A stretch of 64,000 bases of DNA. Source: Liolophura sinensis. Its lineage: Eukaryota > Mollusca > Polyplacophora > Chitonida > Chitonidae. Under the pieces are notes generated by a model, which saw nothing but the letters and a program-made list of their open reading frames with translations, was not told the DNA's origin and did not search any database. Location of the stretch: the NCBI RefSeq assembly GCF_032854445.1, contig NC_088301.1:36629187-36693186 (forward strand). Reading direction: 5' to 3'. Numbering within the stretch: the first letter of the stretch is position 1; each line of letters opens with the position of its first letter. A program made the translations under genes and the position numbers. Below are positions 1 to 64,000 of the stretch, piece by piece.

Positions 1-40
1 ACATATGCCTTCAACCTAAAATCTGACTGCTATGATAATA

Positions 41-301
41 AGGATTTATTTATTTATTGATTAGTGATTTATGCCGTACTTAGTATTTCACATGTACGAT
101 GGCGGCATTGTGGTGGAGGAAACCGGGCAGAGCCCGGGTGAAACCCACGACTATCCGCAGGTTGCTTACAGACATTCCCACTTACGGCCAGAGATAAAGC
201 CAGCATGAGCTGGACTTGAACTCACAGCAACCACATTGGTGAGAGACTCCTGTGTCATTACGCTGTGCTAGCGCGCTAACCAACTGAGCCACAGACGCCC
301 C
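41..301 (-). repeat. tRNA-derived SINE, near full length
   Basis: Antisense copy of the commonest SINE in the window. Read on -, it starts with a tRNA-like head (GGGGCGTCTGTGGCTCAG, then a box-B-like GTTCAAGTCC) and ends in a TTTATTTATTTATT tail on +. It lies in the intron to the left of the first visible FAAH exon. Confidence 0.85.
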
Positions 302-1047
302 ATGATATTGAGGAAGCAAGCTATAGTATGGTGTAAAACTTTATTGCAAATAATGCCTGCTGCTGTGTGAGTCCTCCATTAGACACATCATAGGAAGAGG
401 CAAACATGTAACAATGTAAGGATGGTGAATTACTACACAAACATGAATTCAAACAAAATGCACTCGAAATTTATGTGAGGTAAGGCCTAGTGCACACGGA
501 CAACATTTGTTATTGAAAATCCTGATGTCATGTGATATGGAATATTGAGTACCTGCATACTTGCAGCATTTGTTGTCCATTTTTGTCCATTTTCAAGATT
601 TAAGCAGCGAAAGATGGTCACATTATACGTTCAAGGTCATGTGACCCCAAAATCAGCTAGTTCTCACAGCTTCCATTTTGTATGTACTCACATGACATTT
701 CCATAGACACTGATTGGTAGATGTAGACGACAAGATCTGTCAAGGCCCAGATTGCCCTCTCACATGCCCTCTCATTTGTTTCTGGACTTTTTGTTGCCCA
801 AAGCTAAACAAGCTGAATCTTTGGATCAAGTGTTCCAAACTCAGGAATTCTAGATGTGGTTGTCCACACATGAGTAAATTTCAGAGATTTTTTATTGTCT
901 AGAAATTTCGTTTCCAACAACAACTGTTGCTTGTGTGCGCTCAGCTTAAGTGCAAAAAGTGAAAAAAAAGGCAAAGAAAAATGTTCATTTTGTATGTACA
1001 AGTGCACATACATACACTGTGCATAATTTTTATTTGTTCATTTTTAG

Positions 1048-1797
1048 TGCTGAATGCAGTAATCCTATATATGGTGTTACTGTGAACCCTCATGATGTCA
1101 GCCGGTGTCCAGGGGGGTCCTCTGGTGGTGAGGGGGCCCTGGTTGGATCTGAAGGCTCCATTCTTGGCTTTGGTACAGACATTGGGGGCAGTCTTCGCAT
1201 CCCTGCTCACATGTGTGGCATCTACAGCTTAAAGCCCACACGTGACAGACTCAGGTAACTCAATTCCTTTATAACTATACATACCTTACTGGCATCAGTT
1301 TACACTGGCAAGATGTCAATAAAATAATTGAAATATAATAAAATGTAACATTGTTTTTGCTGCAGTTGATCAGCCCCAAAGCAATGATGTCTGCAGCTGT
1401 GCCTTTGTGTCATTAGAGAGGTGATATACTCCTAGCCATCATTAAAAATATGTACGGCATAAGCTGAACCTAATCTAAAGTTTTTATACGTTTAAATTTT
1501 GATAGTTTCTCTTTCTCTTCATGTGGCAGAATAATAAAAAAGAATTCCATGCCAACTGAGACAGTTTTCTTATCTGATAGGATCAGGTTTTGACCAGCAA
1601 AGAATTTATGACTCTAAACCTTCCTAAAAAATCTCAGAGATAAATATCAGTTAAATAAAGGAATAAATAATCAAACCTCATTCTAACAAATGCCAGTATT
1701 ATCCAAGATGAGAAACATGCAATCTTAATTGCTCATAGGAACAAACCAACTCAGAAACAATATTACATAGCTTTAATTGTAACACAATTGCAACAGT

Positions 1798-1838
<41 letters not shown>

Positions 1839-4800
1839 TATGTAAATTCTCCTCGCCAGGGATCTTTCTCTTTTATTCAAATATATATATATATATATAT
1901 ATTGGCTATACTGTCTTATATATACATTGACATTCAATACAACTTCTTGTTTTCTTGTTTTCTTATAGCTCAAAAGGGATATTTGGACTCCTCAAGGGGC
2001 AAAACTTAAGTATGGGCTCGTTAATGTACGAAATCCCTATACGTCCAAAATTATTACTTTTCTAATGAAAGTGTGCATGCACATGTATGTGTTTTCATTC
2101 AGAAATCATCCTCAAGCTATCCGAGAAAATCTGTGTTGGGGTATACTGATTCATAATGTATTCCATATGTAGGTTTAGATGTGCATCATATACATAACAC
2201 TAAAGCTAAAGTTTATACAGTTACTTCTGTAGTTCAGCAACATAAGTCAGTACATTCACAAAAATGTCCTTTGTCATGACATCATCTTTTTGAATTACAC
2301 CTCAACATTTTTTTCTGTTTTTTTTTCTCCTTCATCAGTCCAAGCTTGCCCAGGTCCAATGGCTCATGATGTGAACAGCCTTGCTGTTGCCATGGAGGCT
2401 CTTCTTTCACCGCTCATGTATGAACTGGATCCTGTACTACCTCGCATGCCATTTAACTCCAAGGTAAAGCAGAATGGCCAATGAGGATTTCTTTATCACC
2501 TTGACTTTTGTGGTAAATGGTTGTTTCCACCGATGAATAATGAAACACAGAAATGTACAACATAAAACCAGAAGCATTTACCATAATGAATTATGTATTT
2601 AACTAAAGTGTGGCCTGTAAATATGTACTTCCAGATTGTACATAGCATCCTTAAAATGAAACTTTTGTTGGCAACATTAAGATTTAGGAACATCCTTTTC
2701 CTTCCTTTGAGATATTTGTTTTACTACTTTTTATATTGCAGGTTTACAGAAGTACAAATCCATTGAGAATTGGCTATTTTCTGGATACAGGTGTTGTGCA
2801 GCCCATCCCAGCTGTCCAAAGGGCAGTTCACCTGGCAAAAGAAGTTCTTCAACAGCAAGGCCACACGGTCAGCTCACTAATACATGTATACAGGCATATG
2901 CAAAGATGACAGTTCTGTCTTGTGCTAAAAATGCATTATATCCAACCCACTAAGCTCAGGAGATTAGATACAAATTTAGCTGAAATATACAAATATTAAT
3001 ATTAAACACTGATATTATGCACTTGACATTGATTATTTATTTATTTATTTGATTGGTGTTTTTCACTTATACGACGGCAGCCAGCATTATGGTGGGTGGA
3101 AACCGGGCACAGCCCGGGGGAAACCCACGACCATCCGCAGGTTCCTGAAAGACCTTCCCACTTACGGCCAGAGAGGAAGCCAGCATGAGCTGGACTTGAA
3201 CTCACAGCGACTGCATTGGTGAGAGGCTTCTGGGTCATTATGCTGCGCTAGCGCGCTAACCGACTGAGCCACGGAGGCCCCCACTTGACATTGAAAGAAC
3301 ATCTGTGGCTGCCTAAACTCTTATGATCATGTTATTTTATTCACCTAAGAGATGTGTTGGGGGCCAGTGGTTAGTATGCCAGTGGAGTGCAATGACCCAG
3401 GAGCCTCTCACCAATGGATGGCTGTGAGTTCAAGTCCATCTGTGCTGGCTGTTTCTCCAGTCATAAGTCCATCTGTGCTGGCTGTTTCTCCAGTCATCTG
3501 TGGGGGAGGTCTGCAGGTAACCTGCAGATGGTTGTGGGTTTCCTCCATGTTCTGCTCTTTCTCCTCCCGCCATAATGCTGGCTCCCATCATACAAGTGAA
3601 ATATTCTTGAGTATGGTGTAAAGCACCAGTCAAATAAATAAATAAGAGATGACTTGAAGAGTTTTACCATGATATGAACCATGTAGGCAAAGAGGCTTTA
3701 ATTATTCATTCTTGAGGTGAGATAAATATTGAATATTTTGTGAATTTTCCAGTTGAAAAGAATTCATTGATGTGTTTAAATTTTTTTATTATTTTTATAG
3801 ATATTGTTTGATAGAATAATGTAATTCTGAAGTTGTGTGAAAACCCTTCTTTTTTATTATTGATTTTCAGTTCGTTCAGATTGAGCCCCCATGTGTGGAA
3901 GATGCATTATTCAGACTGTATTCTTCTGCTTTGTTTGGGGATGGAGGTCACAGTTTCATGAGATACCTGTAAATGTTAATTATTGTTATCAGCATGTGAA
4001 ATGCATCTAGGGTGCTTGACAGATGTAATAGTAAAAATAAAGTTAATATAAAAAATGAGGTTGATTGATAGGGGTTGTCCTGGAAGATCACACTTTGTAT
4101 GACAAATACATGTAGCAGAAGAAAAGTTATATGGCGCACAGACAAGTATACAGGAATCAGAGTGTATGATGAATTGACCAAATGTGACAAAAGTTTTCTG
4201 TGACAGTTTGAAACACCATGACTGAGAAAAAAAATGCTAATTGAGCTTCACCATGCTTTAAGTGTCCTTTTGCAAATATTTTGTGCATATTGTGGTGCTT
4301 GAAGTTTCTAGAGTTGGGATTGGGGTGGGGTGGGGTGCGTTTTACCAGTTATAATAAATTATAGCTACTTTGTCTTTTTGTGATTTTCTAATGAAACTGC
4401 ATACGCTACATATACATTGTGACAAAAGCACGTTTTACTGATAACTGATAAAATATTGCATATCCCAAGTTGTAACAAATGCAGATTTTACCTTGTCTCT
4501 GAGAAGAAGAATCGGTTAGAATTTATTCAGTCTATATCATCCCCTTCTCCTCAGGGACAAGGATTTAAGTGATGTCTCCAGTCAGAAACTTTGGGCTATT
4601 CTATGGTTGCCTAGAAGACTTAAGTGGATTCTGTCTACCCTTGTGGGGTTAGTGGTGAGTAACAGTGATAAATTTATTCGGATCACAATTTCTCATTAAT
4701 GTGTTAGATGACAGTGCAGATTTTGCTTACCAGAACAAGCCGTTGTGGAAATGTATTTGAGACCGTGTATTCCAGGGTATATATTTATATTTTAACTTAC

Positions 4801-7800
4801 CAATTGGCTTTTTCTGAACAGTTTGCAGTGACTGATTTTTGCTTATAGAATTGGTCATTCTTTAAAACATACATGTGTATACTTGTCTCTTTCACACAGT
4901 AATATTTTTCACTCACACTCAAATTATGTTTGAATGCCTTGGTTGATGTTACAAGCTCTTCTGTCTTCATTGTAGATAAACTGGTTTTAAAAGTAGGGCT
5001 TTATCAGCTCTCAGGCATCAGTGAGTGGTGTAGACAAGGAGACCGAGGGAGATAAAGAGAGCATGGTAGAGGGGGGGGGGGCTATAGACAAAGTCAGTGG
5101 GGTAGACAAAGTGGGTGAGTGTGTTAGAAAAAGTGAGTGAGTGAGTATAAACAAAGTGAATGAGTGGAAGTAGACAAAGAGGGTGAAGGAGTTTGACAAA
5201 GTGCGTGAGCACAGATAGACAAAGTGAGTGAGTAGGGGTAGACAAAGTGAGTGAGTAGGGGTAGATAAAGTGAGTGTATGGGTAGACAAAGTGAGTGAGA
5301 AGGGGTAGACAAAGTGAGTGTATGGGTAGACAAAGTGAGTGAGAAGGGGTAGACAAAGTGAGTGTGTATGGCTAGACAAAGTGAGTGAGTAGGGATAGAC
5401 CAAGTGAGTGTGTATGGGTAGACAAAGTGAGTGAGAAGGGGTAGACAAAGTGAGTGTGTAGGGGTAGGCAAAGTGAGTGAGTAGGGATAGACCAAGTGAG
5501 TGTGTATGGGTAGACAAAGTGAGTGAGTAGGGATAGACCAAGTGAGTGTGTATGGGTAGACAAAGTGAGTGAGTAGGGATAGACCAAGTGAGTGTTTAGG
5601 GGTAGGCAAAGGTAGTGATGGAAAGTAGACAATGTGACCCAGAGGCAGTAGACAAAGGGACAGGGTAAACAAAGTGAGTCAGTAGGGTAGACAAAGTGAG
5701 TGAGGAAGAGTGAGCAATGTGACTGAGTAGGGTAGACTAACTATGTAGACAAAGTGAGCGAGCATTGGTAGACAATGTGAGTGAGGAAGGGTACACAAAG
5801 TGAGTGAGTGGGGTAGACAGTAACTGATGGGTAAACAATGTGACTGAGTGGTGGTAGACAAAGTGAGTGAAGGAGGGTAAATATAGTAACTGAGTAGGGT
5901 AGACAGTAACTGAGTAGGAAGACAAAGTGAGTGAGGGAGGGGACTAGGAACTGATACAAGTATATCACCTCTGTGGATGCCACAGTCGTTTTCTTAAACA
6001 TTTGTTTTTTTCAGAGCCCTAAACATGGCAGAATGCTATTGTCAAGTAAAGGTGTGGAGTGAGTATACTGAAGGCGTCATGAACGCAATAGCATAATCCT
6101 AAAATATTGAAACATTACTAAATTATGGTTTTCATGCTTCTTGGACATTTTTGTGATCTATTTCTAAAATGTTTAGGGATACTCTGTTTCTGTAATAGAG
6201 ATACAACTTCTAGTAGCATTGTGTATTTCTTGTGAAAGTATTTATTTCTAACTTGACATTTGTACGATAAAGTCCAATAATTCTGATATTTGTTTTTACT
6301 GGAATTATTTCTGTTGCAGTTCTGTTGCTGAATGGTGGCAGCTTACCCTAGACATCCAGGTAACATCCGAAATGGGGAACATTTGCTTGCCCTGAGTAAT
6401 TTAGGCCTAATCTGTGTAGTCTATTGCTCATTCCTACTTTTATGGGGACATTTTGTTTGCAGACTCCTAATGTATTAATCATCAAAGCAAGAAAACAGTG
6501 GTCAATAAGTTTGTACCCTTGTCGCCATTTGGTGCATACTAATGCAATATGTGCTGTAAAGAATTCACTGTGTTTCCCCTAAATTTTAGCGTTGTGCAGA
6601 ACGGCACAGTTTGCTGGATTCTAATGTATTTATTTACCTTGTATGGTGGCTTAAGAGTTTTTGTTAAAAATTGATGAATTTCTTATCAGAAAAACTTGAG
6701 AATTGGCATCAGAAGTATCATTTTGTGTGCTTCTGAAAGTGCATTATTACATTCAAAAGTTTAGGCATAATACAGTATCCACTTGAACCTAATTTAAGCA
6801 GAAAGGCTTAGGACAGCAATAGATATGTAAGGACAGTAATAGTAAAAATAAAGTTAATATGATAGCAAAAAAAATGAGGTTGATTGTTTGTGGTTGTCCT
6901 GGAAGATCACAATTTTTTATGACAATACAGTATCCACTTGAACCTAATTTAAGCAAAAAGGCTAAGGACAGCAATAGATATGTACAGATAAGACCTGCCC
7001 TACATGTACATATCAATTAATCAACACTGGTATTGATACTCCTTCCCAACCATGATCCTTCAAAACACTAATCATTGGGCACGAGGTTATCAGCAAAGCA
7101 CCCCATGTTCAAAATAACCGAAATGTGATTTATCCTAGGAATTTTTACTTCAATAATGAGAGTTATTTCTGTTCTTCATGACAAAATTTCAAAAGTTTGC
7201 ATATAGTACCATAAGTTAAGATAATTCTGACTTAAGTTGAAGACAGTTTCATGATCCTGGTGTCTGCTGGATTATTTTTTCAAGCATCCATGTCCAAGAT
7301 TGGTTTGACAAGATGTTGAGTATATTTACCAGACCATTGTTTTGTTGATGAATTATTATTTTTTTTTCAAATTCTATTTATACTGGTAGTTAATTATAAT
7401 CTTGTTTGTGTTTGTAGAAATATAGAGAGATGTTTATCGAGCAATGGCAAAAGTTAAAACTAGATGTGGTTGTCTCACCTGGATATGCCTCCACAGCCAC
7501 ACCCTCTGGGTTTGCTTCGGAGGCAGAAGGTAAAAACAGTCTCTTAATGATTATCTTAATAATTAAAACAGTCTGTTTTTCTTGAAGCAGTAATCTTTAG
7601 AAAAATTCTCAACTAGCACCTAAGCAAACATTAAAACTGTTCTATTTGAACTTCTTTTTGAACAGGCAGCACGTCTTACACCACCATATACAATGTTCTG
7701 AACTTTCCGGCGGGTTCCATGCCTGTTACCAAGGTTTCAACTCAAGATGAAGAGGACTTGCAGCAACATTATCATCCCAAAAATCATCATGAAAGGGTGC

Positions 7801-9087
7801 TCCAAAAGGTAATTCTAATAATACATTGACTGGCACTCTAATACATGGCCCCTTTAAAAACAATTTAGTAGGGCAACTAGCGGGACACCACTTGAAATCG
7901 TTATTAAGTCAGCTCATAAAATTTCAATATCTTGAAAACTGGTAAAGGTATAAAAACCAAACTTTGAAGTTTTAATAAAGAATATATGAAGCAACTTTTG
8001 ACATTTGTGCTGTTTGGCCATGATTTACCAGCCACTTTGAATTTCATTGATAAGCTTAGAAAATCGGCATCTCCAAGACGGCTAAACCCGTCGACGTAAA
8101 ATTTAGTTTCTAGGTGGATTGTCCAACAAAGATTCAAAAAATCATTGAGTTTGGTGTGCACATTAAGTAAAAACGGACCAATGAAATTAGCTCAAAATAA
8201 GGTTAACTCTTAAAAACTGCACAATTGTATTGAACTAAAACATTTATGAGAATACCTTGACCTATGGATTATGAATTTCAAAGAACCTTTCTTGTTTGAG
8301 TAGTGGTTTTCAGGTAATTGCCAAAAAAACATTAAAAAAAAATTTAAGAAATTGTTCGAATTTTCTCCAAAATTCAACAAGTGAGCTTTATGCAAGACTG
8401 CATGAAACTTGTCACTGCAGTTTACCATAGGAACAGGCAGCAACTTTGCAATAATGTATTGTTTCTGTCTTTTGTTCTTGTTCTTCAGCAGAAAATCAAG
8501 CCACCTAATTTCTGTGCTAGTCTTCACTAATAGGCCCATGGTAAATGATGTCTGGCAATCTAGGGTTCAAATCCATACATTCCTTTTTCTTCTTTCTTCG
8601 TTCTTAATCTTATTTTTACTATTCAGCATACAATTTATGCAGAGCGTACAGAGTCGATCCCCAGAATTACTGTCCATGACAGCTATGCATGTAGCCCAGT
8701 ACTGCTATCTGAGAGCAGTGTTTCTTAACTTTTCACTGGTCACAACCCCCACTGGCATTGTATCTAGCTTCTTGTGGTTCAAATCCAGATTATTCCTGCC
8801 TATTCTTTTTTTCTTTTTTTGTTTCCATTATCATGAACTTCTCTGCCACTACCTTGACAGATTGTATGATGGTGGATTCACCTGTTTGTCTGTCTGTCAG
8901 AAGCAGCCACCTATGTTTATCACAGGGATGTTAGCAGGCAATGTTTTTCTTTTCATTGTTCTTGATTGTTTCTTGTTTCAGGTTCTTGTGGGTAGTAAAA
9001 GGGATGCCTGTTAACGTCCAGTGTGTTGCTTTACCTTTTCAAGAGGAGCTGGTCCTGCGAATAATGAGAGACTTGGAAAGGGTTTGA
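1048..9087 (+). CDS. FAAH: Fatty-acid amide hydrolase (FAAH1-like), C-terminal part, 11 exons
   Basis: Amidase-signature serine hydrolase; the family cleaves fatty acid amides such as anandamide at intracellular membranes. Exons: 1048-1254, 1969-2009, 2339-2463, 2742-2867, 3871-3968, 4555-4654, 6015-6058, 6320-6359, 7418-7529, 7666-7808, 8982-9087. Phases match at every junction except within the last exon. The first visible exon carries the amidase signature: [11 protein letters not shown] holds the bridging Ser and GTDIGGSLR the nucleophilic Ser. The catalytic Lys and N-terminal region lie left of the window, so the gene is partial. Later landmarks are [40 protein letters not shown] and [17 protein letters not shown], in the usual FAAH order. 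The last exon stops early ([10 protein letters not shown]) as written; one fewer A in the run at 8997-9000 restores the conserved C-terminus, ending at TGA 9085-9087. The donor after 2867 (GTCAGC) is weak. FAAH1 is preferred to FAAH2 because of the Ser-Ser motif context and C-terminal similarity. Confidence 0.9.
1803..1902. repeat. Two (AT)n microsatellites
   Basis: Alternating AT runs at about 1803-1833 and 1880-1902, in the FAAH intron just upstream of the 41-bp exon at 1969. Confidence 0.95.
3029..3281 (-). repeat. tRNA-derived SINE, full length
   Basis: Antisense copy with a TTTATTTATTTATTTGATTGGTG tail-side start and GCTAACCGACTGAGCCACGG at the tRNA-like end. It is one of the less diverged copies and lies in the FAAH intron between exons 2742-2867 and 3871-3968. 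Confidence 0.9.
3352..3645 (+). repeat. tRNA-derived SINE with an internal 33-bp duplication
   Basis: Sense copy in the same intron as the antisense copy at 3029-3281, about 70 bp away, so the two form a head-to-head inverted pair. A 33-bp segment just after the box-B-like part is perfectly duplicated in tandem (3432-3464 and 3465-3497). The copy ends CAAATAAATAAATAAG. Confidence 0.88.
4022..4108 (+). repeat. Dispersed repeat of about 85 bp (copy 1, FAAH intron)
   Basis: The stretch starting GTAATAGTAAAAATAAAGTT and ending GATCACACTTTGTATGACAA recurs with small differences at about 6835-6925 in another intron of the same gene. The family is not recognised. Confidence 0.75.
5024..5945. repeat. 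Minisatellite, 20-24 bp unit (GTAGACAAAGTGAGTGAGTAGG)
   Basis: About 900 bp of degenerate tandem repeat in the FAAH intron between exons 4555-4654 and 6015-6058. Short units related to TAGACAAAGTGAGTGAG alternate with variants in TATGGG or AGGGATAGACC. Around 5390-5600 two units combine into a dimer of about 46 bp. Units become more diverged towards the right (5640-5945). Reading frames on - (Leu/Thr/Ser/His/Tyr-rich) come only from the repeat. Confidence 0.95.
6772..6985 (+). repeat. Composite repeat: direct repeat of about 60 bp flanking copy 2 of the 85-bp repeat
   Basis: ACAGTATCCACTTGAACC and the following bases occur at about 6772-6833 and again at about 6926-6985. Between them lies the second copy of the element also found at 4022-4108. 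The arrangement looks like a local duplication inside the FAAH intron between exons 6320-6359 and 7418-7529. Confidence 0.75.
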
Positions 9088-9573
9088 TCAACCAGCATGT
9101 TTCAACCTCAGCTAATCATGTGAAGTAGATATTGCCTCAGTTATGGTTTTCTAATTGGGCTTACTGTTATTGTTTATTTAGCCAGCTTTTTACAGGAGAA
9201 GATGCTCAGGCTGTTAAGATGTGACTGTGTAATTGAATATATACATAAACGCTTATATTAATGCCAGTTCTTCGGGACTCATGGTATCCAAGTTAATAAC
9301 AGATCTGGCGGAGTTGCGAAGATGCATTTTGTGCCCATTATCCATTAGAATGAGGATAAACATGTGACCTACTTATTGTTATAGCAGAAGAAAGTTGTAC
9401 TGCAAGCTTTTTGCTATAATCAAAAGCTCCAAGACGAATTTCACTTAAGTGAATACATTCACTAAATTCATCATCATACTATAGTCTATCCTTCATGGTG
9501 CAGACCTCATTGAGGAAGTTAACTGTTCATAGACTGTAATATTTTGATGGTTTTGATACAGAACATAACAAAG

Positions 9574-9579
9574 AATAAA
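9574..9579 (+). promoter_or_regulatory. Candidate poly(A) signal of FAAH
   Basis: AATAAA about 490 bp downstream of the inferred FAAH stop codon, in AT-rich DNA. Position and hexamer are the only evidence. Confidence 0.4.
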
Positions 9580-12500
9580 TTTTGCAAGAACAAATGAACT
9601 AAAATTATTTTATAATCAAGACTTTTTGGACAAGTGGTTTTCACTGAAACCCACAAAACCGATTCTTTTACAGGAACAAATGACTTTAAGCTTTGTGGTT
9701 TTGAAAGAAATCTTGTAACAGAACCTTAACAATATTTCAGGTTGTTAGCTTTTACTCGGATCATGGGTCTGCAGTGAATCATGTCAGTATATTTTGTGTG
9801 TGCATTAGTACAGATGTATCGGCATTGATGAACAAGTATATATTACTCAAGTGCTATTATATTATCAGCTTAATTTTTTGGAGTGTCAAGCTGATTTAGT
9901 TATTGTTTATTTGAATGTTCATTTGGATAAATGATGCTTTAACATAATAGTTAAGTTTCTTTATTTTTCAGTCTAAAATGTTTTGTTGTTTGTTTTACCA
10001 GAGGATGAGATTTTTGTCACGTTTTTAATCTTGTGTTAGGGAAAGTTATTACTGTATTTTTGTGTCTCTTCCGTTGTTATCTTTGATATTATGTACCAGC
10101 TTTGTTTTGTTTTGTTTGAGTAATACACATTATACAGCAAAAAAGCAACTTGATATTGTTCTCGAGGCTGCAGCATATGTGCATATGGTGTCTGCTTGGC
10201 TTAATTTAAACAGACTGCTCACTAGTTTAAAAGTAGTATTTAGGTGAGTGTTATTCAGTCAGACAACGTATTGAGATAATGTAAGAAAGTGGTTGCGTCA
10301 TTGTCCAGTTACAATTTATTGAGTTTGTAGACAAATTATAGTTGTAACTTGTCATGGTTAAGGGGTTTAATTTGAAGGCTTGGTTGGACTCTTTTGTACT
10401 AGGTGGAGTCCTTTTGTACTATAAGCTGATGTGTACCCTAATTCTTCTAAAATTTGGGGCAAGTATTAGTAAGATTGATTGTAGAATATTACATTTCTTT
10501 ACCAGCCATTTGGAAAAGTAAAGATATGAGTACATTGTTCATTAAAATTAGATGGTCTAACCATGTAAGAAAAAAGGAAATCAGTATTAATGCTTGAATT
10601 ACATATATACTGGCTAAAATGAGCAGAACTGGCATCCCAAATTTTAGAATAAATAGGGTATTGTTGCCTGTTGTGTTAAAATTTAAGACGTCTGTCTTGT
10701 AGGCAAGGTTACACTTTTTTGTTTATCGTCGAGGTTGGTTATAATTTTCAGTTTAGACTGGGTTGGAGGTGAATTGGGTGTATGTTTGGCATATGCACGT
10801 ACGATTTTGGTAGCATGACTTGAATTATATTTCAGTCACCATTTGAAAACAGTTCCTTTGCAAAAATGAGAGCTTGCCAATACAGCTCCTATAATTCTCA
10901 CGAGATTGTCTGGAAAATTTTCAGGTGTACTGAGATTATAGCTATTTAAACTTTGTTGTTGTGACCATCTGATATTGTTTTTAAATTTAAAGAATTACTA
11001 CCAAAGGGTCATTACTCACTTTTAATGGAGTTGAATTAACCTGGGTTTCTCATAACACTGGCTTTTTCACAAAAAATAACTTGATTACAGTTATAAACCT
11101 TTGAAAATGTTGTTTTCCATTAGCATCTGTAAGATCTGTATTTTTCATTTCCTGAAACATTATAAACACATTTTACCAATACTAACCATTGTGTATGATT
11201 CTTACAGTGCACACACTTCTTAAGCACTGTAACAAATGTGTTTATTTTTCTGTTTTATATTTATGAGTTTGTAGTGTTTTATTGCCTTTCTCACCCATAG
11301 AAATACTTACTGAACATTTCCACAAAATGTGTTTATTTTACTGTCCTTATTTGCCAACTTTAACTTTTACCCATAGAATACTTAATAAAGATTTCCACCT
11401 GTGATGTATGTAATAACTCTGGGATGTTAGGGGCTGATTAATCAACATAGTGTTTTACAACTGTGTTGGTTGTTGGTATGTGATATAAAGCCTTCCTCTA
11501 ATATTTGGTTTTGCTGTCTTGGTTTTTCATATTTTTCTTGTGAAGTTAAAAAATATTAGATATGGCAGATTTATTTCCTTGTTCTGTCTTTGTGCATATG
11601 ATAAAACCAATATTGAAATGCATATGACACTTACAAGGTTCTTTAATCATGCATTATCATTTTTACATCAGATCTGTTTTACGTTGTCTGTGCAGCTTTG
11701 TTAGTTTATATAGAACTGTAAGGTTAACATTTGAAAATGAAAAATTACATTTACTGAAGTTTCCTGAACCATGTTTTGTATTAGACTTATTGTATTAACA
11801 GCCAATGTACACACATAAAACTGAGATTTATGATATATTTTTACCTAAATTTTAATCAGAGAATTCTTCACAATTGCATGCTCATGTTGTACACTATTTA
11901 AACAAAAAAAATAATAAAGCGTACATTTAGAATAGTAAAATACTCAAGGTATATACATGTATGTACAGATTATTAGGGAAATGGTTGTACTGATGATTAT
12001 GCATTACTTAATAAAGATACAGCAAATATTTTACCAAACTATGTTGTGAGCTTTATGTTTCTACACCTATTCCAGGTGTAATAGTTCATATCTGTCATTT
12101 GAAAGTAGGAATATTAGTCAACAAATCAACAAATATTATTTGTTACGTAGTATTAAGTAGTATTCCTAGGTAGTATTAATTTATCATTTTGGTATTTAAT
12201 CTGTTGATTGAATTTTTTTCTTTTCTTTTTTTTTATTATTTTTTTCATTATTTTCATTCCAGTCTTGTTTTCTTTGCATATCATTAGTATGAACCAATTT
12301 TGTGAATAAGATGCCTGTCATGATCTTCTGTCCCCAGGATCTTTGAAGCTGATTTAGACTAAAGTCAAACTTAGTCTTAACATCAAAATGCTTTTCTGTG
12401 CTGACATTGTGATTTATCTTAGGAATTTTCTACTTTAATACTGAGTGTTGTCTTAGTGCTTCATGACAAAATCAACAAACGGTATTTAAGTTTGAGTAAA

Positions 12501-12675
12501 AGTTCTGGAATTATACCAATGTTTGAAATTTAAGTCTAAGAAGGCTTTATATTCAAAGTCCTGAAGAATTGCACTGACAGCCTTGGAAATACTAGATGAA
12601 CACAAGTTTGTTCTGGACCATTGTGATCATGAGTCAGTAGCTTAGCTGCTGCTAAATGTCTGACTTGTATGTGGG

Positions 12676-12936
12676 TGTGGTCCTCGGTGGCCTAGTGGTT
12701 AGCATGCTGATGCAGAACAATAACCCAGGTGCCTTTCACCAGTGCCCTTGTTATGAGCTATGCTTCCTCTCTGGTCAAACATGGGAAGGCCTGCCAGCAA
12801 CCAGCAGATGGCCACAGGTTTTCCTCCGGGTTTTGTTTGGTTTTCTTCCACAATAACACTGGCCACTGACATATAAGTGAAATATTTTTCAGTATTGGTA
12901 TAGTGTAAAACTCCAATCAAATAAGCAGATAAATGT
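12676..12936 (+). repeat. tRNA-derived SINE, diverged
   Basis: Sense copy beginning GTCCTCGGTGGCCTAGTGG and ending CCAATCAAATAAGCAGATAA. The middle still shows the family landmarks GGGAAGGCC and TATAAGTGAAATA. It lies between FAAH and PIGB. Confidence 0.8.
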
Positions 12937-14332
12937 ATCTGGGTGAGAGATGCTGTTGTTTCTTTAGGTTTCTTCGTCCATAAATCAAACAGCTGTCTTT
13001 TAAGGGAAATTTTCTTGAGCTCAGCACTAATCAAGAAGTAAATAAGTAAACTTTTCTTTTTCTGTCCACTTTAAGAGATGCGTAGATAGACTTCAGCAGC
13101 AGATAGCATCAGAAGTCAAGGTATACATCTATTTTTACCTCCACACTTTAACCAGCAGTGATGTGACAATGGCCAGTGTTTTTATGGCGACAACGCTGAT
13201 GATGAATATAATACTTAGTTATCTATACATTCTGTTTAATTCTTTTAATTATTTACTTATTTTTGTTGAGAGAAATGGAGAGGAATGGTTTACAGTGTTA
13301 TCCCCCCTGATGCGCATTTGTAGAGGCGAGCGTTGCACGCGCCACTACATGTTGTTGTTGCAGCAATGAATACAGGAATAGCTTATTTTCTTTGCAATCA
13401 ATATCTGTCTATTATTTATATCGGGAAGAAATTAATTTCACCCAGCAGATTCAGACATGTCAGGAAACAGAGCACCGGTCAATCACGGTAGGTTACCATA
13501 CTTTACATTACTTTGGTAAAACCAAAACGTTCCTGTAGTTGAGTCATATTACCTGGAATCAAAAAAAAAATAATAATAAAACAAAGATCTACACTCAGTA
13601 CAGTTGAAATAGTCTAGCTGGTGTTCGGAACTTGCTCTCTCAAGTCTCATTTGTGTTCCTCCCTGAATACTTTAGAGCGACTTGACGAGACCTAATATCT
13701 TCCAGGTATACGTACATATATCTCTTTCGGCAGCGAAAAATCCGAGTGTTGCTTAGCTAAAAAAATTATTTTCACTGATTTTAATATTTCCTATTTAGGC
13801 ACCCTACGTAAAATATATTTCATGGTAAAACAGATGTGTTGAAATCAGTATCATAACTGTACACGCGTGCTACATGTGCAAATGTTATCAGTACCAGTGC
13901 GTGTGTAGGACTACCGATAAAGTATGCACAAATTCATTAAGCTGTCAGACATAAAGGAGAAATAATACAGGCCAGCCAATGAAATCATTCATGGCTGTAC
14001 TTTAAACAGGAATGTAATTTATTTGTTATTGTTGTCTGTTCGGATGAAAGCAGCCTGAGCTGAAAGACCTGTTCGTTGTCATCCATCAGAATTTGACAGT
14101 AGGTTGTGATATCCTAATCTTAGTGGTTTGTAGCTGCCGCATCTCTTAACAAATGTGACAATGAGGCCATTTATGTATGCTCATTGTTTTAGTATGTAAC
14201 TCAGTCTTTGAATGTTAGAGCAGTAATAAAAGTTGATTAAACGGTGCATTGGCTTCTTTCGTGACATTTTTGTCTAATCTCAGTTATTGTTTATGATTTC
14301 TGTTCTGTTGTTGGGACAGATTATAAATAGCA

Positions 14333-17300
14333 ATGGGTAAGGAGAACAAGGGCTCCAACACAATTCGCCGCAGAAAGAACAAGCCGACTGTAGAGGAGAT
14401 CAGCAAAGCCCGAGAGAAGTGCCCATCAGCCCCACTTGTAGCTTCTTCCTTAGAAGATGAAGGAAGCTACATGTTTAATGAGGAAGTTTTGGGTCCGTCA
14501 CCAATGAAGCAAATCATGTCTTCTGATCAGCAGTTATTCCTTGGTCTTTTTGCGTTCAGAACTGTCAATGCTTTACTCGTACAGACCTACTTTGTCCCTG
14601 ATGAGTTCTGGCAGTCACAAGAAGTAGCTCACAAAATGGTGTTTGGGTGAGGCAGTATTTTTATCACACCTCTTATTCCAAGAAGCGTGACACTACATGT
14701 ATATGTAGTAAACTTAAGTTTCAAGGCAGAGATATTGAATGTGTTACCTCAAAAAAGACAATTTAGTGTTTGTCTACAAGGTCATAAATGAATCACAGCA
14801 CAGGAGTAACAATTTGCTCTGATTTAATTAAATTGTTTCTAATTGCCATTGGGGTGGGGTGCCTCCATGGCCTAGTGGTTAGTGTTCTAGTTCAGCACAA
14901 TAACCCAGGATTCACCCAGACCAGTTCCCTTCTTCCATAACGTTTGCCACCGTCCTATAAATGAAATATTCTTGAGTAAGGTGTAAAACACTAATCAAAT
15001 AATAAATAATTCATTTACTGTAGGTATGGTTACCTAACTTGGGAGTGGCGCTATGGTTTACGTGGCTACCTTTATCCAAGCATGTTTGCTATTTTCTTCA
15101 AGATCTTGGCAGTGTTTGGTTTGGACAATAGACTCATGCTGGTAAGACAAGTGAAAATCATGCAGCTAATACATTTCTGCATGTGAGATTCTTTCACCAC
15201 ATTTGTAACCACACTGTTACATATGAAGACAGAAACGTAAAAATTTTAATATATATCCGTGCAAAGACCTATGTAATCTTGTGTGATCTGAAAACAAATA
15301 AATTAATTGTTTCCTTTCTTTGTGATTCATGCTAATTCTGTCATTTTCATCGATGATATTCACATTCTTGATGTGACTCTGTCTTACCCAACATGTAGTG
15401 TAATTAGTGTTTGCTTTTCCGTGCCTTGCTAACTGCTGGAACTTGAAAGAAATAAAAGAAAGAAAGAATTCAAGAGCAGCAACCATTCTATATCTATTTC
15501 TCAGATAAAGATGCCTCGAATTGTTCAGGGGTTTTGGGCTGCCTGTGGTGACCTGTTTTTGTACAAACTATCAAGGCGGTTAAGTGACCGTCCCACTGCC
15601 CAGTGGGCACTCCTGTGTCAGATCCTATCCTGGGTGACCCTCTACATGAGCACACGGACCCTCAGCAACTCCTTGGAGTCTGTCCTCACTGTCATGGCAT
15701 TGTACTACTACCCCTGGCCAGGAAAACCTAGGTATGAAATAACAGGAACAAATAGCCCTGAATGTGTTGACTTTTATGAAACTAATAATACTTTTCTTCA
15801 AAACTTCAAAAACTTCAAAAGCAAACTCTGACGAAATCTCGAGTATGAAATTTTATTGGAACACCATTGTCAGAAAACTTTTGATATAAATTTTGTTGTA
15901 TTATTGTAAAACTAACTGCCCTGTAAAGCTTCAGTGAAAGAAAAAATAAAACTGGAACTCAGTTTCTGTTGCAAGTGTGCATTTTCTGCCTTTTAAGATT
16001 TTGCAAGGTTTAGATTATGTTCATGAAATATCCTTTTTTGGTCAGATTTTCACAATCCTCACTAGGGTTATGGAAAAATTTCAATTTATTAGTGAAGGTA
16101 TTTTTTTTTGTGCAGGCTTGGTTCATGGAAGTTTTTGGCACTGGCAGCTTTGTCTGTTCTCATCCGTCCTACAGCAGCTGTTGTTTGGATTCTGCTCTGC
16201 TCCTGGCATTTGCAGCAACAGAAACAGAATCTGTTGCGACAACTCAGGGTTTATGTGCTTGTGGGGTATGTAGGAGTTATTTTTAACATGTTGTTTTAAA
16301 TCAAGTTACTGGTTCTTTTATGTTAGATGGTATAGACTTTGTTGTAAGCCTGTTTTTAAAGAAGAAAAGAAAGCAAATATGGATTCTGAGCGGATTGTGG
16401 GGTAGTTAAGAATAAGGCCATGATAGTAATGTTAAGTTTCTTGCATGTATTGCCCAGGTGCTCTGCCAGGGCATATTCATGAGACGGAGACCTGGATGTT
16501 GTACATGTGACTTTTCCCAAACATTAAGATTGCCTGAATTGTAAATTCAAAGAAAGAACGCATCACAAAGCTTTCTGTTTTCTTCGTAAGTGTTTGTAGT
16601 GTTTTGGGATCTTCTAACACCTTGTTCAAATGTGAAAAAAATTTAAAGCTAGTATTTATGAAGAGAGCATTCATAGGTCAGTAAACTACTTGTACCCGTT
16701 TTTGCTGGAAACCTACCAACTTAAAAGTCAAAGTATATTTCAAAGTAAAAACAGTTGCACTAGACTGCATATTTCAGGAATAGTGGAATGCAAATATTTT
16801 CCACCTAATTTATTTTGTTGAAAATGTGTTTCCAGCCTGAAATTGTGTTTCATACATTTTTATTCTAAGCTTTCAATGTAAAGAGCTATGTCTTAGCATT
16901 GTTTATCTTATACATAATGAGTTGCCATCTCACTTGTGTTTACAGATCTGTGGCCCTGGCCAGCTCAGCTCTTCTGGATCGTCTGTGTTATGGACATTGG
17001 GTGAATGTTCAGTATAACTTCATGGAATTCAATGTGTTATCTGGTATGGGAACCTTCTATGGATCCCACCCCTGGCACTGGTATCTCACCCAGGGTGTGC
17101 CTATCCTGCTTACCACCCATTTACTGCCGTTTACCCTTGGGGTCTGGTGGGCACGAAACAAGGTGCTGCTCTGGGTCATTCTCTGGATTATATTTATATA
17201 CAGGTGAGAATATGATTAAAGGTCAATAGCGGACCAAAATGATAACAGAACAGCTAAGTGTATTATTAGTACTGGAATATGTCAGCAGCAATTTATTTCC

Positions 17301-19059
17301 CTATGTGTGTTAGTCCTGTCAAGAAAGCCACATGTAGTGCTGTTTTAAATCAAAAACAGTGCCCAGAATAAACCACTGTGCTTTGGCATAGAAGTGATGA
17401 TATGTCATGCACACATCTTTACCCACAGAATGACCTTGATTAGTACATGTGTGGTGAAAGACAAGTGAACCCCATTTAGATGTATATTAGATCAATTACA
17501 TGTATAAAGCATCTCTATAATAGCAGCCCACCAGTGACTGAACCAATCATGTCCCAGCAATTAAAAAACGTGCATGATTCTTAACCATATAGCCACTACC
17601 CAGCCTCTCTATGTAAATGTATGTAGATGACCTAAAATTTGATGCTTTAGATTATGAGAGTTCTGTTGATATTTGCTTTGAGGGTTTTTTTTGGAAGGTA
17701 AGGTGATATACTAGAGGGGAAATGTGTATGTAAATTTTACAACCAGAAGTAATATTTTGTAACATATTTGCTTTTAAAAATGTACTTTTTTGGGATAACA
17801 TCTAGATTAAATATAGTAAATGATTTGTAAACAACAACTGTTGAGCTGGCACTTGCTGTGATACTTGGCTCTTGTTCCGTGTCTACTAACAATTTATTGT
17901 CAAATATGCCTATACATGCTGTGTCATGTCTTTTTTCCTTTTTCAGCTTTCTGGGCCACAAAGAATTTAGGTTCTTGTATTCATTGGTACCAATGGCAAT
18001 GTACTACTGTGGAGTATACTGCCAATCTCTCTGCACATTACCAAGAATTCACAGAAAGAAATTAAAACAGCAGCAAGCCAAGTTAAGCTCAGAAGATCAG
18101 AGCGATAGTGCCAATAATAAGTATTCAGATGCAGAGGACAGTCCACCAACAATGCCTGTTGAAGCTAAGCCTCTACCTATTGAGTTACAACAACAACAGA
18201 AGCACAAATTCAGTCTTATGAAAGCTAAATTGCTGACAATATTTCTGGCTGTTACGAATATACCAATAGTACTTTACTTTAGTCTCATCCATCAGCGGGG
18301 CACCATTGAAGTCATGAGGTACCTCTACCAACAGGGGGAGGCACAAGACATAAATGTTATGTTTCTAATGCCGTGCCATTCAACTCCATATTACAGGTAA
18401 GCATTCACAGAAGTAGTGCAGTTTGTGAAAATATTTCCTTTCCTGTTTAGCCAACACGTAGCTTCCGTTAAACAGCTTTAGTTTACATGACTTCAGTCCA
18501 AGTCTTGAATTGCACCATTCAGTAAGTCTATTGATAAAAGCTGTGTATAGATGTTACATTCATGATTCCATTCCCTGGAATAGTCATCCTTCATATCTCT
18601 AAGGTATTGCATGTATAAAAAATAAATGACAGGATGTTAATTTATTGTTATTTTGTGATATTGGTGAAGGTCCTAGTATAACAATTCTGTTGTCAGCATA
18701 TAATACATTCTTTAAAATGCTTATCAATGTTTTGTTCCAGCTATCTTCATTTAAACCAAACAATGAGGTTTTTGACGTGTGAACCAAACTTTGGACGCAT
18801 GGAAAATTACACAGATGAGGCAGATATTTTCTTCACAGATCCAGAAAAATGGTTGACTATGGAATATGACATGGGAAATTCTTCTCTTCCTACCCATTTT
18901 GTTTATTTTGATGGTTTGATACCGGACATTCAGGGATTTTTATCAAAACACAAGTATGTGACAAAAATCAAATTGTTCCACACACATTTGCCAGAAGGCC
19001 GAGTGGGATCCAAAGTCTTGGTGAGCACATTGAATAAAAAACTGAACCCCAAGAGGTGA
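14333..19059 (+). CDS. PIGB: GPI mannosyltransferase 3 (PIG-B), complete, 7 exons
   Basis: Family GT22 multi-pass ER membrane enzyme that adds the third mannose to the GPI-anchor precursor, using dolichol-phosphate-mannose. Exons: 14333-14646, 15024-15141, 15505-15731, 16116-16265, 16946-17203, 17947-18396, 18741-19059. Phases agree throughout and the total of 1836 bases gives 611 aa. The luminal GT22 motif is FVPDEFWQ (PDE at residues 89-91), followed by YGYLTWEW and the family block HKEFRFLY in exon 6. The C-terminal part has FLMPCHSTPYY and NFGRMENYTDEAD. The start is the only in-frame Met before the conserved region and gives a basic, hydrophilic N-terminus of about 60 residues. The protein exceeds the human one (about 554 aa, recalled), partly through a Gln/Ser-rich insert of about 55 residues after HKEFRF. 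Candidate poly(A) signals are at 20009, 20111 and 20223. Confidence 0.94.
14858..15011 (+). repeat. tRNA-derived SINE, internally deleted
   Basis: Sense copy in PIGB intron 1. It keeps the head (TGCCTCCATGGCCTAGTGG) and the tail (AGTAAGGTGTAAAACACTAA, then AATAAATAA) but has lost about 100 bp of the middle. It ends about 13 bp before the exon 2 acceptor, so the tail is part of the acceptor neighbourhood. Confidence 0.8.
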
Positions 19060-20008
19060 TATTTATCATAGGTAGTAAGGATTGTATTACAAGGTTGCTG
19101 TACATGTACCAGTATATATAATTCAGGAATGCAGAAGATTTAAACATTTACTTACAACGCACACCAGAATAACAGTATTGTTAACTGACTCCACAAATAC
19201 ATTTAGTTAAGAATTTTGCTTCAAGTTGAAATATTAGTGACATGGTCTTTGATTTAGAAAGTGTTATTTTGTAGTAAATGTGATTGATACATTTCCAAAT
19301 TTGAATATTCTGGATGTAGACTAATGTGTATGTGTTTACACAGAGGGCTGTGGATAACATTGCTCTTTCATATGAAAATATAATGTACATCTACATGTAT
19401 TTACAGCCTTTGAGTCGCTTTCAAGGCTATCTGTATAATTATCTTAGTTGTAAATAACCTCTTTCATGTCATGCTTTTCACTGCGTTTTGCTTCTTCAAC
19501 ACCAGACAAATGTTTCATTATCATAGTCAGACCCAGAGAAGCAGATTTTAATGAAGAGCCACGTTTGCATCACTACTGAAGAAACATGACAGTATTTCAC
19601 TTTAATGAGAACTACTTGTTATACAGTTATGTAAATGGCTAATGTATGTGCAACATTAAAGTTAATCTATCCTTTATCAATTCCCCTATCTCTGATGTGA
19701 ATATAACCTATTGACTTTAATAAGTTTACCTGTAGATATAACTTTATTGTAGCCTTAGTGTAGGTCACATACACTCTTCATGAGAGGAGCTTTGTTAAAT
19801 GTGGAAAAATGCAATAGAAGTAGGCTGGCAACATATGGTGACCCTTAGCTCGCACAAGCTTGTGGACTCTGTTGTATGTCATATTTTCTCCAACACAAAA
19901 ACCGCCAGAATTAGACTAAAGTTACTTTTCGTAATCGTGTTACAGTATCAAAAATCAGGTACCTACGATAGGAAGTTATGACTTTCTTCACATTTTCATG
20001 TAAATAGA

Positions 20009-20228
20009 AATAAATGCCAGAAAATCATTTATCAATCATCAGCCATGGTAATTATGAATGCTCTTATAAACACCACAATGGTTTGGGCTTTCAGTATTTC
20101 AAACAACCTTAATAAATATGGTGTTACCAGTCGCCAGATCACAGATTTATGGCGTCACTTTTTGATTTGACAAATTTCCCATGGATGTGATGTGAGTTTT
20201 ATCCTGGTTTGCAGAATATAAGAATAAA
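20009..20228 (+). promoter_or_regulatory. Candidate poly(A) signals of PIGB
   Basis: AATAAA at 20009-20014, 20111-20116 and 20223-20228, about 0.95 to 1.2 kb past the PIGB stop. No other gene on + lies nearby. Which one is used cannot be told. Confidence 0.35.
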
Positions 20229-20511
20229 AATTATGAAAGATGTATTCTTTTAATGTTCTAATGTATGTGAATATATATGGATTAATCTGCTATGAGCAAC
20301 ATTGAATGAAAAGCAAAAGTTTGTTTCTCTGGACTGTATGTGTGTCACAGAATCAGTACAAGCTTCAGATAAAATTTTCTTTACATGTTAACTTAATTCA
20401 AAAATATGTAGCTATTTATATAAAACAAAAATGTCAAAATGGACATCATTCATGGAATTTATGGTCCAAATCACTTGGACATTAGGATCTTCAAAGCTGT
20501 ATTATCAGCAC

Positions 20512-20760
20512 ATTCCGGCTAGTGGTTAGCATGTTAGCACGGCACAATCATCAAGGAGCGTCTCACCAATTCAACCACTGGACCAATTCAAGTTCACCTC
20601 ATGCTTTCTCTCTGCTTGTAAGTGGGAAGGTACTCTAGCAACCTGCGGATGATCATGGGTTCCCACATGTTTCCCCTCCCACCATAATGCTGGCCACCAT
20701 ATACATTGTATTTATAAGTGAAATTTTCTTGAGTAGGGCATAAAATATCAATCACCTAAA
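20512..20760 (+). repeat. tRNA-derived SINE, diverged
   Basis: Sense copy with CTAGTGGTTAGCATGTTAGC, CCCACCATAATGCTGGCCAC and TATAAGTGAAATTTTCTTGA landmarks. It lies between the convergent PIGB and ASB genes. Confidence 0.8.
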
Positions 20761-21357
20761 TCATTATATCAAAACTTCATTAAAAAATTAAATATTAATT
20801 GTTAAATACATGTATCTGGTATAAACAACTGACCTTTAGCATATGGTTGACAAACCTTTCAATGTAAACCATATTCGTGGAAGACAAGATAACTGGACTG
20901 AGCAAACAGCCCGAGAAGCTTTGTCAATGACTTACTGTCACCAATGTCACTTGAACAGCAAGAGCAGGAAGATTAAAGCGATTTACAGCAGGATTCACCT
21001 TGCACCTGAGGCGTCCTAGCTGTTGAAGTATACCATTAAGATATATATACTCAAGAATGTTGTACCATTATGATGGAGATCAGTTTTATGGGTGGAGGAA
21101 ATTTTAGTGCCCAGGATAAACAACTGATCCTTTTCCACTGACACACTTTTCCACATGCATGCATGCCATACTGGAGGAAAACCAGTGGTCTTATAAACGT
21201 TTGACTGTGAACAATCACAAGAGTGTGGTTGAGTGCTTACTGTCACTAAGGGCCCAGCAGTTGTGGAAGAATTGGGCTTTTCATGATAACAGTTTGACAA
21301 CTTTCAGCACTAAAGAACAAAAAAAAAGACTTCAAGACTGCTTTACAGCAAAAAACA

Positions 21358-22479
21358 TTATATTAATGGAAGAGCTGTATATTCTTTGAGAATGTCTGGT
21401 ATTTCAAACAAGTGAATTCTAGGCAGAAAATTCTGACCCATTATTTTGCGAACAGCAAGTCCACAGAGGTGTTTCAATGTTTGGGGATTGCTTGAGAAGT
21501 TGATCAGCCACTGGCACAAACGTTGATTTGCCTTCAGAACAGCAGGGAAAATTCTGCTTCTGAGCCACTTGTGATTCCTCAGGTCCACGCCAATAGATAA
21601 TATCAGTGTAAGAAAGTCTTCTTGGGCTCTCATCACAGCCATGAAGAAAGGAGAGCTACCATCATCTGAAACTGTGTTAACATCAGCATTAGCACTTGCC
21701 AGGCATTTTGCCACTTCATATTTATTATGAAACACTGTCAGGTGGAAAGCTGTATATCCGTTGATATTTCGACAGTTAATGTCAGCTCCAAAGTTAAGTA
21801 ATTCTTGTACAATGCCGATATGCCCGCAGCTCGCAGCAATGTGAACAGCTCTTTCCATGTGAATGGTAGCCTGGTCAACTAAAGCCCCACCTTGTAGAAG
21901 ATAGGTTACGATACAGTGGTGGCCATAGCACACGGCTGAGTGCAGAGCGGTCCATCCATCTTTATCTTCGATGTTGATGTTTGCCCCATTGTCTATGAGT
22001 AACTTACACAGCTGGTCATACCCTAGACAGGTGGCTACATGTAATGGAGAGAATCCATCACTTTGTATTACATTGACACTGCTTCCTGCCTCTATTAGAA
22101 ACTTGGCCATTGTCAAGTGCCCACAAGCTGATGCCCAGTGGAGGGGTGTTCTCTGCTCCCCGTCACGGTCATCCACGCCAACCCCAGCCTCAAGGAGAAT
22201 CCTCAGACATTCCATATCTCTGCTACAGGAGGCGAGGTGTATGGGAGACCGTTGCCAGGGAAGATCACCAGGGTAAGGACATGTTGGGTTGAATCCATGC
22301 TCAAGGAGAACCCTCAGAATGTCCGATTGACCTCCCTGCACAGCTAAATTCACAGGGTCAGGAGTCAAAGACCAAAGATGTGGTTGATAACCCTTTTGCA
22401 ATATTAAGTTTATTACCATCTTTATATCATTACATCGAATGGCCTTGAGCAAAGATTCTTCTGTATTTGATTCTCCCAT
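21358..22479 (-). CDS. Ankyrin repeat and SOCS box (ASB) family protein
   Basis: Probable substrate receptor of a cullin-5/elongin B-C ubiquitin ligase, recognising targets through its ankyrin repeats. The coding exon is uninterrupted: 373 aa from ATG at 22479-22477 to the stop at 21360-21358. About eight ankyrin repeats fill residues 1-300 (typical pieces: RTPLHWASACGHLTMAKFLI, FSPLHVATCLG, WTALHSAVCYGH). The last 43 residues are a SOCS box, with a BC-box (TLKHLCGLAVRKIMG) and a Cul5-box-like segment (FEIPDILKEY). The frame is open upstream to 22629, but a TTTGCAG acceptor lies one base before the chosen ATG, so upstream sequence is probably intron and the 5' UTR is spliced. The gene is head-to-head with EndoU. 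The ASB subfamily could not be assigned. Confidence 0.92.
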   Translation of the reverse strand: MGESNTEESLLKAIRCNDIKMVINLILQKGYQPHLWSLTPDPVNLAVQGGQSDILRVLLEHGFNPTCPYPGDLPWQRSPIHLASCSRDMECLRILLEAGVGVDDRDGEQRTPLHWASACGHLTMAKFLIEAGSSVNVIQSDGFSPLHVATCLGYDQLCKLLIDNGANINIEDKDGWTALHSAVCYGHHCIVTYLLQGGALVDQATIHMERAVHIAASCGHIGIVQELLNFGADINCRNINGYTAFHLTVFHNKYEVAKCLASANADVNTVSDDGSSPFFMAVMRAQEDFLTLILSIGVDLRNHKWLRSRIFPAVLKANQRLCQWLINFSSNPQTLKHLCGLAVRKIMGQNFLPRIHLFEIPDILKEYTALPLI

Positions 22480-23368
22480 TCTGCAAATAATACACAACCA
22501 TACACTTCCACATACATACAGGCCTACTGTTTTAAAATTAAAGTAATCGCTGATTGAGGTGATATCTGATGATCTGATAGCTGATAACCACATCAAAGTT
22601 CCTTCAGTAAATGCTGATATGGCTGTCAACTATCAGATCGTCAAATATTGCCTGAATCGATGTTTAATGTAACTGAATTAACACTTTTCTCAGTTTAAGA
22701 TTTAAGTTTTGCCTTAATTTCATTATACACTATAAATTAAATAGACCTACAGTTCATATGTCTTTATCAAGAGTCGGGTTAACAGAATTTACAAGCCTAT
22801 CGGTTTTTCGACTTGTTCTGATGTGAATGTTTTTCATACACATAAAACTTAAAAGTAACTTGGAGAAATTAAATCCTATCTTACTTGTCTTACACAAAAT
22901 CAGCTTAATATAGTATAAGAATGTAAGAATAACAATAAAATATATCACTTCATATTCCAGTCGCTCCGTCAAACTCGCCACAACAGGCCAACAGGCACCT
23001 TGCACATTTAACTGGTACGTTTACCGCGCAGTTGTAGACTGGTACATTGCTTTTGAAATAACTGATGAATTTTTGCTTGTTTTCTCAATATATATATACA
23101 TATATATATTTACAACTAATCAGATCGTGTGAGTATGGAAAGATAATATGTCGAACAAATGGCATGAAAATGGGACTATTTGGTGGTTACTATTTCAACG
23201 CAAGATGAACAGAAACTAAACGAGCTGTGGTTGGTTGGCGTTATCCAACAGAAATACGTGTTGCATATTAACTTTAGGGAACTTGGTTTCTCGCCGGGCA
23301 ACTCCCTATCTACCACAGCTGAGTGTGACGGTGCCAGTGAGTGATTTGCTGCGGTTATTATCATTCCA
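22480..23368. promoter_or_regulatory. Divergent intergenic region between ASB and EndoU
   Basis: The start codons of ASB (-) and EndoU (+) are 889 bp apart, so both promoters and the untranslated first exon of ASB should lie here. An AT microsatellite is at about 23086-23110. No clear core promoter motif was seen. The role is inferred from gene layout. Confidence 0.45.
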
Positions 23369-26300
23369 ATGGCATATAAGGGCGGCCAAGGGTAATAATT
23401 TGTTGTCCATTTACATCCTTACGTTGCAAGGTTTATGTCGTTAAGTCAGCTAAATTTAAGTCAGAAATAGAAGATCTGTCGCATTCATATTTCAGTCCTG
23501 TCTTAGTATTTTATTAGTTGTTCGTTAAAACCCGAATTCAAACTTCAAGAATCTTTCAGGGAGCTTTGGTTTTGTTACGCCCATGATGGCCTGCAGTAGT
23601 TCAGTTAAATTAAATGGTGAGGTCTATTTTCAACAATTTCTGATATTGAGGCAGGTAAATATCAGAAATTGTTGAAAGTAGACCTCAACGTTTAATTCAG
23701 TTGAACTACAGTGGTGTGTATGAGAGCACTGACAGTTCTTAAAATGTAAATTGATGTAGATACGGGACTTCGTTTATTAATTTGAGCAAGTGTGTGCTTA
23801 TTACACTGTTCATTGAATTTGTAGGCCTACAAGGATTACAACAGCACCTGGCTAAAACATCTTTTAATCGAAAGCAGGACACTCAAGCTTTCTAAAAAGT
23901 ATCATGCATCATTGTTTTAATAAGATTTCACCGAGTAACATGTAAAATAAAATGACAGTACTGCACAAATGGCTGGTGTGAGTCAGGGCGGCCATCGTGA
24001 GAATTTTATCCAATCAAAAATGTTGCGGTCAGATTGTGCAGCCTAAGATGTGAAGTGACATATGATAATACAGAACAACTCCAAAAGGCATGATTTTGAG
24101 ATCATATGTGATTTAGTTATGTGTAGCCAAAGAGCCATTTCACAAAGTGTTGTGAAACAGATCTGTATCATTTACAGACCATCACTGACGTAAAGTCAGT
24201 TGATTCACAATCTGTGTAATATTCAACGACGATATCACAAATTATGTCAGACAGTAGAATACTATCACAGCCCAAACTGCATTCATCTCCCTGAATACAT
24301 TTTTTTGGTGGTTCATTTTAGTGTTTAGTCAGCAGTTTCTAAATAATAAATATGAGAGTTGGTAAAGAGTTCATTTGGGATGACAAAGGTTTATTGAAAT
24401 GAAAAGACTGCATTTCACTGGACAACTCTTAAAATTAATTAAATCTTATGATATAAATTTTTTCTCAGAATTTGTTCAATTGAAGATTTTAAATTTTGCT
24501 CCTTTGTCTTTCTTGCATACAAGGGATGTTATTTTTGTTTTCTTTTATAACATACACTAAAATTATTGAAACTTTGTATTCAAGATGAGGTGCTTTCTCT
24601 GACGTCTGCGATAACTAGGTTAGCACTGCTTTTCTCTTACAAGCCACCAGTACAAAAGTGAGGCATAAAATCCAGTGACAGTCGAATGCCTAGACCAGCC
24701 TCAGTGGTGCTTAGAATTATTATCATTTGTTTCAGAATTGAGCATAAATCTAGGTGTATAACAATCCTATTTTGTAAACATTTAATAGGCCTAGGTGTCA
24801 AAAACACCAGCACAACCCCTCAGAAGGCTATAACCAGAACCAGGAATACCCCAGCCATGCATCCGCAGCTAGGCTATTTAAACAGGGTCGCTGGAGTTCC
24901 TGTAAATAATGTAGTAGGCCTACTGTATCAACAGTTTAAGCAGTGGAAGAAAACTGTATTTAGGCCTATCACTTGAGCCTTCATCACCAAAGTCCACAAC
25001 TTTTATCTGCCATAGCCCACTGCTTAGCCCATGTAATAGCAACCTCAAGTTCCAGATTCCCTAAGAGGCTTTAATTTGCTTTAAGGAAACCATTTCACAC
25101 AAAATTAACAGGACATTTTAAATTTCTAAGCCACTGAGAAGCTATGTTGTGATTTTCTGTGGTGAGCAGCTGAAATCTGTTGCACAATTCTATGCAGTAC
25201 TGAGTAGTCTTTACATGTTGTGAAGAAATGGGAATTCTTAATGTTGAAGAGGCAAGATGTGGTTTATTCATGTAAGGCTACATAAACTATTTTGTATTCA
25301 GCAGGAAGGATTAAAATGCAAGTAATTTTTGATTGAACGGGACGTGATGTTTGATAAAACCTATTTTAGGTCTGGTTTATCTGGAGAAGCAGATCAATAC
25401 ATAGATGTAATATATCCTATGTGCATCATGTCAGATCTTTTACGTTCTATAGGTTTGACCCTGACTCAGAATTGTCTGAGATTCTGACCAGGCTTTGGGA
25501 ACTGGACACCAACAAATGTACACCTGGAGAAGACTATAAGATAGACCTTCAAGGTAGATATCTTGGTAATCAGTAAGCTGTGTATTAGAAAGCTGTGGCA
25601 TAACACACTCCATATCTTGTCACACACTCCATAACTGCAAAAAGAAGGCCAGCTTGTACCAGTGGTTAAACAAGTTCAGGAATAATGCTTGTTAAAGAAT
25701 ACCTGAAAGTCCAGGCAAACCTCTACATCTAGAGAAAAAGAGATGGATTCATGGTTTTAAATGCATCAGTTAACAATTTAATGTTTACTGTATCTGTTTG
25801 CATTTTGTAAGTAAAGAACAAAATGCAAAAGTGAGTAACCTGCAGACGCAAATGAGCCCTCTGATCATTCTAATTCAAATTGAACGAAGTGATGTGGTTT
25901 GGCTACGTCACCAATGTAAGTCCAGCTGGCTGTAATCCACAGTTATCAGGGATTGAATTTAAAAAAAAAAAGAACTCTAAAACAATTACCTAGTGACCAT
26001 TATGAACTCCCGAAACATTCATCTTCATGCAAGATCAGGTAATCAGTTAGCTTATCTAACTTTTTCCTTAAATGATACAGTAATTTGTACAAAGTTACAA
26101 GTAACTGTATGTAGTGTGAGAAAGAAAGCATTGCATAGATTCTTTGGATAATCATTGATTATACTGATTCTTTCTCTTTTTTTTAGGTTATGTTACAAGC
26201 ACCCGTTCAGTGGGCAGAGATTGGGCCCGACATACTCTGTTTGAGTGGGTTGATGACTGTGTGTTTGAGAGACCAACATATAAAAGTATGAAGTTCACAT

Positions 26301-29300
26301 ATTCCTTGAATTGATAAAAATGTTGGACAGTTTATAGGAAGGATGAATTGTAGACATGTTTCTGTATTGTACACTGAGATACATGTAGACAAGACTGAGC
26401 ATCTGCCTCACAAGTGTTATTTTCTTTTAATGGTTAATAATTTCTTTTACAGGCAGCTACTTGTAGTGTGTGTAATATCCAACTGACTGAAGCCCTCACC
26501 ATCTCTGTCAGATAAAATGGTTTCGTCCACAGGGTGAAATAATACAACGCGAGGGAAAGTCAACAATGACCATTTCATGGAAAGCTGTTGACTAGTGAAA
26601 TTTAAATTCTGTTCAAATTGATTGTCACTTTTCTCTGCTTACCGCAAGCTCACCAAGAGCACAATACATAACTGACGAATGCCGCTAGCTAGCACATGTT
26701 GTGTACATAACAAAGGAAACCTGTAGTGCACATGCTCACAGCAGGGAAATGAGACACAGGTGTGCACCAGTTTTCTGACTTTTACTGTAATGCATCTAAT
26801 ACATGAATGACAATACCTTTCAGTGTCTTTGTGCATCCCTGACTTGTAACATCTGGATTTTGCCAATTCAAATGTTCTTTAAGGACCATGGTGACCCGAA
26901 TTGACATGTATAGCCTGCAACAGTCGACTCTGTAGACCATTGGGTAACAACAACTGTTCCGTCTTTTTTACATGTTCAACGATGCCTTCGTTGTCAATAA
27001 TTTTATCCCAGAACCAGAGCAACTTGCAGACTTCATTAGATTCTGTCCTTCACTGTCTAGCCATTGGTCAATGTTTTTGGTCCCAGAAAGTCCATAGCCT
27101 GTTAATGTGCTCGTCTGCCAGCTGAAGCTTTACAAACTCCTCTTGAGATAAGGAAGGAAAAATGGGTGTTGCTGATAGAGCAGTCTTCGTGGAGCTTGTC
27201 TGGATCTTATTCACCCATACCCGAGAACAGGTCTCATTGAACATCTTCCTGATATGCCTTGAAAGTGCAGTGGACTCATCCTGAGAAATGTTCACTCCTA
27301 TTTCCTCTGCACGATAATTCATGGGCCCTGGTCCATGATTTGTCTTGTAGCTCAATGCATCAGCATTTCCATTAGATATCCCAGACCGGTACTTGGTTGT
27401 GAAGTCAAACAGCACGAAGTCAGCAGCCCAACCAAGTTGGGACTCCACAGCACCAAGCTTCTTTGACGTCTACATGTAGCTTAACAAGTTACATGTGTAA
27501 ACACAGAACTTTGCTCCAGTTAGCAGCCTTCTGAACTTTTCTGTTATGGCCCACACCAAAAGCTCTAATTTCATACTGCTGTAGTTGTTCATCTTGCACT
27601 CAGTTTCTCAGAGTCCTTGACTAGCATGGCACAAGACTACGGTCTAGTTTCCCTGCTTCTGTGACAAGACAGCTTCCAGTCCTAGATGACTATTGCTTAT
27701 ACAAAAGGCAAGGAGAAATCTGCATGTCCCAGTAGGAAAGCAGAGCAAAGATTGTCTTTGAGTGTCCTAAAAGCTTCATCTCATGCTGTGGTCAAAACAA
27801 TTGGATTAGCTGACTTCTTCCTCTGTTGCTTCTTCCTCTGTCACCCTTGATCAGTAGTGCATGTAATGGGGCTGCATCTTTGCATAGTTAGCACCAAACT
27901 GACAGTAATAACCAGTAAGTCCAAGAAAACTTCGTACTTCAGTATCAGTCCTTGGGATCTTCCATTCACGAACAACACAAGCCTTTTCAGGGTCAGGAGA
28001 AATTCCTTTTTTGCTGATGACATGGCCTAGGTATCGCAGATACTCCTTGAACATGTGACATTTGAATGGCTTCACCTTCAAGTTTCTATCTCCAATTTTT
28101 GTCAGTTCTGTATTCAGCCATTCTTGTGTTCCCTCATACATGCTCCCACACCAGGATATCTTCCATGTAAATCGGTATGGACTGGAAGTTCAGATCGCCA
28201 AACACACCATCCATATGTCGCATGAAGGTAGTCTGAGCTTTGCACAATCCGAATGGCATGCATAGGTACTCCTAGAGTCCACCTGTACCAATGGCTTGTA
28301 AGGCCTTGTTAGTGGGTAGGCATCTTTGCTTGTCTTACTGTTTAAGGCTTGATAGTCCACGTAGATCCTCCAAGTCCCATCAGATTTTCGAATGGGAACG
28401 ACAGGAGAAGCACAAGGGCTGGTGGATTCTCGAATGATACCTCTATTAAGCGCCGACTTCAAACACTCCAGCACTTCTCCCCACTGATGCTGTGGAACTC
28501 AACGACAGGGCACTTTATCAGGAACATCATCAATGGTAACAATCCGGTGAGGGACATGATCGCAAAGCCCAGTGTCGTAATCTGACAGACTGAAGATCCC
28601 TGAGTGCTTTACCAGAAGTTCATTAAATGCAAGGTGCTGTTTCTATGTAAACCCTTCTCCAGTGTCCATCCCTGACATGATTTGATCAGCTTCATGCATT
28701 TTCACTGCACTCATCTCCTATGCAATAACCTCACAGTTACTGACTTGCTCAAGATCTATGTTTGGCAACACTGCTGTAGAGAAGAGGACACCAATGCTCA
28801 TTCAAGTTTGGAATGGAACATGAGCGTTCATGGTATTTAACCATGCCCTGATACTTGATGTTCTTCTGAGTAGTTTGACACTTCCATACATGGATCTGAT
28901 GGATCTCCCAGGGATCATGAGAGTGTTCAAAATAGGAACACGTCTAAGATCATCAACAACAACAACCTTATGATACACAGTCTCGTTAACATGGCTAAAC
29001 CTTTACACCAGTTTGTTTCACCAGACCTGGCTAACCCGCCGGAGAAAATCACTTCCAAACTCCACACCCAAGGTCTTCACAATGTGATTGAAAATGTTTG
29101 CTACCTTCACACCAGAACATCTCTATTCAAGGGGTGTGTTGACACGGTCCCTAACAACAAGAAATCCCATTTTCCACAAGGTGTAACCAAGAGCTGACAA
29201 ATCCGCTTTAAGGTAATTTGACGCTCATTGTTTTTTCTTTGGTCCTGTCTACAAGGACATCTCGCATTGAAATGATCGAGCAACCCGCAATTCCAGCATC

Positions 29301-31860
29301 ACCAATCTCCTTTCCTGACTGATGATCGTCCAAAAGATTGCTTCTTAAACTGTTTTATCAGCTCTTGCAGTTCATCATGTTGCTTCACAATCATCTCTGA
29401 CTGAGACTTCAGTTGCTCTGACATGGGAATGTGTTCTGCTACTTCCTGGACTCCAGCAACCCTCTTTGATCTGTTCTGTACTGAGCTGTTGGGCCTATCC
29501 ACTTCAACACCTGGTTGCGGGGCTCAAAGAAACTGAGATGGAGAGACTCCATATTAAGAGGTCAAATCTCTGTTACCAAACTTTCACAGGACAGCCTGTG
29601 CCAGATGTCCCTTCAGTACCTTCTCTCTGCCAGGTCTGAATGATTCGTCCAAATGAAGTATCCTGTCACATAACTGTACTAGTTTCAGTGAAAAGGTTGG
29701 GAAGTCCTCCCCAACAGACGACATGAATAAAACCTCGCCTGCAGCTGTTCCAAACTGTCACCATTTGTAAAATGCTGTTTTTAGTTTTATGATCATTGTT
29801 TGTTTCATGCAACATTTCAAAACACTGAAGTGTACGTCTGCTTTTGCGACAGCATTCGCTCATAAACAAATATGGATGCCTTCTGGTCATGTGACAAAGT
29901 GCCTGTTACATGCAAAACAACAGATTTCCAAAAAAAAACAAACAGTACACGAACATAAGCGAACCATGATAATAAAATTAAAATCAGCATGTTACAAAAA
30001 CTGTCTGCTGCAGAATGTATGTACATTTCTTGTAGTTTTGTTCTCTGGTTACCATCAGATTAGGTAAATGTGATATGCATGATGTCACTTAACAGCTATG
30101 CAATCTGGAATATCCCTTTTTGAGATCACTAATCATATGTTAATGAGCTTGCATGTTTGAAACCAGACCTACTGATTTGTCTGTGGACTCCTTTCCAAAG
30201 ATTTGAGAAAAACCTAGCAATGTGAATGTTTGAAAATTACACACAACATCAATCAGAGAAAGACAGTGATTGTGCTCTGCTGGCATCTTCTGTCCCTTGG
30301 CAAACAAAGTTCCAAACAGAAAAGTATATAATACCAGTAATTCTGTATTTTACAAGTACCCAGAAAACGGTTTAGGCTACTGTTTTCAAATATTTGACCT
30401 TGTAGCTTTCAGAGCTCTTTTGGACAACTATGAAAGTGAGCTGGGGAAGGCAGAGGAAGTGACGCCAGGTGAGTGGCAGGAGAACTGGGACTTCCTTGAT
30501 GCAATCATGGAGACAGATGTGATGAAAGAGGCCCATAGTTACCTGGTTGAGAAAGGTGTTGCACCTGCTGACTTGGAGTCCTTCAAAGAGCTTCTTGATG
30601 ATATGTGGTTCAGATTGATTAGGAGGACCAAAGGGGACAGGTAAAACATTTTAAATGCTCCAAATATTTGGAAGAAGACAAAAAATCAAATTGTGCATTG
30701 TGTGAATGTTATGTTGCCTTTTGTATTAGAACATGTAATGATTCTCAGTAATCTGTAATCCGTTAGTTGAAATTTTTTATTCAGATATCATTATTAAGGT
30801 TACTGATTAATATTTGAATAATTGAGATGAAAGCTGTACATCTTCAATGCATTTTCAAATATTGGTTACCATACAGAAGGATGTCATTTTACGTTAAATT
30901 TAATGTCAAGAGCTATAGTTGGGGTACAAGGGCCGAAGCTATGAATAAGCATTTATTAGACTGAAAGCAGGGAATCAAGAGGGCTCAACAATGTTGGATC
31001 TGTTATCTTTGCTACAGGGATTTTGATTCTAGCAGCTTTGAGCATGTATTTGTGGGTGAAAGCCGCGGTCACCAAGTTGTTGGCCTTCACAACTGGATCC
31101 AGTTTTACCTCCAGGAGAAATTGGGTGCAATAGATTACCATGGTTACTTTCAAAGAGAAACGGTATGTTGTGATGTAGTGGGAATTTATTAAATCCAGGA
31201 AAAGAAACTCTGTGTGTGGTGGGGGAAGGGGGTGATACGATGGTTACTTTCAAAGAGAAAATATGTTCAATGATCGAAATGGTACCTAGAAGAGAAACTG
31301 GGGACAAAACATTACCATGGTTTCAGACAAGAAATGGTGTGTTCATGATGGGTAATTTTAACACTAAAATAAACTGGGGTTAATGGGTAAAATACATTCC
31401 AAAAAGAAATACTTATATAGTTTAAAATTTTTACCTTCAGTAGTAGCTTGGGACCATACATTAGTGTTGTTACTTCAAAAGGAAAGTGGTATGTTTATGT
31501 GTTATCCATAACATAGTAAACCATTTTAACAAGACAGTATCTAGTGTATAGATGTACAGACTCAGTTACCAGTATTTCTTGCATGGTTTCCCTTTGCAGC
31601 TGCGTGATGATGAGGTACCAAGGTTGATAGCTCTTCAGTTTACCTGGAAGGAGGAAGATGACCCCGAGAGGGGTAAGCCCATGAGCAGCATGTTCCTGGG
31701 GACTAGCCCTGAGTTTGAGATTGCTGCATACACTTTGTGTCGACTTCTGGACAAGTCGCCAAAGTGTGACGTTCAGTTGGGAGAGTACGAGACTCAGGTT
31801 GTAGTCTACAGACTGGGTCAGGGCATTGGAACAGCATATATTGGAGGGGCAAGAGTATGA
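23369..31860 (+). CDS. ENDOU: Poly(U)-specific endoribonuclease (EndoU/XendoU family), complete, 6 exons
   Basis: Metal-dependent endoribonuclease cutting at uridines and leaving 2',3'-cyclic phosphate ends; relatives process intron-encoded snoRNAs and trim RNA. Exons: 23369-23391, 25453-25553, 26187-26285, 30406-30640, 31018-31162, 31600-31860. All phases fit and 864 bases give 287 aa, close to domain-only XendoU. Conserved EndoU blocks follow in order: LTRLWELDTN, DFLDAIMETDVMKEAHSYL, LLDDMWFRLIRR, FEHVFVGE and GLHNWIQFYLQEK (with the two expected catalytic His), then ALQFTWK, FLGTSPEFEIA and, at the end, GTAYIGGARV. The seven-codon first exon (MAYKGGQ plus two bases, donor GTAATA) was chosen because its phase joins exon 2 and it supplies the Met. 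No signal peptide or somatomedin-B domain is visible, so the product is probably intracellular. The 4.1-kb intron 3 hosts a Ty3/Gypsy relic. Confidence 0.92.
23588..23712. repeat. Foldback (imperfect palindrome), arms of about 52 bp
   Basis: The left arm (GTAGTTCAGTTAAATTAAAT... to CAACAATTTCTGATATT) is the near-exact reverse complement of the right arm, which ends CAGTTGAACTAC. About 15 bp separate them. It lies in EndoU intron 1. A single related arm is at 42058-42105, so this is a repeat family, probably a small MITE. Confidence 0.85.
23842..24790 (+). repeat. Dispersed repeat of about 0.9 kb (copy A)
   Basis: Collinear with 46541-47385: shared blocks include TCGAAAGCAGGA, TTTTATCCAATCAAA, CATTTTGAGATCGTTTACAA-like and TTGTAAACATTTAA, in the same order and orientation. 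The copies are diverged, with small indels. No coding capacity or terminal repeats were recognised. It lies in EndoU intron 1 next to the foldback at 23588-23712. Confidence 0.8.
26600..29780 (-). mobile_element. Degraded Ty3/Gypsy-type retrotransposon, internal part
   Basis: Read on -, the usual order gag-pol is kept. A CX2CX4HX4C zinc knuckle lies near 29260-29310 with a stop codon just before it. Reverse transcriptase fragments lie at 28190-28474 (SPCASPVVPIRKSDGTWRI) and 27851-28141 (LGHVISKKGISPDPEK). An RNase H-end fragment is at 27068-27448 (YRSGISNGNADALS), and an integrase zinc-binding piece (GMHKDTERYCHSCIRC) at 26639-26866. Fragments are in different frames with stops between them, and the RT catalytic motif reads YMED (28158-28169) instead of the usual YxDD, so the element is inactive. 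I saw no long terminal repeats, so the ends are approximate. It lies antisense in EndoU intron 3. Confidence 0.88.
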
Positions 31861-34800
31861 ATCTGCACCAAGAGACATCGACAGGACAATCATTATTATT
31901 GCTCTTAGGCATTGTTTTATTAGATGGCTTTAACAACCATGTGATATATTGGCAGTATGGCAGCTATTTATCATGACAATGTGGCTTAATTTCTCCTGCG
32001 TTGTTGAGATAAGCCATTTGACTTTATATGAGGGCTTTAACATGAGTATATTTACAGTTTAAAATATTCATTTGTATTTACATGGGTTATCACTAAGGCC
32101 ATACCAATTTTATTTGTTTTACAGGCATCTTTTCTTAATGCAAGGAGGCTATGAAGATAAAAATAAAACTTGAAAATCATCTAATATGTGGGAAGTGTCA
32201 TTTCTATAGAAATTTTTCATGTTAAAAACATATTTGCATGGATCGGTAAGTCTTAAAAAATTGTCTGAACAAAAACATCAAGATTAAATAAAATAAAAAG
32301 GTGGATTTTCAGGTTTATGGTTATTCGATTTTTTGATTTTTTTAGTGTTGGCTTGCCTGTAAAACACAAAGTAAAATTGGTGTTGCCTAGTTTTGTACCC
32401 AGATGACCAGTTGGTTCTTGATTATCTGATCATGGGTTCAAAATGGTTACTTGCACATTTTTTGTGGCCAGTTTTATCATTTGCCCAGTTGTTTGTCTTT
32501 AATAGTCTCTGTGCAGCATTTAAATTTGATAATGATATAAAATAAACTTTTATCCAAACTTCTCAACCTTGTCGCATATGAAAGAGCAACTTTCAGTGTG
32601 ATTTATGCACCTTTTTACTTTGATTTTGGAGACAAAATTACATAGGTTGCGTTCGCCAACTACAGGGCTTCACATAGAGCTGAATTCTATCAGTCTGCAC
32701 AGATTAATGCCCTCAGAAGAGTCTTTAACTGAACTAAGCTATTGCAAACATGCAATAACGGTTGAAGAAATTGTTAATACAATTACAGTATCAGTTGTCT
32801 TTTTTTTTCTTCACATGTTCAACGCTTCTCATTTCACTGCCTCTAGAACACTAAGTGGAAAATGTATTGTTGGGACTTTCTTTGGCAATAATGCAGCTGA
32901 TCTGCTGTGCACTTACTTTTTTTATGGTGTTTTATATTAATTTTCTTGTTCGCTTTCTAGTGCGTTCATCTGCAGTATTTTTGATATTATTGTTTTTATA
33001 TGGCATAGTTTAATACCTATGCTTTGGAAAGTATTTCTTGCCAAAGTTTATTCTGTTACAATATATGGTTTAGTTGAGAGTATAGAAGTATATATTTAGT
33101 GAACTAAAATAGGTTTTCTTTGGTTTGGTTTGTGGTGTGTCTTAGCTTTAACATAGTCTCGTCACATAGTTTATTATAAGACTACAGGAATGTATACCAG
33201 CAAGCTAATGGAAGTAATTTACAGCCTGTCTGGCATATTGGTTTAATTTCTGTAATAGATGGACTTCCATTATTAAGCAATTGCAATGATGTTTTGTTAT
33301 CTTGTTTAATATTAGTTTACCCATGCACAATACATGTGCACAAAAACCTATTCTTTGGTGCTACATCAACATGTAATTTAAGTTTTTGTTATTTTAAATG
33401 TACCTGTAAAGGTATTTAGAAATGATCTCCAATGTCCAACTGCTTTTATAATATATTAGTATGTAAGGGTTGTATTATTAAAAGCATCTTTTCAGTGCCT
33501 TTATGAATAAAGTGTAATACCTGTGTTTTCTAGATTATGCTGCTGGAAATTTTTTTTCTTTTACATTACAAATATAAATTCCCTGTACAGTACCTAATCT
33601 TTTCTTACCTAAAAAAAAAAAAATGTTCTGTGATGTATATTTATCAAAAGCACATTAAAATTTGAACGGTGATTTGAGTTTATGAAATTATACCTGATTT
33701 ATGTAGTCTAGAGAAATTTGTGAAGGTGTAAAAGGCCTATTTGATGTGTTTTATTCCAGAAGTACTTCAAGGTGATGTTATTATACGTGATCACCTTTAA
33801 AAATTTATTTTCAGGTATATACCTTTCTGGCTAAATTTTTTTCCAGTCAGAAAATAATAAAAAACAGGATTAACATGATCATAATACTCCAAAATGGTGC
33901 TGTAATTGTGGTCAAGGCAATGACTTACACGTGCATGGATAGAGACAAGTGTGGTTCTTATCCGTCATCATCCTTTGTCAAATGGATAGAGATTATGGTA
34001 CTGTTCGTGTATTATTTATTGAGAGCTGTGACAAATTTATATTTCTTGCCCACTGGACTTATTTCTATCTGCAATAAAATTTACTCATATTTTAAAGACA
34101 CTACCTGTTATTTCCAGTTCTTAAATCTGACTATTAAATGGAGAAAATAGTAAAGACAACTATAGCCTAGCCATCCTATATGTTTAACTTTATTGCTCTA
34201 ATTTTTTGCCTTCAGTATGTGTTTACTAGTCATGACACGTTAGTAAAATTTTAATCATTAAATATTTATAATATAGTCTTTTTGTTTTGCTTTATTGGGA
34301 GATTAGAGGACGTGCTACAGATGGTCAAAATGACAGTGGAATGCATCGTTTTCTCCTGCGATGTTCCAGTGTGTGTATACTTCATATACATGTATGTTTT
34401 ATGAGCATAAGCATACCGATAACTGTGACATAACAAACTAAACTAAAGAACAAACGAGTTCACAGCTTTTGACTCTTGATACAGGAGGGAAGGAGTTTAC
34501 GAGTTTCCCCACTGGTATTGGCTTGAGAGTGGCAACCTGAAGTGCAGTACTCAGGCAATGCTATAAACCTCAGGTAATAATGTTCAATGTCATTATTTAA
34601 TTTCTGACATAAGTTTTCCAGCAGTAAACTCATAGCTAACCACAAGGCACACAGAAGGGAGAGTTCACTTCCAGCTTGGACAGGAATTTATAGATTTCAC
34701 TGCTCTCTTAATTGGCTTTAATAACTAAGCGATTGATCAGACTCGTGGGGCCATTAGCATATCTTTTGTCTTTTGTAGAATCGGTTCTACAGAACCTGAA

Positions 34801-35674
34801 ATTAAAGGGGCAGCTTTCTCATGTTAAATCAATTTTACTAAAGCTTTGCCTTTGCAATGACATCTTACAAGCAAATTGGTAATGTATTTCTCTTTCATTG
34901 CAGTAGAACTATAACTTAGTCGCCAATGTAGGGGAAAAGGTATTGAACTGAATGTCCTAGACCTCGCCAATCTTGCTAAAGGCAGTTATTTACTGAGAAA
35001 AAACATCTTCCCTCCCAAATCAAGTGACAACAAACCAGCACACAGAACTACATTATTACTAGAAAAATTATTTGTTCTTCTCGCATAACATTTATAAAAC
35101 ACATTTGACACTGATCAGACCCTTTCCCTGTTATTTTTCTGAAATGCACCCTCATATTCTGATCTCAAATGCACAACCACATATACAACATGGGTTACAG
35201 GAGACGTGGAACATTGGCCAACTATGTATCACATGGATATGGCTAACCTCCAACAGAATTAAGATATTCAGTTCAGTCATATTCAGATTACATAACACAT
35301 CCTAATTCTCAAAAAAAAACAAAACAATGGCAAAGTCACAAGACTTAATACTTGGACTGTGTCTTAACAGTTTATTCACAGGCAGAGTTCAAAATTTTAA
35401 AGCTACATATATGTATCACTAGTGTGATCCATATTAAAATAATCAGGAATGTTACAAAGTATGCATGTACAGACAGAATTATTTGCATTAATCACCAAAA
35501 ATCTGGTGTATTTATGTTTGAATCTACAGCTTAAAATAAAACACAGAGTGATTTAGATTAAGACATGCTGCATAAAAAGTTTATGTACATGTGAGAGTAC
35601 AGCATAAATGCTCCAAAGTACATTCGAGATTACAAAACTGTCAAAGTCGGTCATGATTTAGCACTTCTTGTCTT
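31861..35674. other. Convergent intergenic region, EndoU to RCHY1
   Basis: AT-rich DNA (31861-35674) with no recognisable exon, SINE or tandem array. A possible EndoU poly(A) signal (AATAAA) lies near 32162. The RCHY1 3' UTR enters from the right. Open frames such as 32605-32940 and 33875-34150 show no family resemblance. Confidence 0.55.
35371..35376 (-). promoter_or_regulatory. Candidate poly(A) signal of RCHY1
   Basis: TTTATT on + (AATAAA on -), about 300 bp beyond the proposed RCHY1 stop. Supported by hexamer and position only. Confidence 0.4.
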
Positions 35675-38600
35675 CTAATCTGCAAAATAAAACAAGGCTA
35701 TGCATTCTGACACTATTACCCAACATTCATACATGTACATGAAGTAGACCTCTGAGTGCTGCCAAATGCTGATAGTTTCGTTTTTTGTATTATTCAATTC
35801 ATGCACAGTATTGAAGTAGGGAAATAAATACTCGCAGCTCATTTTAAGAAAAAGTCAGAGAAGTCCATATCCTTCTCCTTCTTTTGTTCTTGACAAATCT
35901 ATTTATACACATGTTTATAACAGGCAAATCATGTTTTGTGGCATTACAAACTTTGATTTCAGATAGTTCTGGGTGAAAATTGTGAAGGTCTACTTCATAA
36001 TTGTGACATACATGTAACATACCCTGGCCTGAAGCAGATCCAGTCGGTGTACTGGGCATTGGCTTAGTGTCTCCTGAATGGTCAACAAATTCTCCTGTAC
36101 GGCATGTGTTATATGACCCGCAGTGTTGACACTTCAACCCCAATACATGAAATACCACCCGACTCTCCTGAAATTGAAAATGTGTCAATTTGTCCAATGT
36201 TTGACACGAGCATACAACTGACGGACATTTTACATTTAAATGACACCAGAAATTTGTAAAGAACAAAATTTCTGAAAGTTTTGAAACGAAAGCACTGGAT
36301 TATCTCTTTTGACAGCTTATGCAAATCAATGAAAATGTGAGAAAATTTACATGCCACAACCACATCATGAATAAAATGTATCAAGCACAACAATCCAGTC
36401 AGTAATTTGGCTGTTGACAAGGACAGTTTCTTATGATGTGCATCAACCTATGGTACCAAAGAATCTAACTTCCGAGTTCACACTGGGAAATACTTCTGAA
36501 TATTATTTCCCTTAGAGCTCACTCTACTTTCAACAATATTAAAATGCACATTTCTCAAATAACAGCAGATGTGACTGGTGTTCATATCAAACACAGGAAG
36601 AAAACAACCCTCTGATTATGATCAAGCTTAAGTTATCTGAAGTCCCTGTACCTGGTGGCAGTCTCTGCAAAGTGCAATAACATAGTAGTTTCTGTACTCT
36701 TCTGGCATGGGGGTGTTTTTAATCTCTTCATCCAGTCCATCCCAGGCTCCCTTCATGTCAACCATGGACTCCGCACACAGAGGGCAAGCATAATTTCTAC
36801 AAACAAAAGAGACAAGAACCAAGACCACACTCACATACATGTAAACTGACTAGATTATTATACCGTTACCATTAGGTGATGTGAAAATAAGCCCATCATA
36901 ATTCATAGATATTTCGTGACCACCATGGTTAATGTGTAGTACAAGCTTACTCTGATGCTGCCAAGGTCACAGAAATTTAAAAGAATTCTTCCACCATCAA
37001 TAAGTACAGGAGGAATAAGTTTGGCAGCCCTTTGCAAGTCCACTGAGATACGGTATTAACAAGGAAATGGACAGACCGATGATCTGACAGACTGACTGAG
37101 GCCAACTAGAATTACAAGAGCCTTAGTCTAACAAACAGATAATTCATTTTGTCTGGCTCTGAACAGAGAAAAGCAGTTCAATGACACCATTACTTTGTCA
37201 ACCACCACTAAGCAGCATGATTTTATGTTAACACATGTTAATTTACAATGAGCAATATGCAAGAATAGAATTAACCATGCTCCTGCATAGTTGATTTTAA
37301 GTTTTGAAAGGCAAGGTTGAAATAAGAACAAAACAAAAAGGTATACATTACAATATAGTTACAACTTACCCGGTTTTTAACATCTCTCTAAAACAGTGTC
37401 TGCAACACAATAAACTTATGCATGAGTAGCAGAAAATAAGTTTCTACAATCTTAAAATTGGTGTGATCTATGATTATTTTCTACACTCATTAGTCCAAGT
37501 ACACTGACCTGGAGGTTGAGAAACATTTTGGTACATCTTTTTACCTTATGAGCACAAGGACATGTAGGCAAAAACAGTGACATATTACAGAAAATAAAAG
37601 TGTACACCACTTGGGCCATTATGCTTTGGGTTCCCCATGGCACCAAAACAAAAATCACTGGGGGAAGGTGGGGGTTACTCCTGTATCATGTAGACCCTAA
37701 TGAGACCAGAACTACAACAACATACATGTACATTAGTGTCTGCACACTTAACTAAAGCAAATCAGCGTAATCTTGTGAACTGACCTATGCAGGAGATGTC
37801 CACAGGGAGGAATATGGGCAGCTATCCTAGAGGTATGAAGATCCTCCAGACACACTGGGCAGTTGTTATGAGAGACTTTCTCTATGCACTACAACAGAAT
37901 CAGAGGTAACACAGCATACAAAATAGTGTGCTTGCCTAATAAAATTGTAAGAAGACGTGGGTCTTCCAGGTCCTTTGCAATAGCCTTTTTTACCTTTGCT
38001 AATCTAAACAAGAACTTTGAACTATGCAAGAGCTCAATTGTAAGTCAGAAATTGTTAAGTAACAAATACTAGCTTAGAAATCAGCACCTTTCAGAGCAAT
38101 TTTTAATTCAACAACTCACAATTTAAATGGAGACATTTATATATTTATATAAAGAGCAAGAAGACATAAAAAATACTTCCAAATGTTACCTTATGAGCGT
38201 TTCTAAGTTCATTGTGTAGGCACACATCACACTTCGAACAGTGGAAATAATTCTGTCTTCCACCAACTCTGAAATGAGAAAACATGAAATAAAATATAAT
38301 ATTCTTTAATGATGTAAGAAATATGATAAAAATCATACAAGACAGATCCAACATCTTCTACTGTGGAGTCATACAAGCTGGAGCCATACAAGAAGAAAAG
38401 CATCTTCTAAACCTTCAAAATTCACATCAACCATTTGAAAACATTCAAAATATCCATGAACACCCTCAAGTAATTTCTTACTTTCAGCAGCAAGGAACCT
38501 TAACCAGTGTATTAGAACACAGGCTATAATCTTTGTCTTGGCATTCCTGTTTGAGAGTTAATTTGCACATGTAATACACTCAATCTATAATACTAAGGAT

Positions 38601-41600
38601 TTGATCAGCAAGGAAACTTACCAAATGCGAAAACAACTCATTCAGATTTACCACTTATTGTTTAGCATAGGTTAGAGAACATTCTTACCTACATATACCA
38701 CAGTCATCACAATGGAACTGTGCTTTATCAATATCATCAAATAAATTACATATCCGGCAGAAGTAACGAGCAAATTGTGTACCACACTCTATACATGTTC
38801 CAGATACCTGCAACAATAAACGAGAATATAATAAATCTCATATAACATCCATTTATTTATTTGATTGGTGTTTTATGCCATACTCAAGAATATTTCTCTT
38901 ATACAACAGCGGAATATAACATCTGTGAATTCTATGCCATACAATGAAGAATACACGTATCTAACATTATATCCTCAATCAATTTTATTTATTTATAGGA
39001 CTAGAAGTTTAGGCAATATGCAATGTGATATGGATCTAACTTATGACTGGAAGAACCTCAAGGAGCTCAATGGAGATCCCTGCCCTTTGCAACTTTCCTG
39101 AGAAACCTGTTAACCAAAAGAATGATTAAACTTTTACACTACCATCCCAATTAAAGAAATGGTCATACATGTATCTTTGGTGCCAAAATCCCACTTCAAT
39201 TACATTTCACAAGTACAAAAATAAATGACTGAATAATTTTCTAGTGTGATGGAATAATGGACTGACAGACCTATAATCCCCTGTGAGTACCAGTTGAGGA
39301 CTAATAATTGGGCATTAACCTCTACCAGAATAAATGACCAGAATTAAATGTTTAAAATTTTGCACTTTACCTGCTGCTGTTTTTCACACAACAAACATTT
39401 GATCTCCTGTACTTCGTGTCTGTTCATCTGATGGTTCTCTGCCTCATCATGACATACCCGGCAGATGTAAACCTTCTTACAACAGTTAGCCTACATGTAG
39501 GAAATACAGTAGCTGTCAACATATTTATTTGGTTAAAACAATATACTTATTTACATGTAGATGTACACATACTTTATTAAATCAATACAAATCATGAAAA
39601 CTTCATGATACTGGGCACTGGCAGTACAAAAAAAAACAAAAAAAACAAGCTGAATTGTACAACTCTTCGGCTCTGAACAATTACATAACAAATCCGCATA
39701 ACAGAACAACAGTAGAGCAATCTGTTCCTACACTGTATATGAACTGAAAGTTAATATCTTAAGAAAAACATCTCTTGATGAAAAGTATTGTCAATTCACG
39801 TAACAAGCCAAGGTGAAATATACCTTTCAAACTTGTAGGACAAATCCAACAAATTTTTGTACAAATATCACAAGGCCCAATTTTAGACCCAGGAATGCTG
39901 ATGTGGCTTATTATCATAGAAATCTTGATCTTGATCTGAACAAACAAATCAAGATCAAGTCTGGCTTCACAAAGTAAACTAACATAGTCTAAAAGTAAGC
40001 AGCACATGCTTATCCAGTACAAGGAAGTACAGGATAACAAAAGTTATTGGTGTACTTCCTATGTCAAGATCAAAACTTCCCACTCTGCCCAACATTTCAT
40101 ACAACTGCCAGGCCGACCAACTGATTGCCTCTGGTGGGGCCTTTACTCATGCTAAGGGCAGTGATATACTTGACACATATACTGTCTACAGTTACATGCC
40201 TTTGTGCCAACAAGGTACAAGCCTAGTATTCAGGCCCTAATTTTCAACTCAACACCAGAACCCTGGATTATTGGATTCCACATGTACCATCTGTGAACAG
40301 GATTTTTTTTCAATCACAGATTACAGGAACACCTATGAGTTACAATGACCATCTCTGCAAACTTCATAAGCTTCCCTTTCAACAGGTTTGGTGAAATTCG
40401 CAATGACAAGTAATTGGGACAGACAGCAGGATGGACCCACGACAATACTCCATTAAGGAGATGTGGGGGTAAAAAAAGAGAAACTGTGACCTACACAATC
40501 TGGGTCAGAGTGAAGAGCACATTAAAAGTGTGCAAAACTCAGGAATTGTACAGAAAAATAATCAGGTGATTAAGATTTCTGAACCTTGAGATCACCTGTT
40601 GGGATCTATTGCCTATACTGGTATCGTACATGTATGTATGTAAGCAGCCAAATTTTATAAGTTTGAAGAGGAGCGTTTCTGAAGAATAGGTGCTAACAAC
40701 AATGCCCTACATATCACAAATACGCACACAATTCTAAAATCTTCGCCGCTGGGATGCAGTTTCACTATGTTTCTGGACCAGTGAATCATACATCATCACC
40801 TCAAGTTTAAAAACTCTAAGTGAAGCAATTCTAAAAAGATAGAGTTATTTAATATAAAGGTAGTGACATAAAAAGTAGCTGATTGTACCCTTATTACTTT
40901 TTCTGTTTGTTGCTTTAGAAACCATAAATCGGTTCAAACTGTTTAAAACCCAGGATAAAACTGGAAGGTAGTTCATCCTCAGATAAACTTGCATACCAAA
41001 TTTTGAATCTATCCCTGTGTGACACAGCCTGGCTTTCATTTATTTATTTGATTGGTGTTTTACGCTGTACTCAATATTTAACTTATACGAAGGACGGCAG
41101 CATTATGGTGGGTGGAAACCGGGCAGAGCCCGGGGGAAACCCACGACCATCTGCAGGTTGCTGCAAGACCTTCCCACGTACAGCCAGAGAGGAAGCCAGC
41201 ATGAGCTGGACGAACTCACAGCGACCGCATTGGCGAGAGACTCCTGTGTCATAACGCTGCACTAGCACGCTAACCAACTGAGCCACGAAGGCCCCTCAAG
41301 TCAGTGACGCCTGCTTTCAATTTGGTGGACATGGGAATATGATACTTGATGAAATTAGTCCCAGTTCAATAAGAAAGTAACTTACACCTAAGAATAAGTT
41401 TATGAAATTTGGTGGTGCAATGACCAGGCCCTAAGTTTGAAAATCTACCAACAATCTGCATATGTGCGTGGATCCCTCCCCACCCCCCTGCGAGATTTGC
41501 CCAGTTTCCTTCAACCATAATACTAGATGCCATCAAATAAGTGAAATACTCTTGAGCACAGCGTAAAACACCAATCAAATAACTAAATTATGAATGCCTT

Positions 41601-41812
41601 TGTGAAATGGTATGACTTCATTGTGCTCGAACTCAAACAAGCCACATCAATCAGCTGCAACAGAAATCTGAAAAGGCTACTCTGAATGTACACATCAGCA
41701 AACTTACAATGAGAGAACATTTTCTCTGGTAGTGTGAACAACCCAGTTTCTTTTCAGCTGTCACATCTGTTTCACATTCATCCTTGTCTGTAGAGCTCTC
41801 ACTACTACTCAT
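35675..41812 (-). CDS. RCHY1: RING finger and CHY zinc finger protein 1 (Pirh2-like E3 ubiquitin ligase), 9 exons
   Basis: RING-type E3 ubiquitin ligase; vertebrate Pirh2 targets p53 and others. Exons in coding order on -: 41812-41708, 39490-39371, 38807-38689, 38268-38190, 37888-37785, 37399-37370, 36796-36652, 36167-36023 and a tiny last exon ending about 35675. Phases match for the first eight. After an acidic/Ser-rich start ([12 protein letters not shown]) come the CHY zinc finger ([33 protein letters not shown]) and the CTCHY part ([29 protein letters not shown]). The RING-H2 covers residues about 151-193 ([26 protein letters not shown]), followed by the C-terminal zinc ribbon ([20 protein letters not shown]). 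The length is about 283 aa, against 261 in human (recalled). The end is uncertain: splicing at GTATGT (36022) to an acceptor at 35680 gives only Asp-stop; reading through gives about 60 more residues to 35844. The gene is head-to-head with RMI2. Confidence 0.93.
38851..38912 (-). repeat. tRNA-derived SINE, tail fragment
   Basis: Only the tail part remains: ATTTATTTATTTGATTGGTG followed by ATACTCAAGAATATTTCTC. Antisense copy, just upstream of RCHY1 exon 3 in gene order. Confidence 0.8.
41037..41296 (-). repeat. tRNA-derived SINE, full length
   Basis: Well-preserved antisense copy (on +: TTATTTATTTGATTGGTGTT through CTAACCAACTGAGCCACGAA) in RCHY1 intron 1. RCHY1 is also on -, so the SINE is sense relative to its host gene. 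Confidence 0.9.
41478..41588 (+). repeat. tRNA-derived SINE, 3' fragment
   Basis: Sense tail half: TTCCTTCAACCATAATACTA, AAGTGAAATACTCTTGAGC and CACCAATCAAATAACTAAAT. It lies about 180 bp from the antisense copy at 41037-41296 in the same intron. Confidence 0.75.
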
Positions 41813-42057
41813 CCTTCTGTCTCACTGGAAATGCAACCTGTTCATGAAATTCTGCTGAACACCAGCTGAGAACTGAAAAAGAGGGCCAAAAATATACAAA
41901 CGAGTAAAATAATTAATATTAACCAGAAGACAAAAATAAATATAGAGTAACATAATACCACAGGTCTTTCATTATCTTCTTTCATCTTAGCAATCACACG
42001 TGTTGAAAGGCTTGCTGAAAACCAGCACTGATCACTTTCTTATTCATTGTGAGCATG

Positions 42058-42105
42058 AATATTGTTGAAAATAGACCTCAATGTTTAATTTAACTGAATT
42101 ACATT
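42058..42105 (+). repeat. Solo arm of the foldback repeat
   Basis: TATTGTTGAAAATAGACCTC and the following GTTTAATTTAACTGAATTAC match one arm of the palindrome at 23588-23712. No opposing arm was seen next to it. Confidence 0.75.
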
Positions 42106-43301
42106 TTCACACATTTATGATATAATTGCAGATGTAATATTACATTTCTTACATACTTAATAGGCCATTCTGGAGGACTAACACTGTTTTACATTGGTAC
42201 CGTTCATTCAAACTGACACAAGTTGTTTTTAGGTTGACCCAATATTGTTTTATCTGTTTCTGTTCAGGAAATCAAGTATTTACAGTCAGTATCTGCTGCA
42301 ACTGTAAGATCTATTTCAACATTAATAAAAATTTATTTCATTGTTGTTTAAAGCCATACACAAGAATTTCACACAAGTTTTTGTAACATTCCTTGTTAGT
42401 TGTGATGCACCCAGATGATGTAGTTTCAAAGAAAACAAGTCAGTTTTCAGACACACCTAGCAGGTCACATAATTCAAGATAGCAGGCTGGGATACCTACA
42501 ATGTTCCACACCAACGATCATAAGACTTCATAAATACTATTCATAAATAGTGCATAATTTTTTCCATTAATCTTGTCATTTCATGGCAACAAACCAAATG
42601 ATGTCACATCATACCACTTTAACACTGACAAGCTAATGGGTCATGAACTTGAAGAGCAAACAAGGAATGTGAGAGGCACTGATGTACTCAGTGTCACCAA
42701 ATATATTAGAAATTATCAGTACATGAACTATAAATAGTGCTGTGAATGAGTACTAGTCCTCTGACACTGGGAAAGGAAGAGTGCATGACAAACGCGTTTA
42801 AGGGCTGGTGCTCAATAGGACAGGAGTCCTAGGAACATAAGGTCTTCTGTCCTCAAGTAAAGGGCTCATGAATGTCTCCTCGCCGCTTGCGATTATAAAT
42901 CGAATGTTAGTCGCCCCACTCCTCGAGTTCACAAGTTTAATAATTTGTGTCCTAAATCCAAACGTGTGCAAATAATTACGTTCAAAATATGATAAACTAC
43001 AAAACAGTACAATTGGATCGATTCTAAGGTGAGGCAAAACAACACTCAAACTGTCCAGCGCAATCAATCAATGGGTGCTCACGCCTGCTGATGTGAAATG
43101 GTGAAGGCAACTTCAAGAAAATGCGTTTCCCGTTGTGATTATCTACAGTCTATGAGCAGTGAATCAGTTGAGGCTGATTTTCGGACTGCCACAAAACGTT
43201 TAGCTACATGTACCTTACGATGACAACATAGTTAACCCAATTTACTTCAAGAAATACTTGCCAATCGTCTCACTTTCCTCAAGTTGTTAGATAATTTTAA
43301 C

Positions 43302-43312
43302 TGCGCATGCGC
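43302..43312. promoter_or_regulatory. NRF1-like palindromic site
   Basis: TGCGCATGCGC is the core of the consensus bound by NRF1, common in promoters of housekeeping and bidirectional genes. It lies 616 bp upstream of the RMI2 ATG and 1.5 kb upstream of the RCHY1 ATG. Binding in this organism is an inference. Confidence 0.5.
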
Positions 43313-43927
43313 GGCAGTTTACGACATTGACTTCACGTTTTATGATAGACGTTCTTGTGCTTCCGTCAAAAACCGCGGTGTTCGAAGTGCACTTACTTCT
43401 ACATGTTTAAAGAGTAAACTGGTAAGGATCGAGATAAACAGTGGCCTATTGCTTTCCTGCATGCTGAAGGCAGTTCACTTTTTTTGTTCATAGGCTGATA
43501 TCTGTTGTTTACCTTTCCGATTTGATCATCTTCATGTAGCTGCAGTTGATAACAAGGACGATTAAAAGAAAAGACAATGATAAGTGTACATCGATAAAAT
43601 ATCCCACAGGTAGTTTCAGATCGAAGCATAACATCTGATCCTAGATGGCCCAAGCTCTACATAGCTTGATACTTTTGTTTTCTCTTTGGTAGTGCTGTAC
43701 AACGTTCTTGGAGTAGTGCCACAGACCCTTGGCCTGAGAGTTCTCACGCCTCAAGCATTTATCTTGTGTCTCTTGCAAAAGTAGGCTACAGACCTACACA
43801 AATATGCGTGCTAGAATTTCAGCTGCTTCACCTTTATTCAGGTGTGTTTAAAGTTAATTCCCCCCAAAGCCGTTTTGACGTAGTTCATTTTGAAATCTAC
43901 AACTGCTGCAGTATTACACTGACACAG

Positions 43928-46900
43928 ATGACCAGCCAAAAGAATCCTCCATCTGCTTGGTCAAAAGTCACTAGTTCAGCTCTGCAAAATTTTAAAAATG
44001 TACAGCTCCTCTGGAGTATAAGCTATGTAGAGCTAGCACTGGTCCCAAGTATCCCAGGTGGCTATTACAACTCCTCTCTTTATACTGGCCTGCGGAGTAT
44101 CATAGCCACAGCGGCAACCAATGGTAAACCATAGGTTTCTACACAGGTTCATGCCATGTCTTTCTAAACGATGTTGATCAGTTATTTCCTTGGCACCATA
44201 TTAATTGGTGGCGCTATAGTGTGTAGGCTAGCTAGATCCCACTCCATTGGTACATCATAACTTGACAGTAGCGCAAACATCTACAAAGTTTCATTGTATT
44301 AGTTCTGCTGTGACATTTGGCCTTTAATGTAACATCATAATGATTAGCTGGGAATGGAACTTTTGATGTCAGTAAAATGGTTTCACAGGTCTCCATTGCA
44401 ATAAAACTGAAAGAGGGCACTGAAAGATGGTCATCTAAAAACTACCGCCTGGAACTGAATAAAAGCCTGATATATTTATAGAATGGGATCGTGGTATGAA
44501 ATTTGGTTCACTCAAATGTATTACTCTGTAAGATGGCTCGGAAGTTGGGGATCACATGATCACCCTATCTTGGCAAAAACAAAATGCCTACCTACTTGAA
44601 GTTCAAAATTATACAGATCCAGTGCATAGACTGTCCCTGACGGTGATTCAAAAATAGGCATTTTAAAATGCTAAAACAGTGAGAAGACAATTTTCTTCAC
44701 TCATGCCGTCTGTTGCTAATTAGATCACATAGCCCCTAGCTTCTGGGCCATCTTACAGAATACATGAATAATCTCATGATATCGGAGACTTAGATATCCT
44801 CATGACATCAGTTCATCTAGGGCACCTCACCTGACGGGTGTACAGCACCTCACCTGACAGGTATACAATATTTTCTGCTTTTATACCAGAGATGAAGAAT
44901 TCAGCCATTTAAAGTATATAATGTGTAATTGTAAACAACTTTATGTTCCAGTATCATTCCTAGACCCATAGTTGGAGCAGAATGATGTGTCCTCCACCAT
45001 GAGAACAGGCATTGCATGCATAGGTTACATATTCTGCAATGGCCAAGGCAGGCATACCATCCAGAAAATTGTTCATATCTGATCTCTCTTGTTACGCACC
45101 ATACATTGACCTCACCAGCCATTCGTTGGTCGATGAATGGCATCCACAGACTTCCAGGTTACCCAGACTTCTGAAGTATGTATGGCTGCAGGGAACTGTT
45201 GTACAGGTACTTGTATTAAAAACATCGGCTTATTTTCATGTATTTTGCATGACAAAAACAATTAAAGGCTTTAAGATGTTATCCAGCAGTGTTCTTGGGG
45301 TCCACGCCACTAATCTTTTACCACTTCTGGTGGACTGGTGTCTATAGAGTTCTTGATACTGGGGAAAAAAGATTGGCAGGAATTATGTGGAGTTGAACCA
45401 CAGGCAGTTAGATACAGTGTCCATTAGGGGTTTTGTGAAGACCATTGAAAAGAAATAAACATTACTCTCAGATAGCAGTGCTGGGCTACATGTATTGCTG
45501 TTGAGAGCAGCAATTCCAGGGATCGGCTCTGTACACTCAGTATAAATTGTATGGAGAATAGTAAAAATAAGAATGAATGAATGAAGGAGAAAAAATATGA
45601 AAAGATTCAAAGGAAACGTACTGGACTGTCATGAATCATTTACAATGGGCCTAGTACTGAAGACTAGCAGAGACAAATTCTCTTCCCTGACTTAGACTTC
45701 AGAACTGAAATAATCTTCCAGTCTTGTAAACAGGACAAGTTTATTTTGCAATTTTGTGTTCATGCTGTCAGTTAAAACACTGCACAGTGTATTTGTTTGG
45801 ATAAATAAAAGTGCAGCAAGCAGATTGTAAAATTCATGCCCTAGCCGGTCTGTCAGTGGTGCATTCAGGGTATAATTAATGTTACAACGCAGTGCAGAAA
45901 ATGATTTAGTTTATTGATGGCAATACTGACAAGAAAAAGTACTTAGCAATACACATACTTTAACTACACTGTCATCTGGTGATGTGCATGTTGAGCAGAA
46001 TGTATGTTAGTTGAATGAATGAAGTCTGACCCTGCTAAAGAGTGAGCTGATGGTGTCCCCCCACCCACCCACCCACCCCCGAGGACAAACTGAATCTTTA
46101 TTTAACTCTGGTTGAATTTTTCTTTCAGATTGACAATGCAGATACATTTTTACTTGATGATGGCACTGGTGCAGCACTTGTAACAGGATGCTGCAAACTT
46201 CCCAAACTCTTCACAAAGCCAGAAATAGGTAAACAAGTTCAGCTGCATTATTTAACCGTTTGAAACAAGTAGATTTTTTTTTTGTTGTTTTCTTTTTCTT
46301 AGACAGAGTGAAGATAAAATCTAGGACAATTTCTTACATGTATAATATACATATGTGTGCTCTGTGCACAGTATACCAGCCCTGTGTAGAACAGTGCAAA
46401 TTTTGCAGATTTTGTGTTTTTGTAGCAATAATTGCCATACTTTTCATTCATTCATTCATACTTACTATAAATTCATTCATTCAGCTATATTAAGGGGAGA
46501 AATGTGGGACTCAACTCAAACTCAATTTAAAGACCAAGACAGCAACTGGCTAAAACATATTTAAGTCGAAAGCAGGATACTCAAGCTTTCTCAGAGTATC
46601 ATACTTTATTATTTTAATGAAATTTCACTGAATAACATGTAGACCAAACTGACATTACTGCCGAAATGACTGAGTTGAGGCAGCCATCTAGAGTTTTATC
46701 CAATCAAACACATTGCTATCAGAGTACGCAGCTTAAATTGTGACGTAGCTTTTACCCATTCTCTCTATGAAGTGACATGATTACACAGAACACAAAAAAC
46801 ATCATTTTGAGATCGTTTACAACGATTTATTTATGTGTAGCCGAAGGACCATTTCACGTAGTGTTGTGGGACAGGTCTGTATCATTTACGGACCACCACA

Positions 46901-48040
46901 GACGTAAAATCAGTTGATTTACAAGCCATGTAATATTCAGCGTCAGTGAAAAATTCATTAGGGAATGCAGAAGGTTTATGGGAATGAGAAGACAGCATCT
47001 CCTCAGACAATGCTTAAAATTAATTAAATCATGTAATATGATATTTTTCTCTGAATTTATTATAACTGAAGAATTTAAATTTTACCCTTTGTCTTTGTTG
47101 CACACAAGGGAACTTTTTTTTCTGTTTTCTTTTATAAATTACAGTAAAATTATTGAAACACCATGTTTAAGCCGAGATGCTTTCTCTGACGTCCACAATA
47201 ACTAGGTCAGCATTACTTTCATCTTAGAAGCCACCTCTACAAAATTGAAGCACAACATCCAGTGACAGTCGAATGCCAAGATCAGCCTCATTGGTACTTA
47301 GATTTACTTCCATTTGTGTCAGAATAGAGCGTGAATCCAGTTGGAAAACAATCCTATTGTAATTTTGTAAACATTTAAGAGGGGTTAATATTAAATTAAT
47401 GTGGAAGCATTTTAGCTGTGACAAGACGAAGTTTAACTAAACTTTTACTGGGTTGAAAAAAGTCTAAAAAAATATTTAATGCCAATTTACAATACTTTGA
47501 ATGGTACATAAGTTTCAGTTGACATAAACATTAGTCATGTGCCGTTTTTCAGTTTAAGCAACATGAAAAAAAAATGGATTCAGTATCTCGGATGTATCAA
47601 AAATTCATGTTTGCCTTAAACTGCAAGCTCAGGAAAGCTAGGACTAGGTAGACTGTTGACTTTAAATTGGCCACACATCTTATGTTTAACAAAGCTTGTG
47701 ATAAATGAGTTAGTTTGAAAAGATGTGTTGTAATGTTAGCAACATGAATGAATTAATATAAATGTCTTGAAACTATTGAAAAATCATATAACACACATGA
47801 TTTTAAAGTATCAATGTTTATCAGTTTATACTTTTATTTCTGCTAGATGGATACTTTTTGGTGATTGGAAAGCTCATGGCCATAAAGAATGTACCAGTTG
47901 TAAAAGTCTTCAAATTGCAAGACCTGAGAGGAAAGGAAATGCTTAAAAAGATTTGGCCTCTGGAAGTTATGGATATGAGACTCCATGAGGCACAGGAAGT
48001 AACTAGTAAGCCTGATAGAAAACAGAAAGTAAAGGTTTGA
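43928..48040 (+). CDS. RMI2: RecQ-mediated genome instability protein 2 (RMI2), complete, 4 exons
   Basis: Small OB-fold protein that pairs with RMI1 in the BLM helicase-topoisomerase III alpha complex, which dissolves double Holliday junctions in the nucleus. Exons: 43928-44041, 45177-45206, 46129-46228, 47847-48040. These total 438 bases, giving 145 aa; human RMI2 is 147 aa (recalled). Recognisable OB-fold pieces are WLQGTVVQIDNADTFLLDDG (exons 2-3) and GYFLVIGKLMAI plus VKVFKLQDL (exon 4), ending with WPLEVMDMRLHEAQEV. Exons 3 and 4 have good splice sites and join in phase. The ATG at 43928 lies in a longer open frame; it is chosen because MTSQKNPP is a typical short hydrophilic start. The exon 1 donor (GTCCCA) is poor and the 30-bp exon 2 is short, so the first two boundaries are less certain. 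Intron 3 holds copy B of the 0.9-kb repeat. Confidence 0.87.
46055..46080. repeat. (CCCA)n microsatellite
   Basis: CCCCCCACCCACCCACCCAC in RMI2 intron 2, about 50 bp before exon 3. C-rich on +, so G-rich on -. Confidence 0.9.
46541..47385 (+). repeat. Dispersed repeat of about 0.9 kb (copy B)
   Basis: Second copy of the element at 23842-24790, same orientation, in RMI2 intron 3. It begins AGCAACTGGCTAAAACATA and ends near TTTTGTAAACATTTAAG. Small indels distinguish it from copy A, including an insertion near 46740-46770. Confidence 0.8.
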
Positions 48041-48435
48041 ACTGGCATGCTCAGAGCCGTGAATGGCCTTGAAAAAATATATGTTTGACATAAAATTTGA
48101 TGTCAGAAGATGTGTGGTGGATGCAAAAATCTTTGAGTGATGGCAACAGTTGATTGTACAGATTGAGGAGGTATAATTTTATGAATATGAAACATTTGTG
48201 AATTGTAAAGCTGCAGGTTAATACAGACCTTTGTTATTGCAGTATGTATGATTGTCACATATATTGATACCTGGAGGCTGAATTGTGTCTTTTAATAAGA
48301 AACCTAAAGGGGCTTCTTTCCATTTTACAAAATGCATAGATTTAATCTGGGTCTTAAATAAATGTAGATTCCTAAATTTGAAGACACACATTAAGTCATG
48401 TTTTCAATTTTCTGTAGGTGGCTATTTCAGCTACC

Positions 48436-48597
48436 CTTTTGTACAGGGGATGTGGGAAGATCTGCCGGCTACCTGCAGATGGTTGTGGGTTTCCCCCGGG
48501 CTCTGCCCGGTATCCTCCCACCATAATGCTTGCTGCTGTCGTATAAGTGAAATATTCTTTAGTAGGGCGCAAAACACCATCAAATAAATAAATAAAG
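48436..48597 (+). repeat. tRNA-derived SINE, 5'-truncated
   Basis: Sense copy lacking the tRNA head. It keeps GGTTGTGGGTTTCCCCCGGG, CCACCATAATGCTTGCTGC and an AAATAAATAAATAAA tail. It lies about 400 bp past the RMI2 stop and could supply a poly(A) signal. Confidence 0.85.
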
Positions 48598-49033
48598 TAA
48601 ATCTTGGTACAGGGCTGTGATACTCTGCTAGTCTTGTATAGAAATAAGTGTTGAAATAGCCAACTGGGCCTAGCTTTCCTTAGGCAACAACTAAAGTTTT
48701 GTCAGAGGACCAGGAGAGTATAAAAATAAAACTGAAAATCATGAAATTTGTGGACTATGTGGACTGTCCAAGCAATTGGCCCTGTTATATACATATTTAC
48801 ATGATCAGAAAGCCTTGAAAAACTTCTCTTTTTTTTAATTATATTTAAATATTTTGTAAAAAAAAGGTTGTGAAATGTCATAAGTGAGATATGCTGCTTG
48901 TTTCTCGGTCGAAAAAATTGTCAACGTCTCGAATTTGTCAAGATCAGAACACGATCTGGTTGGCCCATGTGTCATGCAGTTATGTTATAGCAAACTATCC
49001 TGGGATAAATGGGTTGCTTTATTGTATCATGTA

Positions 49034-49266
49034 TACATTTATTAAGTTGATTGGTGTTTTGTGCCTCTCTCAGTTATTTTTCGCTTACAACAGAAGTATG
49101 ATTTGTGGATGGAGGAAACCGGTCCGGGCTGCAGGGTGTAAACCACCTTACCAACCTCATGCATGGTGGAACTACGTGTATCTGGACTCGGACATACAAA
49201 GCAACCAATGGTCCGGGGGTCGCACGGAGCCAGCGATTTAACCATGAAAGCCAATGAGGCTCCCTA
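49034..49266 (-). repeat. SINE-related repeat, divergent variant
   Basis: Antisense. The tail side (TAAGTTGATTGGTGTTTTGT) and GATGGAGGAAACCGG match the common SINE, but the middle (CCTCATGCATGGTGGAACTA) and the head (CAATGAGGCTCCCT) differ, so this may be a separate subfamily. Confidence 0.65.
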
Positions 49267-49845
49267 TATTGTATCAGTTATAAGAGTCATATATGGTATA
49301 AGGTGACCGCATTTATTAGGGATTTGCAGGCAGTAATCTGTCAGTATACCACCTTGAATTATATTCTTTGTTTTACATGCAGTACAATGCACAAATTTTT
49401 CCTATAACCCACATCATCAAAGTGAAAAACAAAACACTAATTTAACTGTAGGGTGCTAATATTTACAACTCACTTCTTGAGATATTCAGAAAATAAATTA
49501 CGGTAATAAATTCGCCACATTTATGACCATACGATCTTGTAGGCTACACTGATTTGCCACCTACAGAGAAGCAAAACGAGACTGACATCAGTCGTGTACT
49601 GAAGCTGAAATATGCTCAAATGTATGGGTATGTGTTTGTGTTTGGGTATGGGCAAAGCCCCAGCAAGTTATTCCTTACTGAGATACAGCCTTCTCGTGCG
49701 TGTTCACACTCTGTAGAAATGAAAATAACGATTAATTATCTTTTCTGTCTACTCTTTAAAAAAAAAAAGACAAACATTAGTATTCAGCGTATATACTACC
49801 AGTATACTGGTGATACCAGTACTCAATATACATGTAATTTTCATG

Positions 49846-50106
49846 CAACTGAGGCGTATTGTACGCCGTACACAAGAATATTTCACTTATACGACCGTGG
49901 CCGGCCCTATCATTCAGATCGGAGGAAACCGGTGGAGAGCCTGGGTTAAACCCACGACCATCCACATATTGAGGCAGATATTAACACGTACAACCAGAGA
50001 GGAAACCAACAAGGGCTGGACTTGGTGAACTCAGTGACCACCTTGGTGAGACGCTCCTTTGTCCTTTCACTAGGCAAGCGCTAATGTCTAGGTGACGGAG
50101 GGCCCC
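49846..50106 (-). repeat. tRNA-derived SINE, diverged
   Basis: Antisense copy: GTACGCCGTACACAAGAATA, TTAAACCCACGACCATCCAC and the head side GCGCTAATG...GACGGAGGGCCCC. The oligo-T side is lost. Confidence 0.75.
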
Positions 50107-50214
50107 ATTATACATCTGGCATAACTTTGGTCTGAGACGTGAGAAAACTGATATAGTTGGTGCATGTTTCTATACGCACGTTCAGCGTTGCGACATAGAA
50201 AAAATGTTGTATGA

Positions 50215-51175
50215 TATTACCGAAACAACAGTAAAAGTAACGCTAAAAACAGAACAGAGAATGAGAACAATGGAAGTAATGCAAAGCAACAGATAACAAC
50301 AACGGAGGTAAGATTGTGCGGTGAGCAGTGTATTCAAACAGCGAAAGTAGGTAAACGTAAAATATGGATTTATATCAATGGAAAAGTGCAAAATAAATGA
50401 TCGAAACAATGAAAATACAGCTTAACGTAAAGAGTAGGGCCATGCAAAATAATGAAAAGAATGCCAGTCACGAAGAAAAGGATACAACAATGAAAATGAC
50501 ACCAACTCAAAAAAGCCATGAAGAGAACAGATAGCTAAAACAATGACAGTAAATGATTAAACATATAACGTTACTTAGTACCGTTAAAGGTAAATAAAGT
50601 TGAAAACGGAGTAATAAAAAAACCCTAACCGTTAAAACAATGACAGTAACCTTTAACCCAAATAAATGAAAAACATCAAGTATAATAGTAAACGTGTAAA
50701 GCTTAGGCCTACTTGTAAATGTAAGTAAAATTGGGCGCAAAACCGAAGGTCAGTATTGAAGACGACATTGAACAGTAACACTTAACACAATATTATAAGA
50801 TATAAAACCGTGCAAATGAAACACAGTATACAGCTAAGGATAGACCTATGGGAAACTGGATCAAACAATGGAAAAAAAACCTAAACGCAAACTAGCGTCA
50901 AAAGAGTGAATGTCTCGCTAAACAAAGGATCAAAACAATGAATGCTACGCAAAACATCATTAAAACAGTAAAGGTTACTTCAAACGCAAAGCAAAGAATT
51001 ATTTCCATGAAACCAGTGTTAAAGATATGATAAATATAACGATTGAAGCCCAATATAAAGGCTCAGGCTAACCAAAACATAGAGCAAATAATCACAAATA
51101 TATAACTGTCAGTATGAAACAGAAGTCCAAAAGGCTAACAGCGGTCTAAAACAATGAAAGTATTGCTTTAAAAGA
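50215..51175. repeat. Decayed tandem array with recurrent AAAACAATGA motif
   Basis: About 950 bp of A-rich, T-poor sequence. Variants of AAAACAATGAAAGTAA recur at irregular spacing near 50267, 50404, 50487, 50535, 50634, 50862, 50932 and 51150, often followed by a TTAAACG- or CTAAACG-like piece. It looks like an old array whose units have drifted apart. The unit length could not be fixed by eye. Confidence 0.6.
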
Positions 51176-51435
51176 TTGGTTGATTCATAGCAGTAAATTA
51201 CAGCCCGCGGATCAGCGCAGGTCACCTTAACATCCTGGTCAAGCCACCATTTTAGGGACGATAATCTTTTTAGAAAGTTAAGGGAATCACTCTTTAGAAC
51301 AACAGCTATTACAATAGTTCACAGGGAACTTTAAACTTATAGTAAGCAACTGTTCCCACATTTGATGCCTGGATTGCCAATCTGGGTACACAGAAACTGT
51401 GTGGACTCGCAACGACAGAAATGGTCATGTTGACA

Positions 51436-51832
51436 GTCAGGCCCCGATGACTCAGTTGTAAGAGCGCCCGCTTCGGGGCCGTAGATCCAGGGTCAATCCT
51501 GGGTCGGTTCACACCTAAGACCTTAGAAGAGGAAGTTGCAGATTCCTTGATTGACGTTCAGCATTATGGGGTTTCTTAAGTTTCTTAAGGGGGATAATAC
51601 AACGACTGGTTGACCCGTATCAGTATAATGGCTCAGGTCGACGGGCTTACCTGCCTTAGGTGAGTTGTCTCCATGAAGCTGCACTAGATAAAAGAGCGGT
51701 GAAAATCCGTCCTATAATTGGAGGCACATTACACGCACATGCATTCTAAAGGACTCCTTCGTCGTCATATGACCGAAAAGTTGTTAAGAACTACGTTAAA
51801 CCCTAAGCTCTCACTCACTCACTCACTCGTTA
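51436..51832 (+). repeat. Second tRNA-headed SINE family, CTCA tail
   Basis: About 395 bp. The head GGCCCCGATGACTCAGTTGT with GGGTCAATCC resembles pol III A and B boxes. The body includes GGCTCAGGTCGACGGGC, and the 3' end reads ACGTTAAACCCTAAGC followed by (CTCA)n. It is unrelated to the common SINE of this window. The acceptor stem does not pair as an intact tRNA gene would. Confidence 0.8.
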
Positions 51833-52640
51833 CTCCGTTTTTACATTGTAAATTATCTTTACTTGGATAGCAATATACCGAAGGCATTTTGCATATGACG
51901 TGTAGGCCTACATATCTGGCCTTGTAACATTCGTTAAATCCTGTGTGTTATTTGTCGGTTTCAATCGTCACCATGCAGTTATTACTGCAAAAACCAGTGT
52001 GTCAAGGTTATTCCATCGTATGCCTTCACTCCAAGTTTCCTAAGTTTTCCAACGGTATTATTCTCTTGTAATTAAATGTGGTCAGAGCGTCCAGAATCTG
52101 CTTAACGATTGTGTCTATTTCCGCTTAACCCGGGACAAAGGGCTGTATATTTATTGTGTTAAATTAGATCGCCATATTGGATATGTGAACAGTTGCAATC
52201 AAATCGCAACTGAGATACATATTTCATTATTGACAACTTACACACTAGAATGGTACACGATTTGAACACTGATTTCACTCATTCGGCTATAACATTCCAC
52301 GCGTCTTTCTAACATCACTGAAAATTGTTTACCGGTTCTCTTTGCATGATTCCGTCTTAATTTCGTGCTTAGTACACTTTCTTAAATCTTTCGTGGATTG
52401 TATTCAACGTCGTTATGGGAATTGACCTTGCGATTATTAAGCCGGAACGGCCATTTTGGTTGACGGCTGGTATGCTAATGTCTGATTAGATGCACAGATA
52501 TTCCACCGTTCCTGCATGTTAAAGTTGCTCCGTCACTAGCTGGAGCTCCAATGGAGATCGTGTGTTCAGCTTGGGCTTCACCTAGGCCTGCATATTTTCA
52601 ATCCTCTTCATCGTCATTTTGCACGGCTAGTGTGTTTCAT

Positions 52641-52725
52641 TAATTTCTTATTTATTTCATTGTGATGTTAAACGCTGTACTGAAGAATATTTCAGTTATG
52701 GTAGGAGGAAAGCGGACAGTGTCCG
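52641..52725 (-). repeat. tRNA-derived SINE, tail fragment
   Basis: TTATTTATTTCATTGTGATG and ACTGAAGAATATTTCAG, then GTAGGAGGAAAGCGGACAG. The copy is cut off where the next repeat begins near 52731. Confidence 0.6.
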
Positions 52726-52730
52726 GTTGG

Positions 52731-53094
52731 CCTCAGACCCCCATTAATTTTCCATAAGCGACAGTGTTAACGTTTAGCGCTGTAGCTCAGTCGCAAACAT
52801 CCCGTGGCCAATAAGCTTTGGTGCATACCTGGCCCAGCTGTGAGAAAGCAGCCATAAAAATCTTGACATGGGTTGACAGTCAAAATCTGGACCTTTCCAT
52901 GCTAGCAGCTGGGAGGGGTGCCCATAACGCCAAGGGGACGTCACCCACATTCTCATCACCACTGGTCTCCTTGTATCTTCTCGCCCAGAATTTCAAACTT
53001 TCATCATTAAAATTCATACCTGCCCAAAGTTTACACAGTTTCCATAATTATGATATCAAGCATACTCTTGTACACCCAAAATGGCAGGCTGGCA
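52731..53094 (+). repeat. Dispersed repeat of about 0.35 kb (copy 1)
   Basis: Collinear with 57915-58234. Shared blocks are CTTTGGTGCATACCT, GCCATAAAAATCTTGACAT, CAGCTGGGAGG and CAAGGGGACGTCAC, plus a later AAAGTTTACACAGTTTCC-like block. Function unknown. Confidence 0.8.
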
Positions 53095-53836
53095 GCGAAA
53101 GAAGAATTTACACCCTAAAATACACAGAATTACATTCATTCCCGAGAAACGGAAGTGCTAATGATTGCGCTTGGGACGGTAGTGAGGGTGGGGGAGGGGT
53201 GGAAGATGGGAGGCAATGCACAACCATTCGTACATTACTTCCCACGTGCGACAGGAGAGGAAGGCACCACGAAATAGGCTTGAACTCACATTGACTGCAT
53301 TGCATGTTGAGAGGTACGCGAGTCATTGTTCAACACGATTATGGCTAAATGACTTGATCATAGCATGATAGATGAATGTCGGACATGGCGCTTATATTAG
53401 GATAGTGACTTGCCCCTTGTGACGTATATTTCATGGTATGTTTTGTCACTAGCTTTTTTGCTCAATACGAGCAAGGTTGGGATTTTCCTAGATATTTATA
53501 TACATGTATTTGCTTTAGAGGTTTGAGGTTACTCTGCCTTGCTCACAGTGCAGATATGTGTTTTACCTGTAGAACGTGAAACTCATGGGTTACACATGAA
53601 ATTAAAATAAAATAGAATTTTTGTTGAATATTTGGAAGATTTTCCAAGCTTTGAAATTCTTTTTTCAGTTAATATAAAACCATTTCAGTAACTGTTATCC
53701 CTTTAGAGGAAATGGAAGTGCTTCTTGCTGCTACATTTTTCAAATATATAGCTAACATATTGTCTATGTAAATAAATTATCGGTATTAATCAGAACAGTA
53801 TGCACTCTGGTAACAAGAATTAAGCTTAATTAAATT

Positions 53837-54088
53837 CATTTATTTCATTGATGTTTTACGCCGCATTCAAGAATATTTCACTTATACGACGGCGGCAAGC
53901 ATTATGGTGGGAGGAAACTGGGCAGAGCCCGGGGGAAACCCTCGACCATCCCCAGGTTGCTGGAAGGCCTTCCCAGGTACGGCCGGAGAGGAAACTACCA
54001 TGGGTTGGATTTGAACTCACAGCGATCGCTTTGATGGGAGGCTCCTGTGTCATTCCGCCGTGCTGGCGTGCTAACTCTCCTCGGCCCC
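53837..54088 (-). repeat. tRNA-derived SINE, full length
   Basis: Antisense copy with an intact middle (GGCAAGCATTATGGTGGGAG, AGAGCCCGGGGGAAACCCTC); only the tRNA-like end is partly altered (GTGCTAACTCTCCTCGGCCC). Confidence 0.88.
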
Positions 54089-54943
54089 AGCTTGATTAAA
54101 TATTTGCCTTTAATAACGGAAGTCTTCAGGTATAAATATGCATGTTTTATATATTGCTCACTACGTTTTAATTGACGCAAGCAAATGAATTCGTTTAATT
54201 TAAGAATAATTTACAGCAATACCCTTTGTTTGTGTTTATTATATTTACATGTATACATATATTTGAACATATTTGTGTTACATTTAATAAACTCTTGCTG
54301 CCTCAAAGTTTAACTCAAGGTTAAACCTTGAAATCCGACCGATTCTTGTTGATTCGCTGCTCATAGCTAAGAAGTGATTTCCCATTTACAATAATGGATG
54401 GCATGGGCTGACCGCGGAGCGGACGAATCTACAGTTGCGGTTCGTCTCCGAACGCATAGATATATTATTTCTTCGACAACATGTGTTCGACGCTACCAAT
54501 ACTGATTCTGAAGGGATATCACTGAAATGTGTTTGCTCATGTCATATAGGCTGTGACATGGAAATGAGATATCTGTCATTTAGAAAAGTAAACAGTTCAA
54601 ACATCTGGAATTGCACTCTGCCTAAGCCAAACGTAGCTTCTTGTAACTTCTTTGGAGATCTCCCTTTAGCACTATGTTTCTTGCTGAAAGCTCCAAAAAC
54701 CGTCAAGCAGACTGCTTAAATCGCCAGCAGGTGGATTCAAGTACATCGATCCTAAGTCTGACTTGCCCTTGCTCTTATTGACTCGGATGTCCATTATGAC
54801 TTACGGCTGTTATACCTTGATTTACAACATGAAACGTTTCACATTCGATATCGTTACTCTTAGCTGGATAGCTGGATATCAGTATTTCATTTATATGTGG
54901 TCTATAAACCAGTGATGTCTGAATAGTGCTTAAGCCTCGGGGG

Positions 54944-55105
54944 AGGGGAAGTGTAATTTGCTACCATTAAGGCATTTACATGAACAGTTAGAAATAAAAC
55001 CAACCTGAGGTAAACTGACAACAGTCGTATTTCGCTGGTTACGTGTAACCATCTGCTGGCTACCACAGTCGTCGCTGCTCTGGTTTTATGCTGTTGTCGT
55101 TGCAT
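54944..55105 (+). repeat. Short dispersed family, copy 1 of 4
   Basis: Landmarks GTGTAATTTGCTACC, GGAATAAAACC-like, CTGAGGTAAACTGACA, TTACGTGTAACCAT and CTGCTCTGGTTTTATGCTG. They recur at 56264-56385, 58482-58628 and 58815-58936. No known family recognised. Confidence 0.75.
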
Positions 55106-55490
55106 TACGCAAATACACCTTCACGTCACTGATAAATCCCACAACATTGCTGGACTCCTAAAATCCACAGATATCCATATTTGTCTGCGGGTTCAAGAAT
55201 GTGTACTACCCACCTATTAACAAGAGATCCACACGAAGTTAATGACGTGCCATTACCAAAATTCAGGTGTTAACTTCATGGGGTTTCCTATAGACGTCTC
55301 ACTTCAAAACTTACTGTTGACGGCTGATATGCGAATGTAGGCCTATGTTTCGACCGGCAGATTCACGAGCCATGTTTGAATGTATAACACACATATCTTG
55401 TAACGATGTATCCTCTTACTCTACTTTCTGAACGACTATTCCTTACAAAGATTTAGCTAGCAAAAGTTTGTCATGAATGTCTCCGCCCTC

Positions 55491-55735
55491 CGTGTAACAT
55501 AGGCCTACCCCTGTTAAATTAATATTAGAACGTTTCGTGTAACATAGGCCTACCACTGATAAATTAATATTAGAATGTTCCGTGTGACATAGGCCTACAA
55601 CTGTTAAATTAATATTAGAACGTTCCGTGTAACATAGGCCTACCACTGATAAATTAATATTAGAACGTTCCGTGTAACATAGGCCTACCACTGTTAAATT
55701 AATATTAGAACGTTCCGTGTAACATAGGCCTACCA
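55491..55735. repeat. Tandem repeat, 45-bp unit, about 5.4 copies
   Basis: Unit starts CGTGTAACATAGGCCTACC and continues TTAAATTAATATTAGAACGT; copies start at 55491, 55536, 55581, 55626, 55671 and 55716. Copies differ at only a few positions, so the array is young. Because 45 is divisible by three, it creates an open frame on - that is not taken as a gene. Confidence 0.97.
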
Positions 55736-56263
55736 GGGCAAGGACCTTTACTGATGGTTCATTGAACTGCAGGCTAAGTTATAATAAGGACAGTTAAAAT
55801 CGAATTCTTTCACTTGAGATAATCGAAGTAAATAAAAATCGAACTTGACCGGTTTCATATGACTAGTTGCTAATTTAATATCACACTGTAGTTGCTGCTC
55901 AGGTGTAGCTTTTAATGTAGCATGCAGTCACATCAAAAATGGTCGAAATAATCAAAATGAATCTAATATAAAAAGATTACAATATAAAAAGAGACCTACT
56001 GCCATATCAGTACACGGTAGGACTGATGGTCCTTCCAGCCAATTCAAATATAACTTCATCTTTGCCCAGATGTCTACTCCTCAAGAATCGCATGGAAAAC
56101 AACTATCCTGCAATTCGTTTGCTGCCATGCAGCCACGGGAAAGGACAAGACCACATTTTCGGTCGAATCATCAAGCAAGCAACGTACAAGGAAGTTATGT
56201 CCCGTCGTTGTCAACAACGAACGCCTCCGCGGGCCACACATCAATGCAGTGGTCTGAACCCGA

Positions 56264-56385
56264 GCTGAGGGAAATTGACAAGAGGCCGTATTTCACCTGT
56301 TACGTGAGATCATTGGCCAGATATCACACAGTCATCACTGCTCTGGTTTTTACTGTTTTCTATGTTGTAGACTACGTCTTTACTT
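56264..56385 (+). repeat. Short dispersed family, copy 2 of 4
   Basis: CTGAGGGAAATTGACAAGAG, TATTTCACCTGTTACGTGAG and ATCACTGCTCTGGTTTTTAC align with the copy at 54944-55105. Confidence 0.75.
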
Positions 56386-56481
56386 TAGGCCTATCATAAC
56401 TATAATGGAGCGCTGCGAGTGTTATGGTGCGATCTCCCCTTCCGCCAAGTGAAAGTATAGTGAGTTGGTAGGACTACACAT

Positions 56482-57246
56482 AGCTCTGTAGGGCTGTGAT
56501 TGCGTATACTATCACAGTCCTGCCTTGTTCCATAAGCTTATCTTGAACACCTCTGTACTTCCCTTGCTGGCTTAAGTATACTACTTCAGGGCACCAAATA
56601 ATTTGTTCTTCCGTAGTCTTCTCAGCTATCAGTTCCAGGTCGGTCATCACTAGTGAACGCACGCAAGCGTGAAACTATGGTGGAAATTGGATAAATTCCA
56701 ACTCCAACCACCATGTTTGAATGTATACTCCTCACAGCCTATACAAGGGAGATAACTACCGGTGCTGACACTGACAGCATATTTTGTACTTGTTTGATCT
56801 TTTTTTCAATTTTGTTTACTTCACTTTAGAAATGTTTTTAGTGATCAGTTTTGATTATGGTTCCCTCGAGGTCCTTACTGGTGAGACAATTAACCAGAAT
56901 GCGAGTCAAAAGGTCTAACTTGCCTAATATGATGGCAGTGGTAATTGTAGGCCTATACATGACTCCCCTCACTGTGCAAACTATGCATTCAAACATGGCG
57001 GTTGGAGCTGGAATTCCTCCAGTTTCCACTATAGTTTCATGCTTGTGTGGGTTTAGTAGTGATGACACTTGGGAACACCTACCTGGAATTGATAGCTGAG
57101 ACGACAATGACTACGAACAGCCAAATTATTTGGTTCCCAGCAGTAGGATATTAAAATCAACAAGGGAAGTACAGCGGTATCTATGGTAGGCTTTTGGAAC
57201 AAGACAGGGCTGTGATAGTATACGTTGTCACAGCCCTATAGAGCTA
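56482..57246. mobile_element. Foldback DNA element with long terminal inverted repeats
   Basis: The left arm (56482 to about 56740) and right arm (about 56970 to 57246) are inverted copies of each other over roughly 260 bp, with small indels. The ends read TAGCTCTGTAGGGCTGTGA on the left and TCACAGCCCTATAGAGCTA on the right. Each end also forms its own short hairpin (GGGCTGTGA... TCACAGCCC). The remaining loop of about 230 bp has no coding capacity. This is probably a non-autonomous element; the superfamily is not recognised and the target duplication is not clear. Confidence 0.87.
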
Positions 57247-57914
57247 AACCACACTGTGCTAAGGAAGTCCTGACATTTCGCTTAATAGTAGGCCTACCGG
57301 TTATTTGTGCAGTGGGGTTGTGCCGTTATGTACATCCATATTCTCAGCAGGTCGGCTGCGGTTCACGCTTCGGATCGGATGGCCGCCCGAATGTGGCTCA
57401 ACTGATTTAACGACGCAATGGCGTGTCGAGCAAACCTATCAGCTCGGTGCGGTAGTATATTGTTAAATCTGCTGTCAGCTAATGTCTGCTTCGCTCGTGG
57501 AGTACGGGTTGGAATGATTTGGTATCATAGATGGCGCTGTATCCAACACAATTTTCTTCGCAAAATAATCGCTGTCTTTATACAACTTGGGAAATGTTAA
57601 AGTTATATATACCGGTATGATTATGAAACACATGAAGTGTTAGTCACAAGACCTTTTTTTTTTAAACAATGGTTTCCAATGGTGAATAAATTATCTTGGC
57701 TGTTTGTTTTAAACTATGGTAACGATTTAACTCGCTTCAGTTATGCCTGGCATGGTTTATGGACTCTTCTCTGTATATACATACATAAATACATACATAC
57801 ATATTACAAGTTTTACGATTACCATTTTTCTGTTTAACTTTTTAATGTTCTATCAGTCCCAGCTATAATGTACAAAGGGTGCATGGGGGCGCCATCTATG
57901 TTGCCAATAGCTGT

Positions 57915-58234
57915 AGAGGAGTTGGCTACAGACTCCCATTAATTTTCCGTAAGTGATAGTGTTAAAGACTAGCTTTGGTGCATACCTAGCCCAGCCTGTG
58001 AGAAAGAAGCCATAAAAATCTTGACATAGGCTGACCGTCAAAGTCTGGACCTCTCTATGCCGGCAGCTGGGAGGCGTGCCTAGCAACAGCAAGGGGACGT
58101 CACTCGGAGCCTCATAACTACCTCACACACCTTGTGTTCTCTCGCCAATTAAGCTCATACCTCCTCAAAGTTTAGACAGTTTCCAGCATTTTAATACCAA
58201 GTATGCACCTGTACACAAAAATGGCCGCCTGGGA
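57915..58234 (+). repeat. Dispersed repeat of about 0.35 kb (copy 2)
   Basis: Second copy of the element at 52731-53094, same orientation, directly followed by a SINE fragment at 58299. Landmarks: GCTTTGGTGCATACCTAGCC, GCCATAAAAATCTTGACATA and AAAGTTTAGACAGTTTCCAG. Confidence 0.8.
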
Positions 58235-58298
58235 GCTCGGCGACCCTTTGAAATTTTTTAACGTTATTATATATAAAATGTGGTCACAACACATCACC

Positions 58299-58446
58299 CA
58301 GCCCGGTTTCCTCCCACCTGACCGCCGTTGTATAAGTGAAATATTCATGAGTACTGCGTAAATACCAATCAAATGAATAAATAAATAACAACCCAGCATT
58401 TTAAGTAATTTTAGACCAGTGGATTTTTTTTTTTTTTTTTTTTTTT
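58299..58446 (+). repeat. SINE 3' fragment and nearby oligo-T run
   Basis: Sense SINE tail (CCCGGTTTCCTCCCACCTG, GTATAAGTGAAATATTCATG, then AATGAATAAATAAATAA) at 58299-58386, followed by a run of 23 T at 58424-58446. Confidence 0.8.
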
Positions 58447-58481
58447 ACCTAGTTCTGCTTAAGCCATCGTGGTGCTAGGTC

Positions 58482-58628
58482 GGCGTGTAATTTGCTACTG
58501 TTTAAACAGTTGGAATAAAACCTTAACTGAGGTAAATTGACAGGAGGCTGTATTTCACCCGTTAGGTGTGACCATTTAAATATATCACATTGTCATCGCC
58601 ACTCTGGTTTTTCTCTTTATGCTGTATA
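58482..58628 (+). repeat. Short dispersed family, copy 3 of 4
   Basis: GGCGTGTAATTTGCTACTG, GGAATAAAACCTTAACTGAG, TGTATTTCACCCGTTAGGTG and CTCTGGTTTTTCTCTTTATG. Its next neighbour is copy 4, about 190 bp away. Confidence 0.75.
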
Positions 58629-58814
58629 TACGTCGACACAGTCCAAATTATGAAACACAAAGAGTCATATTGTATAGGACAAATTTACCTCTAGAAGATG
58701 ATGTTTAGAATGTTTAATATAGCATTAACTGACTATGCCAACTTATTTTCACATACGTGCGTCTAGTATCATTCATATATGGTCGCAAGTGTAGAATTTA
58801 GTGCCTTTCTCTGT

Positions 58815-58936
58815 CCAGTTAGAATAAAACCCTAACTGAGGTGAATTGACAGGAAGTCATATTTCACCGGTTACTGGTGGCCATTGCTACACTGTCGTGG
58901 CTGCTCGGATTGTATAGCCTATATTGCAAGTCTTCG
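58815..58936 (+). repeat. Short dispersed family, copy 4 of 4
   Basis: CAGTTAGAATAAAACCCTAA, CTGAGGTGAATTGACAGGAA and TTTCACCGGTTACTGGTGG match copies 1-3; the left part is missing. Confidence 0.75.
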
Positions 58937-59261
58937 ATTACAACGTAAACGTAAGTGATATGATGAATATATGATACACTTAGTCCTGTAGTAAACTATA
59001 CAGATGGCGCTTTTGATTGCCACATCTGCAGTTACATCATAGCCCTTTCATATCAAGATTCCCAGCCGACAAGAAGGGGGTCATTGCATGGTCTCCTTTC
59101 GGAAGCTTTCGTGGCAGACATGTTTGTGTTGTCCGATCAATCATGAAGATTAGATTAGATAAGATTTAATAACTGAAAGACAGGTACATTTTTACTCGAG
59201 TTCAGTATTACAGGAGCACAGAAACAAGTACAGTGCAAGGGAAGTAGAGTATGCAAACCCT

Positions 59262-59712
59262 CTACCTCTCCCGGGGTGGGCATACCTCTCCCGGGGTGAC
59301 CATAGGCCCACCTTTCCCGGGGTGACCATATCTCTCCCGGGGTGTCTATACCTCTCCCGTGGTGACCATAGGCCTACCGCTCACGCGGTGACCATGCCTC
59401 TCCCAAAGTGACCATAGGCCTACCTCTCCCGGGGTGATCATACCTCTCTCGTGGTGACCATAGGCCTACCTCTCCCGGGGTGACCATACCTCTCCCAGGG
59501 TGACCATAGGCCTACCTCTCCCGGGGTGACCATACCTCTCTCGTGGTGACCATAGGCCTACCTCTCCCGGGGTGACCATACCTCTCCCGGGGTGACCACA
59601 GGCCTACCTCTCCCGGGGTGACCATACCTCTCCCGGGGTGACCATAGGCCTACCTCTCCCGGGCTGACATAGGCCTCCCTCTCCCGGGCTGACCATAGCT
59701 TTCGCGGGGTAA
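59262..59712. repeat. Minisatellite, 46-bp higher-order unit
   Basis: Pairs of a roughly 20-bp piece (CCTCTCCCGGGGTGACCATA) are separated by AGGCCTA. From 59461 the AGGCCT marks repeat exactly every 46 bp (59461, 59507, 59553, 59599, 59645); to the left, units are shorter or altered. It is locally GC-rich against an AT-rich surround. Confidence 0.96.
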
Positions 59713-61290
59713 CTATGTTTGAACCAATAATTAAATATGAAGATTGCTGGGGTTCAAGCCGGTATATGCTGAGTCACTTCAGTTCACAGTTGAATGGTGT
59801 CTGTCATGTTAACACAGGTGAATACATATATAGCCCATTTCATTCAGCAATTTTCAGCTTTGCAGTTGAAAGTTTTGTCAAATGATCTGCAAATATGGAG
59901 GAAATTGCTGTTTTTAGCACTTTAGCGACAAAAGACAGTATACATCGCGGGAAATAAGACCAGGTTCGTGTCAAGCTATACGTCAAGTAACATGTTTAGA
60001 AATTTCTAATTCCATTTGTCTTGTTTTCACCCGACATTACTTTCGCTGTATCAGTTAAAACCCGATTTGCTCACAAATGGCACAGAGCTTCCTTGGACAC
60101 TGGTTACGTGTGCCAAATTTCAAGTCAAGCCGACATGGGGTTCTGGAGAACATGGCTCTGAAATATTTTCATATTAACCCAATATAGACATCAGGTCACA
60201 TGGCAGGACAGGCCGATTTTTACTCGCTAAAGTTTATCCCCTGTCTACATACTGTCTACATACCAAGGTTTTACCCATTTCTGCCTTACCGTTTTAGTAA
60301 CACAAGTTTTTCAGTTTTGAAGAATGCCAAAAAAACAGATTTGTAGCTACATGACAATTTCACAAATCATCGTACATTTTTCAACCCAGAAAGTCTTCAT
60401 TAACAGATTGAATATACCTATAATCTTTGTACAACTGCAGTTTCAGTTCCAGCTTAACCGCGTCAGCATCCCAAATGACTGTCAAGTGAACTGATGAAAA
60501 GTTAAGGTGCACAATTTTAGGTCCGTACCTAAAACATAGTTTCATATATATCTGATAAGCCGTCTCTGAAAAAACCCTGAAATGCTTGAACCAGGAAATA
60601 CTCTTGAGGATCGGAGGAACTCTGGTCTTGGCAGTTGAGGGCTTCCAAATGGGCATTGGTAATTAGTCGATCTACCTGAGCTTGCGATTACAGACAACCG
60701 CTGACTCAGGGTCGAGCGATTTACACGTGCTTATAGTCATTGCATATTGATCACTGGAGCATAACATGCGATGATAACATTGCTACACTAGTGTTCATAT
60801 ATGCCGCCTGAGTCGCAGTCAGTATTAGTCCTCCGAAACCGAATCTCGTCAGAAACCACCAAATGCTCAAAATGTCTTAACGTCGGAAATTAGTTTGCAA
60901 AACTATTGCGATGATATAGCTATCTTGATGCACAACCCTGTCCTCTTACAGAAACCCTGCCCGATGATACGTACTTAGGCCGGCCTCACACGATCAAGTT
61001 TACTTGAGCAAGAATATTGATGAAACTATTGCAGCAATATTCTGGTACGTGTGATGTCCCCCGCAAGAGACTTGCTCAATATGTCCAGCAATGTGTAGCA
61101 ATATTGCACACTACCCGTTCTTGCGCCGTGTGATGGCTCTTTTCGAGATCTTGCGACGACTTGAGGCAATGTTGCTGGGAATAGAGCATGGTCCTATTAT
61201 CCAGCAAGTTTATAGTACATGAAAAAACACATGTTCGCATATGTCAAGTTCAGTCGATCCCAATTTCATTCCAGATAAAAGAGGTGAATT

Positions 61291-63776
61291 ATGCCTGGTC
61301 AGTGGTCAACCGAGGAGATAAAGCAGTTGATTTGTGAGGTGGAGGAACGACCGACACTGTGGAATGTATTGGTAGACGAATATAGAGACCGGGTGAAAAA
61401 AATCTGACTCGTGGAAACAAGTGGCGGAAGCTTTAAACAAGGAACAATGCGAGGTGAGACATTTGAATTTTTTTTTATTAACATACATTTGTGTAGTCAA
61501 AGATGAGATGCTACATCAACATAACTGTACAGCGTTTTTGTAAAAAATACTCCCTGGTAATTCATCCCTGGTCACTGACACTATCACTGACACTGAAGAC
61601 TAAGCGCCAACAAATAATCTGACTTTAAAATCACTCTTGACTGTACACATGCATGTCTTTCTTTCCAGGTGGAAAAGAAGTTCCACACGCTGAGGACTCA
61701 GTATGCCGCTGAGGTTAAGGCCGAAGAAAAAAGGAAGTCCGGGTCCGAGGGTGTTGTAAAGAAGAGTAAGTGGCAGTACATGGAGGCGTTGTCGTTTGTC
61801 GGCGCGGGGATGAAAAAACGGCAAGGATCTTCCTCAGAGGTAGGTCCACTTTACGCATGTTGATACTGCCAGGACACTTCACCAATAGGAGTCATGAAAT
61901 ACTCTCCAAACTCGCGTTGAATCTCTCTCGCAGATGTCGCATGGTGGTTACTGCCTTGATGGCGAAGTCCCAGAAGCGTCCCTTGGGGGTTGAAATCTGC
62001 GCGCCAGGAACCAGGCATCATATTTCCGTCTCGGTCTTCAAGGTCAATTGTACCAGGGGGTGTATACGCTTCGTTCGGTTCCTTCATTAGGAAGTTGTGA
62101 AGGGCGACGACTGCTTGCACAACTAATTGAGCCTTGTCTGGGTTCAAATTGATGGGCTTCAGCAAAACGCGGAATCGAGTTGCCAGTATACCGAATGTAC
62201 TTTCGACCATCCGTCGTGGCCGACTAAGCCTGTAGTTAAATACCCGACTGACAATGTCCCTTGTTCGGAATGGATAAGGCTTCATTATATTTTCTTGAAG
62301 TGCAAATGCATCGTCAGCTACAACCACGTAAGGCACAGGTTTTGTTCGACCTGGAAGTGGTGAAGGATCAGGAAGTGACAGCGCCTTCTCTTTTAGACCC
62401 GTGAAAAGTTGAGTTGCCGAAAAAACACCTCCATCTGATACTCGCCCATTACAGCCTATATCCACGAACATGAATCTGTATTTGGCATCAACAAGTGCGA
62501 GCAGAACTATACTATGTGTGCCCTTATAGTTGAAAAATAACTGCCGCTTTTGGCCGGAGCTTTCAGGACCACGTGTTTACCATCAAGTGCGCCGATGCAA
62601 TGGGGGAAATGCCATAATTTTTTGTACGCTTCAGCAACGACTTCCCACTCCACTGCAGAACGCGGAAACTGAAAGTACAAAATAGATTACGATGTAAATT
62701 CTATTATCGTATGGTGGTCAATCATTGTCAGATTGTTACTTCACTAGACTAGCTCACATGGGTTTATCAGAAATAATTTATTATACTCTTTGAATGGGGG
62801 TACATCGAGCCCACCGTTGTTTTGAAACAGTCATTTAATATTAATATGTACGTCCAGCTTAAATGAATAGTTTGATGTTGTTTGTATAATCACATATATA
62901 TTATGCTGTTTTTAAAGAGACTATACCTCAGATTTGTGGTAAAAAATCGATCAGCGCTAATCAAATCGGGCTTTCGCTCTATTTCTAAGATAGCTCAAAT
63001 CATTTACCTTTCAGAAAATACCACGTTTGTTGTTGTACGATTTCCCGTTCAAAAACGCTAATAGAGTTTGCCAAATTAGATAATTCGACCCGAATTATCT
63101 AATTTTTGTTTTTTTGAATATTGCTCTTAGAGTAAAACGGTGCCACAACTAGTGCCGTAGAGGGTTAGTAGATAGCCCCATGTAACAGGGCGTCTTGTAG
63201 CTAGGGGAGCCCCAATGTGATTAGCGCTGATCGATTTTTTACCACAAATCTGAGGTATAGTCTCTTTAAAGCTGCATGGTGAAAAAAACTGCAATGTTTA
63301 TTTTTTTTTTCAAGATTGGATTTTCCGAAACTCTCCCTGACAGAAGTGACGAAACCATCGAAATGGCCAGCACCGCTCCGACAACAAAGAAAGCCCGGCG
63401 TGAACCCAACAAGGACCTGTTGGCTCAGGCTGTAAAAGTGCTTGAAGAGCCGCCAGCGGACGCTCTTGATATTTTCGGTCAGTACGTTTCGACGGAGCTT
63501 CGAGCTATTCGTGGAGAACATATTCGAAACAGAGCCAAACGAGATATTACTATGACAATTTTGAGAGCTCAGGAACTGGATGAACAGCAGTACAGTGGTA
63601 ATTCGTCACCTCTTTCCTGGAGGGCTGACACGCCGTCGCCTTCATTTAGCCAATCACATGCCTCAAGCACGACCATGCAGAATATTGTTACTGACCAAAA
63701 CCAATATGCCACCTATTCTGGCATTGCTCCGAACTCTTGTGCTGGTGCGGGATACAACGCCTATCCCTCTTTGTAA
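61291..63776 (+). CDS. Harbinger accessory protein with MADF and BESS-like domains, 3 exons, one frameshift
   Basis: Predicted DNA-binding partner of the Harbinger transposase; in characterised elements such proteins bring transposase into the nucleus and onto the ends. Exons: 61291-61453, 61669-61839, 63315-63776. Exons 1-2 give a MADF domain: WSTEEIKQLICEVEERPTLW, then WKQVAEALNKEQCEVEKKFH once the frame is corrected, ending KKSKWQYMEALSFVGAG. Exon 3 gives a basic KKARRE stretch and a BESS-like helix pair (DIFGQYVSTELRAIRGEHIR). Exon 1 is one base too long: seven A at 61396-61402 put a TGA in frame, and six A would restore phase 0 into exon 2. Exon 2 to exon 3 joins in phase. The corrected length is about 264 aa. 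The intron between exons 2 and 3 contains the transposase catalytic exon on the other strand. Confidence 0.82.
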
Positions 63777-63908
63777 ATTGTGTTACTGCAACAAGTGCAT
63801 ACATTACCTTGATGCCATCCTTCAGGGCCTTGTAGATGGCTTTGCAAACGACAGGAACAATCCCAGAGATCGTGTTTGCAGGAATACGAAACAAGTACGC
63901 CAAACTGT
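61851..63908 (-). CDS. PIF/Harbinger transposase (HARBI1-like DDE nuclease), partial, one frameshift
   Basis: Cut-and-paste transposase. On -, exon 63908-63808 encodes SLAYLFRIPANTISGIVPVV through ALKDGIK, and exon 62668-61851 encodes the catalytic core to a stop at 61853-61851. The 1.1-kb intron has GTAATG and TTTCAG ends. DDE residues lie in CIGALDGKHVV (first Asp), GRVSDGGVF (second Asp) and RRMVESTFGIL (Glu), followed by LHNFLM. The core exon is 818 bases where 819 is needed: five A on + at 62533-62537 should be six to keep SYFFNYKGTHS in frame. Earlier exons should lie right of the window, since an acceptor (TTCAAAG) precedes 63908. The stop lies 11 bp from MADF exon 2 on the other strand. 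Confidence 0.87.
62907..63274. mobile_element. MITE with 53-bp inverted repeats and TTAA flanks
   Basis: Terminal arms at 62911-62963 and 63218-63270 are perfect inverted copies of 53 bp (TTTAAAGAGACTATACCTCA... at the left). The outermost TTAA on each side looks like a target duplication of the piggyBac type. The element, about 350 bp, is inserted in the intron shared by the two Harbinger genes. It has no coding capacity. Confidence 0.87.
63073..63105. repeat. Perfect 15-bp hairpin inside the MITE
   Basis: AAATTAGATAATTCG, spacer ACC, then CGAATTATCTAATTT. It sits roughly in the middle of the MITE. Confidence 0.93.
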
Positions 63909-64000
63909 CTTTGAACAGTCTTACTCGATACTAAAATCGAATATTATTAAGTAGTGACTATAGTAGTTGTTATTTTTGGTTTCGCTATAAATCCTTGTCA

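Follow-up and report, generated by a model that had tools for sequence, protein, structure and literature searches.

Predicted mutual nesting of MADF and transposase genes in a decayed PIF/Harbinger element of Liolophura sinensis and in related families of the same genome

Two-gene PIF/Harbinger elements have been described in insects as carrying their genes side by side (PMC9710019) and in fish as containing two ORFs, without further detail (PMC9179366). A locus in the chiton Liolophura sinensis appears to depart from this plan, and it raises the question of whether two genes on opposite strands of one transposon can each enclose an exon of the other, and whether such a layout is an accident of a single copy or an inherited design. 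The locus lies near the end of a 64,000-nucleotide stretch of contig NC_088301.1 (positions 36,629,187 to 36,693,186) that was analysed as a whole (the window), and a preliminary description of it had proposed that a MADF/BESS gene and a transposase gene are interlocked there. The reading favoured below, and considered very probable, is that the window holds a decayed two-gene PIF/Harbinger copy in which a MADF (Myb/SANT-like) gene and a DDE transposase gene would be mutually nested, in a layout that the copy inherited.

The order of features along the plus strand is the left terminal inverted repeat (TIR), MADF exons 1 and 2 (plus strand), the catalytic exon of the transposase (minus strand), MADF exon 3 (plus strand) and transposase exons 2 and 1 (minus strand). 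The last exon of each gene thus lies inside an intron of its partner, with the two genes on opposite strands (Table 1). The transposase gene has three exons, the first of which is beyond the window end and was read from the locus (L001) fetched past that point. The MADF junctions are GAG^GTGAGA, TTTCCAG^GTG, GAG^GTAGGT and TTTTCAAG^ATT, and those of the large transposase intron are AAG^GTAATG and CTTTCAG^TTT (^, splice site). The GT-AG ends and compatible phases claimed in the preliminary description were confirmed at the junctions of both genes, and its exon and intron coordinates proved correct throughout on recheck, including the 11 bp that separate the end of MADF exon 2 (61839) from the low end of the transposase stop codon (61851). 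On the other side, 31 bp separate the stop codon of MADF from the 5′ exon of the transposase. The spliced window-copy protein matches Pfam MADF with an E-value of 3.5e-17, and Pfam DDE_Tnp_4 is matched by the window exon (E 1.8e-26) and by the protein of the sibling copy L005 (E 5.8e-29). A DDE_Tnp_4 domain with intact D, D and E residues, a TTA/TAA duplication, short TIRs and a MADF second gene place the element among PIF/Harbinger transposons.

Table 1. Features of the window copy (positions are those of the window)
Feature	Position	Strand	Remarks
Left target-site duplication, TTA	60975..60977		right partner lost in window copy
Left terminal inverted repeat, GGCCGGCCTCACAC...	60978..61008	+	right-end partner GGCCGGCCTCACACCG in siblings
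MADF exon 1	61291..61453	+	start ATG; extra A is a frameshift confined to the window copy
MADF intron 1	61454..61668	+	GT-AG, phase 0
MADF exon 2	61669..61839	+	phase 0
MADF intron 2	61840..63314	+	phase 0; surrounds entire transposase catalytic exon
Transposase catalytic exon (DDE_Tnp_4)	61851..62668	-	1-bp frameshift in window copy; open in L005 and L007
Transposase intron	62669..63807	-	surrounds last MADF exon
MITE-like insert	62912..63270		359 bp, inverted ends of about 60 bp, 97% identical
Last MADF exon (exon 3)	63315..63776	+	153 codons plus stop (TAA); Pfam BESS not matched
Transposase exon 2	63808..63909	-	shortened by 27-bp deletion, acceptor gone

Because no homology was detected for MADF exon 3 of the window family, its joining to the rest of the gene rests on frame, splice signals and position. 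A search for homology to the last MADF exons of other families found none, and in the comparison with the matching exon of L009, 506 of 2000 shuffles scored as high as the real sequence. The exon might instead be a separate small gene or transcript, in which case the transposase exon would merely adjoin a two-exon MADF gene, and the lack of BESS or other homology together with an internal ATG (MASTAPTTKK) could be read in that way. Against this, the exon has an in-phase acceptor whose pyrimidine tract is long, dinucleotide shuffling of the transposase intron gave an open frame of at least this length on the MADF strand in 1-2 of 1000 cases, and eight other families have a corresponding exon in this position. 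A separate gene is accordingly regarded as very unlikely. Sibling copies differ in exon 3 at six non-synonymous and four synonymous positions, too few to show selection. A BESS domain was also sought in this exon and rejected, as there was no Pfam match at an E-value of 1 and a profile made from relatives scored no better on it than on shuffles. The BESS part of the earlier gene name therefore does not hold for the window family itself, and it does hold for the matching exon of some relatives, where Pfam recognizes the domain.

The window copy cannot be translated: MADF exon 1 has gained an A, the catalytic exon has a 1-bp frameshift, and a deletion of 27 bp, shared with the sibling L002, has taken the acceptor and the start of transposase exon 2. 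Its right end is gone at about position 64417, where a partial copy of the element, in inverted orientation, takes its place (L001:3900-6024, from window position 64413 onward, past the window end). This partial copy begins with the right terminal repeat at a TAA within the right end of the first copy. Together the two form a large palindrome whose arms are 99.7% identical over 1.86 kb, pointing to local transposition or to gene conversion between the two arms. The MITE-like insert of the window copy sits in a stretch that is intronic for both genes; it is present in all copies of the family, and elsewhere in the genome only distant relatives were found, about 70-80% identical in parts, which together indicate that the insert has travelled with the Harbinger family.

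Seven further copies of the window family (L002-L008), mostly 95-99% identical, lie on contigs C1, C13, C9, C25, C11 and C4 (two copies), and such near-identical, dispersed copies are a sign of past mobility. All seven retain the interlocked layout, all six splice sites of MADF introns 1 and 2 and of the large transposase intron, and matching TTA or TAA duplications on both sides, and the short TIRs (GGCCGGCCTCACAC) are present in the siblings. The MADF frame is open in L003, L004 and L008, and also in L005, which lacks 30 bp of it in frame. An open transposase is found in L005, where exons of 181, 113 and 819 bp encode 370 residues, and in L007, where 21 bp are deleted in frame. The left 315 bp of the family occur eight times in the genome, always in two-gene copies, and no internally deleted derivatives with this end were seen in a genome-wide search that passes over very common words, although Harbinger families are often accompanied by many MITEs.

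The same arrangement was found in other families by scanning the 609-Mb genome with the Pfam MADF and BESS profiles for hits close to transposase hits. Genome-wide, MADF/BESS matches near a transposase are on the opposite strand in every case, and at 12 loci they flank the catalytic exon on both sides. On the basis of frames and GT-AG splice sites, mutual nesting could be modelled in eight more families (L009/L017; L012/L018/L019; L015; L020; L010/L021; L014/L022; L016; L024/L025), which with the window family gives at least nine. Loci with the interlocked layout number about 30, a count that includes loci of the L016 family and a pair on C4 known from domain matches alone. The strongest evidence for the layout comes from L010, L014/L022, L016 and L024/L025, in which the MADF domain itself is split by the transposase exon, with the first 40 or so positions on one side and the rest on the other. 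Once the two parts are joined at in-phase GT-AG junctions, the products of L010, L016 and L025 match Pfam MADF in full (E 2.5e-16 to 4.8e-19), and in L010 and L016 the same exon carries a Pfam BESS match above cut-off after MADF. In L012 and L020 one gene has a partly damaged frame, and there the layout was deduced by exon matching to relatives; L011 and L013, which are broken by other elements, were left out of the scoring of intact loci. L026, a member of the L024/L025 family that was likewise not scored as intact, has lost both MADF exon 1 and the transposase C-terminus, a joint loss that would be expected where a single deletion damages both members of an interlocked pair.

The elements of these further families are compact, at 3.07-4.4 kb, and eight of the nine families (the window family and seven of the eight others) have TIRs accompanied by 3-bp TTA/TAA duplications, the exception being L010, for which the search pattern used found no such ends. 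Transposase identity between families is 34-64%, and the three acidic DDE residues are invariant across six families. By domain matches alone, 34 of 46 loci seem to have a MADF gene confined to one side of the transposase exon, a reading that was rejected at the fully modelled loci, where the profile fails to match the missing part because it is too short or has diverged too far; no fully readable locus has its entire MADF gene on one side. Among the copies compared within this genome, a non-overlapping gene pair was found in none of the seven siblings and in none of the eight MADF-carrying families. The interlocking put forward in the preliminary description is thus borne out by the window coordinates, by the siblings and by the further families.

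The window copy itself is broken, its right end is rearranged and it carries a MITE-like insert, which could suggest that the interlocking is only apparent and that decay or later insertions produced it from an element whose genes once lay side by side. This is hardly credible, being contradicted by siblings with open frames and by divergent families with intact ends, all of which have the same order. A layout common to at least nine distantly related families argues for an inherited design and not for an accident of one copy.

The interlocked families fall into three arrangements. In type A (the window family and L009/L017) the entire MADF domain precedes the transposase exon, and the transposase intron is in phase 0, after IK. 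In type B (L012/L018/L019, L015 and L020) the MADF domain is made of two exons with a phase-1 intron in mid-domain, the transposase exon lies in the next MADF intron, and the transposase intron is in phase 2 at LR^Y(L/M)ATG. In type C (L010, L014/L022, L016 and L024/L025) the enclosing intron is the phase-1 mid-domain one, and the transposase intron, near LR^FLATG, is in phase 2 where modelled. The second half of MADF is therefore on one side of the transposase exon in type B and on the other in type C. As a speculation, partial cDNA conversion may have duplicated this exon, the original of which was later lost.

A tree of the transposases, whose outgroups are MADF-less Harbinger transposases from this genome, some on long branches, unites the interlocked families in a single clade (ultrafast bootstrap 97, SH-aLRT 99). 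Type B is a single group (90/92), and the other branching within the clade is without resolution. The bacterial and archaeal genome collection yielded one relative, L035, and none was found in the viral-contig and plasmid collections. L035 is a related transposase that is intronless at both positions, on a 3.7-kb contig (JAHZIU010000197.1) in a betaproteobacterial MAG. No MADF gene was seen on that contig, which also bears a BED-finger-like frame. The contig is probably mis-binned eukaryotic contamination, and L035 presumably comes from an animal in the sample. Decayed and partial, L035 falls weakly inside the clade (84/88), which suggests that the layout was lost there or was gained more than once; as L035 is related and intronless, the layout is not universal.

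These results bear on a further possibility, that the interlocking is real and arose several times, which three enclosing-intron arrangements and an open branching order allow. The enclosing MADF intron lies after the domain in some families (the window family, L009/L017, L012/L018, L015 and L020) and in mid-domain in the others, the transposase intron follows IK (phase 0) or falls at LR^(F/Y)LATG (phase 2), the forks within the clade are without resolution, and the intronless L035 would fit as well. Several origins are nevertheless considered somewhat unlikely, as all interlocked families belong to one well-supported clade, types B and C have in common the phase-1 mid-MADF intron and, where modelled, the phase-2 transposase intron, and the last MADF exon is inside the transposase intron in every case. 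Mutual nesting would then be an ancestral trait that the families inherited.

Comparison with known systems places the layout apart from the published elements. With animal PIF/Harbinger transposons (PMC9710019, PMC9179366) the chiton families have in common the DDE_Tnp_4 domain, a MADF/Myb-like partner, short TIRs and a 3-bp duplication, whereas those elements are described as two adjacent genes or ORFs, with no mention of interlocking. The plant elements MtMaster and MtPH (PMC2213677) likewise have two genes, a transposase with one or two introns and TTA/TAA duplications, and the G(N)5GTT-like TIR of plant PIF/Harbinger elements recurs in some families here, but their orf1 precedes or follows the transposase, with the two genes side by side. 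Neither the window family nor the eight others have this side-by-side layout. No description of interlocked, nested or convergent Harbinger genes was found in the open-access literature; such exon maps may be present in Repbase entries. The preliminary description was half right in supposing the layout to be rare: the genes of published elements are described as side by side (PMC2213677, PMC9710019), yet in this genome interlocking is the norm for one clade. Outside transposons, Drosophila Dync2h1 and CG5674 have been described as mutually nested (PMC10556659), a likeness drawn irrespective of strand and to single-copy host genes, not to a compact mobile element. In Giardia, introns are argued to be retained owing to a gene on the opposite strand that their loss would damage (PMC6545626); there the genes are host genes, and in the chiton elements the constraint would be mutual and within a transposon.

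The exon maps suggest how such an element might work. Each gene would start near its own end of the element and be transcribed toward its partner, and both pre-mRNAs would cross nearly the entire element in opposite directions and be spliced as modelled. As has been reported for other PIF/Harbinger elements, the MADF protein may bring the transposase into the nucleus and to the termini; import of the transposase into the nucleus by the partner protein is reported in previous work (PMC9710019). In the other families, 12 of 14 gaps between a stop and the facing exon have a sense AATAAA or ATTAAA, compared with 7.1 expected from shuffles (P about 0.004, for one test picked after the layout was known, with 8 of 14 in antisense). 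In the window family the gaps are just 11 and 31 bp, and the first such signals lie 377 and 306 bp past the stops. If these signals are used, the 3′ ends of the mature mRNAs of this family are predicted to run antisense over the partner's coding exon.

The layout may be kept because loss of an enclosing intron, or a long internal deletion, would also remove an exon of the partner. The preliminary description proposed that the layout would couple antisense transcription and limit the loss of either gene, both of which are conjectures. In a toy model based on the exon map of the window family, a randomly placed 800-bp deletion affects both genes 61% of the time, compared with 23% when the same exons are laid out side by side, and one of 100 bp does so 5% of the time compared with 0%, from which it follows that interlocking makes long deletions cost both genes and protects neither. 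A bolder proposal, that mutual nesting is an ancient and actively kept clade trait that locks the genes together and balances their output through convergent antisense transcription, with mature 3′ ends of the window family even pairing with a coding exon of the partner, is tentative and on the whole rather improbable.

Mutually nested genes have been known as curiosities of host genomes, and here they would occur in compact mobile elements of at least nine families in one genome. With the layout contained in a unit of 3-4 kb, its evolution becomes traceable and its effects testable. Such genes would be broken up by gene finders that do not allow models on opposite strands to overlap. In Aplysia, 41 MADF genes have been counted as host genes without a transposase domain (PMC10027918), and MADF genes counted in this way may hide a transposase exon in an intron.
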